Below are positions 1 through 64,000 of a stretch of 64,000 bases of DNA, one piece after another. Positions within the stretch are counted from its first letter, which is position 1. Each line of letters opens with the position of its first letter. The DNA lies in assembly GCA_900465685.1 (NCBI GenBank), contig UEGR01000007.1, positions 62,001-126,000 of the forward strand, written 5' to 3'. Below the pieces are notes generated by a model, which searched no databases, had not been told where the DNA came from, and saw only the letters and a program-made list of their open reading frames with translations. The position numbers were made by a program, and so were the translations under genes. The DNA comes from Hyphomicrobiales bacterium (GTDB lineage Bacteria > Pseudomonadota > Alphaproteobacteria > Rhizobiales > Rhizobiaceae).

Positions 1-2
1 CG

Positions 3-467
3 CTGTTCTGCGATTGCGACTTCCTGTTTCTCGGCGATATTGCCGGATTGCAGGCCTATAACGACCCGTCAAAGGCGGTTTATTGCGTTCAGCACGACTA
101 TCAGCCGAAAGACAGCGTCAAGATGGACGGCAAGGTGCAGACGACCTATCCGCGCAAGAACTGGTCGTCCTGCATGTTGTTCAACTGCGAACATCCTTCG
201 ACGCGCCAGCTGACGCCGGAACTCGTCAACCGCGAAACGGGCGCTTTCCTGCATCGCATGCAATGGGCTGCTGATGATGAAATCGGCGCATTGCCGACCG
301 AGTATAACTGGCTTGAAGGCTGGAACGAAAAGCCGGAACACGGCCTGCCGAAAGTCGTGCATTACACGAGCGGCGGTCCATGGTTCAAGGACTGGCAGAA
401 TGTCGATTATGCCGATCTCTGGCGCGCCGAGGCCGACATTGTTGAACCGGGCTGGAAGCCGATCTGA
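3..467 (+). CDS. Glycosyltransferase, 3' part only
   Basis: The reading frame is open from the first bases of the window, so the true start lies upstream and only about the last 154 residues are present. The visible protein opens with LFCDCDFLFLGDI. That is a DCD motif in a hydrophobic strand, as in the metal/nucleotide-sugar (DXD) site of GT-A fold glycosyltransferases. It continues with YNWLEGWNE and VVHYTSGGPWF, a late His-containing segment that fits the second metal ligand of GT8-like enzymes. The next gene, 65 bp downstream, is a GT25 transferase in the same direction. The role is probably transfer of a sugar to a surface glycan. Substrate and exact family are not determinable. Confidence 0.65.
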   Translation: MFCDCDFLFLGDIAGLQAYNDPSKAVYCVQHDYQPKDSVKMDGKVQTTYPRKNWSSCMLFNCEHPSTRQLTPELVNRETGAFLHRMQWAADDEIGALPTEYNWLEGWNEKPEHGLPKVVHYTSGGPWFKDWQNVDYADLWRAEADIVEPGWKPI

Positions 468-532
468 TCGCCAGCCTTGATCGCGCGAAAAATCCTACAG
501 CTTTTTAACCGGCTCCACGCTACATAGATGCC

Positions 533-1369
533 ATGAACGAAACGCGTCATGAATCTCCAGCGCAAGGCGGATCACAACAACCTGCCGCGCAGCAAAAACC
601 AGACGGCCCGAAGAGGGCCGGTTCTGTGGCATTGGAAGACGGCCCAAAGAGGGCCGTCAAGGCTTTCATCATCCATCTGAAGCGGGCGAGTGATCGTCAG
701 CCGCAGGTGGCGCAGCTCATTGAAAGCCTGCCAATGCGGGCGGAAGTGATTGACGCCATTGACGGGCGCGTGCTCGATGAAGACACCATCCAGCGCGTCT
801 ATCGCCGCTCGGTGCACAAGCCGCACTACCCCTTCCCCCTCAGCACCAATGAGATTGCCTGCTTTCTGTCGCATCGCAAGGCATGGCAAGCCATTGTCGA
901 TCAGAAGATCGACGCTGGTTTCGTGCTGGAAGACGATGTCGAGCTGACGCCGGAATTTGCAGCGGCTTTTCAGGCTGCTCTGCAACTCGTTGACCATGAC
1001 AGTTTCATCCGTTTCCCCTTCCGCGAACGGGAAACGGGCCGGGAAGTGCTGAATATCGACGGCGTTCGTGTTATCCTGCCTGTACCGGTTGGCCTTGGCA
1101 TGGTTGCCCAGCTTGTCGGGCGGGAGGCTGCAAGACGGCTGCTGGCCGCGACCGAGACGTTTGACCGGCCGGTGGACACCACGGCGCAGATGAACTGGGT
1201 GACGGGGCTGAAGCCGCTTTCCGTCCTGCCCGGCGGCGTACGTGAAGTGTCAGTGCGATTAGGTGGCAGCACTATCCAGAAATCCCGTTCACTGCCTGAT
1301 AAGCTGAAGCGGGAAATCCTGCGTCCGCTTTATCGCTGGAAAATCAAATCCCGCTCTCTTAAAGGATAA
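533..1369 (+). CDS. Glycosyltransferase family 25 (LPS-type sugar transferase)
   Basis: A cytoplasmic glycosyltransferase of 278 residues. After a low-complexity N-terminal tail of about 40 residues comes the GT25 core: FIIHLKRASDR (45-55), FLSHRKAW (111-118) and the acidic VLEDDVEL (131-138). These are hallmarks of the LgtF/Lic2B family, which adds hexoses to lipooligosaccharide core or related glycans. The tail contains DGPKRA twice, 12 residues apart, reflecting a 36-base repeat in the DNA. Start is the ATG at 533; no strong ribosome binding site is visible. It sits among other glycan genes on the same strand. Family assignment is firm, acceptor unknown. Confidence 0.85.
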   Translation: MNETRHESPAQGGSQQPAAQQKPDGPKRAGSVALEDGPKRAVKAFIIHLKRASDRQPQVAQLIESLPMRAEVIDAIDGRVLDEDTIQRVYRRSVHKPHYPFPLSTNEIACFLSHRKAWQAIVDQKIDAGFVLEDDVELTPEFAAAFQAALQLVDHDSFIRFPFRERETGREVLNIDGVRVILPVPVGLGMVAQLVGREAARRLLAATETFDRPVDTTAQMNWVTGLKPLSVLPGGVREVSVRLGGSTIQKSRSLPDKLKREILRPLYRWKIKSRSLKG

Positions 1370-1459
1370 AGCGGTTTCCTTTGAAATAGAACTGCCCTAG
1401 CTATTTGTCTTGCGCATGTCGCGACCCGCGAAACCGCGCAGCTTTGCTGGAATATTCTC

Positions 1460-2173
1460 GTGAGGATTGCCTTGTCAGTTCCAATTCTTCTTTATCACCA
1501 GATTGATGTTCCGCCCCGGCACAAGGCGCCTTTTCGTAGCATGACCGTGCATCCCGACCGCTTTCGCAGCCAGATGGCCTGGCTGAAACGCCTCGGTTAC
1601 CAGGGATTGTCGTTCAAGGATGCACTGCCCTACATCTATGGCGGCAAAAAGGGCAAAGTCGCGGTCATCACCTTCGATGACGGCTTTGAAAATGTGTTCC
1701 GTAACGCACTGCCTGTCTTGCAGGAGCATGGCTTCACCGCCACGAATTATTTCGTCGCCAACCAGATCGGCGGCTTCAACCTCTGGGATCAGAAAATCGG
1801 CGTGGCGCGGGCCAATTGCATGAGCGCCACCGAAATGCGGGAATGGGCCGCGCTCGGTCACGAGGTGGGATCCCACACGCTCGACCATATCAATCTGCGT
1901 GAGGCCAGCGATGCAGAGGCGCAAGTGCAGATCCGGCAATCCCGCGAAAAGATCGAGGATTTGCTCGGGCAGGAAGTGATCTCCTTCGCCTATCCCTATG
2001 GCGGCGAGAATGACAGAACGCGCAAGATCGTCGAGCAGGCAGGCTATAAATATGCAACCACGACGGAAAGACGTCGCGCAAAACCAACAGACGATCCGTT
2101 CGGCATTCCGCGCCTGACGATCCGGCGTAACGATATATGGCTACAGTTCCTGCGGAAGTGCCTGCTGGGTTAG
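1460..2173 (+). CDS. Polysaccharide deacetylase (NodB/CE4 family)
   Basis: A 237-residue protein of the carbohydrate esterase 4 family, which removes N- or O-acetyl groups from polysaccharides using a divalent metal. The motifs are clear: TFDDGF (71-76) with the catalytic Asp and metal-binding Asp, SHTLDH with His139 and His143 as metal ligands, and FAYPYGG near 177-183 for motif 3. The chosen start is GTG at 1460, followed by a short hydrophobic stretch (IALSVPILLYHQID). This is the usual beginning of the catalytic domain, so a separate signal peptide is not obvious. It follows the GT25 gene on the same strand and probably modifies the same glycan. Confidence 0.87.
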   Translation: MRIALSVPILLYHQIDVPPRHKAPFRSMTVHPDRFRSQMAWLKRLGYQGLSFKDALPYIYGGKKGKVAVITFDDGFENVFRNALPVLQEHGFTATNYFVANQIGGFNLWDQKIGVARANCMSATEMREWAALGHEVGSHTLDHINLREASDAEAQVQIRQSREKIEDLLGQEVISFAYPYGGENDRTRKIVEQAGYKYATTTERRRAKPTDDPFGIPRLTIRRNDIWLQFLRKCLLG

Positions 2174-2251
2174 CTTTAGATATTCTTAGTCTGCGTTGGA
2201 CTCATAAAATGTGAGTCCGCCCTACTGATTCGTGCCCGATCTAACTGCGTA

Positions 2252-4189
2252 ATGTCTAACTTAGACAATCGGAATTTACAGAATCGCAGTGACAACAATT
2301 TAGGTAATTCACCGATGCAAATCGACCAAAGCATTATCAATAGATCTGGGAAACGGATTTACTTTGATCCCACCGATAAGCGCGGTGAACAACTTGCGGG
2401 TTCCGATGGGACATTGGCCCCGTATTCTTTGGCCCTTTGGAATGTCGCGTTGAAGCTGTGTCCGTGGGACTACGTGGTCGATGTCGGGTGCAATTATGGG
2501 GAGATGCTGGTTTCAGCTGATTTACCCGTTAAAGCAGAAATCGTTGCATTTGAACCGAACCCACGCATACTTCCTTATTTGAGGAAGACGCTATCGGAGA
2601 GTGGAACACCCGTCCGGCTGATCGAACGGGCTGTCGCCGAGGCTGTTAAGGAATCGACCATTTTTGTGGTCGATGAAGACTGGTCTGGAACTTCCGGTCT
2701 ACCGAAAGAGACAGACGAGACGGTTTTTGGTCATAATCATAGGCATTCCGATATTTCCGTCGCCGTAACTACGCTGGATCATGAATTTCTGGATATCCAG
2801 CCAACGAATATCTGCATCAAAATTGATGTCGAGGGCCACGAGTTTTCCGTGCTGGCAGGTGCAAAGAAGCTCTTCGAGCAAGCCGCAAATTGGGCAGTCG
2901 TACTCGAAATTCTACATATGCGCCCCACAGAAATATCGAAACTTGCAAAAGATTATTCACTCTATGTTCTGGAAAAGCATTCGGAGAAAATCGTCAAACT
3001 AGACGGTGCTAACCCCAGCCGCCTGGAACATCAAATTTCTGACCTTTCACTATATTTACAAGACGCTCTCCTGGTTAGTTCCGATACGATCATCAACGAT
3101 ACAGTACTGTTTCAGATGCCAGCCGATAACGGCGGACTCCAGACGCACAAACTTGGTCACCCAAATTCAACGGAGACGGCTCCGAGGCGTGTGGTGTACA
3201 CGGCACTCATTGGTGCGTATGAACTTCTCAACGAACAACCCGTAGCAGAGAGCAGCAAAATCGATTTCATCTGCTTCACAGATGACCCGGCTCTTGTCAG
3301 CGAAAGTTGGGAAATTCGGTTGATTGAACCAAGATTCCCGAGGGACACTATTCGCAGCGCTCGGTATCTGAAGGTTATGGGACCGGACATATTGGGCGAA
3401 TATGACGAGTCCTTATGGATCGACAATTCCATAGTTCTTCGCGCAACGCCTGAGTCTATTCTTGATGAGTGGCTCGCCGATGCGGATTTTACACTTCCGT
3501 TGCATGGTTATCGCGAGAGCGTCGCAGGCGAATTCGACGCCGTCGACGCCGCTGGCTACGACGATCCATCACGCATTTACGAACAGATGATCACCTATGC
3601 AGCAGTACGTCCTGCCGTACTGGAAGAAAAGCCATACGCGACCAATTTTATGGCGCGCCGACACACCGCCCACCTACGCGAAGCAATGCGCCTATGGTAC
3701 GAACAGATACTTCGCTATTCACGAAGGGACCAATTATCGCTCAACTATGCTCTTTCTGTTACTGGTCTCCCAGCGCACGGTATAGACATGGACCTGTTCC
3801 AAACGGACAAGCATCAGTGGCCCGTCAGTCGCGAACGCAAGACCAATGTGACACGGGGACAGTTGTCCAATGTCCTGAGAATTCCTCATGTTGAAATGGG
3901 GCGCCTTGAAAACACGGCGGCGGCTTTGCAAAATGCGCTTACGCAGGAAACCGCCTTGCGCAATGAGACCGAAAGCAAGGTGTTAAATCTGCAGGCGGCG
4001 CTTGCAGCAGCCCAAGGCGAGTTAAATTCGCTTAGATCCAGCTCGTCTTGGCGTGTCACTCAGCCCTTGCGCTGGGCTGGTTCACATCTCGCCGTTCACA
4101 ATCGCACTATAATAAAAAGAGGCGTTCGCGCGTTATGGCGAACAATCACGCTCGCCAGCGTCCGTAACCAAGGTGATCGCGATCATTGA
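2252..4189 (+). CDS. FkbM methyltransferase fused to a DUF616 (TOD1/MUCI70-like) glycosyltransferase domain
   Basis: A 645-residue protein with three parts. Residues about 50-260 are an FkbM-type SAM methyltransferase: VVDVGCNYG (75-83) is the SAM-binding loop, FEPNP the acidic loop, and IDVEGHEFSVLAGA the FkbM signature. Residues about 308-530 resemble DUF616: VVYTALIGAYE, FICFTDDP, and LWIDNSIVL. The C-terminus has an Ala/Leu/Glu-rich coiled coil (about 553-600) ending in SSSWRVTQPLRW, a tail often seen on large glycan-modifying proteins. Start ATG 2252 lacks a clear ribosome site; ATG 2315 is an alternative. The gene is visibly AT-richer than its neighbours, which suggests transfer. Likely methylates and glycosylates a surface glycan; the domain calls are from motifs only. 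Confidence 0.75.
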   Translation: MSNLDNRNLQNRSDNNLGNSPMQIDQSIINRSGKRIYFDPTDKRGEQLAGSDGTLAPYSLALWNVALKLCPWDYVVDVGCNYGEMLVSADLPVKAEIVAFEPNPRILPYLRKTLSESGTPVRLIERAVAEAVKESTIFVVDEDWSGTSGLPKETDETVFGHNHRHSDISVAVTTLDHEFLDIQPTNICIKIDVEGHEFSVLAGAKKLFEQAANWAVVLEILHMRPTEISKLAKDYSLYVLEKHSEKIVKLDGANPSRLEHQISDLSLYLQDALLVSSDTIINDTVLFQMPADNGGLQTHKLGHPNSTETAPRRVVYTALIGAYELLNEQPVAESSKIDFICFTDDPALVSESWEIRLIEPRFPRDTIRSARYLKVMGPDILGEYDESLWIDNSIVLRATPESILDEWLADADFTLPLHGYRESVAGEFDAVDAAGYDDPSRIYEQMITYAAVRPAVLEEKPYATNFMARRHTAHLREAMRLWYEQILRYSRRDQLSLNYALSVTGLPAHGIDMDLFQTDKHQWPVSRERKTNVTRGQLSNVLRIPHVEMGRLENTAAALQNALTQETALRNETESKVLNLQAALAAAQGELNSLRSSSSWRVTQPLRWAGSHLAVHNRTIIKRGVRALWRTITLASVRNQGDRDH

Positions 4190-4242
4190 ATTTAGATTCT
4201 GTCAAAGCGAAGCCAATCCCATGATCAAACTCAGATTAGCAA

Positions 4243-5328
4243 TCAAACCGAAGCTTTCATCGCAGTATGATTAGCTAACCGCTTCTGCAAATCCACCATA
4301 AAGCCGCGTTCGACCAGACATTCCGGTCCCGTATATTGAACGGAGCCGGAATAGACCAGCGACAGGTCGTCGGAAAACCGGCCGCTTCCGACGATAGCTT
4401 TGTAATGCTCCGATCCGCCTGCGTGGCTTCCTTCCGACGCAATCCGCTGGAACTCTTCAACCGAGCGCGACGAAAACCGGTAGTGCAGCAGCGCGCCGGT
4501 GACAGGCAAATAGTTGCGGAAGCAAGGGCCCGGCCCGTGAATACTGCCCCGGCGGTAATCGGTCTTATGGTCGACCCAGATCAACGGAAACTTGGACAGG
4601 CGCATGCTGCGTCCAAAAAGGCGCTGGCGCGGACCGCCGCGCACGGCGACGCCGAAGCGCTCTTGCTGCACCGTGTAACCATCGCCATCGAAATGTGACG
4701 ACACTTCAAACGGATATTGCGTTCCGTCATCAACAAATACGCCGTCGCGCAGCAGACCGGCGGGATACATGTCGATCATCGGCGCCAGACAGCGCCGGAT
4801 TCCGCTCGCTTCCAGTTCCTGAATGAAATCGCGCAGGCTGCGCTGTTCCATGCGTGGAAAGACGAAGAACTCGTCTGCATCCACCGAAAGATACCAGCGG
4901 CGGCGACCGTAAATATTGAATATCGCATCGCGCCAGGCGCGCCCGCGATTGGCCTCCGCATAGCGAACATCGGAAACGAACAGATCGACATCGGCGGCAT
5001 TGGCGAGAATCTCAGCCGTCCCGTCATCCGACTTGTCATCCACGACGATAAAACGTGTGACACCCAGCGCACGATAATAACGCAGGAACGAATTCAGATA
5101 AGCGGCGGCATTGCGCACCACGCAGATCAGCGGCAGATCGTCCGGCAGCAAAGCCGCGAAACTTCCAGACGACGCAATCAGATTGGCCTTGCTGCGTCTT
5201 TTGGGAACAGACAGCCGCGCATGACGCCAGCGCAACTTGAACTGCTGTGCCGACGAAGCGCGCCAATAGGCGGCCCAATCCAACTCGTTTGACGCTGGAT
5301 AGTGCATGGGCGGCAAAGCGGACTTCAT
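4243..5328 (-). CDS. Glycosyltransferase family 2-like protein
   Basis: A glycosyltransferase of about 361 residues with a GT-A fold (the Glyco_tranf_2_4 / GT92-like group). Seen in the sequence: LICVVRNAAAYLNSFLRYYRALGVTR, the usual start of this domain; VVDDKSDDGTAE, the nucleotide-binding loop; and WYLSVDADEFF with the DXD metal site. A histidine-containing segment LLHYRF lies near the C-terminus. The ATG at 5328 is chosen. A GTG six codons upstream (5346) is also open, and neither has a strong ribosome site. It converges on the FkbM fusion gene and is the last glycan gene before hemA. Donor and acceptor cannot be told. Confidence 0.8.
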   Translation of the reverse strand: MKSALPPMHYPASNELDWAAYWRASSAQQFKLRWRHARLSVPKRRSKANLIASSGSFAALLPDDLPLICVVRNAAAYLNSFLRYYRALGVTRFIVVDDKSDDGTAEILANAADVDLFVSDVRYAEANRGRAWRDAIFNIYGRRRWYLSVDADEFFVFPRMEQRSLRDFIQELEASGIRRCLAPMIDMYPAGLLRDGVFVDDGTQYPFEVSSHFDGDGYTVQQERFGVAVRGGPRQRLFGRSMRLSKFPLIWVDHKTDYRRGSIHGPGPCFRNYLPVTGALLHYRFSSRSVEEFQRIASEGSHAGGSEHYKAIVGSGRFSDDLSLVYSGSVQYTGPECLVERGFMVDLQKRLANHTAMKASV

Positions 5329-5691
5329 AAGTGGGTTGTCTTTCACGGGGAACTAATCAGCGACATATTGGTGTTTTTTGCTGGCAAATCTATGCCCGCA
5401 CGAATCACGCTGTGTTATGTCGCGACAAGAATGCGTGAACACTGATATCTGCCAGCCCCGCGCTTTTGGCTGCATTTGCTTGATCTCGATCAATGCTGCT
5501 TCAATAAAACGTGGCAAATTGCCCGCAACCGCGCCATGGACGACAAAGGCCAAAAGCGCTAGTTAAGGCAAAGACAAGCGCATCGGCCTAAAAATCGGGA
5601 GCGATTTTTCGGAAACACGGTGCGTCGAATCAAATAGTTAGAGCGAGTTTTGTGCGTCCGGAAGGACGCGCGGCCCTCTAAGGAGCGCATG
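5329..5691. other. Intergenic region between the GT2 gene and hemA
   Basis: This divergent spacer of about 360 bases carries the control region of hemA. It contains a near-perfect FNR/FixK-type palindrome (5480-5493) and a strong ribosome site just before hemA. No other gene is supported in it. Confidence 0.7.
5480..5493. promoter_or_regulatory. FNR/FixK-type binding site upstream of hemA
   Basis: TTGATCTCGATCAA is an exact TTGAT-N4-ATCAA palindrome, the consensus bound by FNR/FixK/FnrN regulators. It lies about 200 bases before the hemA start. Oxygen-responsive control of hemA by such regulators is known in other alphaproteobacteria; here it is inferred from the site alone. Confidence 0.7.
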
Positions 5692-6969
5692 ATGGATTAT
5701 CGCCGGTTTTTCGAAGAAGCGATTGATCAGTTGCACGCCGAGAAGCGTTACCGCGTTTTCGCCGATCTTGAACGCATCGTCGGACGTTTCCCCCGCGCGA
5801 TCTGGCGAAACAACGGCACGGCCCGTGAAATCACCGTCTGGTGTTCCAACGATTATCTCGGCATGGGTCACCATCCCGACGTGATCAAGGCCATGTGCGA
5901 CACCGCAAGCAATGCCGGTTCCGGCGCTGGCGGCACGCGCAACATTTCCGGCAACAACCATCCGCTGGTTGAGCTGGAAGCCGAGCTGGCCGATCTGCAC
6001 GGCAAGGAAGCCGGTCTGGTTTTCACCTCCGGTTTCATTTCCAACGAAGCCTCGATCTCGACCATTGCGCGCCTGTTGCCAAACTGCCTGATCCTGTCCG
6101 ACGAGCTGAACCATGCCTCGATGATCGAAGGCGTGCGCCGCTCGGGCGCAGAGAAGAAGATTTTCCGTCACAACGACGTCGAGCATCTGGAACAGCTTTT
6201 GAAGGCCGCCGATCCGGCGCGCGCCAAGCTGATCGTGTTCGAATCCGTCTATTCGATGGATGGCGATATTGCGCCAATCGAAAAGATTGCCGATCTGGCC
6301 GACAAATATAATGCCATGACCTATATCGATGAAGTTCATGCCGTCGGCATGTACGGCACGCGCGGCGGCGGCATCACCGACCGTGATGGTCTGGCGCACC
6401 GCATCGACATTATCGAAGGTACGCTTGCCAAGGCTTTCGGTGCGCTTGGCGGCTATATCACCGGCTCACGCGCCATTATCGACGCTGTTCGCTCCTATGC
6501 GCCGGGCTTCATCTTCACGACCGCCCTGCCGCCATCGGTAGCAGCGGCTGCAACGGCTTCGATCCGCCATCTCAAGGCATCACAAGTCGAGCGCGATGGT
6601 CAGCAGCGTCAGGCGCAGCAGGCCAAGGACGTGCTTTCGGCAGCGGACCTGCCCGTCATGCCTTCAGACACGCATATCGTGCCCGTGCTGGTCGGCGATC
6701 CCGAGCTTTGCAAGAAGGCCAGCGATCGGCTGCTCGATGTGCATGGCATCTATATCCAGCCAATCAACTATCCGACCGTGCCACGCGGCACCGAACGCCT
6801 GCGCATCACGCCGTCGCCGCTGCATGACGATGCGCTGATCGACGGGTTGAAGGATGCGTTGCTGGAAGTCTGGAACGCGCTTGGCATTCCCTTTGCCGAA
6901 AACGATGCCCCGCAGGCAGCCAGTTCTGAGCGCGTTGTGCCGCTGATGGTTTCCAAGGCGGGCGGCTAA
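5692..6969 (+). CDS. hemA: 5-aminolevulinate synthase
   Basis: Condenses glycine with succinyl-CoA to 5-aminolevulinate, the first step of haem synthesis by the Shemin (C4) route typical of alphaproteobacteria; PLP-dependent and cytoplasmic. The N-terminus [20 protein letters not shown] is characteristic of the family. [10 protein letters not shown], the VYSMDGD and [12 protein letters not shown] segments and the Schiff-base lysine K247 in EGTLAKAFG are all present. The length (425 residues) is normal. Two ATGs sit in tandem at 5689 and 5692; the second is better spaced (6 bases) from TAAGGAG at 5679-5685. An FNR-type box lies upstream, and a bidirectional terminator follows. Confidence 0.96.
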
Positions 6970-6989
6970 GCGCTTCGCAAAGTGCTGAA

Positions 6990-7022
6990 TGAAAAAAGGC
7001 CGGTTTTCACCGGCCTTTTTTC
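6990..7022. terminator. Bidirectional intrinsic terminator
   Basis: The stem GGCCGG/CCGGCC with loop TTTTCA is flanked by A and T runs on its two sides, so it can end both hemA (plus) and the convergent aminotransferase gene (minus). Confidence 0.85.
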
Positions 7023-7024
7023 AA

Positions 7025-8191
7025 TTAAAGCTGCTCGATCCATTTTACGAGCCGCGCTGCGGCCTCGTCGATCTGATGCGGCGCACGACCGAAGCAAAGG
7101 CGGAAGAATGCCTCTCCGCCTTGTCCGAAGGCGCTGCCGGGTGCGAGGCCCACATTGGCCCGGTCGATCATATCGATGGCCGCCTTGACGGAATCAGTCA
7201 CGCCTTCAACGCCGAAGAACAGATAAAATGCGCCTTGCGGCGGCGTGAGGCGCACCTTGCCGGTTGCCTGCAAGGCCGAACACAGCCTGTCGCGGGTGGC
7301 GCGGGCGCGCTCCACCTGCATGGCAATAAACGGTTCGCCCTGATCGAGCGCCGCCACTGCACCGCGCTGCATGAACGGCGCCACGCCGGAATTGGAATAC
7401 TGGATCATGTTTTCGATCACAGGACCGACGGAAGGATGCACGGTCATCCAACCCACGCGCCAGCCCGTCATGGCCCAATTCTTCGAGAAGGAATTGACGA
7501 AGATGATGCGGTCGTCGGGCTCCATGATTTCCATGAAGGACGGGGCATGGCCGCCGCCATAATAGAAATGCGTATAGATCTCGTCGGCGATGATCCAGAG
7601 CCCGTGCTTGCGCGCGAGATCGAGGATAAAACGCAGTGTCTCGCGATCAGCCGTCCATCCGGTCGGGTTGGACGGCGTATTGATGAACAGCGCGCGCGTG
7701 CGCGGCGTGATGGCGGCAGCGATTTTCTCCGGGTCGAGCACCCAGCCATTCGCGCCGAATTCCAGTTCGACCGCAACGGGCACTGCACCTGCGAGACCGG
7801 CTGCGCCGACGAAATTCGGCCAGGCCGGGGACAGATAGATCGCTTCCTCGCCCGCACCGACTGTCGCCGTCAGCGCCATTTCGATGGCATGCATGCCGGA
7901 ACCGGTGACATAGAAATTCTCCGGCTTCAGGGGCAGCGGGAAGTGACGCGCATGATAACGGGCCAGCGCCTCGCGCAGTTCGGGAATACCGGCCTGCCAG
8001 GTATAGAAGGTCTCGCCGTCGGTGATGCTCTTCTGTGCCGCATCGCGAATGAAATCTGGTGTCGGCAGATCGCCCTCGCCGACCCACAACGGAATAAGAC
8101 CCTCGCGGCCTCGGCCATGATTGGCAACGGCGACAATGCCGCTTTCTGGCGCTTGCGCTGCTTCGCGGCGGAGACTGGCTAAAAGTGTCAT
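7025..8191 (-). CDS. PLP-dependent aminotransferase, class I/II
   Basis: A 388-residue fold-type I aminotransferase. Visible motifs are PLWVGEGDLPTPDFI near the N-terminus (substrate-gating region of aspartate-aminotransferase-like enzymes), INTPSNPTGW (the conserved Asn-Pro-Thr-Gly segment), IADEIYTHF (Asp pairing with the PLP nitrogen), and SFSKNWAMTGWRVGW with the Schiff-base lysine. The FYTWQAGIPELREAL segment is typical of the subgroup that uses aspartate, aromatic or related amino acids. Start ATG 8191 has AGGAT just upstream. The gene stands alone between hemA (convergent) and mscL. Exact substrate cannot be fixed from sequence. Confidence 0.88.
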   Translation of the reverse strand: MTLLASLRREAAQAPESGIVAVANHGRGREGLIPLWVGEGDLPTPDFIRDAAQKSITDGETFYTWQAGIPELREALARYHARHFPLPLKPENFYVTGSGMHAIEMALTATVGAGEEAIYLSPAWPNFVGAAGLAGAVPVAVELEFGANGWVLDPEKIAAAITPRTRALFINTPSNPTGWTADRETLRFILDLARKHGLWIIADEIYTHFYYGGGHAPSFMEIMEPDDRIIFVNSFSKNWAMTGWRVGWMTVHPSVGPVIENMIQYSNSGVAPFMQRGAVAALDQGEPFIAMQVERARATRDRLCSALQATGKVRLTPPQGAFYLFFGVEGVTDSVKAAIDMIDRANVGLAPGSAFGQGGEAFFRLCFGRAPHQIDEAAARLVKWIEQL

Positions 8192-8297
8192 GATGATCCT
8201 GCGCTGCTTGGTATGTGTATATCGGCCTTAGCAAGACCCGACCACAAAATCACTCGGCATTTTGTGATGATCCGATCATCGGTATTGATGAATGCCC

Positions 8298-8332
8298 AAA
8301 AGAAAACGGAGCCTTTGCAGGCTCCGCTTTAC
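8298..8332 (-). terminator. Intrinsic terminator of mscL
   Basis: The stem CGGAGCC/GGCTCCG (8307-8326) is followed on the minus strand by a T-rich stretch, about 30 bases past the mscL stop codon. Confidence 0.75.
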
Positions 8333-8355
8333 AATACCGAAAGAAAAAATCCCGA

Positions 8356-8766
8356 TCAGGCCTTCTTGGAAAGCAGATCGCGGATTTCCGTCAGCAGCAC
8401 TTCCTCGCGCGGGGCTTCCGGCTCAGGCTTTGCTTCTTCCTTCTTCTTCATGCGGTTCATGCCCTTGACGACGAGGAACAGAACCCAGGCGATGATCAGG
8501 AAATTGATCAGCAGGGTGACGAAGTTACCATAAGCAACGGTCGCACCGGCTTCACGAGCGGCGGCCAAGGTGGTCTTCGGCTCACCGGCAAGCTGGATGA
8601 ACATGTTCGAGAAGTCGATACCGCCGGTAATCAGACCGATGATCGGCATGATGATATCGTTGACGATGGAATTGACGAGGCCACCGAAAGCACCGCCAAT
8701 GATCACACCGATGGCCAGATCGACCATATTGCCCTTGAGAGCGAATTCCCTGAATTCTTTCAACAT
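8356..8766 (-). CDS. mscL: Large-conductance mechanosensitive channel
   Basis: A 136-residue inner-membrane channel protein that opens under membrane tension and releases solutes on sudden osmotic downshift. The N-terminal [20 protein letters not shown] is the family signature and forms the first pore helix. [10 protein letters not shown] follows, then a periplasmic loop and a second transmembrane helix ([24 protein letters not shown]). A charged cytoplasmic tail ends in the helix [12 protein letters not shown]. Start ATG 8766 has an AGGGAGA ribosome site. The length is normal. Monocistronic, with its own terminator. Confidence 0.97.
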
Positions 8767-9240
8767 TAGCCTGTCTCCCTCACGAGTGCGACTGCATAAC
8801 CGGGCCGTCGTTGTTGCCGTGCGCTCGTCGAATTAATCTGGCGTCAGATAGCTCTGACGGTGAACGATAGAACTGCTCCTGACTGGGGGAGGCTCGAAGA
8901 ACCGTTCTATCAAACTATACTGTATTCAATTGACGAGAGAGGAACGATTCCACAATCTTTGCGAAACCGCACATATCCCGACACACTCTCAGAGCGCATT
9001 TCGATCCGATTGCATCAGATCGCCGCTCCAAATATTTGTTTTCACGCACATCCCATCCGAAAACCGTTTCACACTTTTCAGGATGTGCTCGCAGTTTGTA
9101 TTCGAAAATCTTCAAAGAAAAGATAAACACGTGTATCCGCCGGTAAAACATCCCGTTTTCCATCAATATTCTTGCGTGCATGGCGTGAAAGTGCTTGCGT
9201 CAAACAGACTTGAAGACCTGGGAGAGGAATAAAACCGCCT
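8767..9240. other. Divergent intergenic region with a dispersed repeat
   Basis: A 474-base spacer between mscL (minus) and the hybrid kinase (plus). It holds the promoters of both, a copy of the dispersed palindromic repeat (8992-9090), and GAGAGGAA about 11 bases before the kinase start. I see no supported gene in it. Confidence 0.6.
8992..9090. repeat. Dispersed palindromic repeat, family A, full-length copy
   Basis: It begins GAGCGCATTTCGATC and ends CCGAAAACCGTTTCACACTTTTC...GTGCTC, with an internal GATC-rich inverted stretch. The AAAACCGTTTCACACTTTT core recurs at several other intergenic positions in this window (see 18978, 42310, 54043, 60950), usually close to stop codons or starts. 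No coding capacity. Confidence 0.75.
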
Positions 9241-12200
9241 ATGCAAGGCTGGGGAATCATCGGCGCTGCCTTCTTGTATCTGCTGCTTCTCTTTGCTGTC
9301 GCCAGTATCGGTGACCGCAGATCGTCGCGCTGGAACAGTGCGCCTCGTCCCTATGTCTATGCGCTGAGCCTCGCGGTTTATTGCACGTCCTGGACTTTTT
9401 TCGGCTCGGTCGGCCTGTCCGCCCAGCGCGGACTGGAGTTTCTCGGCATCTATATCGGCCCCATTCTGGTTTTCACGCTTGGCAACCGGCTGCTGCGCCA
9501 TATCGTGCGGCTGGCCAAGGCGGAGCGCATCACCTCCATCGCCGATTTTCTGGCCGCCCGTTACGGCAAGAGTTTCGGCGTGGCGTCGCTCGCCACCTGC
9601 ATCGCCGCGGTTGGGTCGATCCCCTATATCGCCTTGCAGCTGAAAGCCGTGGCCGGCAGTGTCGGGCTGGTGATGGACCATTATGGCCGCACCGTCGCGC
9701 CACCGGCTTTCATCTTCGGAGATATTTCGCTGGCTGTCGCTGCCGTGCTGGCCGTCTTCGCGATCCTGTTCGGCACGCGCCATACGGATGCGACCGAACA
9801 CCAGAACGGGCTGATCCTCGCCATTGCGGTGGAATCCGTCATCAAGCTCTGTGCATTCCTGACGGTCGGTCTCGCCTGCACCTTCTTTCTGTTCGGCTCG
9901 CCCTCGCAGCTCATCAGCCAGGTTTCCCAATCCACGGATGCGCTGAAGGCCTTCCACTACCAGACCTCCATCGGCACCTGGATCATCCAGACGGCTCTCA
10001 GTGCTGCGGCCATCATCATGCTGCCGCGCCAGTTCCACGTCACGGTTGTTGAAAGCCGCAGCGACAAGGAGCTGCGCACCGCATCCTGGCTGTTCCCGGT
10101 CTATCTGGTGCTGATCAATATCTTCGTCTTTCCGATTGCATTGATCGGCGTGATGACGCTCGGCAACACGGTCAGCGGCGACCTTTACGTGCTGGCCCTG
10201 CCGCTTGCCGCCGAAGCGCACTGGATGGCGCTCATTGCCTTCCTCGGCGGATTGTCCGCTGCAACCGCCATGGTGATCGTCGCCTGCGTGGCGCTTTCGA
10301 TCATGATTTCCAACCATCTCGTGCTGCCGCTTTTCATCCGCAGCATGGCCAAGCGCCATCCCGCCGAACAGCCTGACCTCACCAAGGTCATTCTCAATAC
10401 ACGGCGCGTGACAATCATCGCCATTCTGGCGCTCGCCTTCGCCTATTATCGTTTCACCTCCAACAACATCCATCTCGCCTCGATCGGCTTTGTGTCCTTT
10501 GCGGCTATTGCGCAATTTGCGCCGGCCTTCATCGGCGGCCTGTTCTGGCGCAATGCCAACGGGCGCGGCGCGATGCTTGGCCTCTCGGCCGGCTTCCTCG
10601 TCTGGGCCTATACACTGCTGCTGCCCACCATGGCGCCCGAAGACGCCGCCATCTTGCGCGACGGTTTTCTCGGCTTCACGGCGCTGCGCCCCGAAGCGTT
10701 GTTCGGCACCGATGCGCTGCCGCTGACCAATGGCGTGATCTGGAGCCTTGCCGCCAATACGCTGTTCTATATTCTCGGTTCGCTGTCGCGCGCCTCAACG
10801 CCGCTGGAGCGCATTCAGGCCAGCATCTTCCTGCCGCGCTATTCCATCGCCGCGCCAACCCTGAAGCGCTTCCGCACCACAGTCACTGTCGCCGAACTGA
10901 AAGCCACCATGGCGCGCTATCTCGGCTCCGAGCGTGTCGAGCGCGCCTTCCTGCGATTTGAAGGCCATGAACAACGCAGGCTCGATCCGGGCATGACGGT
11001 GGACACGCCCCTGATCCGCTATGCCGAACAATTGCTCGGCACGGCGGTCGGCACGGCGTCGGCGCGGCTTGTTCTGTCGCTGCTTTTGCAACGCAACGAT
11101 GCTTCCGGGCGGGATGCGCGCCAGCTGCTTGACGATGCTTCCGCTGCGCTTCAACAAAACCGCGATCTGCTGCAGATCGCGCTTGACCAGATGGAACAGG
11201 GCATCACGGTGTTCGACAAGGACTTCCGGCTGGCCTTCTGGAACCGCCAGTTCCGCACCCTGCTCAACCTGCCCGACGAGGTGATGCAGGTCGGCATACC
11301 GGTTTCGGAAATCGTCGAGCATCTGACCCGTCGCGAAGACATCGCCTTCAATATGCGCGCCAATGTCATTCATTCGCTGACGGCCAGCCGCAAGCCGTTG
11401 CGCATGAAAATGAAATCCACCGACAAGACCCTGGAAATCCAGTCCAATCCAATGCCGGATGGCGGCATCGTCGCGACCTATACCGACATCACCGCCGCTG
11501 TCGAAGCGGACCTGATGCGCCAGAAAGCCGCCGAAATGCTGGAACAGCGTGTGGCCGACCGCACAGCGGAGCTGACGCATGTGAACCAGGAGCTGGCGCG
11601 TGCGCAGGCTGCTGCCGAAGAGGCCAATCTCGGCAAGACGCGCTTTCTCGCTGCCGCTGGCCACGACATTCTGCAACCGCTCAATGCCGCCCGCCTCTAT
11701 TCCACCGCGCTGTCGGAAAAACTGGGGCGTTCTGAAACCAGCGAATTTGCCCGCAACATCGATTCCTCGCTGGAGGCGGTCGAGGCCATTCTGGGCATGG
11801 TGCTGGATATTTCGCGCCTCGATACGGGGGCGCTGAAGCCGGAAGTCTCGGTGTTCCGGCTGGACAAGTTGCTGACCCAGATTGCAACTGATTTCACGCC
11901 GCTGGCACGCAAGAAAGCGCTGAAACTGCGCGTGGTGCCGTCGAGCATCGTCGTGAAGACCGACCGCAACATGTTGCGCCGCCTGATCCAGAACCTCGTT
12001 TCCAATTCGATCAAATATAGCCGCAGCGGCGGCATGCTGCTCGGCGTCCGGCGGCGCGGCGCGTTTGTCGAATTGCAGGTGCTCGACACCGGCATCGGCA
12101 TTCCACAACACAAGCTCAAGCTCGTTTTCCGTGAATTCACCCGCCTTGATGAAGGCATGCGCGAGGCGGAAGGGTTGGGGCTTGGCCTGTCCATCGTTGA

Positions 12201-12756
12201 CCGCATTGCCCGGCTGCTGGCATTTCCGCTGTCGGTGCGCTCGGTTCAGGGCAAAGGCACCACGTTCACCTTGCGCATTCCCGTCTCAAACGAGCCGGTT
12301 CCGGTGGCGGAAACCAGGAGCCGTCGCGGCCATGCACGCGCGCTGGAACTGACCGGCCTAGACGTACTGTGCATCGACAACGATGCCGATATTCTATCCG
12401 GCATGGAAACGCTGCTTTCCGGCTGGGGCTGCAACGTGACGACGCTGCGCAGCGGAGCGGCGTTGAGGGCTTTCTGCGCCAATCGCAGCACCGCGCCGGA
12501 TGTGATCGTTGCGGATTATCACCTGATCCACGAAAACGGGATCGACATGATCGGCTACACGCGTGAGCATTTCAAAACGGAAATACCGGCCATATTGCTG
12601 ACCGCCGACCGATCCAAGGAAGTGCGCCAGCGCGCCGAGGAAGAGAATATTACCCTGTTGAACAAGCCGCTTCGTCCGGCGGCCCTGCGCTCGCTGCTAT
12701 CGCATTTCTATCATGCGCGACAGGATAGAAGCTCGTCACAGACGGCTGCGCAATAA
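9241..12756 (+). CDS. Hybrid histidine kinase with N-terminal sodium/solute symporter domain (CrbS/MxtR-like)
   Basis: A 1171-residue inner-membrane sensor. Residues 1 to about 500 carry many hydrophobic segments with the sodium/solute symporter fold (SLC5/SSS), including FFGSVGLSAQRGLEFLGIYIGP. Next come a helical STAC-like linker, a PAS domain (DQMEQGITVFDKDFRLAFWNRQF), and a coiled coil. The kinase core follows with phospho-acceptor His808 in AAAGHDILQPLN. Its ATPase boxes are LIQNLVSNSIKYS, VLDTGIGI and EGLGLGLSIVDR. A C-terminal receiver domain has Asp1092 (VIVADYHL). The architecture matches CrbS and MxtR, which with a LuxR-type partner control acetate use in gammaproteobacteria. The convergent gene 5 bases downstream encodes such a partner. 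Confidence 0.88.
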   Translation: MQGWGIIGAAFLYLLLLFAVASIGDRRSSRWNSAPRPYVYALSLAVYCTSWTFFGSVGLSAQRGLEFLGIYIGPILVFTLGNRLLRHIVRLAKAERITSIADFLAARYGKSFGVASLATCIAAVGSIPYIALQLKAVAGSVGLVMDHYGRTVAPPAFIFGDISLAVAAVLAVFAILFGTRHTDATEHQNGLILAIAVESVIKLCAFLTVGLACTFFLFGSPSQLISQVSQSTDALKAFHYQTSIGTWIIQTALSAAAIIMLPRQFHVTVVESRSDKELRTASWLFPVYLVLINIFVFPIALIGVMTLGNTVSGDLYVLALPLAAEAHWMALIAFLGGLSAATAMVIVACVALSIMISNHLVLPLFIRSMAKRHPAEQPDLTKVILNTRRVTIIAILALAFAYYRFTSNNIHLASIGFVSFAAIAQFAPAFIGGLFWRNANGRGAMLGLSAGFLVWAYTLLLPTMAPEDAAILRDGFLGFTALRPEALFGTDALPLTNGVIWSLAANTLFYILGSLSRASTPLERIQASIFLPRYSIAAPTLKRFRTTVTVAELKATMARYLGSERVERAFLRFEGHEQRRLDPGMTVDTPLIRYAEQLLGTAVGTASARLVLSLLLQRNDASGRDARQLLDDASAALQQNRDLLQIALDQMEQGITVFDKDFRLAFWNRQFRTLLNLPDEVMQVGIPVSEIVEHLTRREDIAFNMRANVIHSLTASRKPLRMKMKSTDKTLEIQSNPMPDGGIVATYTDITAAVEADLMRQKAAEMLEQRVADRTAELTHVNQELARAQAAAEEANLGKTRFLAAAGHDILQPLNAARLYSTALSEKLGRSETSEFARNIDSSLEAVEAILGMVLDISRLDTGALKPEVSVFRLDKLLTQIATDFTPLARKKALKLRVVPSSIVVKTDRNMLRRLIQNLVSNSIKYSRSGGMLLGVRRRGAFVELQVLDTGIGIPQHKLKLVFREFTRLDEGMREAEGLGLGLSIVDRIARLLAFPLSVRSVQGKGTTFTLRIPVSNEPVPVAETRSRRGHARALELTGLDVLCIDNDADILSGMETLLSGWGCNVTTLRSGAALRAFCANRSTAPDVIVADYHLIHENGIDMIGYTREHFKTEIPAILLTADRSKEVRQRAEEENITLLNKPLRPAALRSLLSHFYHARQDRSSSQTAAQ

Positions 12757-12761
12757 TCGGA

Positions 12762-13403
12762 TCAGCTGCTGATTACATCATTGCCGATGCGCGACAGCAG
12801 AATGACGGCCTGCGTGCGGCTATCGACGCCTAGCTTCTGCAACACAGCCGAAACATGCGCCTTGACGGTCGCTTCCGACACGCTCAGCTCATAGGCGATC
12901 TGCTTGTTGAGGAGACCTTCGGCAAGCATGGTCAGCACACGGGTCTGCTGCGGCGTCAGCGTGCGCAGGCGCGCAATCAGCCCTTCGATTTCCGGGTCTT
13001 TCGGGTGATCGAGATCGATACCTTCCGGCGTCCAGATATCGCCTGCCAGCACGGTGCGAACCGCTTCGCCGATGGTTTCCATACTGGCCGATTTGGAAAT
13101 GAAGCCCGATGCGCCCAGTTCCACCGCATGATGGATGGTGGCGGCGTCATCCGTGGCGGAAACGATCACCACCGGCAGGGCCGGTTGCAGCGCCTTCAGC
13201 GCGACCAGTCCTGAAAGACCTGCGCCACCGGGCATCGTCAGATCGAGCAACAGAAGGTCAATATCGTCGCGTTCGGCAACCAGTTTCCTGACAGCATCGA
13301 AATCGCCAACTTCGACAATCTCCACGTTTTCGGATTGTCCCGAGAGAACCTGTCTCAATGCGCCGCGGAAAAGCGGGTGATCGTCAGCGATGATAAAGTG
13401 CAT
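12762..13403 (-). CDS. LuxR/NarL-family response regulator, probable partner of the symporter-like kinase
   Basis: A 213-residue two-domain transcription factor. The receiver domain has the acidic pair in FIIADDHP (6-8), phospho-acceptor Asp54 in LLLLDLTMP, and conserved Lys104 in FISKSA. The C-terminal LuxR helix-turn-helix is LTPQQTRVLTMLAEGLLNKQ followed by IAYELSVSEATVKAHVSAVL. Start ATG 13403 is preceded by GAGG. It ends 5 bases from the end of the hybrid kinase on the opposite strand, so the two are tail to tail. This is the gene pairing of CrbS/CrbR and MxtR/ErdR systems, which suggests control of acetyl-CoA synthetase or related carbon genes. The target genes are not visible here. Confidence 0.88.
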   Translation of the reverse strand: MHFIIADDHPLFRGALRQVLSGQSENVEIVEVGDFDAVRKLVAERDDIDLLLLDLTMPGGAGLSGLVALKALQPALPVVIVSATDDAATIHHAVELGASGFISKSASMETIGEAVRTVLAGDIWTPEGIDLDHPKDPEIEGLIARLRTLTPQQTRVLTMLAEGLLNKQIAYELSVSEATVKAHVSAVLQKLGVDSRTQAVILLSRIGNDVISS

Positions 13404-14729
<1,326 letters not shown>

Positions 14730-14740
14730 AGCCACATACG

Positions 14741-14766
14741 GAAAAGGCGCCATTCGGCGCCTTTTT
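14741..14766 (+). terminator. Intrinsic terminator of pip
   Basis: The stem AAGGCGCC/GGCGCCTT followed by TTTT, 10 bases after the stop. The A-run on the left side may also let it serve the convergent gene. Confidence 0.85.
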
Positions 14767-14781
14767 GCTATTCAGTCCTGA

Positions 14782-15267
14782 TCAGGTTCGCCCACCGGGC
14801 GGTGTCGGCGTTGTTTCGGCGGGCTTTTCCGGCTCGCTCTCGAAACTCTTGGCAATATCCATGAAACGGCGCATAAAACGCTCCATATAGCTCATGGATT
14901 GTTCGAATTCCTGCTCACTCGGCAAGCTAGATGCCGTGTTGCCGCTGCCCTTCTGATCGATGGCAGCCAGCCGGTCTTCCAGCACTTTCACGCGATCCTG
15001 CAAATCCGCCAGATGGTTTTCATAAGCCTCGCGATCTTCCGTCGCCATCTTGCAGATCATCTGGCCCTGCGACTGTTCAGTGCAAACAGAAATCGCGCCG
15101 GTCTTGGTATCGAGACGCACATAGCCGGTTTCGGTCTGTTCGAGACGATAACGGCCACTTTCCTGCGCCACTGCTCCGGATGCGGTTAGAACCGGCGCAA
15201 CCAGAGCCACCGCCGCCAGACTGCGGATGACGGGACGCGCAGCAAAAAAGGTGTTTTTGTTCGACAT
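14782..15267 (-). CDS. Predicted periplasmic coiled-coil protein, unknown function
   Basis: I do not recognise this 161-residue protein. It starts MSNKNTFFAARPVIRSLAAV, a basic stretch followed by a hydrophobic core ending near GAVAQES, which looks like a cleavable Sec signal peptide. The mature part has a small beta-rich region with two cysteines (SVCTEQ and MICKMA). A heptad-like coiled coil follows (NHLADLQDRVKVLEDRLAAI, about 95-115), then a proline-rich tail. The chosen ATG at 15267 has GGGAGA eight bases upstream; the frame is open further 5' but without a ribosome site. It converges with pip. Function unknown. Confidence 0.75.
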   Translation of the reverse strand: MSNKNTFFAARPVIRSLAAVALVAPVLTASGAVAQESGRYRLEQTETGYVRLDTKTGAISVCTEQSQGQMICKMATEDREAYENHLADLQDRVKVLEDRLAAIDQKGSGNTASSLPSEQEFEQSMSYMERFMRRFMDIAKSFESEPEKPAETTPTPPGGRT

Positions 15268-15354
15268 AATCCGATCTCCCTTTGGCTTCCTGTCATCATA
15301 TGGGAGCTTTGCGACGAAAATCGAACACCTGTAGCGGTTCCAATTAAGAACGAA

Positions 15355-15478
15355 ATCATGCAAACCGTTTCAGGTGTTTGCTTTTACGCATTATCCCGCG
15401 CATCGAAGCGGGATCAGAAATCAGTCCAGTGGACTGATTTCCCCATGTAGACGCTTCGCACTTTTGCTGGAAATGCTT
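15355..15478. repeat. Family A repeat interrupted by two nested hairpins
   Basis: The ends match family A (AAACCGTTTC near 15360; CTTCGCACTTTTGCTGGAAA near 15451-15472). Between them lie two perfect small palindromes, ATCCCGC..GCGGGAT and GAAATCAGTCC..GGACTGATTTC. It fills most of the 253-base space between the two divergent genes. Confidence 0.65.
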
Positions 15479-15520
15479 TGGGTCTTTGATTTCCTGACAA
15501 TTTCGGTCTAGAGAGCAGCC

Positions 15521-15874
15521 ATGACCAACAAGATCATCTACAAGATCGCCCCGCGCGAACTCTGGGCGCAAGCGGAAAAGGCGGGAAGCTTTACGGGCGC
15601 GCCGGTTGATATTGCCGATGGCTATATCCATTTCTCTACTGCAACACAGGTGCGCGAAACGGCAGCTAAGCATTTTGCGCACCAGAACAACTTGGTTCTT
15701 GTGAGCGTGGACGCGACCCGTCTTGGTGAAAACCTTAAATATGAGGCCTCGCGCGGCGGCGCGCTTTTTCCTCATCTCTATGCGGACCTTCCGCTTGATG
15801 CGGTCGTGACTGTCGAGCCTCTGCCACTCGATAATGACGGACTTCATATTTTCCCGGAGCTGAAAGACGAATGA
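15521..15874 (+). CDS. DUF952 domain-containing protein
   Basis: A 117-residue cytoplasmic protein covering one complete DUF952 domain: IIYKIAPRELWAQAEKAGSF at the start, the conserved DGYIHFSTATQVRETAAKHF block in the middle, and FPHLYADLPLDAVVTVEPL near the end. The family is related in fold to ADP-ribosyltransferase-like or tRNA-modifying proteins, but its biochemical role is not established. The stop overlaps the pyrD start by four bases (ATGA), so the two are translationally coupled and form one operon. The start ATG is preceded by GAGAGCAGCC. Confidence 0.88.
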   Translation: MTNKIIYKIAPRELWAQAEKAGSFTGAPVDIADGYIHFSTATQVRETAAKHFAHQNNLVLVSVDATRLGENLKYEASRGGALFPHLYADLPLDAVVTVEPLPLDNDGLHIFPELKDE

Positions 15875-16965
15875 GCGGACTTTTTGAAACTCTCGGCCGA
15901 CGCGCCCTCTTCTCTTTCGACGCCGAACAGGCGCATGGCCTGTCCATTGCCGGGCTCAAGACCGGGCTCGTAAGCTGCAACGCGCCGAGCGACCCCGCAT
16001 TGTCCGTGAAGGTTGCGGGATTGCAGTTTCCCAATCCGCTCGGCATGGCCGCCGGCTATGACAAGAATGCCGAAGTGCCGGATGCGCTTTTGAAGCTCGG
16101 CTTCGGCTTCACCGAAATCGGCACCATCACGCCGCGCCCGCAAAGCGGCAATCCGCGTCCGCGCATTTTCCGCCTCGTGGATGACAAGGCCGTCATCAAT
16201 CGCCTCGGCTTCAACAATGAAGGCCACGAGGCCGCTTTCAAGCGCCTGTCGCAGCGCGCAGGCAAGAGCGGCATTGTCGGTGTCAATATCGGCGCCAACA
16301 AGGATGCGGAAGATCGCTTCGCCGATTACGTGGCGGGCATTCGCCGGTTCTACCAGCTGGCGCGCTATTTCACCGTCAATATTTCTTCGCCCAACACGCC
16401 GGGCCTGCGCAATCTTCAGGCGCGCGACAGTTTGCGCGAGCTTTTGAGCCGCGTGCTGGAAGCGCGTAACGAAGAAGGCAGCATGTGCACGCTGAAGCGT
16501 CCGGTCTTCCTCAAAATCGCACCTGATCTGGCCGATGAGGAACTGGACGATATTGCCGCCGAGGCCACCGAGCAGAAGCTGGACGGGATCATCGTTTCCA
16601 ACACGACCCTGTCGCGCACGGGGCTGAAAAACGCCGAAAACCGTGATGAAACCGGCGGACTTTCCGGTGCGCCGTTGTTCGAACGGTCAACCGTAGTGCT
16701 GGCCCGCATGCGTGAGCGCGTCGGCCCCGACATGCCGCTGATCGGCGTTGGCGGCATCGACAGCGCTGAAACTGCCCTGACCAAGATCAAGGCCGGAGCA
16801 GATCTGGTGCAGCTTTATACGGGGCTCATCTATCGCGGCCCCGGCTTGCCAAGTGATATCCTGCGCGGGCTGTCGGCAGCGGTCAAACGCGAAGGCGTTG
16901 CCAATATCACCGAGCTGCGCGACCGCGACACAAAAGACTGGGCAGCGCGTCAGTTGCCCGCCTGA
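15871..16965 (+). CDS. pyrD: Dihydroorotate dehydrogenase (quinone), class 2
   Basis: Membrane-associated FMN enzyme of 364 residues that oxidises dihydroorotate to orotate with quinone as acceptor, the fourth step of pyrimidine synthesis. Class 2 features: an N-terminal amphipathic extension (LFETLGRRALFSFDAEQAHGL) for membrane and quinone binding; then NPLGMAAGYDKNAE, EIGTITPRPQ and INRLGFNNEG. VNISSPNTPGLRNLQ bears the catalytic Ser loop, and PLIGVGGI and LVQLYTGLIYRGP bind FMN phosphate. Translationally coupled to the DUF952 gene; its stop directly abuts the convergent MATE gene. Confidence 0.97.
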   Translation: MSGLFETLGRRALFSFDAEQAHGLSIAGLKTGLVSCNAPSDPALSVKVAGLQFPNPLGMAAGYDKNAEVPDALLKLGFGFTEIGTITPRPQSGNPRPRIFRLVDDKAVINRLGFNNEGHEAAFKRLSQRAGKSGIVGVNIGANKDAEDRFADYVAGIRRFYQLARYFTVNISSPNTPGLRNLQARDSLRELLSRVLEARNEEGSMCTLKRPVFLKIAPDLADEELDDIAAEATEQKLDGIIVSNTTLSRTGLKNAENRDETGGLSGAPLFERSTVVLARMRERVGPDMPLIGVGGIDSAETALTKIKAGADLVQLYTGLIYRGPGLPSDILRGLSAAVKREGVANITELRDRDTKDWAARQLPA

Positions 16966-18318
16966 TTATCTCGTGAATTCCAGCCTGTAACGGCGCGGCA
17001 GCATCGCCAGAAGCGTGATGCCGCGTACCGACAGGAACAGATTGAGCGCCAGCCAAAGCCCGTGATTGCCCATCGCGGGCTTTGCCGCATAAAGCACGGC
17101 CATGAAGAAAGCCAGCGACAGGAACATCATGTTGCGCATGTCGCGCGACCATGTGGCCCCAATATAGACACCGTCCATATGGAAGGCGAGCAGCCCGGTC
17201 ATACCGGTCAGTGCGGCCCATGGCAGATATTTGAGCGCCTCGGCATGCACATCCTCGGCTTTGGACAAGAGGCCGATGATTGGGTCACCGAAAACCAGAA
17301 GCGCGAAGGCGATGATGCTCGCCATCACCAGCCCCCAGACAAAGGTCAGCTTCGCGCCGCGCACAAAGGCCGGGCTATAGCGCGCGCCAATGGACCGCCC
17401 GACAATCTGTTCGGCGGCGGCGGCCATGCCATCCAGGAAAAAGCCTGCCACGAGGAAGAAATTCATCAGCACGGCATTGGCCGCAAGCGTCACCGGTCCG
17501 AGATCGGAACCCGCCCGTGTGAAGAAGGCAAAAGCCGTCAAAAGCAGGAAGGAGCGGATCATGATATCGCGATTGACCGCGAACATGCGCACAATGCCTT
17601 CCTTCTGGAAAATGCGCTGGCGGCTCGGGCGCTTGGTTGCGTCCTTGCGGAAATGCCGGACCACCAGAAAAAGGCCGACAACCGCCGCGACCGTTTCGCC
17701 GGTGACCGTGGCCCATGCCACGCCCGTCACACCCCAGCCGAGTTCCAGACCGAGAACAATGCACAGCACAATGTTGATGCCGTTGAGCAGAACCTGAAGG
17801 CCAAGGCCGAGCAACCCATGCCCGCGCCCGAGCACCAGCCCCAGAACGGAGTAATTGATGAGAGCAACCGGGGCCGCCAGCATACGGATCGACACATAGG
17901 TCGCCATGGCTTCCTGGGTTGCGCTTGTCGGATGCATGAAGCTCGAGGCCGCCGCCAGTGTCAGCGGCAGTGTCAGGATCATCAGCACGCCAGCTGCGAC
18001 AGCGATGATGATGGCGCGCCAGAAGATCGCCTGTTCTTCGACGGCGTCTTCAGCACCCATGGCCTGCGCCACCAGACCGGTGGTGCCGGAGCGCAGGAAA
18101 TTGAACATGGATAGCAGGAAGTCGAAGACCAGCGCGCCGATGGCCAATCCGCCGATCAGCTCGGCCTTGCCCACTTGGCCGACCACGCCCATATCGACGA
18201 GGCCCAGAAGCGGCGTCGTGACGGCGGCAAGTGTCATGGGAATAGCGATCAGCATGACCATGCGATGCGTCACATCGAACGGCCTCGTAACGCTTCCAAC
18301 GCGCTGCGACTGATCCAT
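16966..18318 (-). CDS. MATE-family efflux transporter (DinF-like)
   Basis: A polytopic inner-membrane protein of about 450 residues with roughly twelve hydrophobic segments in two related halves, the MATE layout. It opens RPFDVTHRMVMLIAIPMTLAAVTTPLLGLVDMGVVGQVG, typical for the DinF branch. ALVFDFLLSMFNFLRSGTTGLVAQAMGA is the conserved second region. Such proteins export cationic drugs or metabolites in exchange for sodium or protons; the substrate here is unknown. The ATG at 18318 is chosen over an upstream TTG at 18324. Its stop codon directly abuts the pyrD stop, with no terminator between the converging genes. Confidence 0.9.
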   Translation of the reverse strand: MDQSQRVGSVTRPFDVTHRMVMLIAIPMTLAAVTTPLLGLVDMGVVGQVGKAELIGGLAIGALVFDFLLSMFNFLRSGTTGLVAQAMGAEDAVEEQAIFWRAIIIAVAAGVLMILTLPLTLAAASSFMHPTSATQEAMATYVSIRMLAAPVALINYSVLGLVLGRGHGLLGLGLQVLLNGINIVLCIVLGLELGWGVTGVAWATVTGETVAAVVGLFLVVRHFRKDATKRPSRQRIFQKEGIVRMFAVNRDIMIRSFLLLTAFAFFTRAGSDLGPVTLAANAVLMNFFLVAGFFLDGMAAAAEQIVGRSIGARYSPAFVRGAKLTFVWGLVMASIIAFALLVFGDPIIGLLSKAEDVHAEALKYLPWAALTGMTGLLAFHMDGVYIGATWSRDMRNMMFLSLAFFMAVLYAAKPAMGNHGLWLALNLFLSVRGITLLAMLPRRYRLEFTR

Positions 18319-18459
18319 AGTCAACTGTCCCCGAATTCATGCCTGTTGTTCGAGAACGTCTACTCTGGAATCGCTCGAAACTACAGAAAATTCGGCCAAT
18401 AGATTGTCGCAGCTCCTGACAGCTATCTGTCAGGAGAAATCACGAGCTGCACTGCAGTG

Positions 18460-18933
18460 TCAGAGGCCCAGCATCATCGCCCAATAAATCCGATTGGGCT
18501 TGTTTTCCGGCGTTGCCCAGGCAAGGCCGTAATGGCTGAATGTGGGATCGAGCATATTCTTGCGATGGCCGGGCGATTTCATCCAGGCATCGAATACCGC
18601 CTCGGTGCTCGACTGGCCGGATGCGACGTTTTCAGCCGCTGGCCCGCGAATGCCCGCCTGACGCAACCGCGCAACGAACCCATTGCCCCAGCCCACGCTG
18701 TGGCCGATCTTGCCATAGCTTGCCATGCGCTTTGCTTGATAAAGCGCAGCCTGTTCCAGCTTGGAGTCGGTCGCCATCATCGAAAGGCCATGTGACTTGC
18801 GGATGGCGTTGAAAAGCCCGGTGGGATCGCCGGCGCTCACCACATTCGTCGCCGCTTCCGCCGCACCGAACGGCAAGGCGGAGAGCGAAACCGCACCCCC
18901 GGCCAGCACCAGAAAGCCACGCCGGGAAAGCAT
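18460..18933 (-). CDS. CAP/SCP-domain secreted protein with Tat-like signal
   Basis: A 157-residue exported protein of the CAP superfamily (SCP/PR-1, YkwD-like). The N-terminus MLSRRGFLVLAGGAVSLSAL carries twin arginines followed by a hydrophobic core and an Ala-rich cleavage region (GAAEAA), so Tat export is likely. The mature domain shows RKSHGLSMMATDSKLEQAAL, HSVGWGNGF, AENVASG and DAWMKSPGHRKNML, where the His and Glu residues of the CAP cavity are conserved. The start at 18933 has AAGGAT just upstream; another ATG seven codons earlier (18954) is possible. The role of bacterial CAP proteins is largely unknown. Confidence 0.85.
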   Translation of the reverse strand: MLSRRGFLVLAGGAVSLSALPFGAAEAATNVVSAGDPTGLFNAIRKSHGLSMMATDSKLEQAALYQAKRMASYGKIGHSVGWGNGFVARLRQAGIRGPAAENVASGQSSTEAVFDAWMKSPGHRKNMLDPTFSHYGLAWATPENKPNRIYWAMMLGL

Positions 18934-18977
18934 AAATCCTTGTTTTTGCTGCATCGTCCGAATGTCTTTATTTGCCG

Positions 18978-19023
18978 CATTGTCCAACGCAAAACCGCTT
19001 CGCACTTTTGCTGGAAATGCTCC
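18978..19023. repeat. Dispersed palindromic repeat, family A, partial copy
   Basis: ACGCAAAACCGCTTCGCACT followed by TTTGCTGGAAATGCTC, in the spacer upstream of the CAP gene. It is nearly identical to the copies at 54043 (other orientation) and 60950. Confidence 0.75.
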
Positions 19024-19043
19024 TAACCTGCTGCCAATATCTG

Positions 19044-19310
19044 CTATTTGCGATAGCTGAGGATACGGAGCAAAATAAAGGCAGGGATGACAACGGCTGC
19101 GCCCAAAATGAGATAATCCGCAAAACGGGCAACAGCGGAGAAGCCCATATTCCACAGGCGCAGGAAGAAATCGCGAATGCCCCACAGAATGTCATAGGGC
19201 GTCCAGTGGAACGCGCTCATGACAACGCCGACCACCAGCGAGATCAGCACCAGCTTGACAATGATGCGAGCAGGCGTATCGCCAAGAAAACGGTTTACAC
19301 CATCAGACAT
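19044..19310 (-). CDS. Small membrane protein, DUF6460-type
   Basis: An 88-residue integral membrane protein with two predicted transmembrane helices: IIVKLVLISLVVGVVMSAF (about 16-34) and YLILGAAVVIPAFILLRIL at the C-terminus. It starts MSDGVNRFLGDTPARI, a form I recognise from a conserved rhizobial family of unknown function. The ATG at 19310 has GAGAG six bases upstream; the frame is open further upstream without a ribosome site. It lies 110 bases upstream of the CAP-protein gene on the same strand. No function can be assigned. Confidence 0.8.
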   Translation of the reverse strand: MSDGVNRFLGDTPARIIVKLVLISLVVGVVMSAFHWTPYDILWGIRDFFLRLWNMGFSAVARFADYLILGAAVVIPAFILLRILSYRK

Positions 19311-19411
19311 GCAACTCTCCTGCGTCTCGATTGCCGCCATGCGGACAGATTCATCGCGCAAGACATAGGCTGTGATGATGACATCCGCAAGTTTTCAGCG
19401 TCTGAACCTAG

Positions 19412-19555
19412 AGAGCCTGAATCAAAAAGCGGCATGTGTGCGAAAAAATGGTGATTTTCGAGTACCAGAGCGCAGCGTACTTAAAGGTAGGTGAGCACCG
19501 GAACGTAGAAAATTGCCATTTGCAGCCACACAGGGCGACTTTTGGAACAGGCTCT
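19412..19555. repeat. Palindromic repeat, family B, copy 2
   Basis: 144 bases bounded by AGAGCCTG and CAGGCTCT, with the same internal palindrome as 13465-13607: AATGGTGATTTTCGAG.. and ..AAAATTGCCATTT around a GCGCAGCGTAC core. Its right end overlaps the stop codon of the GlxA-type regulator. The terminal inverted repeats of the two copies differ in sequence but each is self-complementary. Confidence 0.8.
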
Positions 19556-20573
19556 ATCTTTGCTTACGATAATCGCGTGGAGCCTTCTGCTTCTGGCGCG
19601 AGAAGGACCGGTTCATGCTGCGCGTATCGGTAAAGCCGCTGGCGACGGCCACTTCCAGAAGCGACAATCCTGTTTCGGCCAGCAGTTCCTTTGCCTTCTT
19701 GACGCGCAATTCTTCGCGCACTTCGAAGGCCGTGCGTTCCAGCGCCAGCCGGAAGCCGCGCTCCATTTGCCGCACCGAGATGCCAAGCCTGCGCGCCACA
19801 TCGATCATCGGCACCGGGTCTTCCAGCGTTTCCTCGAAAATGCGGATGGCCTTGCGGATCATCGGCGAGCGCACGCCGTTGAAGCTGAGCGCGGGCTGTT
19901 CGGAACGAACCAGCTCGTAAGGGATCATCAGGATCGACGCACTCTTGCGCGCCAATTCTTCGGAAATCTCGTTCTGGATGATCGAGAGAGCCAGCGACGC
20001 CGCTCCCAGTCCGCCCGCGCAGGTATAGTGCCGTCCGCTGCGGTGGAAAAGGCTGGTCGTGTCGGCGGTATAGCCGTCGAACAGGTCGAGAAAATCGTCG
20101 CGGTGGAACCAGTTCACACAGCAATTGCGGTCTTCGAGCAGGCTGCCCTCGGCAAGCAGGAAAGCGGCGGTGCAAAGCCCCACAACGGTCTTGCCGCGCT
20201 TGTCGGCGCGCTTGATGAGATCGATCAATGCCTGCTGGCGTGGCCGATACTGGGCAAGCACCCCACCGACGACGGCGACATAATCGCATTCGTCGAGTTC
20301 GCCGATGGGAGCCGTCGGCTCGATCACCATGCCGGAGCTGGACGCAACCGGATCGCCGGACAGCGTACAGATTTTCCAGGCGCAACGGATCTGGCGGCTC
20401 TTGTCACGATCATCGGCAGCCAGACGGAAGGGATCGAGGAACAGGCTCAGCGCCGTCAGCGTAAAACCCGGCAGCGCGACAATGCCAACCGACAGCCTGC
20501 GTGGCTGAGCTTCGCCTTGCGCGTTTTGTAAATCCGGCCTTCGGCTTGTATCCAATCCCGTTCCGTTTGCCAC
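19554..20573 (-). CDS. GlxA-family transcriptional regulator (DJ-1/PfpI plus AraC domains)
   Basis: A 339-residue regulator. Residues about 27-190 form a class I glutamine amidotransferase-like (DJ-1/PfpI) domain: VGIVALPGFTLTALSLFLDPFRLA, YVAVVGGVL, and the nucleophile-elbow-like VGLCTAAFLLAEG. Residues about 230-339 are an AraC/XylS helix-turn-helix pair: DVARRLGISVRQMERGF and EVAVASGFTDTRSMNRSFSR. Relatives include GlxA, CdhR, GbdR and ArgR of pseudomonads, which sense quaternary amines or amino acids. GTG 20573 is used, with GGAGGAGAG about ten bases before it. The effector is unknown. A family B repeat overlaps the 3' end. Confidence 0.88.
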   Translation of the reverse strand: MANGTGLDTSRRPDLQNAQGEAQPRRLSVGIVALPGFTLTALSLFLDPFRLAADDRDKSRQIRCAWKICTLSGDPVASSSGMVIEPTAPIGELDECDYVAVVGGVLAQYRPRQQALIDLIKRADKRGKTVVGLCTAAFLLAEGSLLEDRNCCVNWFHRDDFLDLFDGYTADTTSLFHRSGRHYTCAGGLGAASLALSIIQNEISEELARKSASILMIPYELVRSEQPALSFNGVRSPMIRKAIRIFEETLEDPVPMIDVARRLGISVRQMERGFRLALERTAFEVREELRVKKAKELLAETGLSLLEVAVASGFTDTRSMNRSFSRQKQKAPRDYRKQR

Positions 20574-20627
20574 GTCAGTCGCTCTCCTCCGCCCTTGTCA
20601 CATATCTGCGCGGAGTTACTCGTGCCG

Positions 20628-21719
20628 TCAACGAAAATGCTTGGAAAGCTTCAACTGCTGCGCCTGATAGTTGGAACCAAGATCGGTGCCGTAAAGCGCC
20701 TTCGGGCGGTTCAGCATATGCTCATAGACAAGGCGACCGACGATCTGGCCATGTTCCAGAATGAACGGCACTTCATGGCTGCGCACTTCGAGAACCGCGC
20801 GGCTGCCCGTGCCGCCAGCAGCACTATGGCCGAAGCCCGGATCGAAGAAGCCCGCATAATGAACGCGGAACTCACCGACCAGCGGATCGAAAGGCGTCAT
20901 CTCTGCGGCGTAGAGCGGCGGCACATGCACGGCTTCACGCGAGACGAGGATATAGAATTCATCCGGGTCGAGCACCAGTTCGCGTGCGCCGCGATCATAG
21001 ATCGGCTCCCAGAAATCGAGCACATCATTGGCGGCGCGCTTGTCCACATCGACAACGGCCGTGTGATGCTTGCCGCGATAGCCGATCAGCCTGTCCGGAC
21101 CACCGGAAAGATCGACGGAGAGCGCAATGCCACCGCCGGAAATATTCGGCATTTCAGCAGCCACCAGCGTCTCGGAATCGTGCAGCGCGGCGAGTTCCGC
21201 CTCATCCAGCTGGGCACGGCCCTTGCGGAAGCGGATCTGCGACAGGCGCGAACCGGTGCGCGCAACAATCGGGAAGGTGCGCGGGCTGACTTCCAGATAA
21301 AGCGGCCCCTTGTAACCGGCAGGCACCTTGTCGAATTCCTGCGCGCCATCAACAATCACGCGGGTGAAGATATCGAGACGACCGGTCGAGCTTTTCGGAT
21401 TGGCGGAAGCCGACAGTTCCGGCGACAGCGAAAGGCTTTCCAACAACGGCACGATATAGACGCAGCCGGTTTCGAGAACCGCGCCTGCGGTCAGGTCGAT
21501 CTCATGCAGCTTGAGGCGCTCGAGTTTGTCGATGACCGGCGTGCCCGGACCCGGCATGAAGGAGGCGCGCACGCGATAGGCCTTTGCGCCAAGGCGAAGA
21601 TCGAGGCTCGCAGGCTGGATCTGGTCGGCATCCAATGGGCGCGGCGAAGCCAGCAAACCGCTTTCGAACAGCGCAGCGATATCCGCATCCGCCAGAATTC
21701 CCGCATCTCTTTGCGCCAT
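20628..21719 (-). CDS. dcd: 2'-deoxycytidine 5'-triphosphate deaminase, long form
   Basis: Deaminates dCTP to dUTP, feeding dTMP synthesis; cytoplasmic. The protein is about 363 residues, roughly twice the length of E. coli Dcd, and belongs to the long alphaproteobacterial form made of two trimeric-dUTPase-like halves. The first half shows DADQIQPASLDLRLG, SLSPELSASANPKSSTGRLD and FTRVIVDG. The second half repeats the fold (YILVSREAVHVPPLYAAEM, GEFRVHYAGFFDPGFG). ATG 21719 has GAGG close upstream; an upstream ATG at 21773 is less likely. It diverges from the metZ leader. Confidence 0.88.
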   Translation of the reverse strand: MAQRDAGILADADIAALFESGLLASPRPLDADQIQPASLDLRLGAKAYRVRASFMPGPGTPVIDKLERLKLHEIDLTAGAVLETGCVYIVPLLESLSLSPELSASANPKSSTGRLDIFTRVIVDGAQEFDKVPAGYKGPLYLEVSPRTFPIVARTGSRLSQIRFRKGRAQLDEAELAALHDSETLVAAEMPNISGGGIALSVDLSGGPDRLIGYRGKHHTAVVDVDKRAANDVLDFWEPIYDRGARELVLDPDEFYILVSREAVHVPPLYAAEMTPFDPLVGEFRVHYAGFFDPGFGHSAAGGTGSRAVLEVRSHEVPFILEHGQIVGRLVYEHMLNRPKALYGTDLGSNYQAQQLKLSKHFR

Positions 21720-21920
21720 CGACCTCGTACTCCATAGTCTGAGCAATTCTTCAAAAGACCTTTGACCACTCAAAGGCCCGATGCCAACCCTTCGCGCCCG
21801 GAGAAACGGGGTTTTCCGCAGGAATCGAACTCAATTGCAAACCAACGAGGCAGGCTTTTCCGCGAATCTGGTTCTTCTAGCATTGACGACCTTGCACAAC
21901 AGGCATAAGGAAAATGTGTT

Positions 21921-21976
21921 CCGTGGTGATTTGGCCGGCCGGCTTGCAGCCACGTTAAAGAATTCGCTAAAAAGGG
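21921..21976 (+). promoter_or_regulatory. SAM-II riboswitch
   Basis: The segments CCGTGGTGATTTGGCCG, GCTTGCAGCCACGTTAAAG and CGCTAAAAAGGG occur in order and spacing as in the alphaproteobacterial SAM-II consensus. Stem P1 pairs CGTGG (21922-21926) with CCACG (21950-21954); the AAAAAGGG end forms the pseudoknot strand. SAM binding is expected to shut off metZ. An intrinsic terminator begins 13 bases later, so control may act on transcription. Confidence 0.92.
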
Positions 21977-21988
21977 CCGCGGTTCGTT

Positions 21989-22016
21989 ACCGGCCTTTTG
22001 GGCCGGTTTTTTATTG
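21989..22016 (+). terminator. Intrinsic terminator in the metZ leader
   Basis: The stem ACCGGCC/GGCCGGT with loop TTTTG, followed by TTTTT. It lies between the SAM-II aptamer and the metZ start, and is thus the probable expression platform or attenuator. Confidence 0.8.
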
Positions 22017-22081
22017 GCCGCCGAGATGCCACTAAACGCTTTTGGGCGTCCCGGCCGACCAGCTTTTGACAGGTTGGAAAA

Positions 22082-23278
22082 ATGACGACTGAGACTACCC
22101 GCAAGTTCCGCCCCGCGACACAGCTCGTGCATGCCGGTTCGCTCCGCTCCGGTTTCGCCGAAATGTCGGAAGCGATGTTCCTCACGCAGGGTTTCCTCTA
22201 CCCCGATGCCGAAGCCGCCGAAGCGCGCTTCAAGGGCGAAAATCCGGGTTTCATCTATTCGCGTTATGCCAACCCCACCACGGACATGTTCGAAAAGCGC
22301 ATGTGCGCACTGGAAGGCGCCGAGGAAGGCCGTGCCACGGCTTCCGGCATGGCTGCTGTCGCCGCCGCCATTCTGTGTCAGGTGCAGGCGGGTGATCATG
22401 TGATTTCCGCGCGCGCCGTATTCGGCTCGTGTCGTTATATCGTCGAGACCCTGCTGCCGCGCTATGGCGTGGAAATCTCGATCGTCGACGGCTCGGATAT
22501 CGCAAACTGGAAAGCCGCCGTTCGCCCGAACACCAAGGTGATGTTCCTCGAAAGCCCGTCGAACCCGACGCTCGAAATCATCGACATCGCCGCCGTGGCC
22601 CAGGTGGCCAATGAAGCCGGTGCGAAGCTCATCGTCGACAATGTCTTCGCGACCCCGCTTTACCAGAAGCCGCTGGAGCTTGGCGCGCATATCGTCGTCT
22701 ATTCGACCACCAAGCATATTGACGGTCAGGGCCGCTGCCTTGGCGGCATCGTGCTGTCGGACCGCGAATGGGTCGAGAACACGCTTCAGGACTATTATCG
22801 CCACACCGGTCCCGGTATGAGCCCGTTCAATGCATGGATCATGCTGAAGGGTCTGGAAACGCTGTCCGTGCGCGTGCGCCAGATGACGCAGTCGGCGGCT
22901 GCCGTTGCCGATGTTCTCGCAGGCAAGCCGGGCGTCAAGCGCGTCATCTATCCGGGCCGCGCCGACCATCCGCAGGCGGATATCATCGCCAAGCAGATGA
23001 CCGGCGGTTCGACCCTGATTGCGCTGGAACTGGAAGGCGGCAAGGAAGCCGCGTTCAAGTTCGAAAATGCGCTGCAGGTGTTCAGCATCTCCAACAATCT
23101 GGGTGACGCCAAGAGCCTGATCACCCATCCGGCCACCACGACGCACAAGAACCTCAGCGATGAGGCCAAGGCCGAGCTGGGCATTTCCGATGGCGTGCTG
23201 CGCATTTCGGTCGGCCTTGAAGATACCGACGATCTCATGGAAGACGTCGAAGAAGCGCTGAAGGCAGCGGTTCGCTAA
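22082..23278 (+). CDS. metZ: O-succinylhomoserine sulfhydrylase
   Basis: PLP enzyme of the Cys/Met metabolism family (398 residues) that converts O-succinylhomoserine and sulfide to homocysteine, the direct sulfhydrylation route to methionine. Visible motifs are FIYSRYANPTTDMFEKRM (PLP phosphate and substrate contacts), ATASGMAAVAAA, FLESPSNPTLEI, and LIVDNVFATP. The Schiff-base Lys211 lies in YSTTKHIDGQGRCLGG, and the C-terminal segment IRISVGLED-like LRISVGLEDTDDL is present. The family resemblance to MetB/MetC is strong, but GQGR and the SAM-II riboswitch upstream favour MetZ. Confidence 0.94.
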   Translation: MTTETTRKFRPATQLVHAGSLRSGFAEMSEAMFLTQGFLYPDAEAAEARFKGENPGFIYSRYANPTTDMFEKRMCALEGAEEGRATASGMAAVAAAILCQVQAGDHVISARAVFGSCRYIVETLLPRYGVEISIVDGSDIANWKAAVRPNTKVMFLESPSNPTLEIIDIAAVAQVANEAGAKLIVDNVFATPLYQKPLELGAHIVVYSTTKHIDGQGRCLGGIVLSDREWVENTLQDYYRHTGPGMSPFNAWIMLKGLETLSVRVRQMTQSAAAVADVLAGKPGVKRVIYPGRADHPQADIIAKQMTGGSTLIALELEGGKEAAFKFENALQVFSISNNLGDAKSLITHPATTTHKNLSDEAKAELGISDGVLRISVGLEDTDDLMEDVEEALKAAVR

Positions 23279-23290
23279 ATACAGACAAGT

Positions 23291-23330
23291 GATTATCCGG
23301 CTCAATGGAATCGGGCCGGATAATCAGCTC
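23291..23330 (+). terminator. Possible weak terminator after metZ
   Basis: A perfect inverted repeat, GATTATCCGG / CCGGATAATC, 13 bases after the stop, without a proper T-run. It may act as a Rho-independent stop of low strength or an mRNA-stabilising hairpin. Confidence 0.4.
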
Positions 23331-23546
23331 GATTTCTGTCCATTTTCATCCTGAAGCATCTCGGGATCATGCAAAAGACGGTGTTTCGTCTTAAAAAATG
23401 TGACCTTTTCGCTGCAATCCCCCGCAAGAACGATCCAAACGCAGAAAATCTACCTCGCTGACCCTGTCCAGATTACCGCTTCGCGTTGACCTCCAACGCA
23501 ACTTTGGCGATAGGTGGACATCAGGCACATGATAAAGGCGGATGCG

Positions 23547-23939
23547 ATGTATAGGGCGGTGACGCAGGGGATCGAAATAACGGTTGAGCCGTTTTATCTG
23601 GAAGAAGAGTCGGCTCCCGAAGACAATCGCTATGTCTGGGGCTATCGCATTACAATCGCCAATAATTCGTCCGACACGGTGCAGCTGCGCTCGCGCTACT
23701 GGCAGATTACCGACGCCAATGGCCGCGTCGAGGAAGTGCGCGGAGCCGGTGTCGTGGGCGAACAGCCCGTTCTCGATCCGGGTGACTCGTTCCAGTATTC
23801 GTCTGGCTGCCCGCTGACCACATCGTCCGGCGTGATGGTTGGCCGTTATCAGATGCAAAACCCGACCGGCAACACATTCGAAGTGGATATTCCGGCTTTC
23901 TCGCTGGATGTGCCCGAGCAGCGCCGCACGCTGAATTAA
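23547..23939 (+). CDS. apaG: ApaG family protein
   Basis: A 130-residue single-domain protein with an immunoglobulin-like (FnIII-type) fold, often annotated as a Co/Mg efflux protein though its biochemical role is unsettled. Key segments are [63 protein letters not shown], and [20 protein letters not shown], all family hallmarks. The ATG at 23547 gives the usual 130-residue length; the frame opens further upstream at 23514 and 23529 without good ribosome sites. It is downstream of metZ and convergent with hslO. Confidence 0.93.
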
Positions 23940-23973
23940 GCCAAGCCGAGCCGCAACTGCACCACAAGACGTA

Positions 23974-24016
23974 AAAAAGCCGGGGCGGCTCTCCTGAACC
24001 GCCCCGGCTTTTCATT
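23974..24016. terminator. Bidirectional intrinsic terminator between apaG and hslO
   Basis: The stem AAGCCGGGGCGG / CCGCCCCGGCTT has an A-run on the left and TTTTC on the right, so it serves both converging genes. Confidence 0.85.
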
Positions 24017-24027
24017 ATTCTCATTTA

Positions 24028-25062
24028 TTACTTCGCAAACAGCGCGGGATCGAACTCGTAGCTCGTTGAGCAGAATTCGCAGGTCACCGAAACCTTGCCG
24101 TTCTCGATGCTGTCCTGAATTTCCTCGGCGGTGAAACCAGCGAGAACACCCTGGATTTTCTCACGCGAGCAGGAGCATTCATCCACCACCTTGATGGCGT
24201 TGAAAACGCGCACGCCGCGTTCATGGAACAGGCGATAGAGCAGCCGCTCAGAGCCAATCGTCGGATCGGTCAGTTCCGAGCTTTCGATGGTTCCAACCAG
24301 CGACCGCGCCTCATCCCAGGCGTCATCCACCGGATGATGCACGGCTTCATTGTCGTCGCCGTCCCCGCCCGGCAGATCGGGAATGCGCGCGCGCAGTTCC
24401 GATTCCGGCAGGAACTGGATGATCAGTCCGCCAGCGCGCCATTGTTCGACGAGCTTGCCATCGGCACCCCGTTCGACCAGCTTGGCGACGCTGAGCTTCA
24501 GATCGGTCGGGATCTGTTCCGACTGGCGGAAATAAGTCGTCGCGATTTCTTCCAGCGTCGAGCCGTCAAGCGCCACGATGCCCTGATAGCGCTGCATATA
24601 GGCGCCCTGATCCACCGTGAAGGCCAGCGTGCCGCGACCGAGCAGCTCTTCCGGCTCTGTCTTGCCAGCGGCAATGGCGTCTTTCAGACGCTCATCATCA
24701 AAACGCGCATAGGCGCGCACAGCATGCGGCGTGCTGAAATCCACCACCAGCATGTCCACCGGACCGTCGGACTGGGTCTGGAAGATGAACTTGCCTTCGA
24801 ATTTGAGCGAAGTGCCGAGCAAAACGGTCAGAACCGTCGCCTCAGCCAGCAGGCGGGCCACTTCCTCGGGATATTTATGCCGTTTCAGAATGGCGTCGAT
24901 GCTCGTGCCAAGCTGAACCGCGCGACCGCGCACATCAAGCCCTTCCACCTGGAAGGGCACGACCGCATTGTCGCCTGCAAAGCCGAAATCACCCAGATCG
25001 AGCTTGGGACCCGACTGGCCGTTTTCGGCTTCGATATGAATGTTGCTGGTATCCTCAGCCAC
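24028..25062 (-). CDS. hslO: 33 kDa redox-regulated chaperonin Hsp33
   Basis: Cytoplasmic holdase chaperone switched on by oxidative unfolding. About 344 residues. The N-terminal domain has VPFQVEGLDVRGRAVQLGTS and ARLLAEATVLTVLLG. The C-terminal zinc switch has all four cysteines, in DECSCSREKI and in VTCEFCSTSYEF, so the redox sensor is intact. Start GTG 25062 is preferred because GGAG lies six bases upstream; a TTG at 25074 is the alternative. It is the last gene of the argD-argF-hslO operon, beginning 12 bases after argF. Terminated by the shared apaG/hslO hairpin. Confidence 0.94.
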   Translation of the reverse strand: MAEDTSNIHIEAENGQSGPKLDLGDFGFAGDNAVVPFQVEGLDVRGRAVQLGTSIDAILKRHKYPEEVARLLAEATVLTVLLGTSLKFEGKFIFQTQSDGPVDMLVVDFSTPHAVRAYARFDDERLKDAIAAGKTEPEELLGRGTLAFTVDQGAYMQRYQGIVALDGSTLEEIATTYFRQSEQIPTDLKLSVAKLVERGADGKLVEQWRAGGLIIQFLPESELRARIPDLPGGDGDDNEAVHHPVDDAWDEARSLVGTIESSELTDPTIGSERLLYRLFHERGVRVFNAIKVVDECSCSREKIQGVLAGFTAEEIQDSIENGKVSVTCEFCSTSYEFDPALFAK

Positions 25063-25074
25063 AGAAAACTCCAA

Positions 25075-26001
25075 TCACGCGCCTTGCAGGCACCAGGCCA
25101 GAATGGCCTTCTGGGCGTGGAGCCTGTTTTCGGCTTCGTCGAACACGACCGATTGCGGCCCGTCGATCACTTCGTTGGTCACTTCCTCCCCGCGATGCGC
25201 AGGCAGGCAATGCATGAAGAGCGCCTTCGGATCAGCTTGCGCCATCAGCCTCGCATTGACCTGATAGGGCATGAACACATTGTGTCCACGGGCGCGGTCT
25301 TCCTGTCCCATCGAAACCCAGGTGTCGGTCACGATGCAATCCACACCGCTTGCCGCTTTCTCCGGGTCTGTCGTGGACATGATGTCCGCACCGTGCGCCC
25401 TGGCCCAGTCAATAAAGTGCTGGTTTGGCTCGCTGCCTTCCGGCGTCGCGATATTGACGTTGAAGTCAAACCGCGCCGCGGCTTCCACAAGCGAATGCAG
25501 GACGTTGTTGCCGTCCCCCATCCAGGCAAAGGTTTTGCCTTTGATCGAGCCGCGATGTTCCTCATATGTAAGAACGTCGGCCATGATCTGACAAGGGTGG
25601 GTGTCGTCGGTCAATGCATTAATGACCGGAACGGTCGCATATTCGGCCAGTTCCAGCATGCGGTCATGCGATGTGGTGCGGATCATGATCGCATCCACAT
25701 AGCGCGACAGGACCTTCGCCGTATCGGCGATGGTCTCGCTGCGGCCGAGCTGCATTTCCGAGCCCGTGAGCATCAGCGTTTCACCGCCGAGCTGGCGCAT
25801 GCCGACATCGAACGACACGCGGGTGCGTGTCGACGGCTTTTCGAAAATCATCGCCAGCACCTTGCCGGCAAATGGCTTTTCAATCTCGCCCGCCTTCAGG
25901 CGCGCCTTGCGCACCTTTGCATCCTCAAGGATGGAGCGCAATTCGCTTCCCGGGACGGAAGACAGATCGAGGAAGTGCTTGATACCGTTATCCTGAGCCA
26001 T
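25075..26001 (-). CDS. argF: Ornithine carbamoyltransferase
   Basis: Carbamoylates ornithine to citrulline in arginine synthesis. The protein is 308 residues and complete. Visible motifs are [15 protein letters not shown] (carbamoyl phosphate loop STRTR), [16 protein letters not shown] (HPCQ), and [26 protein letters not shown] is the SMG ornithine loop, and [19 protein letters not shown] is HCLPA. It begins 2 bases after argD and is followed at once by hslO, so all three are cotranscribed. This order is conserved in related alphaproteobacteria to my knowledge. Confidence 0.97.
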
Positions 26002-26003
26002 GA

Positions 26004-27215
26004 TTACGCCGTCTTGCTGATCGGATTTGCGACGGAAAGCCGTTCCACGGCCATTTCGATGCGGTTCAGCGCCTCACGGGCTTCTTCCGGCGTCGTGACC
26101 AGCGGCGGCAGCAGACGGACGACATTGTCGCCAGCGCCAACGCTCAGGAAATGCTCGTCACGCAGCGCCTGAATGAGCGTGGTGTTCGGAACAACGCACT
26201 TGATGCCCATCAGAAGACCGCGACCGCGAACTTCGGAAACCACATTCGGGAACCGGTCGATGATCGAGGCAAGGCCCTGCTTCATGACAAGCGCGGTGGC
26301 CTGAACATTTTCCAGGAAACCGTCAGACAGCACGACGTCCAGCACGGCATTGCCGACAGCCATGGCAAGCGGATTGCCGCCATAGGTCGTGCCATGCACA
26401 CCGGCAACCATGCCCTTGGCGGCTTCAGCCGTCGCAAGGCAGGCGCCAACCGGGAAACCGCCGCCAATACCCTTGGCCACAGCCATGATGTCCGGCGTGA
26501 CGCCTGACCATTCATGGGCAAACAGCTTGCCGGTACGGCCAACGCCGGTCTGGACTTCGTCGAGGATCAAAAGCAGGCCCTTGTCGTCACAGATCTGACG
26601 GATAAGGCGCATGAATTCTTCCGGGAAACCACGCAGACCGCCCTCGCCCTGCACGGGCTCAAGCAGAATACCGGCGGTTTCATCGGTAATAGCAGCGCGC
26701 AAGGCAGCCTCGTCGCCGAACGGCACCTGATCGAAGCCTTCGACCTTCGGGCCGAAACCTTCGAGATACTTGGCCTGACCACCGGCAGCGATGGTCGCAA
26801 GCGTGCGGCCATGGAACGCGCCTTCAAAGGTGATGATCCGGAAACGCTCCGGATGGCCGTTCGCGAAATGATAGCGACGCGCGGTCTTGATCGCGCATTC
26901 AAGCGCTTCCGCGCCGGAATTGGTGAAGAAAACCTTGTCGGCAAATGTGTTGTCGACCAGACGCTGGCCGAGCTTTTCCTGTCCGGGAACTTCATAAAGA
27001 TTGGACAGATGCCACAGCTTTTCAGCCTGATTTTTCAAGGCTTCGACCAGATGTGGATGCGAATGGCCAAGGGAGTTCACCGCGATGCCAGCCGCAAAAT
27101 CGAGATAGCGCTCGCCGGTTTCGGTGATCAGCCAGATGCCCTCACCTCGCTCGAAGCGCAGAGCCGCACGATTATAGGTGTCGTAAAGCGGTTGCACGGT
27201 CGTAGCGTCGGTCAT
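26004..27215 (-). CDS. argD: Acetylornithine aminotransferase
   Basis: Class III PLP aminotransferase (403 residues) converting N-acetylglutamate semialdehyde to N-acetylornithine; it may also act on succinyldiaminopimelate. Motifs are [20 protein letters not shown] at the start, [18 protein letters not shown], and [33 protein letters not shown] binds PLP. The catalytic lysine is in [15 protein letters not shown], and [11 protein letters not shown] follows. ATG 27215 has GGAGG nine bases upstream. It is first in the argD-argF-hslO operon. The leader carries a good promoter and an intrinsic terminator (27375-27400), which suggests attenuation. Confidence 0.96.
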
Positions 27216-27322
27216 TGCAATCAGGCCTCCATAAGCCCTTCTAAATGCTGCATATCCGAGGAAAACGGACTGTCAGCCTTTGCCATTTTGAGCGATAACG
27301 CGACCCTCTCTCCGGCCGGTCA

Positions 27323-27412
27323 TCACAGGATTGCAGCAGGTGGATCATGCGCCTCGCGCGTGAAAAGCCTGCCGAAATAAAAAGCCGCCCACCGGGCGGC
27401 ACAATTATTCAT
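27323..27412 (-). CDS. Possible leaderless leader peptide of argD (29 residues)
   Basis: A short frame on the minus strand starts ATG AAT AAT TGT GCC and ends TGA 107 bases before argD. Its ATG coincides with the transcription start predicted from the promoter at 27418-27446, so it would be translated leaderless. Codons 5-10 run through the stem of the terminator at 27375-27400. Arginine codons are at positions 7 (CGG), 15 (AGG) and 19 (CGC). This geometry would let a ribosome at the 5' end block terminator folding. It is a prediction; there is no homology support, and random occurrence of a frame this short is possible. Confidence 0.35.
   Translation of the reverse strand: MNNCAARWAAFYFGRLFTREAHDPPAAIL
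27375..27400 (-). terminator. Intrinsic terminator or attenuator in the argD leader
   Basis: Read on the minus strand: GCCGCCC, loop GGT, GGGCGGC, then TTTTTATTT. No minus-strand gene lies upstream of it, since gcrA diverges, so it can only act on the argD leader transcript or on a tiny RNA starting near 27412. Confidence 0.8.
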
Positions 27413-27920
27413 GGGCGTATATTGGCGCTCGCGAAAAAAATGTCAATCAAACTAAGCCCGGATTGTCGCTCATCTTTGCGCATGAGTTCATGCATTTTAT
27501 GTCCGCACGTCTGAGCTTTGCCTAAGCTTTGCCCAAGCCTTGCATGATGGGCATATCAGACTTTCCGCAACAATTCGGCAAGCGGGGTAGCGCGACCGTC
27601 GCACGCCCTATATATAGTGCCCAGTTTCCACGACAGGGTTCGTGCGGCGGCTTCTCTCTCCCAGGTGTTCAAAAATGCACCACAGGACCAAAGAAAAACC
27701 GTCTTTGCCACCCAAGTTGGGGAAAACCCTAAAAATGGAATCTGCCTGACAGGGCTATCCCTTGTCATGGAGTCATCCGGTAATGTAGTTTCTCTTTAAA
27801 GAAAAAAGCTACATTTCGTGCGGCGGACCTAGTCACCCGGATAGATATGGTGTTTGCGCCTGGAGCAATCCGGGAACACTGGTGGATTCCGGATAACGAA
27901 AATGATTGGAGCCCAGGGCG
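27413..27920. other. Intergenic region upstream of gcrA
   Basis: About 500 bases between the argD promoter and gcrA. It holds a GAGTC site at 27770-27774 and a GATTC site at 27885-27889 (both GANTC, the CcrM target), a TATATATA stretch near 27608, and a short direct repeat of GCTTTGCC(T/C)AAGC near 27515-27540. No convincing gene is visible on either strand. Confidence 0.55.
27418..27446 (-). promoter_or_regulatory. Predicted promoter of the argD leader
   Basis: On the minus strand a perfect TTGACA (27446-27441) is followed by a 17-base spacer and AATATA (27423-27418), a good sigma-70-type promoter. The expected start point is at 27411-27412. Confidence 0.6.
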
Positions 27921-28472
27921 ATGAACTGGACAGACGAACGCGTTGAACTACTGAAGAAACTGTGGAGCGAAGGCTTGAGCGCAAGCCAGATCGCTGCACA
28001 GCTTGGCGGCGTCAGCCGCAATGCAGTGATCGGCAAAGTGCACCGTCTGAAGCTTTCAGGTCGCGGTAAGACGACGACCGCTGCTCCACGCAGCAAGAAA
28101 GTGAATACGGTTGCAGCAGCGCCGCGTCCTGTGACGCAGCATACGGGCGGCAGCACGCATACCACCCATACGACGACGATGCGCACGGCAACCGTTACCA
28201 AGACGGTCGGCGCAACGGCGCTGCAGATGGAATATGCTGCTGAAGTGGTGACCGAGACCGTCATCAAGCCGGCTTCGGATGTGGTGGTGCCTATTTCGCG
28301 CCGCCTCACCCTGTTGCAGCTGAGCGAACGCACCTGCAAGTGGCCGATCGGCGATCCGCTGAACGAAGATTTCCACTTCTGCGGCAGTGAATCCTGCGAA
28401 TCCAGCCCTTATTGCAAGTACCACTCCCGTATGGCTTTCCAGCCAACGGCAGAACGGCGCCGGGCACGCTGA
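27921..28472 (+). CDS. gcrA: GcrA cell cycle regulator
   Basis: A 183-residue transcription factor that in alphaproteobacteria binds sigma-70 holoenzyme at CcrM-methylated GANTC promoters. The N-terminus MNWTDERVELLKKLWSEGLS and IAAQLGGVSRNAVIGKVHRL is the GcrA helix-turn-helix (1-45). A long Thr/Ala-rich linker follows. The C-terminal sigma-binding domain has LLQLSERTCKWPIGDP and FHFCGSESCESSPYCKYHSRMAF with conserved cysteines. The ATG at 27921 has AGGGCG just before it; a TTG 15 bases upstream is in frame but unlikely. Two GANTC sites lie upstream. Confidence 0.96.
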   Translation: MNWTDERVELLKKLWSEGLSASQIAAQLGGVSRNAVIGKVHRLKLSGRGKTTTAAPRSKKVNTVAAAPRPVTQHTGGSTHTTHTTTMRTATVTKTVGATALQMEYAAEVVTETVIKPASDVVVPISRRLTLLQLSERTCKWPIGDPLNEDFHFCGSESCESSPYCKYHSRMAFQPTAERRRAR

Positions 28473-28490
28473 TCTAAGGGAATAGGTGAG

Positions 28491-28615
28491 TAAGGGAATA
28501 AGGGAATAACGGAATAACGGAATAAGGGAGTATGTCTGACGATATCGTCGGCAGCTCCCTTTTTCTTTGCCCGCACCTATTCCGATCACATACTGCCCTA
28601 CTGCCCTACTGCCCT
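28491..28615. repeat. Inverted pair of octamer repeat arrays (HOOF-Print type)
   Basis: The left array (28491-28530) has five copies of an 8-mer: TAAGGGAA twice, TAACGGAA twice, TAAGGGAG. The right array (28592-28615) has three perfect copies of ACTGCCCT, whose complement AGGGCAGT is the unit of Brucella HOOF-Print loci. The flanks of the two arrays are inverted relative to each other (GGGAATAGG.GAGTAAG on the left; CTTACTCCCCTATTCCC on the right), so the whole is an imperfect inverted repeat between gcrA and the next gene. It is expected to vary in copy number. Confidence 0.8.
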
Positions 28616-29753
28616 ACTCACTTACTCCCCTATTCCCCTCCTCATAAACCTTCAGCGTCCGGTCCGCGATGCCGTCCCAGCTATAGTCGCGGGCGATCCA
28701 GTCGATGAGTTGCTGCGACTGTTCAGCCGTCAGCGGGTTATCGGTCTTGCGGCGCAGCGCGTTTTTCAGCGCGTCGATATCGCCGAGCGGGAAATAATCG
28801 TCGTCGGGCAGTCCGACTTCCATATTGGCTGTGATGTCGCTGGCCAGCACATTGAGCCCGTAGCCCATGGCCTCCAGAAGTGCGATGGGCATGCCTTCGT
28901 GGCTCGATGGCAGCACGAAAAGCCCCGCCTGACTGAAAAGCGCAGATAATTCCTCACCCTGCAATGCGCCGGTCAGCACCACGCCCGGCACGGCCTCGGC
29001 GCGGGCGCGAACCTCTCCGGCATAGTCGGCGGTGTATTCAGCCGAGCCGATCAGGGCCAGTTTCAGCGATGGATCGGAGAGCTTGGCAAAGGCTTCGATC
29101 AGATCGAGCTGACGCTTTTCCGGCACGATGCGGGCGACCAGCGCGATATAGCGGCTGGGAGCAAGCCCATGCTTTTCAAGCCAGCTCGGATCGCGGCTGG
29201 GTTCCCGCAGGGTGACGCCGTTGGGGATGAAGGTGACGGGAACGTTATAGCGTTGCTCAACCGTTTTCGCGATGTCGTTGGAGACGGCGATACGGGCGCT
29301 TGCAAAGCGCATCCCCCATTTTTCGCCAAGCTTCAATGTCGTGCGCGCCAGACGTCCCCATTTCTGGCGGTTGTAGTCGAAGCCATGATGGGTCACGACC
29401 GTCCGCAAACCGAGCAGCCGCGCAAGCGGCGTCACCAGCGCGGGGCCGATGGCGTGAATATGCAAAATGTCGGGGCGCGTGAAACCGGCGCGCAGCACGC
29501 CGAGAAATGTATGCACGATGGCTTCAAACTTCATCGACGTCGGCGCCCAGATCGGCGTGACCTTGACGCCTTCCCAGACATAGGGCTGTTTCCGGTCGAG
29601 ATAGGGGCTGCGGCCCACCACTTCCACATCCCAACCCTTGGCGATGTAAAGACGGGCCAGTTCTTCGACATGACGTTCCACGCCGCCTTGCACATTGGGT
29701 ATGCCGCGCAGGCCGAGCATCATGACGCGTCGCTTTTTAGCCCCTTGTCCCAT
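28614..29753 (-). CDS. Glycosyltransferase family 4 (GT-B fold)
   Basis: A retaining glycosyltransferase of about 379 residues. The N-terminal domain starts RRVMMLGLRGIPNVQGGVERHVEELARLY, the typical GGxE acceptor loop. The C-terminal domain shows YIALVARIVPEKRQLDLIEAF and PSSHEGMPIALLEAMGYGLNVLAS, the EGMP(x4)E motif that binds the nucleotide sugar. The chosen ATG (29753) overlaps the stop of the upstream GT4 gene in TGATG, indicating translational coupling. It is the last gene of the polysaccharide operon, and its 3' end touches the octamer repeat region. It adds a sugar to a lipid-linked intermediate; the sugar is unknown. Confidence 0.88.
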   Translation of the reverse strand: MGQGAKKRRVMMLGLRGIPNVQGGVERHVEELARLYIAKGWDVEVVGRSPYLDRKQPYVWEGVKVTPIWAPTSMKFEAIVHTFLGVLRAGFTRPDILHIHAIGPALVTPLARLLGLRTVVTHHGFDYNRQKWGRLARTTLKLGEKWGMRFASARIAVSNDIAKTVEQRYNVPVTFIPNGVTLREPSRDPSWLEKHGLAPSRYIALVARIVPEKRQLDLIEAFAKLSDPSLKLALIGSAEYTADYAGEVRARAEAVPGVVLTGALQGEELSALFSQAGLFVLPSSHEGMPIALLEAMGYGLNVLASDITANMEVGLPDDDYFPLGDIDALKNALRRKTDNPLTAEQSQQLIDWIARDYSWDGIADRTLKVYEEGNRGVSE

Positions 29754-30994
29754 CAAAGCGCTCCCAGTTCCGCGTAAAGTTCCAGTGTCCGGTTCCGGTA
29801 AGCTTCCGGCGAGAATTCCTGTCCTGCCCATGTGCGGCCCAGACGGCCCATCTTGCGCCGCGCTTGCGGCGTCAGGCTGGCGGCTTCGCTCATGACGCGA
29901 GCAAGGTCTTCCGCATCGCCGGTTCTGGCCACCATGCCGGTTTCACCCGGTACGATCATTTCGGGAATACCGCCAATGTCAGCACCAATGACCGGCACGC
30001 CAAGCGCATAGGCTTCCAAAATGCTGATTGGCGCATTTTCATACCATTCCGATGGCAGGATCAGCGCCTTGGCCTCGCCGATCAGCCGGTGCAGCCGCTT
30101 GCCCGAGACATAGCCCGCAAAGGTGACATCGCCGCCGGTTTCAGCCGCCAGCGCGCGCAAGGATTGCTCCTCCGGTCCTGTCCCGGCCACGATCAGCTTC
30201 TGCCCGGATATTGCCGCAGCACGGATCAGCGTGCCAATACCCTTTTCAGGCGCAAGACGTCCGACATAGGCAAAGTAGTCGCCCTCATGCTCAAAGGGTT
30301 CGAGATTATCGGTCTGCGCGAAGTTCGGGATATAGACCAGCTTTTCCTCCGGCCAGCCCCATTCGATCAGCTTGGAAATATAGAACCGGCTCGGCACCAC
30401 GATGCGGTCGAGCGTGTTGCGATAAAGGCCGAGCGTGCGGTGTATGGCGGTTTCCACGAAAACCAGCCCGCTCAGCGCCGTCGAATCCTTGATGCATTTG
30501 TGGAGCGCGACATTGTAGATGCGCCCGCCCTTGCAGCGCTCGCAGATCTGGTTATGCGACAGCATCTTGTAGGCCGGGCATGCGAGCTTCAGGTCGTGCG
30601 CGGTCATGACAGTCGGCACGCCCGCCGCTTTCAACACCGGAAAGATCGAGGGCGACAGGTGGTGATAGACATTATGGGCATGGGCGACGCTTGGCCGGAA
30701 GCGCTCGATCAGCGCCTTGATGCGGTCGCGTGCTTCCCATGAATAGATGATCTTGCCTGCCTGCGCCACTTTGGTGAGGAGGCCGCTCTCGCGCCCATAT
30801 TCGATTTCAGACACGAAATAGGAAGACCAGTCGGAAGCGAAATTGTCCGGATGTTGCATGGCAAAGGGAGCCGTCTCCCAGCCAATGTCGGAAAAGAGCT
30901 TGATATGGTCGAGAAAGACCGCCTCAGCCCCGCCGCGCCGATAAAAATAATTATTGATCGCCAGCAAGCGGTGATCCGGATCGGCTGCTTTCAT
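29753..30994 (-). CDS. Glycosyltransferase family 4 (GT-B fold)
   Basis: A 413-residue transferase. The N-terminus LLAINNYFYRRGGAEAVFLDHIKLF has the RGGAE loop. A middle stretch with five cysteines or histidines (YKMLSHNQICERCKGGRIYNVALHKCI) is a feature of one GT4 subgroup found in exopolysaccharide clusters and may bind metal. The C-terminal domain has DYFAYVGRLAPEKGIGTLIRAA and PSEWYENAPISILEAYALGVPVIGADIGGIPEMI. Its start overlaps the stop of the deacetylase and its stop overlaps the next GT4 start, so it sits in the middle of a coupled operon. Sugar specificity unknown. Confidence 0.88.
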   Translation of the reverse strand: MKAADPDHRLLAINNYFYRRGGAEAVFLDHIKLFSDIGWETAPFAMQHPDNFASDWSSYFVSEIEYGRESGLLTKVAQAGKIIYSWEARDRIKALIERFRPSVAHAHNVYHHLSPSIFPVLKAAGVPTVMTAHDLKLACPAYKMLSHNQICERCKGGRIYNVALHKCIKDSTALSGLVFVETAIHRTLGLYRNTLDRIVVPSRFYISKLIEWGWPEEKLVYIPNFAQTDNLEPFEHEGDYFAYVGRLAPEKGIGTLIRAAAISGQKLIVAGTGPEEQSLRALAAETGGDVTFAGYVSGKRLHRLIGEAKALILPSEWYENAPISILEAYALGVPVIGADIGGIPEMIVPGETGMVARTGDAEDLARVMSEAASLTPQARRKMGRLGRTWAGQEFSPEAYRNRTLELYAELGAL

Positions 30995-31788
30995 CAGGGA
31001 GCACCTCCATCTGCTCCGATATGAGCCAGCGTATCGCGTATCGACAATACCTCAACGCCGCTCTGCGCCGCATGGGAAACCAGCTTTTCGAAGGTTTCCG
31101 GCGTGCAACCGAACGGTGTCGGCCTATCGCTGATATCATGCGTATAGAAGATCAACCAGCCCGGACTTGCGACAAGATCGTCTATCCAGCGGGTCAGTTG
31201 TTCTGCATGATGCTCCGGCTGCCGTATTTCGACGGCTTCCAGAAAGGCCAGATCGACCGCGTCGCGATTGATGCGCTCGCCGCCGCTGCGGCAGGTCGCA
31301 AAACGGTCGGAAAACAGGCCGCGCGACAGCACCGACGACGCGCAATAGGGATAGGCGAAATTGCGCTGTCCGACCCGATCCGGTTCGATCTCGCCCAAAT
31401 AAGCATGGTTGCGGTCGAGATCGGCGGCGAGATCGCGCATGCCGACCGAGGGCACATTCCAATGCGTGAATGTGTGGCAGCCAATGTCGTGCCCGGCCTG
31501 TGCCAGCCTGCGGAGGCCTTCTTCCGTGATCAATTGCCGATGCGCCTCGACGGAACCAACCAGACCACCGGCAATATAAAACGTGCCGTGAAAGCCGTAT
31601 TGTTCCAGTATCTTCGCGCCTACGCTTTCCGCGGTATCGGGAACATCGTCGAATGTGAAGCTGATGATCCGCCGCTCCTTCGGAAGCGGAAATGGCCGCA
31701 ACGGAAAGCTACGACTCAGCGCGTCATGCAATCTGTTGTTCAGCCGGTCCAAACGTGCCCTTGCCCAGCCCAATCTGTCGTGTTCCAT
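30994..31788 (-). CDS. Polysaccharide deacetylase (CE4-like)
   Basis: A protein of about 264 residues with a NodB-like metal-dependent deacetylase fold. ISFTFDDVPDTAESVGAKIL contains the catalytic DD pair, DIGCHTFTHWNV the two metal-binding histidines (HTFTH), and RNFAYPYCASS motif 3. No signal peptide is apparent, so it may act on the lipid-linked precursor in the cytoplasm or be exported in an unusual way. ATG 31788 is chosen over a TTG at 31800. It is coupled to the following GT4 gene by overlap and follows the ligase-type gene by about 30 bases. It likely sets the acetylation state of the polymer. Confidence 0.85.
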   Translation of the reverse strand: MEHDRLGWARARLDRLNNRLHDALSRSFPLRPFPLPKERRIISFTFDDVPDTAESVGAKILEQYGFHGTFYIAGGLVGSVEAHRQLITEEGLRRLAQAGHDIGCHTFTHWNVPSVGMRDLAADLDRNHAYLGEIEPDRVGQRNFAYPYCASSVLSRGLFSDRFATCRSGGERINRDAVDLAFLEAVEIRQPEHHAEQLTRWIDDLVASPGWLIFYTHDISDRPTPFGCTPETFEKLVSHAAQSGVEVLSIRDTLAHIGADGGAP

Positions 31789-31818
31789 TGTTTTTACCAA
31801 GCCTTTGCCCCAAAAAGC

Positions 31819-33144
31819 TTAACTCACAAGTCGCGCCTTCGCCTGAAGACGCATGCCGAAAATGGCAACCATCAAACAAAACCAAACAGAGCTGCCGTTC
31901 TGGAAAAACGTGCTTTCCATGCAAGATGCATAGAGGCCGTATAACCACAGACGGCTGAACAGAAGCGTCAATGCAGGATCATTCCCAGTCGCTTCCGCTG
32001 CCCTGATATAACGTAGCGGCAGGATGATCAGCCAGATCAGTATAAGGATCAGGCCAAACACACCCGCATTGATCATCATATCCAGATAGGCATTATGCGC
32101 GTTGAAAGCTGCGACTGCCCATGTCGCTCCGCCTCCTCCGGCATAGACCATTTCCGGTGTTTTCCAGAACGAGTCCAGCCCGTAGCCAAATATCGGCTTT
32201 TTAGCGACTGCTGAAAAGGCTATGCGCCAAATATCGGCGCGGTTGGTAAATGTCGCGTCAATACCAAGGCTCGTGATGAGCTGGCGGATGGGGTCGGAAA
32301 CCGCAGCACCCACGGCCACAAAATTGAATGCAGCCACCCCGCCAATGGCGATTGGAATGCGTGTCCAGCGCCAGTGCGTGAAGATAAGAGACATGAAAGC
32401 GATGAAGGGAAGCATGGCCGTCGATGTCTTGCCGCCCGTATGCAGCAGGAAGAAAACACACAGCACCACCACAAGCCCGCCAGCTTTGCGGTAACCCTTT
32501 TGCCAACCATAAAGCCCGAAGAAACTGAGCAGCACCAGTGCGGCTGCGGCCGCGTTTTTGTGCGGAAAATGTCCGCGCCACGCGCCTGCCAGCATCGGTT
32601 CCAGCACGTCGGTGCCCTGATGGATCGCCCTGCTCGGCAGGAAGATGACGCCGAAATAGGCAAAGCCAAGCGTGATGAACGAGCCGATCAGCAACAGGCG
32701 CGCCATCTGGTTTTCAGAGCGTGGCAACAGCAGGAATATGCTGGCGTTGAGCGCCGTCAGGATCGACAGAACCACCTTGCGGCTTGCTATGCTGGGATGG
32801 GCCGAGAGAATGGCCGTCACGAACATCCAGATGAACAGGGTCACCAGCAGCACACGCGGCTGAAGAATGGTCTTGCGAAGCGGGCTGCTCAGACCGCAGG
32901 CAAGGAAGCCCATGGAAATCGTCAGCGTCATCAGCTGGTTCAGCAGGTTCGATTGACCCGCCGACGCGCTTGCACCGATCTCGGCACTGGTTCCGGGGTA
33001 AGGACTGATGCCGACCCACAGAAACAAAATCATGATGAGAAAGAGAGCGGCGCCGAAGGATGACGACACCGACGTCAGATCATGGGCCTGTGCCTTGATT
33101 GGTGCACGGGCCGCGACACGCCGATGTGAAGCAAGATCAGACAC
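31819..33144 (-). CDS. O-antigen ligase/polymerase family membrane protein (Wzy/WaaL-like)
   Basis: A polytopic inner-membrane protein of about 441 residues with ten or more hydrophobic segments and one large periplasmic loop near the C-terminal third. This loop includes GYGLDSFWKTPEMV and AFNAHNAYLDMMINAGVFGL, whose HNAYLD-type motif is the signature of the Wzy_C/O-antigen ligase family. Such proteins polymerise repeat units or join them to a lipid. The start is taken as GTG 33144, overlapping the Wzz-like stop and with GGGAGA four bases upstream. The pairing with a Wzz-like protein favours a polymerase role, but polymerase and ligase cannot be told apart from sequence alone. Confidence 0.82.
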   Translation of the reverse strand: MSDLASHRRVAARAPIKAQAHDLTSVSSSFGAALFLIMILFLWVGISPYPGTSAEIGASASAGQSNLLNQLMTLTISMGFLACGLSSPLRKTILQPRVLLVTLFIWMFVTAILSAHPSIASRKVVLSILTALNASIFLLLPRSENQMARLLLIGSFITLGFAYFGVIFLPSRAIHQGTDVLEPMLAGAWRGHFPHKNAAAAALVLLSFFGLYGWQKGYRKAGGLVVVLCVFFLLHTGGKTSTAMLPFIAFMSLIFTHWRWTRIPIAIGGVAAFNFVAVGAAVSDPIRQLITSLGIDATFTNRADIWRIAFSAVAKKPIFGYGLDSFWKTPEMVYAGGGGATWAVAAFNAHNAYLDMMINAGVFGLILILIWLIILPLRYIRAAEATGNDPALTLLFSRLWLYGLYASCMESTFFQNGSSVWFCLMVAIFGMRLQAKARLVS

Positions 33145-34738
33145 GGCTCTCCCGATTTCTCCGCCATGCGCCAAGATAACCCAGAGCAAGCGCGAGCGCC
33201 ACACCGAGACCCATGCCGACGAAACCACCGCCTGCGCCGAGCAACACGGTGCGCGGCGGCCAGCTGCGGCTGATGGGCGGGATTGCCGTGGAGATCACAC
33301 GGATATTGGTGGCATCGAGCTGCTGGCGCTGATGTGTTTCAGTCGAGCGCGTCAGGAATGTGTTGTAGATCGAAACCTTGGCGGTCATGTCACGTTCGAG
33401 ATCGGACAACTGCACCTGCGCATCATTGTCGAGCGCCACAGCCGAGCGCGCGGTCGCGGCCTGCGCATTGAGCGCATCGACAACCGCATTGGCCTGATCC
33501 AGATCGACCTTTGCCGATTGCAGGATACGTGCGCGTTCGGCGGCGATCTGCTGCTCCAGCCCGGCGATCTGACGCTGCGTATTGATGAGTTCCGGATAGC
33601 GCGGACCATAGGTCATGGTCAGCGCATCATAGCGCTGCTTCAGCGTCGCATACTGGCTGCGCAGATTGGTCATGGTCGGCGATTGCAGCGTGCTTGCCGG
33701 ACCGACCGGGCTACCCGTATCGCGGGTCAGCTCATTGTAACGAGTGCTGGCATCCGTCTGGCGCGATTTGGCATCGAGCAGCTTGGTGTTGATCTGCGCC
33801 ATGGACTGTGCGCTGACCAGTTCGCCACCGGTCGTCTGAAGCCCATGCGCGCGACGGAAAGCGGCAACTTTTTCTTCGGCGTCCGTGGCAGCTTTCTGCA
33901 AGGAGGTCAGGCGTTCAGACAATGCGGCGGCAGCACGACCTGCACCGTCGGCATCGGCCTCGGCAACTTCTTCCTGGAAAGACTTCGCCAGCGCGTCGGC
34001 AACCTTGACAGATTTTTCGGGATTGTCGGTCCAGACGCCGATCGTCACGAGATAGGATCGTTCGGGACGGGTTACGACGATACGCTGCGACAAAGCGCGC
34101 ACTGCCGTCAGTGTGTCGTCCGATGCGTCCTTCGGCTTGCCGAGACCCAGCAGCGCGCGCAGATCGAAACTCGCTGGCGGCGGCACGAATTCAGCATCGT
34201 TCTGCAAATTGAGATTCTGCACGACGCGACGCAGCACATTGCCCGACACAAGCATTTTCATCTTGCTTTCAATGTCGAGAATCTGGCTGTCGGCCTGAAG
34301 GCTCTGGGCATAAATATCGTTGGGCAGCAGCTGCAAACCGGATGGCGGCACCAGCATATCCGTATAGGCCGTATAGCGCGGCTTGGCCGTCATGCCATAG
34401 GCAAGGCCCGCCAGTGCACCGGCAACGGCGAGAATGACAATCCATATCCAGCGGGCGCGCACCCATTCCAGCGCGGCCCAGAGGTCGATTTCCGGCAGCA
34501 TGAGCCCGTCACCGGTTGATTTTGCTTCCGGCTCCTCCAGATGCGGTGCAGACGGCCTATCGGCAACTGCCTCCTCGGGAACTGGCCCGGAAACAGGGGC
34601 CGAGACAGACGCCGCCCGCGGATAGGACGGCGCATGGTTCTGCGCCAAAGCCTGGTTCCATTGCTCAAGCGTCTCTGCGCCGCGCGTTTCATCACGCGGT
34701 AGCTGAGCCTTCGAAGCAAGGTCACGCAAGGTGTACAT
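33137..34738 (-). CDS. Wzz/GumC-like polysaccharide co-polymerase (chain length determinant)
   Basis: A 533-residue inner-membrane protein with two transmembrane helices bracketing a large periplasmic coiled-coil domain. After a cytoplasmic tail of about 100 residues, the Wzz domain starts DLWAALEWVRARWIWIVILA. The periplasmic part contains the GNVR-like coiled coils (LRSQYATLKQRYDAL, INTQRQIAGLEQQIAAERAR). The second membrane segment with its proline-rich approach is ISTAIPPISRSWPPRTVLLGA. It ends soon after (RNRESRV), so the cytoplasmic tyrosine-kinase domain found in Wzc/ExoP is absent. First gene of the five-gene operon; it regulates polymer length. Confidence 0.88.
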   Translation of the reverse strand: MYTLRDLASKAQLPRDETRGAETLEQWNQALAQNHAPSYPRAASVSAPVSGPVPEEAVADRPSAPHLEEPEAKSTGDGLMLPEIDLWAALEWVRARWIWIVILAVAGALAGLAYGMTAKPRYTAYTDMLVPPSGLQLLPNDIYAQSLQADSQILDIESKMKMLVSGNVLRRVVQNLNLQNDAEFVPPPASFDLRALLGLGKPKDASDDTLTAVRALSQRIVVTRPERSYLVTIGVWTDNPEKSVKVADALAKSFQEEVAEADADGAGRAAAALSERLTSLQKAATDAEEKVAAFRRAHGLQTTGGELVSAQSMAQINTKLLDAKSRQTDASTRYNELTRDTGSPVGPASTLQSPTMTNLRSQYATLKQRYDALTMTYGPRYPELINTQRQIAGLEQQIAAERARILQSAKVDLDQANAVVDALNAQAATARSAVALDNDAQVQLSDLERDMTAKVSIYNTFLTRSTETHQRQQLDATNIRVISTAIPPISRSWPPRTVLLGAGGGFVGMGLGVALALALGYLGAWRRNRESRV

Positions 34739-35215
34739 CGATCGATCCTATGTTTGCCTTGGCCTATGGTTACCCTGATCGCGGGAGAAACCGTCTTTTT
34801 GCTTTTTATATGAGAAGATTAAAAAAAATGGTTAATCACAACTATTGGGTTGCGATACGCGATAGGACTGGAAAATACATGACCTGTTCAGTTAGGGTTC
34901 ATATTTCAAGGTTACATCTGACAGATAACATAGAGTACGTCGGGAGAGGGAAAAGGTCCTTTTGGTAAACCCATGCCGGGTCGGACCAAAGCGCGAAGCT
35001 AATAGTCGGATTCCAAATTTTGCATCCCTGGGTTCCAAGCGCTGAGCAAATGTTGGAATCAAAAAGACCACTCGCTCGTGTATCTATCTAGTGGATTTTA
35101 CGAATTTGACGTTTGAAACAGCCTATGTGCCAGCCGGGATTCAAACGTCAAATTCAATCCACTGGTACCGACAGATAATGCCATTCAAAACACTCTGTTA
35201 AGTTCGCAGTATGAA
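34739..35215. other. Divergent control region of the polysaccharide locus
   Basis: A 477-base spacer between the minus-strand operon and the flippase. Bases about 34790-34970 are clearly AT-rich, which fits promoters and possible binding of an H-NS-like or MucR-type regulator (inference). The rest is taken up by a two-hairpin repeat (35001-35165). Confidence 0.55.
35001..35165. repeat. Two-hairpin repeat, family C, copy 1
   Basis: About 165 bases nearly identical to 43692-43858. The first hairpin is formed by GGATTCCAAATTTTGCATCC and TGTTGGAATCAAAAAGACC around CCAAGCGCTGAGC. The second, a near-perfect palindrome, is formed by GTGGATTTTACGAATTTGAC and GTCAAATTCAATCCAC around GCCTATGTGCCAG. 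The left end is less perfect than in copy 2. No coding capacity. It lies 50 bases upstream of the flippase start. Confidence 0.88.
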
Positions 35216-36490
35216 ATGTTAAAACGCTACTGGCCCACATTGTTGTCCTACGCCGCATCGAGCGGCAGTCTCTTCGCAGCCAATGTCGCGCAGCTGCTGA
35301 CTTTTGCCATTCTGGCACGCTATCTGGGATCGCATGAGTTCGGGCTTTTCGTGACCGTGATGGCAATCACGGCCATCGCAAACTACATTTGCGGGCTTGG
35401 CGGCGCTGAATGCCTCGTGCGGCGCGTGGCGCAAAACCCCGACATCTACCCCGCCATGCTCGGGCACAATATCATCCTGATCGTGACGAGCGGCATCGTG
35501 CTTGTGATCCTCGGCATGATCCTTTTGCCGTTCTGGCTTGAATCCGTCCCGGAATTCGCCAGCAATTATCTCGGCATGTTCTTTCTGCTCGTCACCAATA
35601 TCGTGCTTGTGCGCGCCATTCTTCTCGTCGAACAGATCTATATCGCCCATACTGACTTCGTTTCCGCGAACCTCTCAGTGGTCGGCTTTGCCGTGGCGCG
35701 CACCATCGCAGCCGTGGTCGCCTGCCTGATCTTCAATATCTCGAGCGTCGTTGAATGGGCCTACTGGCAGTTTGGCTGCCATGTGCTGGTGCTCGTCGCC
35801 TATACATGGTTTCTCCGCAGGCTCGGCGCGCCGCAATATCGCATCGTGCGGGAAGAAATCCGCCTCGGCATCATGTTCGCCTCGCAATTCATCTTCCGCG
35901 CCGTCCGCCAGAATGCCGATCTGCTCATTCTCGGTGCGCTCGTCGCGCCCAGCATCGTCGGTAGCTATGGCGTAACACGCCGTATCGTCGACAGCAGCAT
36001 GCTGACCATCGATGCGATGAACCGTCTCGTCTATCCGCGTCTGTCGCAAGCCAGCGCCAACGGCATTCACCATGCCTTGCCGATCACGCTGCGCCTGCTC
36101 GGGGCTTCGCTTTTGATCGGAACGATGACCTCACTGGTCATCTTCATTGCCGCGCCCTATCTCCCACTCTTATTCGGCAAGGAATACACGACGCTGATCG
36201 CTTTCTGCCGCACGTTGTGCTGGATCACGATCTTCGTCGCGCTCTGGTCGATTGCTGTGGATTTGCTCGGCGCGGCAAGCCAGCACACCTATCGTACTGC
36301 GGTGCTGAATGTCGGCAATATTCTGGGTGCGCCGCTTCTGGCGGCAGCCACCTGGTATGCGCCGATCACCGGCACTTTCACCGCAATTTACTTTATTGAA
36401 ATATGTATCGTGTTGGCTTCGTGGTGCTGCGTCTTCTATCTCGTCAAAAGAAGCCGCGAAGCAGCTGCAAGGAAAGAGGTTCAAGTCTAA
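35216..36490 (+). CDS. Polysaccharide flippase (Wzx/MATE-like, polysaccharide biosynthesis family)
   Basis: A 424-residue polytopic membrane protein with about twelve hydrophobic segments. It opens LLSYAASSGSLFAANVAQLL followed by TFAILARYLGSHEFGLFVTVM, the typical beginning of the polysaccharide_synt/Wzx family. RFRxD-like positions in FIFRAVRQNADLLILGALVAPSIVGSYGV mark the central helices. It is expected to flip undecaprenyl-linked repeat units across the inner membrane for the Wzz/Wzy-type proteins encoded divergently. ATG 35216 is used; another ATG in a different frame lies 5 bases before it. The GNAT gene follows 33 bases downstream. Confidence 0.87.
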   Translation: MLKRYWPTLLSYAASSGSLFAANVAQLLTFAILARYLGSHEFGLFVTVMAITAIANYICGLGGAECLVRRVAQNPDIYPAMLGHNIILIVTSGIVLVILGMILLPFWLESVPEFASNYLGMFFLLVTNIVLVRAILLVEQIYIAHTDFVSANLSVVGFAVARTIAAVVACLIFNISSVVEWAYWQFGCHVLVLVAYTWFLRRLGAPQYRIVREEIRLGIMFASQFIFRAVRQNADLLILGALVAPSIVGSYGVTRRIVDSSMLTIDAMNRLVYPRLSQASANGIHHALPITLRLLGASLLIGTMTSLVIFIAAPYLPLLFGKEYTTLIAFCRTLCWITIFVALWSIAVDLLGAASQHTYRTAVLNVGNILGAPLLAAATWYAPITGTFTAIYFIEICIVLASWCCVFYLVKRSREAAARKEVQV

Positions 36491-36523
36491 GCCCGGTCCG
36501 CCCGGGCAGAGGGGCAGGTCAAA

Positions 36524-37639
36524 GTGGGGAGCATATCTGTCGCGGAGACAAAGACACAGCGGGTTCGCCCGATGCGTGTCGATGACATACCGGCTGTACG
36601 CGAACTGTTTACCGAAGTTTTTCGTCCCAAATCGACCTCTCACAGCGAGAGTTTCGACCAGTATTTCCGGCATGTTTTCTTCGAAAACCCTTATTACGAT
36701 GCCGATCTGTGCAGCATCGTGCATGAAGACAGCAAGGGCGAGATCGACAGCACGCTTTGCGTGTTGCCCATCCCCTATCATGTCGATGGCAAGATCGTCA
36801 TGGGAAGACTGCTCTGCGCCTATATGATGCGCCCCGGCGGCTCGCCGCGCGGTGCAGCCGAACTGACGCTCACCCTGCGCTCGCGTCCCAATGACTTCTC
36901 ATTCAGCGATAGTGCGGCGCCCGTCAGCATGCGCCATTTCAGCGCGGTTGGCGGCATCACGCTCGACACCCATGGTCTGGCATGGACGCGGATTTTCCGT
37001 GGTGCGAGCTATGTGGCCCAGTTTGTTGCCGAACGCCGTGCAGCGTTGCGCGGCTGGCCTGCCGCAAAAGTCGGCAAGCTTTTGGATTCGCTGGTTCCGC
37101 TGCCCAAATTGCGCAACTCCACCAATGGCAAACTGACCGTGCGCGAGATCGATCAGAGCGAAGCTATCGGCCTGATCCGCCAGTTTCTGCCGACCTATGA
37201 CGCCTACCCCGCATGGACGGAGCAGGATCTGCACTGGGTGCTGAACCTCGCCAGAGATAACCGCGCTGCGGGCGAACTCCGCTTCTGTGCGGTTTCCGGC
37301 AAGGGCAACGAGCCGGTCGGCTTCTTCTGCTATTACGCCCGGGCAAACGGGATGGCCGAGGTGCTCAGCATTCTGGCTCTCAAGACCCGCGAGCAGGCCG
37401 TTGTCGAGGTCATGCTGTCGCATTTGCAGGAGGCCGGCCATATCGCGGCGCAGGGCCGCGCCGATCCGCATTTTCTCGGCGCGCTTTCGCAGCAATCGGT
37501 CATGTTCTTCCGCCTGAAGGCCAATGTCTGCGTGGTGACAGCCAATCCCGGCGTGGTGAATGCGCTGAGCCACAACGATATCTTCATCGGCGGACTTGCA
37601 GGCGAAAGCTGGAGCAGGCTGGTTACTGACTTCCAGTAG
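36524..37639 (+). CDS. GNAT-superfamily acyltransferase-like protein
   Basis: A 371-residue protein whose N-terminal half begins RVRPMRVDDIPAVRELFTEVF, the usual first strand and helix of a GNAT acetyltransferase. A second GNAT-like region follows around residues 205-320 (KLTVREIDQSEAIGLIRQFL, EPVGFFCYYARANGMAEVLSILAL, and AVVEVMLSHLQEAG). It is therefore probably a double-domain member. GTG 36524 is chosen, with GCAGG upstream, because the domain starts before the first ATG (36572). It lies just after the flippase and ends 17 bases from the convergent glycosidase. A likely role is acylation of the polysaccharide; the acyl donor is unknown. Confidence 0.7.
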   Translation: MGSISVAETKTQRVRPMRVDDIPAVRELFTEVFRPKSTSHSESFDQYFRHVFFENPYYDADLCSIVHEDSKGEIDSTLCVLPIPYHVDGKIVMGRLLCAYMMRPGGSPRGAAELTLTLRSRPNDFSFSDSAAPVSMRHFSAVGGITLDTHGLAWTRIFRGASYVAQFVAERRAALRGWPAAKVGKLLDSLVPLPKLRNSTNGKLTVREIDQSEAIGLIRQFLPTYDAYPAWTEQDLHWVLNLARDNRAAGELRFCAVSGKGNEPVGFFCYYARANGMAEVLSILALKTREQAVVEVMLSHLQEAGHIAAQGRADPHFLGALSQQSVMFFRLKANVCVVTANPGVVNALSHNDIFIGGLAGESWSRLVTDFQ

Positions 37640-37656
37640 CTGTCTGGTCCAAAAGA

Positions 37657-39861
37657 CTACCGACTGAACTGACGCTCCAGCAGGAAGAAGGTCGTCGGCC
37701 CGTCAGCGCCTGCCCCATTGTCGAGGCGAAATTCCACCGGCCCGTCGCCGGTGGCGACAGGCGCATGAAGCTTGCCGTCAAGACCGATGGCGGACAATTT
37801 CCAAGCCGAAGCAGCACCTGCAAGCCGGAAATCGACGCGGTTGCGCAGCAATGTCACCGGCAAACGCCCCCAATCCTCGATCACCTTTTGCGCATCGTCG
37901 CGAAAGCGCATGCCGGTATTGCGGGCATCGGTCGCAAAAATCACCAGCATCTTCTCGCTGGTTGCCAAGGGTTGCGTATCAAGCGCCGATACGGAGACCA
38001 GGCCGCGCTCTTCGGCATGGCCAAGCGTCAATTGCCCAAGCGTCAGACTATCCTTCAGATCGGCGAAGGCCAGTGCTTCGGTCTGCGGCGTTACAACCCG
38101 CATACGAGTGCGGTCCCGTTCCAGCAGGATTTCGCCGGTCGCGCTGGCGAAGATGCCGCGATAAGGATCGGTCGCATTGTCCTCCGGCAACAGACCCGCC
38201 TGTTTCAAACGCCCCAGAACATTGCCGAGCGCGACATTGCGATAATTGATCTCAATGCCTTTGGCCGTGGTTTCCGGCCACTGCAAACCCGAGGCGAACA
38301 GGCCGATACCGCCGACCAGCGCCAGAGTTTTCAACCTCTCCGGCTCTCGCGTTTCGAGCGAATCGCCAAGGCTGGTTTCGCCTTGCATCATAAAGGGAAC
38401 GGCGAAGGACGCCGTTTTGACATCGCCGCGCCGGAACAGGAGCGAGGCAAGCGTTTCGCCCGCACGCGCCACCGGATCGACCGCGAATGTATAGGGCACG
38501 ATGCGCTGGCGAAGCGGTTCTGCCTCGTCGAAGGCAAGTGTGATCGGCCCCTGCCCGTGGCGGCAAATACCGTCCCAGCCCTGCAAGGCGGCATAGGCCG
38601 GGAAAACCAGCCCCGCTTCATAACGATAACGGTTCCAGAACAGGTGTTCGTATTCGGTGACGAAGAACGGCCGACCGATCCAGCGGCCAGCGGCCAGCTC
38701 GCTGACATAGGAGGCGGCATCGGCGATAGAGCTGTTCTGCTTCATCGTCGTTCCGGGTTCCATCGAGCCGGTCCAGTCATGATAGGTATTGGCGCTGATG
38801 GCCTGTTGCGGCATGCGTGACAGCGCGGTCTGAACCGTGAACCAGTTATTATAGGGTGCGATCAGCCCCTTATAGCCAAGCGTTCGATAAGCGGCCTCGA
38901 GCCGTGCGGCCAGTGCTTGCTCCCGCTCGACGACAAAGGCCTGAAAATCATGCAGCCGCGCGCCACCGCCGGAACGGCTCTGCGGCAATTGCACGGTTCC
39001 CGCTTCGAGGTTTTCCTCTGCGGCGAGACCGCCCCAGGCCCGTGAAAGTGCAGCCGTGTCGGTATAACGTTTTTTCAAAAACGCATTGAACGCGGGAGCA
39101 AAACCCGGCCAGAACGGGCCACTTGCTTGCTTGCCATGCAGGAAACTTGTGAATTCGATACCATTCTCATTGAACGGAATGATCAGCGCCAGCGCCGGGT
39201 CCTGCAACGGGGCCAGTCCCGTATAGGGATTGACCGTCGCATAGACTTCTTTTTGAAACCGCAGCCAGTGCTCGAAGGCTGTGTCATCCACATAGATGCG
39301 GCGCTTCAGATTGCCTTCCGGTCCCCAGCGGTTCATATCCCTGCCGCCGAGCGCACCGCTTTCCGCCGTCAGTCCGTCGATGGTCCAGTAGATACCTTCA
39401 CGTTTCAAGGCGGCCATCAGATAACGAATGCGGTCCAGTGCTTCGGGATCGAAGTTGAAATCCCAGTCGCGATTGAGCATCAGATCGGTATCGAGAAAAT
39501 GCAGCCGCGCAATATTGTAGCCATGCAGGCGAAGCTGCTGCACATAGCGGTCGATGAAGGCGTGGTCGATCTTGCCTGCCGACGGCAATCGCCATGAGAG
39601 CGACGCGCAGAACAGGCGCTGAGGCTCATCCGGCTTTGCCGCCCGGACGAGACGCCCTGCGGCATTGACCGCAATGCGGCTTTGCTCATCAATCGCGGAA
39701 TTGGGCAGAAAGGACGAGAAGTCGAGCGGACTGCCCGGCGTCATTTCCAGCCGGGTTTCTTTGACCGGCATCCACTCTTCCGCAACAGTCATTTCCGGCC
39801 AGAACGCAAGGGCGCCAAGACCGGCAACACAGATGAGAAGAGCGGCAAGCAGCTTTCTCAT
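37657..39861 (-). CDS. Predicted secreted TIM-barrel glycoside hydrolase (clan GH-A-like)
   Basis: A 734-residue protein starting MRKLLAALLICVAGLGALAF, a signal peptide or N-terminal membrane anchor. The following domain looks like a cellulase-type barrel: GYNIARLHFLD, then FNFDPEALDRIRYLMAALKREGIYW, a segment very typical of GH5/GH-A enzymes. LIIPFNENGIEF has an Asn-Glu pair in the acid/base position, and FFVTEYEHLFWNRYRYE carries a Glu in the nucleophile position. The C-terminal 200 residues look beta-rich. Its start overlaps the end of the GT2 gene (ATGA), coupling synthesis with a hydrolase. It may trim or release the polymer made by this locus. The GH family is not assigned. Confidence 0.72.
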   Translation of the reverse strand: MRKLLAALLICVAGLGALAFWPEMTVAEEWMPVKETRLEMTPGSPLDFSSFLPNSAIDEQSRIAVNAAGRLVRAAKPDEPQRLFCASLSWRLPSAGKIDHAFIDRYVQQLRLHGYNIARLHFLDTDLMLNRDWDFNFDPEALDRIRYLMAALKREGIYWTIDGLTAESGALGGRDMNRWGPEGNLKRRIYVDDTAFEHWLRFQKEVYATVNPYTGLAPLQDPALALIIPFNENGIEFTSFLHGKQASGPFWPGFAPAFNAFLKKRYTDTAALSRAWGGLAAEENLEAGTVQLPQSRSGGGARLHDFQAFVVEREQALAARLEAAYRTLGYKGLIAPYNNWFTVQTALSRMPQQAISANTYHDWTGSMEPGTTMKQNSSIADAASYVSELAAGRWIGRPFFVTEYEHLFWNRYRYEAGLVFPAYAALQGWDGICRHGQGPITLAFDEAEPLRQRIVPYTFAVDPVARAGETLASLLFRRGDVKTASFAVPFMMQGETSLGDSLETREPERLKTLALVGGIGLFASGLQWPETTAKGIEINYRNVALGNVLGRLKQAGLLPEDNATDPYRGIFASATGEILLERDRTRMRVVTPQTEALAFADLKDSLTLGQLTLGHAEERGLVSVSALDTQPLATSEKMLVIFATDARNTGMRFRDDAQKVIEDWGRLPVTLLRNRVDFRLAGAASAWKLSAIGLDGKLHAPVATGDGPVEFRLDNGAGADGPTTFFLLERQFSR

Positions 39862-40880
39862 GAGGCCCCTTTTGGGGTCTCTTTCGGGATTTCATTCAAG
39901 ACCCGGCTTTCGATCCAGTCCTGCGGCTTTCGGCGCGGCTGGAAGAAGCCAAGCGGCATGGCAGCCGCATGGAAAATCCATGCCACAACCGCATAGACGC
40001 CGAGCGAAACGCTGCGCTCGCGGATCGACATCAGCACAAACGGCAACAGCGCGAAGACAAGCGCCGCGACGAGCGCCCAAGGCGTGACAAAGCCCAGCAA
40101 AAGTGCGGCGATCACCACCAGCCACCAGACATAGACCGCGCCCCAGAGGCGCAATTCCGGCAGTTCCTTTATAACATTTTGCCAGTGTGGCTGGCCAACA
40201 GCCGCCCGCAGCACTTCGCCGGTGCCACGCAGATACTTGCTTTTCCAGCGGCGCGTCAAAAGCTTGTAGGCGTTCATCGAATAGCCGAAATGCTGTACGA
40301 AGGGCCGGTCGAGACGATAGAGTTTCCAGCCATGGGTGCGCAGGCGCACGCCCGCATCGAATTCTTCATGGCCGTGCAGATTGCGGTCGGAGAAATAGCC
40401 CGCCTGCTCGATGGCGGCACGGCGATAGAGACCGCCGCCATTCATCCGGTCGATATTACCGGCCTGCTTTTCCGGCGTCTGCCTGCGTGCGCGCCGCTGA
40501 AATTCAAGGCTTTCCAGAATCTGGTCCACCACATGCCCGGTCACGCCCCCGGTTTCCGGGTGCTCGGCCATATATTGCAGGGCAGCGGGAATAAAGTCCG
40601 GCTCGATGATCATGTCGCCATCGATCAGGCAGATGAAAGGCTGTGTGGAATATTGAAAGCCCAGTTGCGGCCCAAGACCACAGCTTGCCCGCGCAGGCGC
40701 TTCGATCTGCACCACCCGCACCGGATAAGTGCTGGCGATTTCCACCGTACGATCCGTCGAGCCGCTATCGGAAACGATGACTTCGACCTGTCCGTCAGGC
40801 AAAGCCGCAAGGGCGCTCTCGATCGCTGCGGCGATGCGCTGCTCTTCGTTCAAAGTCTTGATGATAATCGAAACTGACAT
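39858..40880 (-). CDS. Membrane-associated glycosyltransferase family 2
   Basis: A 340-residue GT-A enzyme. MSVSIIIKTLNEEQRIAAAIESAL begins the domain. VEVIVSDSGSTDRTVEIA and FICLIDGDMIIEPDFI carry the nucleotide-sugar and DXD-type metal sites, and NLHGHEEFDAGVRLRTHGWKLY the ED catalytic region. Two or three hydrophobic helices (VYVWWLVVIAALLLGF, LVAALVFALLPFVLM, and AVVAWIFHAAAM) at the C-terminus anchor it to the inner membrane. It is coupled by a 4-base overlap to the downstream glycosidase gene. It probably adds one sugar of the repeat unit. Confidence 0.88.
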   Translation of the reverse strand: MSVSIIIKTLNEEQRIAAAIESALAALPDGQVEVIVSDSGSTDRTVEIASTYPVRVVQIEAPARASCGLGPQLGFQYSTQPFICLIDGDMIIEPDFIPAALQYMAEHPETGGVTGHVVDQILESLEFQRRARRQTPEKQAGNIDRMNGGGLYRRAAIEQAGYFSDRNLHGHEEFDAGVRLRTHGWKLYRLDRPFVQHFGYSMNAYKLLTRRWKSKYLRGTGEVLRAAVGQPHWQNVIKELPELRLWGAVYVWWLVVIAALLLGFVTPWALVAALVFALLPFVLMSIRERSVSLGVYAVVAWIFHAAAMPLGFFQPRRKPQDWIESRVLNEIPKETPKGAS

Positions 40881-40981
40881 TACCCGCCTTGCCTGCTCCC
40901 GGTTGATTATCGACAGTCATCACGTGAAGAGCGCATTATCTTCAACAACTGTTGAATCCTTATAACTGCTCTCGCTCTTTG

Positions 40982-41033
40982 TGTTTACGCATTTTCTAAT
41001 GCAATATCGTTTCACAGCATTGCTGGAAATGTT
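40982..41033. repeat. Degenerate family A repeat
   Basis: TTTACGCATTTTCTAATGCA, then TCGTTTCACA and TTGCTGGAAATG, a decayed version of the family A core in the spacer between the GT2 and CelD-like genes. The rest of this 299-base spacer is AT-rich and probably holds both promoters. Confidence 0.5.
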
Positions 41034-41179
41034 TCAACACCTGCGCATGTTTTCCAGCATTTCATAGTTCCGTTTAGTTTCAAATAAACTAAACACCGCT
41101 ATGCCAATGGCGAATCGCCAGTTCATCGTGAGCGATAAGCTTTTAAACCGGCAAACAAATAGATAATTCAAGGCTGCTG

Positions 41180-42310
41180 ATGTCGAGTGCCAATTTTGAA
41201 ATCAAAGTGCATAGTCGCGTCGACGATCTATCCAACGACTGGCCCGACGCGAATGACAGCAGCGGCTGCGCGCTTTATGTCTTTCAGTCCAGAACCTTTC
41301 TGCGCGCCTGGGAAGCAAGCTATGGCGCAGCGCATAAAGCTCAGCTTTGCCTGATTGAAGTCCGCGACCAGAACCAGCAGCCGGTCCTGTTCGTCCCGTT
41401 TTGCATCATGCATCGCTATGGTGCGCGCATTCTGTCCTTCGTGGATGACGGTGTTTCCGATTACAACGCGCCGATCCTCTTCGAAAATGCGCCGCATTGG
41501 GATGTCGCTGGCGCCGAAGCGCTTTTGAAGCAGATTTTTGCGGCCCTGCCGCCCTTCGATATGGTGGCTTTTGAAAAGATGCCGCAGGAAGTCGAAGGTC
41601 GGCCCAATCCCTTCTGGGGCCTGTCCAATCGCGACTGTTCGGCGGGCACGCACTGGATCACGCTTGAACGACCCATGCCGGAGATCGAGCAGTCGATCCG
41701 CGGCTACAGCACCATTGCCAAGCGCGCAAAGGCATTGCGCCGCGCCGGGCGGTATCGCTTTCTGGTCACGCGCGATGCGCAGGAGCGGGCGACCTTTCTT
41801 GAAACCATGCTGCAACAAAAGCAGAAGCGTTTTGAGGACACCAAAGTGCCCGGTTTCGAGACCCATCCCGAAAAGCGCCGCTTCTTCGAAATCGTGACCG
41901 AGCCTCTGGCCGCGGCGAATGCCCTGCATTTCTCCGTTCTGACAATGGATGACGCGGTCGTCGCCACCATGTGGAGCGTGACGCGCAAGCGGCATTATTG
42001 CGCGATGATCACCACCTTCGAAGACGGTATCTGGAACAAATATTCGCCCGGCAAAGTGCTGATGGTACGGCTGATCGAAGCCCTGAAAGCCGATGATTAC
42101 GAATGCTTCGATCTCGGCTTCGGTAATGAACCCTGGAAGCACGATTTCGCAGACCGCGAAGTCCCGATGCGCGATTATGTAGTTGCCTGCACTCTGCGCG
42201 GCAGGATCGCGCTTGCATATCAGCGGACCATCGACGGCCTGCGTACCACCCGCCTTTACAAGCGGCTTCGCCCGCTGAAATGGGAGCTTCTGCGCCGCCT
42301 CTCGCGTTAG
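41180..42310 (+). CDS. GNAT-family protein, CelD/BioF2-like (Acetyltransf_6)
   Basis: A 376-residue protein of the double-GNAT CelD-like group, usually encoded with cellulose or exopolysaccharide genes. Recognisable are VFQSRTFLRAWEASYG near the N-terminus and PVLFVPFCIMHRYGARILSFVDDGVSDYNAP. The central RGYSTIAKRAKALRRAGRYRF is the basic stretch common to the family. The C-terminal FGFGNEPWKHDF-like segment (CFDLGFGNEPWKHDFADREV) closes the second GNAT fold. No membrane segment. It stands alone, in the direction of the flippase gene. A role in acylation of the polysaccharide is likely, without direct evidence. Confidence 0.8.
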   Translation: MSSANFEIKVHSRVDDLSNDWPDANDSSGCALYVFQSRTFLRAWEASYGAAHKAQLCLIEVRDQNQQPVLFVPFCIMHRYGARILSFVDDGVSDYNAPILFENAPHWDVAGAEALLKQIFAALPPFDMVAFEKMPQEVEGRPNPFWGLSNRDCSAGTHWITLERPMPEIEQSIRGYSTIAKRAKALRRAGRYRFLVTRDAQERATFLETMLQQKQKRFEDTKVPGFETHPEKRRFFEIVTEPLAAANALHFSVLTMDDAVVATMWSVTRKRHYCAMITTFEDGIWNKYSPGKVLMVRLIEALKADDYECFDLGFGNEPWKHDFADREVPMRDYVVACTLRGRIALAYQRTIDGLRTTRLYKRLRPLKWELLRRLSR

Positions 42311-42359
42311 AGCGCGCATCTTGTTCCGAAAACCGTTTCACACTTTTCGGGATGCGCTC
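42310..42359. repeat. Dispersed palindromic repeat, family A, partial copy
   Basis: GAGCGCGCATCTTG, then TCCGAAAACCGTTTCACACT, ending GGGATGCGCTC. Its first base is the last base of the CelD-like gene's stop codon, and it ends 6 bases from the phoR stop codon. The ends pair (GAGCGC/GCGCTC), so it may serve as a terminator for both converging genes. Confidence 0.75.
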
Positions 42360-42365
42360 AAATTC

Positions 42366-43676
42366 TCAGCCTTCGCGCTTCGGCAGGCGCACCATGAAGG
42401 TGGAGCCTTCGCCAAGCTGCGAGCGCACCACCAGACGGCCGCGATGGCGCGCCAGAATATGCTTCACGATGGCAAGCCCCAGCCCGGTGCCCTTCTGGGC
42501 CCGGCTGGTTTCCACATCGATGCGATAGAACCGCTCGGTCAGGCGCGGTAGATGTTCGGTCGAGATACCCGGTCCGAAATCCTGCACCGAAGCCACGACT
42601 TCCGGCGCGCTGCCGGTTTCATCCGCCTCCAGCTTGACGATGACCTTCTTGCCCGCCTGCCCGTATTTGCAGGCATTTTCGACGAGGTTCTGGAACACCT
42701 GAATCAACTCGTCACGGGCGCCGGTCACCAGCAGCGGATGATCGGGCAGATTACGCTCGATCACCACGTCGAGATTGGCGGCGAGTGGGTTCAGCGTATC
42801 GGCGACATGGTTGAGAATAGACGTCAGGTCCACGCTTTCATTGACCGCCAGATGCGCCCGCATTTCCAGCCGGGACAGCGACAGCAAATCGTCAATCAGG
42901 CGCGACATGCGCTCGGCCTGTTTCTGCATGATATCGAGAAAGCGGTCACGCGCCGCAACGTCGTTGCGCGCTGGCCCTTGCAAGGTTTCGATGAAGCCGC
43001 GCAACGAGGCAAGCGGCGTGCGCAATTCATGGCTGGCATTAGCGATGAAGTCGGACCGCATGCGGTCGATACGGCGCGTTTCGCTCTGATCGCGGAAGAT
43101 AAGCACGAACAGCTCGGGGCGCCCTTCCGCATCCGGCAGCGCCTTGACCATGGCCTTGTACCAGCGGTCGATTGGCACGCGCTCGAAATATTCGATGCTG
43201 CGCGGCTCGCCATCGGCGATCACGCCTTGAATGAGCGCATGCATTTCTGGCGCGCGGAAGCGCAGATAGAGCGCCGTTCCGCCTTCAAGAGACTGAAAGG
43301 CCTCCAGCGCCGCCGCGTTGGCGAACAGCACCGTGCCGCCATGGTCGAAGACAATCATCGGATCGGTGAGGAGATCGGCCAGCCGCTCGCCGGAAACACC
43401 GGCCATTTCGCTTTGGTCGTCATCCTTGACCGGGTCTGCATCGGGCTCGCCGCTGCCGACTTCATTGGCAACCCAGACCGCCCCCAGCACGACCAGCGCC
43501 AGCAGAACCGCCCGGAACCAGAACGGCAATTCCAGAGCCATGACGCAAACCGCCAGAACCATGCTGACGATGAGAACGCCCTTCACCCGCCCGAGCGGGG
43601 CAAAGATCGACGATTCCGGAGCGCGCGCCTCCGGGGCGGTCTCGGCATCATCGGTACGGCGGTTGTCTTCACTCAT
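42366..43676 (-). CDS. phoR: PhoR-like sensor histidine kinase
   Basis: A 436-residue inner-membrane kinase. A hydrophobic hairpin (GVLIVSMVLAVCVMALELPF and FRAVLLALVVLGAVWVANEV) near residues 33-75 has almost no periplasmic part, as in PhoR. A PAS domain follows (RLADLLTDPMIVFDHGGTVLFANAAALE), then the dimerisation helix with the phospho-acceptor His in FIANASHELRTPLASLRGF. The ATPase boxes are FQNLVENACKYG, VQDFGPGISTEHLPRLTERFYR and GTGLGLAIVKHIL. In phosphate control PhoR partners PhoB, which is not in the window, but the polyphosphate kinase gene next door supports a phosphate role. Confidence 0.85.
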   Translation of the reverse strand: MSEDNRRTDDAETAPEARAPESSIFAPLGRVKGVLIVSMVLAVCVMALELPFWFRAVLLALVVLGAVWVANEVGSGEPDADPVKDDDQSEMAGVSGERLADLLTDPMIVFDHGGTVLFANAAALEAFQSLEGGTALYLRFRAPEMHALIQGVIADGEPRSIEYFERVPIDRWYKAMVKALPDAEGRPELFVLIFRDQSETRRIDRMRSDFIANASHELRTPLASLRGFIETLQGPARNDVAARDRFLDIMQKQAERMSRLIDDLLSLSRLEMRAHLAVNESVDLTSILNHVADTLNPLAANLDVVIERNLPDHPLLVTGARDELIQVFQNLVENACKYGQAGKKVIVKLEADETGSAPEVVASVQDFGPGISTEHLPRLTERFYRIDVETSRAQKGTGLGLAIVKHILARHRGRLVVRSQLGEGSTFMVRLPKREG

Positions 43677-43691
43677 TGTCTATCCCTTAGA

Positions 43692-43858
43692 CTAGTGGTC
43701 TGATTCCAACATTTGTATCCCTGGGCTCCAAGCGCTGAGCAAATGTTGGAATCGAAAAGACCACTAGCAACTATATGTATCTAGTGGATTTTTCGAATTT
43801 GACGTTTGAAACAGCCTATGTGTCAGCGGAGATTCAAACGTCAAATTCAATCCACTAG
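43692..43858. repeat. Two-hairpin repeat, family C, copy 2
   Basis: A 167-base element starting and ending CTAG. Hairpin 1 (43692-43767) pairs CTAGTGGTCTGATTCCAACA with TGTTGGAATC...GACCACTAG. Hairpin 2 (43781-43858) pairs CTAGTGGATTTTTCGAATTT with AAATTCAATCCACTAG. All four outer arms share the CTAGTGG sequence. Copy 1 is at 35001-35165. It occupies half of the 348-base spacer between phoR and ppk2; the rest shows nothing I can name beyond the ppk2 ribosome site. Confidence 0.9.
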
Positions 43859-44024
43859 GCTCTTATGCCATTCGTCAAACCTGTTGCCAGAGCCGGAAAA
43901 CCGTTTTCCCGACCAGAACATGTGTGACGACAACCAAATGCCTCCGTCGAAATCAGCGTCGGCGTCTTTACGAAGCTTCTCATATGCCCATATCATGGAT
44001 TGATATAAACGAAAGGGAATTGCC

Positions 44025-44969
44025 GTGGGTGACAGTTCGAAGACAGCTAACAAAAAGAACGATAAAAAAAGCGATACCCCAGCCGTCGATAAGCCGATCA
44101 AGTTGAAGCTCGACGGGGAGACACGCAAGTTCGATATCAACGATCCCAAGCTTCCCAACTGGATTGATGATCAGGCGCTGCAGTCGGGCGGATACCCCTA
44201 TTCGTCCAAGATGAAGAGCGATGAATATGAGGCGACCCTCGAGCGCCTGCAAATCGAACTCGTAAAGCTGCAATACTGGCTGCAATCGACCGGTGGGCGC
44301 GTCATCAGCGTCTTTGAAGGGCGCGACGCGGCTGGCAAGGGCGGGACGATCTTTACGATCCGCGAATTCATGAACCCGCGTACTGCGCGCAACGTGGCCC
44401 TGCCAAAGCCAACCCCGACCGAAAGCGGCCAGTGGTACTTCCAGCGTTATGTCGCCCATTTTCCTACAGCAGGCGAATTCGTCACCTTTGACCGCTCCTG
44501 GTATAACCGGGCTGGCGTTGAAGCGGTGATGGGTTTCTGCACACCGGCCCAGCTGGAAATCTTCCTGACGGAAACGCCGGATTTCGAGCGCATGATTGTG
44601 ACCGACGGCATTCACCTGTTCAAATTCTGGCTCGATATCGGTCAGGAAATGCAGCTGAAGCGCTTCCATGAGCGCCGCCACAGCGCGCTCAAGAGCTGGA
44701 AATTCTCACCGATGGATGTGGCCGGTATTTCGCGCTGGGGTGATTATTCCGCAGCGCTCCACACCATGCTCGAGCGGACCGACAGCGGCTATGCACCATG
44801 GACCATCGTGCGCTCCAACGACAAGCGACGCGCCCGACTGGCGGCCATCCGGCGCATCCTTTTGACCCTGCCCTATGACGGCCGCGATCTCGACGCCATC
44901 GGCCCCGAAGATCAGTCCATTATCGGTCGTGGTTCTGCATTCATCACGCAGTCGTCGACACCCAAATAA
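44025..44969 (+). CDS. ppk2: Polyphosphate kinase 2
   Basis: A 314-residue PPK2 family enzyme that moves phosphate between polyphosphate and nucleoside diphosphates, in practice often making GTP or ATP from polyphosphate. Walker A is in [18 protein letters not shown], Walker B in [15 protein letters not shown], and the lid region in [17 protein letters not shown]; this is the short, one-domain class I type. The N-terminus is Lys-rich and disordered. GTG 44025 is used, with AAAGGGA seven bases before it. The last 58 bases overlap the 3' end of the opposing glycosyltransferase gene. phoR lies upstream on the other strand. Confidence 0.95.
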
Positions 44970-46792
44970 AAAATACTCGGCCTGTGCGGGGTCTTCTCCC
45001 AGAGATGTGGTTTGCGAACCAGCTGCCATAATGCCCGCCAGGCCGAGAGCGAAATCAGCACCCAGTAGATCGGTATTCCCGGCAGATAGGCATAACCGCC
45101 ACGCTCTGTCGGCTCCATGGTTTTAGCGCCAAGCAGATAGAAGCTGAGATAGGCCAGCAGAATATTCACCACATCCAGCATCAGCAGACCGAGGCTGCTT
45201 GGCGTCAGTGGCTGCAGGACCAGTTTCAACAACAAGACGGCCAGCGTCACCAGCATGATCGGATGCAGCAGCGCTGAACTGATGATACCGAGCGTGTAGA
45301 TCTGGTTGATGGCAAAGCACCAGCCGCCAAGCTGGCGTAAGGCCGTGTAAGGGTCGCGGGCATGCACCAGCCAAGTCTGAATCCAGCCCTTGATCCAGCG
45401 CGTGCGCTGCTTGCGCCAGACATCGTAATCCTCCGGCGCGTCCTCAATTGTGCCGCGACTAATCGTGCCGATGCTATATCCATAGCGTGCCAGACGAATG
45501 CCGAGATCGGCATCTTCCGTTACGTTGAAAGCATCCCAGCCGCCGACTTCTTCCAGGCATGACCGGCGAAAATGATTGGATGTACCGCCAAGCGGAATGA
45601 CCAACCCCTGCCCGGCAAGCAAGGGCAGAAGCCCGCGAAACAGCGCCGAATATTCGAAGGCGAACATGCGTGTCAGAAGATTGTGCCGGAAATTACCGAT
45701 GATCAGCGGCGCCTGCACGCAGGCAAGCTTACCGCCATCCCGCGTGAAGGACTGCCACGCTTCGCGCAACTGGTCGGGATGCGGGCGATCCTCGGCATCG
45801 AACACCGCAACAATTTCGCCGCGCACGAATTGAAGCGCGTAGTTCAGCGCATTTGGTTTGGTGCGCGGGCCACCCGGCGGCACGGGAATGACCTCGAAAT
45901 TTGCAGGTAGATACTGACGATCAATCGCGTCACGCGTTTCAAAATCGTCTTCCTCGCAGACGAGCTTGATTTCCAGTTTGCTGGGCGGCCAATTGATCCC
46001 GCTAAGGACTTCCACCAGTTGGCCGATCACTTCCTTTTCCCGATAGAGGGGAACAAGAACGGAATAGACCGGCAAATCCCGTTTTTTCAGCGGCAAGACG
46101 TCCACTAAACGCAGACGACCGCCCGTTGTCACGGCAAACAGTCGGATTAAAACACAACCGAAGAAAAACAGCGACATCAGGACATGCATTGTCAGAAATG
46201 TCTGCAAAGGCCAGTTGATGATGGCCGCGACCAGCAAGTAAAGCGCCATCGCGATGCCAAAGGCCTGCCAGCTATGCAGAACACGTGACGCTGAAAGCGA
46301 TTGCGGTGTCATTTGCCGGGCACGATCAATCAACCGCGTGCGATACCGCCGACGCAATATCTGCCGCAGCAGCGTGGGTGTGCAGATGCGGATGCGACTG
46401 CGCAGGGCTGGATTGGCGCGCACATGCTCAAGCAGGCTCCTGATCCGGGGTTCTGTCGGCGCAATATAGAGATATGTCGTGCCGTCAGGCCCGATGGTCG
46501 TGACCTGCGCAATATCGTTGACACTGTGCAAGGCGTCTTCATCAGAGATGAACACGCGCGATGGCAGCAGCTCCCGGGTAAAATCCAGCCCCAGAAGGTC
46601 AGCTATCGCTTCGAAAACAGCGATTTCGCCGACGCCCGGCTGCTGGACAAGCTCAGCGCAAAATGTGGTCCCATTGCGTACCGCTTCGCCATAAGCTCCG
46701 AGAAGCAAGGAGCGCGCAATGCCACGCCGCTGCAATCTGGCAGATATGGCGCCGCATATCTCCAGATCGAAGCCACTCGATCCATTATTCAT
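44912..46792 (-). CDS. CesA-like family 2 glycosyltransferase with extra N-terminal domain
   Basis: A 626-residue membrane enzyme. Residues 1 to about 175 lack membrane segments and look like the N-terminal domain of type II secretion ATPases ([34 protein letters not shown]), here a resemblance only. Two helices follow, then the processive GT2 core: [25 protein letters not shown], and [15 protein letters not shown] (DXD). [18 protein letters not shown] (TED) and [14 protein letters not shown] (Q/RxxRW) complete the catalytic set typical of cellulose- or beta-glucan-type synthases. Four more helices close the protein. No PilZ domain or other bcs gene is nearby. Product unknown. Confidence 0.85.
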
Positions 46793-47036
46793 AACGCCCC
46801 CCGACGTTGGATAAATATCGATATATAAATATAGATCAGCGATTTTTGTTTTATTATATCCTAATTATAGAATATATTTATATTTTACTGCATTTCACTT
46901 CACTTATTATTGTAAAAATGAAAGTAAAAGATTACTGCAAAAACGCAACCTATATTTTGCGGGCATTACCACCATGCAACTCTTGCAAGTTGCGCGTTAA
47001 CGCGAAATTATGCCGGAGCTGATAGGAAGCCTGCCA
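46793..47036. other. AT-rich divergent promoter region
   Basis: About 240 bases, conspicuously AT-rich (TATATTTATATTTTACTGC and similar), between the CesA-like gene and the binding-protein gene. It likely contains both promoters and may attract a nucleoid-type regulator; no specific operator could be named. Confidence 0.5.
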
Positions 47037-47882
47037 ATGAAACGCTGTCTTTCAAGCTTGATGATCTTGGCCGCCACGCTCGTGGCAAGCCCGACCGCAT
47101 TCGCCCAGACGGCTCCGGCTGCTCCGGATTTTCTCAATCAGAAAGAACGCCTGCCTTTGCCGTCGTTGCAAAGGCTAACGCGGCTTCGTTTCATTACCAC
47201 GGTGGATTTTCCGCCCTTCAACATGCTCAACAATCAGGGGCAGCTTTCCGGCTATAATGTCGATCTGGCCAAAGCGCTCTGCCGCCAGCTGGGCATCGAG
47301 GATATTTGCCAGATCGAGGCAGTGCCGTGGAATGAGCTGGAAGACCGCGTGCGGAAGGGCGATGCGGAAGCGATTATCGGCGGCTGGCAGCCCACGGAAG
47401 AGCGGCGGAAGGATTTCGTCTTTTCGCGAAGCTATATGCGGCTGCCTGCCCGTTTTGCGACCCAGAACAGCAAGAGCTTTACGCAACCCGCTTCGCTCGC
47501 CACGCGCGGCAAGTCGGTTGGCGTCATTGCCGGCACGGCGCATGAACAGCTTCTCAAAAGCTATTTCCCGCAGGCGCAGGCAAAGCCCTATCCGGATCGG
47601 GCAGCCATGCTGGCCGACCTCAAGGGCGGCAAGCTCGACAGCGTGTTCGATGACGGCATGGCGCTGTCCTTTTGGCTCAACGATGCCGAAAGCGGCAATT
47701 GCTGCGCTTTTACCGATGGCCCCTATCTCGCGCCGCAATATCTCGGAACCGGCCTCAGCATCGCCGTCACCCGCGAGGATGCCGCCATTGCCAGCGCCAT
47801 CAATAATGCCCTGCAAGCCTTGCAGCAAAAGGGCGTCCTGAACGAGCTGTATCTGCGCTATTTTCCGACAAGCTTTTACTGA
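47037..47882 (+). CDS. Periplasmic amino-acid-type substrate-binding protein (SBP family 3)
   Basis: A 281-residue exported protein. MKRCLSSLMILAATLVASPTAFAQ is a clear Sec signal peptide, cleaved after AFA. The mature part follows the family 3 pattern: RLRFITTVDFPPFNMLNNQGQLSGYNVDLAKALCRQLG, IIGGWQPTEERRKDFVFSRSYM, VGVIAGTAHEQLLKSYF, and GKLDSVFDDGMALSFWL. These bind small polar substrates such as amino acids. ATG 47037 has AGGAAG about nine bases upstream. No permease or ATPase genes adjoin it, so it is an orphan component or part of a signalling system. Substrate unknown. Confidence 0.87.
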   Translation: MKRCLSSLMILAATLVASPTAFAQTAPAAPDFLNQKERLPLPSLQRLTRLRFITTVDFPPFNMLNNQGQLSGYNVDLAKALCRQLGIEDICQIEAVPWNELEDRVRKGDAEAIIGGWQPTEERRKDFVFSRSYMRLPARFATQNSKSFTQPASLATRGKSVGVIAGTAHEQLLKSYFPQAQAKPYPDRAAMLADLKGGKLDSVFDDGMALSFWLNDAESGNCCAFTDGPYLAPQYLGTGLSIAVTREDAAIASAINNALQALQQKGVLNELYLRYFPTSFY

Positions 47883-48261
47883 AGTCCGCTGCGACCCAAC
47901 TGAAACGACTCAAGCGGAACACCCGTCGCTCGACGGCGGCTCCTATGGGCACGCCAGCCGCATCAAATCGTCGTTCACAAATGCGTGCCATTTTGACGCA
48001 GATCATGCGCTGATTGATTTCAGATTTCAGAAATTTTTGAAACTTCGGATATAACAATACTTACAGTAATAAAGTAAAAATGTTTACTATCAAGCACTTT
48101 TGGTGGATTTTGGTGCGGATCAGATCGATAAAGCGACCGATACCAAGCAGTTACGCGCCGCTTTTACCACAAACATAAGTTAAAATACATCGATTTATTT
48201 TGACTTGAAGAAATAAGCCTTCGCTCCCTAATCTGGCATGGGGAGAAGGAGGATTTATACG
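47883..48261. other. Intergenic region, AT-rich on its right half
   Basis: About 380 bases between the binding protein and a small membrane protein gene. The right half (48030-48230) is AT-rich and probably the promoter of the small gene, which has AAGGAGG nine bases before its start. I see no RNA gene or repeat here. Confidence 0.5.
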
Positions 48262-48429
48262 ATGTTTGATGGCGTTCCTGCACAATGGCACAAAGCTCCG
48301 GAACAAACCAAACGCTCGCCGAATGAAGCGGCGTATGTCTTTCTGGGGATCATGCTGGCGGCATTGTCTGTACCAGCTGCATTTCTCGGCTGGGCACTGT
48401 TCCAAAGCATCGGCTCGCTGCTGCACTGA
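48262..48429 (+). CDS. Small single-pass membrane protein, 55 residues, unknown function
   Basis: A short gene with a near-perfect ribosome site (AAGGAGG, nine bases before ATG 48262). The protein is MFDGVPAQWHKAPEQTKRSP followed by NEAAYVFLGIMLAALSVPAA and FLGWALFQSIGSLLH. It has a basic, cytoplasmic-looking N-terminus of about 22 residues and one hydrophobic helix of about 25 residues. I know no named family for it. It stands between an orphan binding protein and the bepDE pump, with a terminator 110 bases downstream. The ribosome site, the amphiphilic layout and the AT-rich promoter region argue that it is real. Confidence 0.65.
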   Translation: MFDGVPAQWHKAPEQTKRSPNEAAYVFLGIMLAALSVPAAFLGWALFQSIGSLLH

Positions 48430-48546
48430 TTGGTATCCGGCAAGAATCCCGGTTTGAGGAGACCGGCATCTGCTGTGGCATGTGATTGTCGAGCCAATCA
48501 GGACATCCCGGTGAGGATGTTCGTGAAACAAGATTTTCAGCAAACG

Positions 48547-48580
48547 AAAAGCCCCGCCGGATAAGCGGGGCTTTTGCTTT
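48547..48580. terminator. Intrinsic terminator upstream of the bepE stop
   Basis: The stem AAGCCCCGC / GCGGGGCTT with an A-run on the left and TTTTGCTTTTTT on the right. It can end both the small-protein transcript (plus) and the bepDE transcript (minus). Confidence 0.85.
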
Positions 48581-48597
48581 TTTGTTTTAAGTGGCGA

Positions 48598-51500
48598 CTA
48601 AAGGCCGCCGCCCGAGCCATTTGGCGCATCATGTGCCGGAGGCGTTTGCTCGATTGCATCATCCTCATCCTCAGGCCGCTTTGGCGGCCTGCGCGCGATG
48701 ATGCTGTAGAACATCGGGATGAAGAGCGTTGCAACGAAGGTTGCCACGAGCATACCGCCGATAACACCGGTACCGATGGAGTGACGGCTGGCCGAGCCTG
48801 CGCCCGAGCTGATTGCCAGCGGCACCACGCCGAGAATGAAGGCCAGCGAGGTCATCACAATCGGGCGGAAGCGCAGACGTGCTGCCGACAAGGCCGCGTC
48901 GAAAGCAGATTTGCCCGTCTCTCGTTCCAGCACGGCAAATTCCACGATCAGAATCGCGTTCTTTGCCGCAAGACCGATGAGTGTCACCAGACCGATCTGG
49001 AAATACACGTCATTGGTCAATCCGCGCAGATGGGTTGCCAGAAGCGCACCAAAGATCGCGAAAGGCACCGCCGTGATAACCGCAAGCGGCAAGCTCCAGC
49101 GCTCATACTGGGCAGCCAGAATGAGGAACACCATCAACAGACCGAAGATCATGGCCTGCGAGCCGGTGCCACTGGTCGTGACTTCCTGATAGGCGGAACC
49201 GGTCCATGCGATCTGGAAGCCTTGCGGCAGCACTTCGGCAGCCACTTCCTGCATCGCCTTGATGGCATCGCCCGACGTGTAGCCCGGAGCCGGATTGCCG
49301 GTGACCTTCGCAGCATTGAACGCGTTGAAACGTTCGAGCTGGTCGGGGCCGACGATACGCTTGACGGTCACAAGCGCGCTGAGCGGGATCATGCTGCCGG
49401 ATTCGGCGCGCACGAACACATGTTTCAGATCGCTCGGATCGCGGCGGAATTCCGCCTCGGATTGCAGATTGACCTGATAGTTACGACCGAACAGCGTGAA
49501 GTCGTTGACATAGACACTGCCGAAGGTGGCCTGCATGGCGGTGAATACCGAATTGATCGGCACACCCATCGCCTTGGCCTTCTCGCGGTCAAGCTGGATA
49601 TCGTATTGCGGAACATTCGGATCGAACGTCGTGCGCACGCCCGAAAGCTCGGGCCGCTTGGCGGCTGCATCGGTGAGCAGCTTCGTCGCATTGGTCAGCG
49701 ATTCCACGCCACCGCCGGTGCGGTCCTGAACATAAAGTTCGAAACCGCCGGTCGTGCTGAGGCCAAGGATCGGCGGCGGATTGAAGGCCAGCACAAGGCC
49801 GTCCTTGATCCCCGCATTCATGCCCATGATGACGCCCGGCAGGTTGCGCGCGTCGAGATCCGGCGTCGTGCGCTCCTTCCAGTCCTTGAGCATGATGAAC
49901 ATGGTGCCCGCACTGGTCTTCAAACCGCCCGACAGGAGGTCGAAGCCGGAAACGGCGAACACGTTTTCCACTGCCGGATGCTTGCGAATATTCTCGCTCG
50001 CCTGATTGAGCACGGCCGTCGTGCGTTCCAGCGAAGCCGCCGGAGGCAGGATCGCGACACTGAACAGGAAGCCCTGATCTTCATCCGGCAGAAGGGAACT
50101 TGGAACCTTCTGGAACAGAAAATAGGTGCTTCCCAAAAGGCCTGCAAAGATCAGAAGGCCAACGGCAACGCGCTTCAGGAAGAAGCGAACGCCCGCCGTA
50201 TAGCCTGCTGTCACCCGGTCGAAAAACCGGTTGAAGATGCGGAACGGCAGGATCGGCTCGTGATGCCCCGGTTTCAGGATCAGCGCGCAGAGCGCCGGCG
50301 TCAGCGTCAACGCCACAGTACCGGACAGCACCACCGAAATCGCGATGGTGACGGCGAACTGCTTGTACATTTCACCGACGAGACCGCCCATGAAAGCCAC
50401 CGGAATGAACACCGCGCAGAGCACGAGAACAATCGCGATAACCGGACCGGTCACTTCGCTCATGGCCTTGATGGCAGCCTTGCGCGGAGAAAGCTTCTCG
50501 GTCGTCATGATACGTTCGACGTTTTCCAGCACCACGATAGCATCATCCACGACGATACCAATGGCGAGAACCAGACCGAACAATGTCAGAAGGTTGATCG
50601 AGAAGCCCAGCACATACATGCCCGCAAATGTACCGATGATCGAGATCGGCACCGCGATGACGGGAATAAGCGTTGCACGCCAGTTCTGCAGGAAGATGAA
50701 CACCACCAGGACGACGAGGATGATAGCCTCGATGAAGGTGTGGATCACTTCCTCGACCGAGACCTTGATGAACTTGGTCGTGTCGAACGGGATCGAATAG
50801 TCGATGCCCGCCGGGAAGCTCATCTTCAGCTCATCCATGCGGTTCTGGATGAGTTCCATCGTGTTGAGTGCGTTGGCGCCCGGCTGCAGATAGATCGCAA
50901 TCGGAACAGCAGGCGTTCCATTGAGATTACTGTCGACGAAATAGCTTTCCGTGCCCAGTTCGACGCGCGCGACGTCTTTCAGACGCAGCGTCGCCGCATT
51001 GGGGCTGGACCGCAGAATGATGTTTTCGAACGCCTTGGTATCGGGCAGACGGCCTTGCGTCGTCGCCGTATAGGTGAACGGACCGGCCTGCGGATCAGGC
51101 TGATCGCCGAAGCGGCCCGCCGCAAACTGCGCGTTCTGTTCCTGAATGGCGGTCTGAACGTCGGACGGCGTTAGATTATACTGCGCCAGCTTGTCCGGAC
51201 GCAGCCAGATACGCATCGAATAGTCGATATTGCCGAGCAGCTGCACGTCGCCCACGCCCGACAGACGCTTGAGATCGTCGATGACGTTCAAAAGCGCATA
51301 GTTACCGACATAGGTACGGTCATAGCGCCCTTCTTCCGCGAACATGGCGACCATGCCCAGAATGGACGAGGAACGCTTGTCCACGGTCACGCCGAGGCGC
51401 TGCACTTCCTGCGGAAGCGAGGTGGTGGCGCGCTGAACACGGTTGTTTACGTTGATTGTGGCCTGATCCGGGTCGGTGCCCAGTGCAAAGGTCACGGTCA

Positions 51501-51768
51501 GCTGCATGGTGCCGCTGCCAAGGCTCGAGGACTGCATATAAAGCATGTTCTCGACGCCGTTGATCTGCTGTTCCAGCGGAGCAGCGACGGTCTGGGTCAC
51601 GGTTTCCGCGCTTGCGCCCGGATAGGTCGCGGTGACAACCACCTGCGGCGGCGTCAGCTCCGGATATTGTGCAATCGGCAGGATGCGGATGCAGATAAGC
51701 CCCGCAAGCACAAGCACAATGGATATGACCGCCGCAAAAACGGGGCGGTCTACGAAAAACTTGTTCAT
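48598..51768 (-). CDS. bepE: RND multidrug efflux transporter permease (AcrB/BepE type)
   Basis: A 1056-residue inner-membrane proton/drug antiporter forming the trimer of a tripartite efflux pump. It begins [20 protein letters not shown]. The paired transmembrane acidic residues of the proton relay are in [23 protein letters not shown]. Twelve membrane helices and two large periplasmic loops are present, as in HAE-1 family members, with the second copy [23 protein letters not shown] in the C-terminal half. It overlaps bepD by four bases. The arrangement with a divergent TetR gene matches the Brucella bepDE/bepR locus. The symbol follows that arrangement and sequence type, not a search. Substrates probably include bile salts, dyes and drugs. 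Confidence 0.9.
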
Positions 51769-52961
51769 TTGTTGCCTGCCGCCTGTTCCTTGCCAGCTTC
51801 AGCCGACGATGCTTCCTTGTTGCCGGCCGCCGCAGCGTCGACAGGTTGCACCTTGGCGCCCGGATGCGCCTTGATGACGCCTTCCGTCACAACGCGGTCA
51901 CCCTCCTTGAGGCCGTCAGAGATCAGCCATTCATTGTCAAGCTCGCGAGCAACCGTAACCGGGCGCACTTCCACAACATCGTCCTTGTTCACGACATAGA
52001 CGAATTGCAGCTGCGGACCCTGCATCAAAGCGGCCTTCGGGATCGTGACGGCATTTTTCACCTGGATGCCGAGAATGACGGCGCGCACGAACTGACCGGG
52101 GATCAGGCGGCGTTCCGGGTTCTGGACCACGGCGCGAGCGCCGAGCGTTCCGGTTTCCGTATCGAGCGACGACGAGGTGAAGTCGATCGTGCCTTCATGA
52201 TCATAGGGCTGGCCGTCACCGAACAGGATCTTGATCTTGAGACGATCGGCATCCTCACCCGTCGCACCGCGTTCGGCGCGCAGTTTCTGAATTTCGGCAG
52301 ATTCCGTATCGGTGAACGAGAAGTTCACATAAACCGGATCGAGCTGCGTGATCGAGGTCAGCAGGCTCGACGTCGCATCGGTGCCGATAAGGCTGCCTTC
52401 GGACACTTGTTCCTGGCTGGTGATGCCGCTGATCGGCGCAGTCACTTTGGTATAGCTGAGATTGAGTTCGGCAGTGCGCAGCTGCGCCTGCGCCGCAGCA
52501 ACGGCGGCCTTGTTCAAATCGCGAGTCGCAAATGCGGAATCGCGAACTGCCGCGCTCTGCACCTTCTGCTGAACCAGCTGCTCGGCACGCTCTGCATCGC
52601 GGATGGACTGCTGATACTGCGCCTGAGCCTGAGCAACCTGAGCCTGCGCTCGTTCAAGCTCTGCCTGATACGGCGCCGGATCGATTTCGAACAGCACTTC
52701 GCCGGCCTTCACCTCGGTGCCTTCAACGAAATTACGATGCAGCAGGATGCCGCCCACGCGGGCGCGAACCTGCACATTGCGATAGGCGCTGATGCGCGCT
52801 GCATATTCATAGGTAACGGGCACGTCGTGCGGTCTGATGGTCACGACCTCAACCTGCGCAGGCGGTGCGCCTGCCGGTGCCTGTGCAAAAACAGGCTGCC
52901 CTGCAAAAACAAGAAAAGCGGCTCCCGCCGCAAAAAGCCGGATAGAACGATGGATGGTCAT
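51765..52961 (-). CDS. bepD: RND efflux periplasmic adaptor (AcrA/BepD type)
   Basis: A 398-residue membrane fusion protein linking the RND permease to a TolC-like channel. A signal peptide ([27 protein letters not shown]) is followed by [38 protein letters not shown], the first strand of the barrel and lipoyl region. A long alpha-hairpin follows ([20 protein letters not shown]). [28 protein letters not shown] is the second lipoyl half, and [31 protein letters not shown] the membrane-proximal domain. Start ATG 52961 is preferred over an upstream ATG at 53000. Coupled to bepE. No outer-membrane channel gene is here, as in Brucella where it is encoded elsewhere. Confidence 0.92.
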
Positions 52962-53033
52962 GATGGGTGTTGCCCTTGTTGTCGCCCCAGAGATGCCCAT
53001 TAGGTTTGCTGCCCATTAGGTGCGGCCAATTAA

Positions 53034-53055
53034 ACATACATATCTGTTTGTAAAC
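53034..53055. promoter_or_regulatory. Probable TetR-family (BepR) operator
   Basis: An imperfect palindrome, ACATACATATCTGTTTGTAA, lies between the divergent bepD and bepR genes. Its TACA..TGTA half-sites resemble AcrR/TtgR-type operators. Direct binding is inferred from position and motif. Confidence 0.45.
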
Positions 53056-53167
53056 ACGATTTGGGATGCTATAGTCAATAAGCTCAAAGGTAGATCACGA
53101 ATGATTTATCCACGGTACCGGCGGAAAAGCAAGGAAATCCAGTCTTTTCCGGCAGATTGAGACAAAT

Positions 53168-53785
53168 ATGCGCCGAACCAAAGCCGAAGCCGCCGAGACG
53201 CGGGAAGCCATACTGATAGCTGCTGAACAGATGTTTCTGGAACGCGGAGTTAATCAGTCATCGCTCATGGAAATAGCATCCCATGCGGGCGTGACCCGCG
53301 GGGCAATCTATTTCCACTTTCATGACAAGCTCGACATCTTTCAGGCCATCATCGGTCAGGCCCGATTTCCGCAAGAAGAGATCATGCTCCAGGCGGCGAG
53401 CGTTGATCACCCCAACCCGCTGCATGTGCTTGAACAGTCCATTGTTTCCGCGCTGGAACTGTTCGTGACGAATGAACGCCAGCAGGTCATCTTCACCATC
53501 ATCAACCAGCGCTGCGAATATGTGGGTGAAATGGCCCCGGTGGTGGAGCGCATCAAGGAAGCACGCGACAATGTGCTGTCGCTTTTCACCGGCCTTCTGG
53601 ATGTGGCTGAGCGGCGCGGCGAACTTTCTGCGGAATGGACTGCCAGCACGGCAGCCCCGATCTTGCTCGCAATTGTCAGCGGGCTGCTCAATGAATGGCT
53701 ACGCAGCGAAAAGAATTTCGATCTGGTGACCGGCGGCAGCAAGGCGGTCAGGACGCATATTCAATCTTTGCGAAGGAACAGTTGA
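53168..53785 (+). CDS. bepR: TetR-family repressor of the adjacent efflux pump (AcrR/BepR type)
   Basis: A 205-residue repressor. The N-terminal DNA-binding domain (about 1-55) reads MRRTKAEAAETREAILIAAE followed by MFLERGVNQSSLMEIASHAG and VTRGAIYFHFHDKLDIFQAI, the standard TetR helix-turn-helix of the AcrR subgroup. The rest is a helical ligand domain (VLEQSIVSALELFVTNERQQ, EMAPVVERIKEARDNVLSLF). It diverges from bepD with a shared control region that holds a probable operator. Drug or bile-salt binding is expected to release repression of bepDE. Start ATG 53168. Confidence 0.92.
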   Translation: MRRTKAEAAETREAILIAAEQMFLERGVNQSSLMEIASHAGVTRGAIYFHFHDKLDIFQAIIGQARFPQEEIMLQAASVDHPNPLHVLEQSIVSALELFVTNERQQVIFTIINQRCEYVGEMAPVVERIKEARDNVLSLFTGLLDVAERRGELSAEWTASTAAPILLAIVSGLLNEWLRSEKNFDLVTGGSKAVRTHIQSLRRNS

Positions 53786-54177
53786 GCCCCGCCAGAGGTG
53801 CAAAACACCGCGTTTTGGCTCTCAATCGCGCCATTTCCGTCATGGCGGACCGTATTCTTGATAGGGATAGGCAGTCCTGATCCAGCCGTCGCTAAAGTGT
53901 TTCAGGAAGACTCGACACGCTAATATTTTACGTTTACGTCAATGTAAGCCTTGCGAAGATGTGGAAACTCGACCACATTATTCTTGAGGAAGCGACCTGA
54001 GAGGACGGGTAAGCTTTGGGAGAAGGGCGGAGAGCGATCCGCCAGAGCATTTCCAGCAAAACTGCGAAGCGGTTTTGCGTCGGATAATGCTCAAAAAATA
54101 GATTGAGCGGTTAGGACGATTCAGCCTTCGCTGAAACCGCTCTCGATGCAACGGACGGAGCGATCCGGGGAGAAAAG
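53786..54177. other. Intergenic region between bepR and fadD
   Basis: A 392-base spacer with a family A repeat (54043-54092) and AT-rich stretches that probably hold the fadD promoter. Short frames here have no coding support. Confidence 0.5.
54043..54092. repeat. Dispersed palindromic repeat, family A, inverted orientation
   Basis: AGAGCATTTCCAGCAAAACT, then GCGAAGCGGTTTTGCGTCGG and ATAATGCTC; the ends GAGCATT/AATGCTC pair. It is nearly the reverse complement of the copies at 18978 and 60950. Confidence 0.8.
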
Positions 54178-55923
54178 ATGGCAAAAAAAGCGACAGGGCA
54201 AAGCGCATCCGCAACCGAAGCCGTCACGACGGAGCAGATCAATCCTGCACCTGGACAGCCGAACCGGTATTGGCTGCAATCCTATCCGGCTGGTGTTCCC
54301 GCCGAGATTGATCTCAACCGCTCGATGTCCATCGGCGACATGATCACCACCGCCTGCCGCCAGTTTCCCGCCAATCCTGCCTTCACCTGCATGGGCAAGG
54401 ACCTGACCTATAAGGCGCTCGATGAGAATGCGCGGGCGCTCGCGGCATTCCTGCAATCGCGTGGTCTGGTCAAGGGCGACCGTGTCGCCATCATGATGCC
54501 GAACGTGCTGCAATATCCGATCGCCATCGCCGCCGTGCTGCGTGCCGGTTTTGTCGTGGTCAATGTTAATCCGCTCTATACACCGCGCGAACTGGAGCAC
54601 CAGCTGAACGATTCCGGCGCAAAGGCGCTGATCGTGCTGGAGAACTTCGCCGCGACCGTTGAAAAGACCCTGCCCTCTGTCAAGCTGTCGACCATCATCG
54701 TGGCGTCCATGGGCGATATGCTGGGCCTCAAGGGACACATCGTCAATCTGGTCGTGCGCAAGGTCAAGAAGATGGTTCCGGCCTGGAACCTTCCGGGTCA
54801 TGTCAGCTTCAAGGATGCTCTGGCACAGGGCAAGTCAAAGCCCTTCAATCCGGTTCCCGTCGAAGGATCGGACCTCGCCTTCCTGCAATATACCGGCGGC
54901 ACGACCGGCATTTCCAAAGGCGCGATGCTCACCCACAGCAACATTCTTGCCAATGTCGAGCAGATGGGCGTGTGGACCGAGGTGGCCTTCCGCATCAAGG
55001 GCAAGCCGAAAGCGCTGAACTATGTCTGCGCGCTGCCGCTCTATCACATCTTCGCGCTCACGGTGAATGCGATGCTGGGCATGAAGCTTGGCGCGCGCAA
55101 CATCCTGATCCCCAATCCGCGTGACATTCCGGGCTTCGTCAAGGAACTGAAGAAATATCCGTTCCACATCTTCCCCGGCCTCAACACGCTGTTCAACGGC
55201 CTGATGAACAATCCCGATTTCAAAACGCTGGATTTCAAGCCGCTGATCCTGACGCTCGGCGGCGGCATGGCCGTGCAACGCCCCGTGGCCGAACGCTGGC
55301 AGGAAATGACCGGCTGCCTGATCACCGAAGGCTATGGGCTTTCGGAAACCTCGCCGGTCGCCAGCGCCAATGCGCTGGACGCAACCGAGTTCAGCGGCAC
55401 GATCGGCCTGCCGATGCCATCAACCGACATCACCATTCGCGATGATGACGGCAATGATCTGCCGCTCGGCGAAGTCGGTGAAATCTGCGTGCGTGGCCCG
55501 CAGGTCATGAAAGGCTACTGGAACCGGCCCGACGAAACATCGCGCGCCATCATGCCCGACGGCTATTTCCGCACCGGCGACATGGGCTTCATGGACGAGC
55601 GCGGCTATACGAAGATCGTCGACCGCAAGAAGGACATGATCCTTGTCTCCGGTTTCAACGTTTATCCGAACGAGATCGAGGAAGTCGCGGCGGAACATCC
55701 GGGCATTGTGGAGTCGGCCGCCATCGGCGTTCCCAATGAACATTCCGGTGAAGTGGTGAAGCTCTATGTGGTGCGCCGCGATGCCAATCTGACAGCCGAT
55801 GACGTCAAGGCTTTCTGCGCTGAACGGCTGACCAACTACAAGCGTCCGCGCGAAATCGAATTCCGCGAAAGCCTGCCAAAGAGCAATGTGGGTAAAATCC
55901 TGCGCCGCGAATTGCGCGATTAG
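54178..55923 (+). CDS. fadD: Long-chain fatty-acid-CoA ligase
   Basis: A 581-residue AMP-forming acyl-CoA synthetase that activates long-chain fatty acids for beta-oxidation; cytoplasmic and membrane-associated. The ATP P-loop is LQYTGGTTGISKGAMLTHSN. EGYGLSETSPVA is the adenylate-binding A5 motif and GYFRTGDMGFMDERGY the A7/A8 region. DRKKDMILVSGFNVYPNEIE is the FACS signature, and KRPREIEFRESLPKSNVGKIL carries the catalytic Lys near the C-terminus. The N-terminus (MAKKATGQSASATEAVTTEQ) is a short disordered extension. A family A repeat lies upstream, and a remnant plus a terminator downstream. Confidence 0.94.
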   Translation: MAKKATGQSASATEAVTTEQINPAPGQPNRYWLQSYPAGVPAEIDLNRSMSIGDMITTACRQFPANPAFTCMGKDLTYKALDENARALAAFLQSRGLVKGDRVAIMMPNVLQYPIAIAAVLRAGFVVVNVNPLYTPRELEHQLNDSGAKALIVLENFAATVEKTLPSVKLSTIIVASMGDMLGLKGHIVNLVVRKVKKMVPAWNLPGHVSFKDALAQGKSKPFNPVPVEGSDLAFLQYTGGTTGISKGAMLTHSNILANVEQMGVWTEVAFRIKGKPKALNYVCALPLYHIFALTVNAMLGMKLGARNILIPNPRDIPGFVKELKKYPFHIFPGLNTLFNGLMNNPDFKTLDFKPLILTLGGGMAVQRPVAERWQEMTGCLITEGYGLSETSPVASANALDATEFSGTIGLPMPSTDITIRDDDGNDLPLGEVGEICVRGPQVMKGYWNRPDETSRAIMPDGYFRTGDMGFMDERGYTKIVDRKKDMILVSGFNVYPNEIEEVAAEHPGIVESAAIGVPNEHSGEVVKLYVVRRDANLTADDVKAFCAERLTNYKRPREIEFRESLPKSNVGKILRRELRD

Positions 55924-55977
55924 AGCGCCGATCTGATTGGATCAGAGCCGGGGTTTTCGCCCCGGCTTTTTTCTTTC
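55922..55977 (+). terminator. Intrinsic terminator after fadD, with a repeat remnant
   Basis: The fadD stop is followed at once by AGAGCGCCGATCTGATTGGA, a piece typical of family A repeats. Then comes a stem GCCGGGG/CCCCGGC with loop TTTTCG and TTTTTTC (about 55947-55977). The terminator part is sound; the repeat part is a fragment. Confidence 0.75.
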
Positions 55978-55979
55978 GA

Positions 55980-56609
55980 TCAGGCCGATGGCGGGGCGAG
56001 CGGCTGCACGATTTCCTGAAAGGGTGCGAGAGCCTCGCAGCGCCCGGCCAGACCTGCCAGCGCCGGATATTTCGTCGCATCGAACAGGCGCCCATGGGCC
56101 TCGCCAACAAAACGCAGTGCGCAGGCAACCGCTATATCCGCATGACCGATATCGGTGCCGAACCAGAACGGCGAACCGCGCAGGGCCAGATCGCTTTCCA
56201 GACCATCAAGCACGCGACCGATCTGCATTTCGCACCGCTCCACCCAGACCGGCGATTGCTCACTGCGCAGGAGGCCCTCATAGAGAAGGCTCACCGCCTT
56301 GTCGGCAAGCCCGGTGGCCAGCGCGCAAACCTTTAGCGCCTGACGCCGTTCTAAACCGTGCCCGGCAATCAGCGGTCTTCTGACTTCGGCAATCTCATCG
56401 AGATAATCGAGTATCGCCGCACTTTCGATCAGCACATCGCCATCGTCGAGAAGCAGGGTCGGCACCCGGCTGAGCGGGTTATATTCGGCCAGCCGGTCGC
56501 GGTCGCCGAATGTGGACCATGGCCAGTGCTCGAACGGCAGGCCGTAGAGGCGCATGGCGATTGCGACACGCCGCACAAAGGGAGAATCATACTGGCCGAT
56601 CAGGATCAT
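55980..56609 (-). CDS. Glutathione S-transferase family protein
   Basis: A 209-residue GST-like protein. The N-terminal thioredoxin-fold domain starts MILIGQYDSPFVRRVAIAMR and LYGLPFEHWPW, with Ser9 in the usual catalytic site. NPLSRVPTLLLDDGDVLIESAAILDYLDEI provides the cis-Pro (VPTL) and the glutathione-binding ES pair. The C-terminal helical domain has FWFGTDIGHADIAVACALRFV, a variant of the N-capping SxAD motif in which DIGHADIA keeps the Asp. Cytoplasmic; substrate unknown. ATG 56609 with a weak ribosome site. Convergent with fadD. Confidence 0.88.
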   Translation of the reverse strand: MILIGQYDSPFVRRVAIAMRLYGLPFEHWPWSTFGDRDRLAEYNPLSRVPTLLLDDGDVLIESAAILDYLDEIAEVRRPLIAGHGLERRQALKVCALATGLADKAVSLLYEGLLRSEQSPVWVERCEMQIGRVLDGLESDLALRGSPFWFGTDIGHADIAVACALRFVGEAHGRLFDATKYPALAGLAGRCEALAPFQEIVQPLAPPSA

Positions 56610-56720
56610 GGGCTTACGCTCGGATGAGGTTCTAACCCGGCCATGCTACCGCAAGACCCCACTTCCGCAAGGGTCACTGCGATGAATTCTTCTGAACGGA
56701 AGATCAGAAAACGGAAAGCT

Positions 56721-57470
56721 TTACGTTATGGCTTTCAGCAGTTCCGGCAGACCTGCAATGGAATCCAGCACCACATCCGCATGCGGTTCCAGCGCTTCAC
56801 GCGGGCTGTTGCCTGACAGGACGCCGACTGCAAGCCCCGCATCCGCCGCATGAGCGGTTTCGAGATCGTGCAGATTATCCCCCACCATCGCTATTTCACG
56901 CGGCTGAAGCCCCAGCTTTTCCGCGAAATGCAGCAACGGATCGGGATAGGGTTTTGGCCGTGCCGCCGTGTCATAGCCGATGATCACGTCGAAGAAGCCC
57001 TCGATGCCGAGCGCCTTGGCGGTCGCATGGGCGCCCGCCTCGGAATCATTCGTCGCAATGCCGAGCCGATAGCCCATGCCGCGCAGTGCTTCCAGCGTTT
57101 CGCGCAGACCTTCGATGGCGACTGCCGAACGCGCGCCCTCCTCAACCGCATAGCGGTCATATTCACCGATCACACTGCGCAAATCCGCCTTGTCCAGTTC
57201 CGGATGCCAGAGCGAGACGATATCTTCCACCGTGCCAGCCGCAATCACCGAATTGGCGCGAAAGCGCTTTGCCGCCCAGTCATAGCCGCCAGCATCGAGC
57301 AGGGAGCGAGCATGCTGCTCACCGCCCTCTCCCAAGCGCTGGGCCGAGCGCTGCGCCAATGTCCACGACACTGAAAACCAGGTGCGGTCGAAATCGATCA
57401 GCGTACCGTCCTTGTCGAAAAGAACAGCACGGATTTCTTTCAGGCGATCAGCCAAGGGCGTCGCACTCAT
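56721..57470 (-). CDS. HAD-superfamily hydrolase, phosphoglycolate-phosphatase-like
   Basis: A 249-residue haloacid dehalogenase-type phosphatase with all four motifs: I in AVLFDKDGTLIDFDRTWF (DKDGT), II in LGIATNDSEAG (TND), III the Lys in AARPKPYPDPLL, and IV in IAMVGDNLHDLETAHAADA (GDNLHD). An alpha-helical cap sits between motifs I and II, like PGP/Gph members. The substrate may be 2-phosphoglycolate or another small phosphomonoester. Its start overlaps the stop of the upstream aspartoacylase-family gene (ATGA), so the two are translationally coupled and may share a pathway. Confidence 0.9.
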   Translation of the reverse strand: MSATPLADRLKEIRAVLFDKDGTLIDFDRTWFSVSWTLAQRSAQRLGEGGEQHARSLLDAGGYDWAAKRFRANSVIAAGTVEDIVSLWHPELDKADLRSVIGEYDRYAVEEGARSAVAIEGLRETLEALRGMGYRLGIATNDSEAGAHATAKALGIEGFFDVIIGYDTAARPKPYPDPLLHFAEKLGLQPREIAMVGDNLHDLETAHAADAGLAVGVLSGNSPREALEPHADVVLDSIAGLPELLKAIT

Positions 57471-58528
57471 GCTTCGAGCGCGCCTGCACGCTTCTTGACG
57501 GAAGACGGCTTCGCGCCGAGCAGTTTCAGAAGATCATCCCCCCGGCGCACATAGCGCAGTGAGCGGCGCGTCAGGATGCGACCGGCCTGCGGGGCGGTCA
57601 TGACGATATCGTGTTCCGGTTCGCCCGGCACGGTGACGATCGTGACAAGCTTTGCGCCTGCTTCAACCACATCGCCCGGTTCGACATGGAAGAACACCAT
57701 GCCGCCTTGCGGCGCACGGACCATTTCGACATTCGAGAGCGGCGAGATGAGCCCCTTATAGTCGAGGTCGAGCTTGACGCTCTCGTCGCGAATGACGCCG
57801 CGATGCACGAGGAACTTATAGAGACCTTCCCCGTCGCCCTTGCCCATATCGGCATAAACGTCGGTCAGGCCGCGGAATTCCACCGTGGTCACTGCGCGGC
57901 GCTTCATATTGCGCTTGTCTTTCGGCAGTTGCAGAACGGGATGCGCGCAGGCTTCCTCGAAGGCAGCGTCAGCTGTGGTGTCCCAGGCAAGGATTGCCGT
58001 GGAATTGAGCGCGACGGCCAGATCCTTCATGTCGTCCACGAAATCATCCGCGATATAGACATAGTTTTCGCTCTCGTCGTCGCAATGCAGATCGAGCACG
58101 ATGTCGTTCGGCAGAGCGAGTTTCAGAAGCGTCGCCTTGAGGCGCTTGGCCAGCGCTTCCGGCGCATCGGGACCGGGCAGTTCCGATGTGTCGAAGTCGG
58201 GCAGAAGCGGGAATGCGCGATTGAAATTCACCGCCGAGAACATCTCGAAACGGCCCTGATGCTGATAGGTCTGCCATTGGTTCGAGCCAATCGGGTTGGC
58301 CTGCGGCACCACGGTGATGTTGCCCAGAATGCGGCCTTCTTCGCCGGCCTTTTTGAGCATAGGGATGAGGAAATGAAGTGCGGCTTGCCCCGGCAGTTCC
58401 GAACCGTGCAGCGAGGATTGCAGATAAGCGGTCGGCGCATCGCCGCCCTTGCCCGCAAAGCGCAGCACGCGCAGTTCGATGGCATTGCCCGGTACGTCGC
58501 CCGCAAATTTGATGATCTCGGTCTTCAT
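57467..58528 (-). CDS. Succinylglutamate desuccinylase/aspartoacylase family hydrolase
   Basis: A zinc-dependent deacylase of about 353 residues (M14-like fold). The metal site is seen in QSSLHGSELPGQAALHFLIP (His and Glu) and in IVLDLHCDDESENYVY (His). FNRAF (NFNRAFPLL) carries the Arg-containing substrate loop. The C-terminal half has the usual biotinyl-like beta-barrel domain (GGMVFFHVEPGDVVEAGAKL). ATG 58528 is chosen because GGGACGAG lies in front; another ATG four codons upstream (58540) lacks a site. It is coupled to the HAD phosphatase gene downstream. The acyl-amino-acid substrate is unknown, and N-acyl ectoine or aspartate derivatives are possible. Confidence 0.87.
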   Translation of the reverse strand: MKTEIIKFAGDVPGNAIELRVLRFAGKGGDAPTAYLQSSLHGSELPGQAALHFLIPMLKKAGEEGRILGNITVVPQANPIGSNQWQTYQHQGRFEMFSAVNFNRAFPLLPDFDTSELPGPDAPEALAKRLKATLLKLALPNDIVLDLHCDDESENYVYIADDFVDDMKDLAVALNSTAILAWDTTADAAFEEACAHPVLQLPKDKRNMKRRAVTTVEFRGLTDVYADMGKGDGEGLYKFLVHRGVIRDESVKLDLDYKGLISPLSNVEMVRAPQGGMVFFHVEPGDVVEAGAKLVTIVTVPGEPEHDIVMTAPQAGRILTRRSLRYVRRGDDLLKLLGAKPSSVKKRAGALEA

Positions 58529-58556
58529 GTCTCGTCCCATTTCATTTTATACGAAT

Positions 58557-58585
58557 GGAGCCGGGTCTGGTACAAACCCGGCTCC
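58557..58585 (-). terminator. Possible terminator between pgi and the aspartoacylase-family gene
   Basis: A perfect stem GGAGCCGGGT / ACCCGGCTCC with loop CTGGTACAA lies about 30 bases past the pgi stop; the T-tract on the minus strand is weak. Confidence 0.55.
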
Positions 58586-58615
58586 ACATCATTTCTATTA
58601 CGCAGGATTATGCCG

Positions 58616-60265
<1,650 letters not shown>

Positions 60266-60423
60266 GATGCTACTCCCGAATCAAATCGATTTAATCGCGG
60301 ATATTAGGGCAGTTTAAGAAAGAATGCGGCGATTAAATAACCGAAACTTCCTATTTGGATAGATTGCCATATACATCTTATCAATCAAATTACATTGATA
60401 GCAGGACGCGTCTGGAGCAAAGC

Positions 60424-60882
60424 ATGGACCTGACCGGCGAAGAACGCATAGCAGCGCCAAGACAGGCGGTGTGGGACGCGCTGAACGACATTGAGACGCT
60501 GAGAGACTGCATACCCGGCTGCGAGGACATCGAGCGTCTCTCGCCAACTGAAATCCGCGCCGCGCTCAAGGTCAATCTTGGCATTATCAAAGTCCGGTTT
60601 CACGGCATGCTGGAACTGTCCAACATGAACCCACCTGCCTCCTATACGATTTCCGGCCATGGCGAGGGTTCGATTGCCGGTTTTGCCCATGGCGTGACCG
60701 ATGTAACGCTGACCGAAGATGGCGACGACACCATCCTCTCCTATGCCATACGCGGCGATGCGGGCGGCAAGATCGCCCAGCTCGGCACCCGGCTGCTCGG
60801 CTCTGTCGCGCGCAAGGTCGCAGACCGGTTCTTTACCAATATTGCCGAAGCCGCATCCGGCAAAGCGGCAAAAACCGCATAA
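60424..60882 (+). CDS. CoxG-like SRPBCC family protein
   Basis: A 152-residue protein of the START/SRPBCC fold, closest in pattern to CoxG (carbon monoxide dehydrogenase subunit G) proteins. It starts MDLTGEERIAAPRQAVWDAL with NDIETLRDCIPGCEDIERLSP, the family's opening with the conserved CIPG. FHGMLELSNMNPPASYTISGHGEGSIAGFAHG follows. In carboxydotrophs CoxG helps anchor the dehydrogenase, but many bacteria carry solo copies. No CO dehydrogenase genes are near, so the name marks only the fold. ATG 60424 has GGAG seven bases upstream; the frame extends 5' without support. Confidence 0.88.
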   Translation: MDLTGEERIAAPRQAVWDALNDIETLRDCIPGCEDIERLSPTEIRAALKVNLGIIKVRFHGMLELSNMNPPASYTISGHGEGSIAGFAHGVTDVTLTEDGDDTILSYAIRGDAGGKIAQLGTRLLGSVARKVADRFFTNIAEAASGKAAKTA

Positions 60883-61262
60883 TTTCAAATAGCTCTTCAG
60901 CTTAAACTCACGTGCCTTGCGGCACGCGATTCTGGACGTTCTATGCGTACCGCATTTCCGAACGCAAAACCGTTTCACACTTTTGCTGGAAATGCTCGGG
61001 AATCATAAATTGACCAGATGATAAAAAATTTGACCTTCCGAAAAAATCTGTCATCCTACCCTTAACCGGAGCAGGCAACAGCAAGATTGCAGCCCGGACA
61101 TGAGCGGCATTGCGCAAAGGGAACCCGCATGTCGCATAGAGCACCGAGGCGTCCACAGGGACGCACAAAGGTCGCTCTGAAGCATTTCTACGCATCGTGA
61201 TTTCCAAAGATCGATCCCGATTTTTGGGCCAATACTGTAGATAAAAATGGGAGATGCGATCC
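60883..61262. other. Intergenic region before the preTA operon
   Basis: A 380-base spacer. It holds a family A repeat (60950-60998) near its left end. The remainder up to the preT start likely carries the operon promoter; I could not assign boxes with confidence. Confidence 0.5.
60950..60998. repeat. Dispersed palindromic repeat, family A
   Basis: CGCATTTCCGAACGCAAAAC, CGTTTCACACTTTTGCTGGA, AATGCTCGG; the arms GCATTTCC and GGAAATGC pair. Same core as the copies at 18978 and 54043. Confidence 0.8.
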
Positions 61263-62786
61263 ATGAATCCTTCCACAAGGGGATCCGCAGGCAGTTCATC
61301 CATTGATGCAGAAGCGGGCCACACGCCTGACATTCACGGCGCGCGCCTTGCGGCCGGTGAATATGCGCATGTGTTTGACGATCTGCATCCGCCGCTGACG
61401 CGGCACGAAGCCATTGTCGAATCCGACCGTTGCTATTTCTGCTATGACGCGCCGTGCATGAATGCCTGCCCGACGGGCATCGACATTCCGATGTTTATTC
61501 GGCAGATCAATGCAGGCAATCCGGTCGGCGCGGCCAAAACCATCCTGAACGAAAACATTCTCGGCGGCATGTGCGCCCGCGTCTGCCCCACCGAAACGCT
61601 GTGCGAAGAAGTCTGCGTGCGCGAAACGGCTGAGGGCAAGCCAGTCAAGATCGGCAATCTGCAACGCTACGCCACCGATGTTCTGATGGCCGAAGGCAAG
61701 CAGCCCTTCAAGCGCGGACCAGAAACCGGCAAGCATATCGCCGTGGTCGGCGCTGGTCCTGCCGGTCTTTCCGCTGCGCACCGTCTGGCCATGAAAGGCC
61801 ATCAGGTCACCGTGTTCGAGGCGCGCGCCAAGGGCGGCGGCCTCAACGAATATGGTATTGCGGCCTACAAGACCGTCAACAATTTCGCCCAGCGCGAACT
61901 GGAATTCGTGCTGGAAATCGGCGGTATCACCGTCGAATACAACCAGACACTGGGCCAGGATATTACCATCGAAGCGCTGAAGGCGGGCCACGATGCGGTG
62001 TTCCTCGGCATGGGTCTGCCGGGCGTGAACGATCTTGGCCTTGCTGGCGAAGATGCACCCAATGTTCTCGACGCGGTCGATTACATCGCCAATCTGCGTC
62101 AGGCGAAGGACCTCTCCACCCTCCCCGTCGGTCGCAATGTGGTCGTCATCGGCGGCGGCATGACGGCAATCGACGTCGCGATCCAGACCAAGAAGCTTGG
62201 CGCGGAAAATGTCACCGTCGTCTATCGGCGCGGTCAGGAAAGCATGAATGCCAGCGCCTATGAACAGGAACTGGCGCAGATCCACGGCGTCGTGATCCGG
62301 CATTGGCTGCAACCCCATGCGCTGGAACGCAGCGGCGACGGCATCGTCCATGCCGTGACCTTTGAATATACCGGCAATCAGGACGGCAAATTGGTCGGGA
62401 CGGGCGACTATCTGACGCTTGAAGCGGATCAGGTCTTCAAGGCTATCGGCCAGACATTCGATCCAGAACCGCTGCGCGGCTCCGGTATCGGCATGGCCAA
62501 GGGCCGGATCAGTGCGGATGCGGAAGGCCGCACCTCGGTTGAAGGCATCTGGGCGGGGGGCGACTGCGTTGCCGGCGGCAAGGACCTGACGGTCGCATCG
62601 GTCGAGGCGGGCAAGGTTGCCGCCGAGTCGATCCATGCAGCGCTGACACGGCGTCCGCAGCCAGTGGAAGGCTTCGCAGAAGCCGTGCTTTCCGGCGGCG
62701 CGCACCACACGACAGCATCCCCGCGGGACAGAAGCGTCCCGTCCGATCAATGGGCAACGACCCAGCTTGGCAACGAGCAAGGCTGA
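61263..62786 (+). CDS. preT: NAD-dependent dihydropyrimidine dehydrogenase subunit PreT
   Basis: The NAD/FAD subunit of the enzyme that reduces uracil and thymine to their dihydro forms, the first step of reductive pyrimidine breakdown; about 507 residues. The N-terminal part has an iron-sulfur binding domain with CYFCYDAPCMNACPTGIDIP and CARVCPTETLCEEVC. The FAD-binding Rossmann loop is in IAVVGAGPAGLSAAHRLAMK, the NAD-binding loop in NVVVIGGGMTAIDVAIQT, and the C-terminal FAD-contact segment in GIWAGGDCVAGGKDL. ATG 61263 is chosen over an upstream ATG at 61254. preA starts 13 bases after its stop with a strong ribosome site. Confidence 0.9.
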   Translation: MNPSTRGSAGSSSIDAEAGHTPDIHGARLAAGEYAHVFDDLHPPLTRHEAIVESDRCYFCYDAPCMNACPTGIDIPMFIRQINAGNPVGAAKTILNENILGGMCARVCPTETLCEEVCVRETAEGKPVKIGNLQRYATDVLMAEGKQPFKRGPETGKHIAVVGAGPAGLSAAHRLAMKGHQVTVFEARAKGGGLNEYGIAAYKTVNNFAQRELEFVLEIGGITVEYNQTLGQDITIEALKAGHDAVFLGMGLPGVNDLGLAGEDAPNVLDAVDYIANLRQAKDLSTLPVGRNVVVIGGGMTAIDVAIQTKKLGAENVTVVYRRGQESMNASAYEQELAQIHGVVIRHWLQPHALERSGDGIVHAVTFEYTGNQDGKLVGTGDYLTLEADQVFKAIGQTFDPEPLRGSGIGMAKGRISADAEGRTSVEGIWAGGDCVAGGKDLTVASVEAGKVAAESIHAALTRRPQPVEGFAEAVLSGGAHHTTASPRDRSVPSDQWATTQLGNEQG

Positions 62787-62799
62787 GGAGGTTCAAGAC

Positions 62800-64000
62800 A
62801 TGGCTGATCTTTCAACGAATTTTCTCGGCATCAAATCACCCAATCCTTTCTGGCTGGCTTCGGCCCCGCCGACCGACAAGGCCTATAATGTGGAGCGCGC
62901 CTTCAAGGCGGGCTGGGGCGGCGTCGTGTGGAAGACGCTGGGTTCGGAAGGCCCACCAGTGGTCAATGTCAACGGCCCGCGCTATGGCGCGATCCATGGC
63001 GCAGACAGGCGACTTCTCGGCCTCAACAATATCGAGCTGATCACCGACCGCCCGCTGGAGGTCAATCTGCGCGAGATGAAAGAGGTGAAGATGCGCTGGC
63101 CGGACCGCGCGTTGATTGCCTCAATCATGGTGCCTTGCGAAGAGGAAGCCTGGAAGGCGATCCTGCCTCTGGTCGAGGAAACCGGCGCGGACGGCATCGA
63201 ACTGAACTTCGGCTGCCCGCATGGCATGAGCGAACGCGGCATGGGTGCGGCTGTCGGTCAGGTACCGGAATATGTCGCCATGGTCGTCAAATGGTGCAAG
63301 CAATATAGCCGCATGCCGGTGATCACCAAGCTGACGCCCAACATCACCGACATTCGCAAGCCAGCCCGCGGCGCTCATGCAGCGGGTACGGATGCCGTAT
63401 CGCTGATCAACACGATCAACTCCATCGTCTCGGTCGATCTCGACCGCATGTCGCCGGTGCCGTCGATTGACGGTCGCGGCAGCCATGGCGGCTATTGCGG
63501 CCCGGCGGTGAAGCCCATCGCGCTCAACATGGTGGCAGAAATCGCCCGCGATCCCGAAACCCACGGCCTGCCGATTTCAGGCATTGGCGGCATCACGACA
63601 TGGCGCGATGCGGCAGAGTTCATCGCGCTCGGTTGCGGCACGGTGCAAGTCTGTACGGCGGCCATGACCTACGGGTTCAAGGTCGTGGAAGAAATGATCG
63701 ACGGTCTGTCGGACTGGATGGATTCGAAGGGCTATGAAACGCTCGACGATTTCCGCGGCATGGCCGTGCCGCAGGTTTCAGACTGGCAATATCTGAACCT
63801 GAACTATGTCACCAAGGCGCGCATCGATCAGGATCTCTGCATCAAGTGCGGTCGCTGTCACATTGCCTGCGAGGACACTTCGCATCAGGCAATCACCAAT
63901 CTCGTCAATGGCGCGCGCCATTTCGAGGTGATCGATGAGGAATGCGTGGGCTGCAATCTCTGCGTCAATGTCTGCCCGGTCGAGGACTGCATCACCATGG
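62800..64000 (+). CDS. preA: NAD-dependent dihydropyrimidine dehydrogenase subunit PreA, 3' end missing
   Basis: The FMN/iron-sulfur subunit partnering PreT. The first 400 codons are present and the frame is still open at the window end. It begins MADLSTNFLGIKSPNPFWLA, the dihydroorotate-dehydrogenase-like FMN barrel (GIELNFGCPHGMSERGMGAA, ITKLTPNITDI, and ISGIGGITTWRDAAEFIALG). A C-terminal ferredoxin domain has CIKCGRCHIACED and CVGCNLCVNVCPVEDC, two 4Fe-4S clusters. ATG 62800 has GAGGAGG nine bases upstream. Hydantoinase and amidohydrolase genes of the same pathway would be expected just beyond the window. Confidence 0.94.
   Translation, partial: MADLSTNFLGIKSPNPFWLASAPPTDKAYNVERAFKAGWGGVVWKTLGSEGPPVVNVNGPRYGAIHGADRRLLGLNNIELITDRPLEVNLREMKEVKMRWPDRALIASIMVPCEEEAWKAILPLVEETGADGIELNFGCPHGMSERGMGAAVGQVPEYVAMVVKWCKQYSRMPVITKLTPNITDIRKPARGAHAAGTDAVSLINTINSIVSVDLDRMSPVPSIDGRGSHGGYCGPAVKPIALNMVAEIARDPETHGLPISGIGGITTWRDAAEFIALGCGTVQVCTAAMTYGFKVVEEMIDGLSDWMDSKGYETLDDFRGMAVPQVSDWQYLNLNYVTKARIDQDLCIKCGRCHIACEDTSHQAITNLVNGARHFEVIDEECVGCNLCVNVCPVEDCITM

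What the first reader, a model, noticed from the sequence alone, without database searches (positions are those of the whole stretch)
27323..27446. Leaderless leader peptide over a terminator in front of argD: a possible new arginine attenuator
On the minus strand a textbook TTGACA-17-AATATA promoter predicts a transcript starting at 27411-27412, exactly on the ATG of a 29-codon frame. Codons 5-10 of this frame form a GC-rich stem followed by TTTTTATTT, a strong intrinsic terminator placed inside the leader of the argD-argF-hslO operon. A ribosome on the leaderless start would cover the first arm of the stem and could prevent termination. Arg codons CGG, AGG and CGC at positions 7, 15 and 19 might sense charged arginine tRNA. 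Leaderless leader peptides with attenuation are known for trp in rhizobia; I know of none described for argD. The promoter-ATG coincidence and the terminator position are seen; the mechanism is inference.
Basis: partly seen in the sequence, partly recalled or inferred. Interest (0 to 1): 0.7.

Follow-up and report, generated by a model that had tools for sequence, protein, structure and literature searches.

The report
Conserved terminator hairpin before argD
The predicted mRNA of the arginine gene argD begins with a stop-signal-like hairpin that recurs in most sampled members of its bacterial order, but the tiny peptide proposed to control it is not conserved, so the hairpin, and not the peptide, is probably the working part.

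Summary
The leader peptide fails: the ATG at the predicted +1 is in 3 of 35 genomes of the genus (Brucella/Ochrobactrum), the window and two near-identical ones. Promoter and terminator are conserved in the genus; most of the stretch between terminator and argD is not. In 148 argD upstream regions from about 50 families of the order, a TTGAC promoter followed at once by a GC hairpin with a T-rich tail is found in 105; shuffles give 0 of 296, the opposite strand 1 of 148. A covariance model of promoter plus hairpin hits only argD at E<=0.05 in 14 of 18 genomes, 150 candidates scored in each. The hairpin starts a few bases after the predicted 5' end, leaving no room for a leader ORF or upstream antiterminator. 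Best reading: a promoter-proximal terminator or pause limiting entry into argD-argF-hslO, without leader peptide, regulator unknown. No Rfam family matches. A 2008 table lists a predicted, undetected S. meliloti sRNA, sm14, ending at a terminator in the corresponding interval. Regulation is inferred, not shown.

The parts
27441..27446 (-). -35 element TTGACA
   Evidence: read; TTGAC present in 35 of 35 genus loci, TTGACT in one and TTGACA in the rest
27418..27423 (-). -10 element AATATA (or CAATAT at 27424-27419)
   Evidence: CCAATATA present in 35 of 35 genus loci
27410..27412 (-). ATG at the predicted transcription start; probably fortuitous
   Evidence: 3 of 35 genus genomes
27323..27412 (-). 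29-codon candidate leader frame MNNCAARWAAFYFGRLFTREAHDPPAAIL; not conserved
27384..27400 (-). terminator stem-loop GCCGCCC-GGT-GGGCGGC
   Evidence: genus (with 12 chosen loci) and order
27374..27383 (-). two-part U tract TTTTTATTTC
   Evidence: second T run 95% and 93% T at its first two positions in 61 other-family representatives
27216..27411 (-). predicted argD leader (5' UTR); most of the stretch after the terminator is poorly conserved
   Evidence: split matches
26004..27215 (-). argD, acetylornithine aminotransferase-like, 403 aa
   Evidence: matches at E<=1e-120 in 116 of 121 genomes of the order sample, the window's own included; name by recognition, no family scan run
25075..26001 (-). 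argF, ornithine carbamoyltransferase-like
   Evidence: recognised from the translation; no family scan run
24028..25074 (-). hslO, Hsp33-like
   Evidence: recognised from the translation; no family scan run
27480..27493 (-). palindrome GCATGAACTCATGC upstream of the promoter, possible operator
   Evidence: recurs with changes in most genus loci by eye; pattern GCATGANNTCATGC at 2 places in the window's genome

Best explanation
The argD-argF-hslO operon starts at a sigma70-type promoter whose transcript runs almost at once into an intrinsic-terminator-like hairpin with a two-part U tract. In the window RNA polymerase would stop after about 35-40 nt on a share of the transcripts and read through on the rest to make the operon mRNA: a promoter-proximal attenuator or pause site without a leader peptide or riboswitch. 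Shown: the sequence features, their conservation, and their association with argD. Inferred: the transcription start, that termination or pausing happens, and that its extent is regulated, most likely by an elongation factor or RNA-binding protein acting on the hairpin and U tract.
For: Promoter plus terminator-like hairpin in 105 of 148 order-wide argD upstream regions, 0 of 296 shuffles, 1 of 148 opposite strands. In 464 kb of the window's genome (186 terminators, 213 promoter-like sites, both strands) only 2 such pairs exist: argD, and one antisense inside a coding frame. A covariance model hits only argD at E<=0.05 in 14 of 18 genomes (150 candidates scored per genome), 4 of the 14 (G054, G045, G051, G039) not in its training alignment; it finds 20 of the 43 leaders missed by the strict scan at E<=0.05. 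Genus hairpins score like the genome's own strong terminators (recalled d'Aubenton-type score, median 53 against 48). In 38 of 74 other-family leaders, 25 of 49 with a called ATG start, the stem ends under 60 nt from the argD start, so argD transcription must pass through it. Nine of 29 leaders from elsewhere in the class, most with other stem sequences, show the same order of parts within 25 nt; shuffles 0 of 290.
Against: No transcript, termination or regulation data. Outside the genus the hairpins score weaker (median 33); only 34 of 69 representatives have 5 or more T in the first 6 tail bases, and a few tails are hardly terminators (such as TGTCGTTTGGGG). 43 of 148 regions fail the strict scan, and some (L181, L183, L184, L188, L190, L191) show no hairpin by eye. 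Elsewhere in the class 19 of 29 fail it and the model finds only 3 of 29 at E<=0.05. The stem sequence and the second U run are more conserved than a plain terminator needs, so the function may not be termination.
Confidence: 0.5

Rival explanations
1. The hairpin is a 5'-terminal stabiliser of the argD mRNA (like the ompA 5' stem-loop, recalled) that blocks 5'-end-dependent decay; the U tract is secondary.
For: The stem lies a median of 13 nt after the -10 in other families, so only a few unpaired 5' bases; stems are strong, and only 34 of 69 representatives have a strong first U run.
Against: A stabiliser needs no U tract, yet the second T run is 95% and 93% T at its first two positions, and several stems in other alphaproteobacterial orders differ in sequence but keep a U tract.
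Confidence: 0.2
2. An RNA-binding protein recognises the hairpin (GCCGCC/GGCGGC) plus UUUnnUUU and controls translation or read-through of argD, as suggested for the serC element.
For: 50 of 69 argD representatives carry GCCGCC and GGCGGC in the stem against 7 of 80 strong terminators of the window's genome; two-part tail in 50 of 69 against 24 of 80. In some genomes the tail abuts the argD ribosome-binding region (such as L165).
Against: Related sequences are not independent, and paired bases are slow to change. In the genus the stem starts 105-332 nt before the start codon in the 31 scored loci, awkward for translational control.
Confidence: 0.15
3. The promoter and terminator form a stand-alone short RNA gene that acts in trans.
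For: S. meliloti sm14 was predicted as an sRNA in the interval beside gcrA, in the direction of the downstream gene, with a terminator (PMC2573895).
Against: A separate argD promoter hardly fits where the hairpin is next to the start codon (38 of 74 under 60 nt). The sequence between -10 and stem is not conserved across families. sm14 has no microarray detection in that table.
Confidence: 0.08
4. Leaderless leader peptide attenuation sensing charged arginine tRNA.
For: ATG at the predicted start, Arg codons at 7, 15 and 19, stem over codons 5-10 in the window. trpL of S. meliloti is a leaderless attenuator ORF (PMC10117765 and PMC7298713, passages). Arg-Arg frames with ATG start in 16 of 105 leaders exceed all 20 shuffle rounds (5-15).
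Against: ATG at the predicted start in 3 of 35 genus genomes; frames not conserved; the window's Arg codons are single and scattered; too little RNA before the stem for an antiterminator; the Arg-Arg excess vanishes with all start codons (24 against 23.75).
Confidence: 0.04

Closest known systems
trp attenuator trpL/rnTrpL of Sinorhizobium meliloti (passages of PMC10117765 and PMC7298713)
   Same: Leader terminator of an amino-acid biosynthesis gene in the same order; releases a short RNA; leaderless start, as in the window's version only
   Different: trpL has consecutive Trp codons and alternative antiterminator folding; the argD leader has neither a conserved frame nor room for an antiterminator
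serC element RF00517 (PMC1273637, passages)
   Same: Short hairpin element placed directly after near-consensus promoters before an amino-acid gene in alphaproteobacteria; signal unknown
   Different: serC has two stems and is thought to hide the ribosome-binding site; the argD element is one stem with a U tract; no Rfam match here
S. meliloti predicted sRNA sm14 (PMC2573895, Table 2)
   Same: Lies in the 410-nt interval beside SMc02139, which PMC3667746 gives as gcrA; same direction as the downstream gene; ends at a predicted terminator. That this gene is argD follows from PMC3616915 (gcrA divergent from argD)
   Different: Predicted as a 210-nt independent RNA from NN/PhoB promoter calls; no detection reported in the table; argD is not named in that paper's main text. 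That its terminator is this hairpin was not checked on S. meliloti sequence
Simple intrinsic terminators of the same genome
   Same: GC stem plus U tract with similar scores in the genus
   Different: The argD one sits a few bases after the predicted start of its own transcript and recurs there across the order

Membership tests
Ribosome-mediated attenuator with leader peptide | Conserved short ORF in the leader | tested here: not met
   ATG at the predicted start in 3 of 35 genus genomes; no shared frame
Ribosome-mediated attenuator with leader peptide | Run of codons for the end product (Arg) | tested here: not met
   In the window three single Arg codons, none adjacent. Elsewhere inconclusive: Arg-Arg frames with ATG in 16 of 105 leaders against 5-15 in shuffles, but 24 against 23.75 with all starts
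Ribosome-mediated attenuator with leader peptide | Alternative antiterminator fold | tested here: not met
   Stem begins a median of 13 nt (other families) or 18 nt (genus) after the -10, so little RNA precedes it; the minimum-energy fold of the window's leader keeps the terminator
Intrinsic terminator | GC-rich stem followed by a U tract | tested here: met
   Window and genus. Across the order mixed: 34 of 69 representatives have 5 or more T in the first 6 tail bases
Intrinsic terminator | RNA 3' ends at the U tract in vivo or in vitro | not testable with these tools
   no RNA data at hand
Transcription attenuator (any kind) | Read-through changes with a signal | not testable with these tools
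   needs RNA measurement under different arginine supply
Known Rfam RNA family (including serC) | Covariance-model match | tested here: not met
   Window at gathering threshold: only SAM_alpha elsewhere; 14 relatives at E<=1: two mir-328 matches far under that family's threshold

The most novel reading that the evidence does not exclude
An order-wide, perhaps class-wide, arginine-pathway control device made of only a promoter, a hairpin within the first bases of the RNA and a two-part U tract, read by an elongation factor or unknown RNA-binding protein rather than by a ribosome or ligand, in bacteria where ArgR is reported absent.
Probability: 0.2. Interest if true: 0.7.

Novelty: new variant of a known kind. 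Interest (0 to 1): 0.45.

Why it matters
How alphaproteobacteria control arginine synthesis is, to my knowledge, poorly known: a regulon survey reports ArgR conserved in gammaproteobacteria and absent in other classes (PMC5343134, passages). A leader element tied to argD and kept across much of the order gives that question a concrete test object. If termination so close to the start is regulated, it is a minimal attenuator without the usual sensors.

Tried and rejected
Rejected: the leader peptide; a known riboswitch or RNA family; a general terminator-after-promoter habit of the genome (464 kb of about 5.1 Mb); the palindrome as the operator of a regulon (2 places in the genome with the exact pattern, the other inside a ruvC-like frame). 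Not settled: an Arg-Arg upstream frame elsewhere in the leader (16 of 105 with ATG against 5-15 in 20 shuffle rounds; 24 against 23.75 with all starts).

Weak points: the strict scan requires TTGAC, so conservation of the -35 across families is partly built in. Start codons of argD were called by script and some are doubtful (TTG, GTG or none found), so distances to argD are approximate. The covariation comes from rows chosen for having a stem, so I do not count it as independent evidence. One search compared whole argD segments (51 of 69) with generic stems; one search repeats it on stems alone (50 of 69 against 7 of 80) and is the one used. One search read 40 bases into argD and so had 76 other-family rows where searches have 74. 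The order sample of 148 dropped 9 of 157 loci: L003 and L004, near-identical to the window, and seven whose last 200 bases exactly repeated another row. My regular expression hit a wrong copy in L024; one search corrects it. Of the ten class-level positives within 60 nt (9 within 25 nt), L199 runs into the argD start and L200 is far from its promoter, so both are doubtful. One search matched 43 of 67 genomes, the window's included; loci of 29 others were read. 68 of 69 representatives went into and 55 of 69 into the model alignment.

Full report
What is there. On the minus strand TTGACA (27446-27441), 17 bases and AATATA (27423-27418) stand before an ATG at 27412, and the frame from it has 29 codons. 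A 7-pair G-C stem (27400-27384) with TTTTTATTTC after it lies inside that frame. argD (26004-27215), argF and hslO follow, and gcrA is divergent (names recognised from the translations, no family scan run). The window is close to Brucella (Ochrobactrum) haematophila: G016 is 99% identical over the region, and its contig length equals that of a record with this name.

Genus test. In 35 genus loci (window plus 34) the promoter block TTGAC...CCAATATA is present in 35, and a hairpin with a U tract follows it in 35, with a longer loop in L034. The search with promoter to argD gives split matches in 19 of the 34 relatives: the promoter-terminator block and the coding region match, much of the stretch between them does not; its length varies, and only its last part, near argD, is partly alike. 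The ATG at the predicted start is present only in the window and the near-identical L003 and L004; L026 and L034 have an ATG closer to the -10 in another frame. So selection seems to have kept the promoter and the hairpin, not the peptide.

Order test. I took argD upstream regions from 148 genomes (32 of the genus after removing near-duplicates, 116 others; about 50 family labels). A strict scan (TTGAC, spacing 16-19, at least 3 of 6 in the -10; stem with at least 5 G-C pairs; T-rich tail; stem within 60 nt of the -10) is positive in 105 of 148, in 0 of 296 dinucleotide shuffles and in 1 of 148 opposite strands; by group 31 of 32 and 74 of 116. Of the 43 negatives, none of which trained the covariance model, the model finds 20 at E<=0.05, some by the hairpin part only. 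Some show no hairpin by eye (L181, L183, L184, L188, L190, L191). Elsewhere in the class the strict scan is positive in 10 of 29 (9 within 25 nt; shuffles 0 of 290, opposite strand 0 of 29), two of them doubtful, and the model finds 3 of 29 at E<=0.05.

Specificity. In 464 kb of the window's genome only two promoter-terminator pairs within 35 nt exist; the other is antisense inside a coding frame. The model of promoter plus hairpin, run on 18 genomes with 150 of 350-7556 first-look candidates scored in each, gives 14 hits with E<=0.0403, one per genome, and all 14 loci carry argD next to the hit. The best other hit has E=0.067. Four of the 18 had no hit at that level: G103, whose argD leader has a different stem by eye, and G113, G123 and G145, which also lacked an argD match. 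Of the 14, G054, G045, G051 and G039 were not in the training alignment; most of the others were.

Anatomy and what it excludes. The stem starts a median of 13 nt (other families) or 18 nt (genus) after the -10; with a start about 7 nt after the -10, usually only a few to about a dozen unpaired bases precede it. That leaves no room for an ORF with a control region, an aptamer or an antiterminator upstream. In 38 of 74 other-family leaders (25 of 49 with a called ATG start) the stem ends less than 60 nt from the argD start, so a second promoter downstream is unlikely there and argD transcription has to pass the hairpin.

Terminator or something else. By a recalled terminator score the genus hairpins equal the genome's own strong terminators (median 53 against 48); those of other families are weaker but mostly positive (median 33, 5th percentile 2.7). 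Only 34 of 69 representatives have 5 or more T in the first 6 tail bases, which speaks against strong termination in many families. Two features go beyond a plain terminator: GCCGCC/GGCGGC in the stem of 50 of 69 representatives against 7 of 80 strong terminators of the window's genome, and a two-part tail in 50 of 69 against 24 of 80. The second T run is 95% and 93% T at its first two positions in 61 other-family representatives, while strong terminators of the window's genome show 0.68, 0.56 and 0.42 T at tail positions 8-10 (the two sets are aligned differently and come from different genomes, so this is indicative only). Relatedness can explain part of this.

Literature. Paper searches brought up no description of an argD attenuator in alphaproteobacteria in their listings; that says nothing about papers outside the held library. 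Closest is sm14, a predicted sRNA in the S. meliloti interval beside SMc02139, with a terminator and no microarray detection in the table (PMC2573895, section 11 and passages). The S. meliloti start-site paper notes that gcrA is divergent from argD (PMC3616915, passages); its supplementary tables could not be opened here. ArgR is reported absent in classes other than gamma (PMC5343134, passages). The trpL attenuator (PMC10117765, PMC7298713, passages) and the serC element (PMC1273637, passages) are the best comparisons.

Verdict. A real leader hairpin at argD, conserved across much of the order; the proposed peptide mechanism is very unlikely; the likely mechanism is leaky promoter-proximal termination or pausing without a ribosome sensor. 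Whether arginine regulates it is open.

Noticed in passing
window 21913-21992 (+): SAM_alpha (SAM-II) riboswitch, 80.9 bits, ahead of a 398-aa frame at 22082-23278 that looks like an O-succinylhomoserine sulfhydrylase; a known kind.
   Followed up: no
window 27480-27493 (-): Palindrome GCATGAACTCATGC about 33 bases upstream of the -35, recurring with changes in most genus loci by eye; the only other exact site in the window's genome lies inside a ruvC-like frame (L076).
   Followed up: partly
window about 27770-27830 (+): Upstream of gcrA a GANTC site (27770-27774) lies in a stretch whose like is seen in other families (CCGCCGCACGA...CTACAATAT...GACTC), suggesting methylation-linked control of gcrA.
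   Followed up: no
window about 27717-27726 (-): TTTTCCCCAA motif in the gcrA-argD interval recurs in several other families; function unknown.
   Followed up: no
L195-L218, just upstream of argD: Outside the order a number of argD promoters share a -10 and following stretch like GATACT-CCGCGCTTTCC, with or without a hairpin.
   Followed up: no
L260 about 1500-1580: A weak model hit (E=0.28) in genome G104: a TTGAC promoter and hairpin ahead of a frame that looks like ribosomal protein L13 (rplM); may be chance.
   Followed up: no
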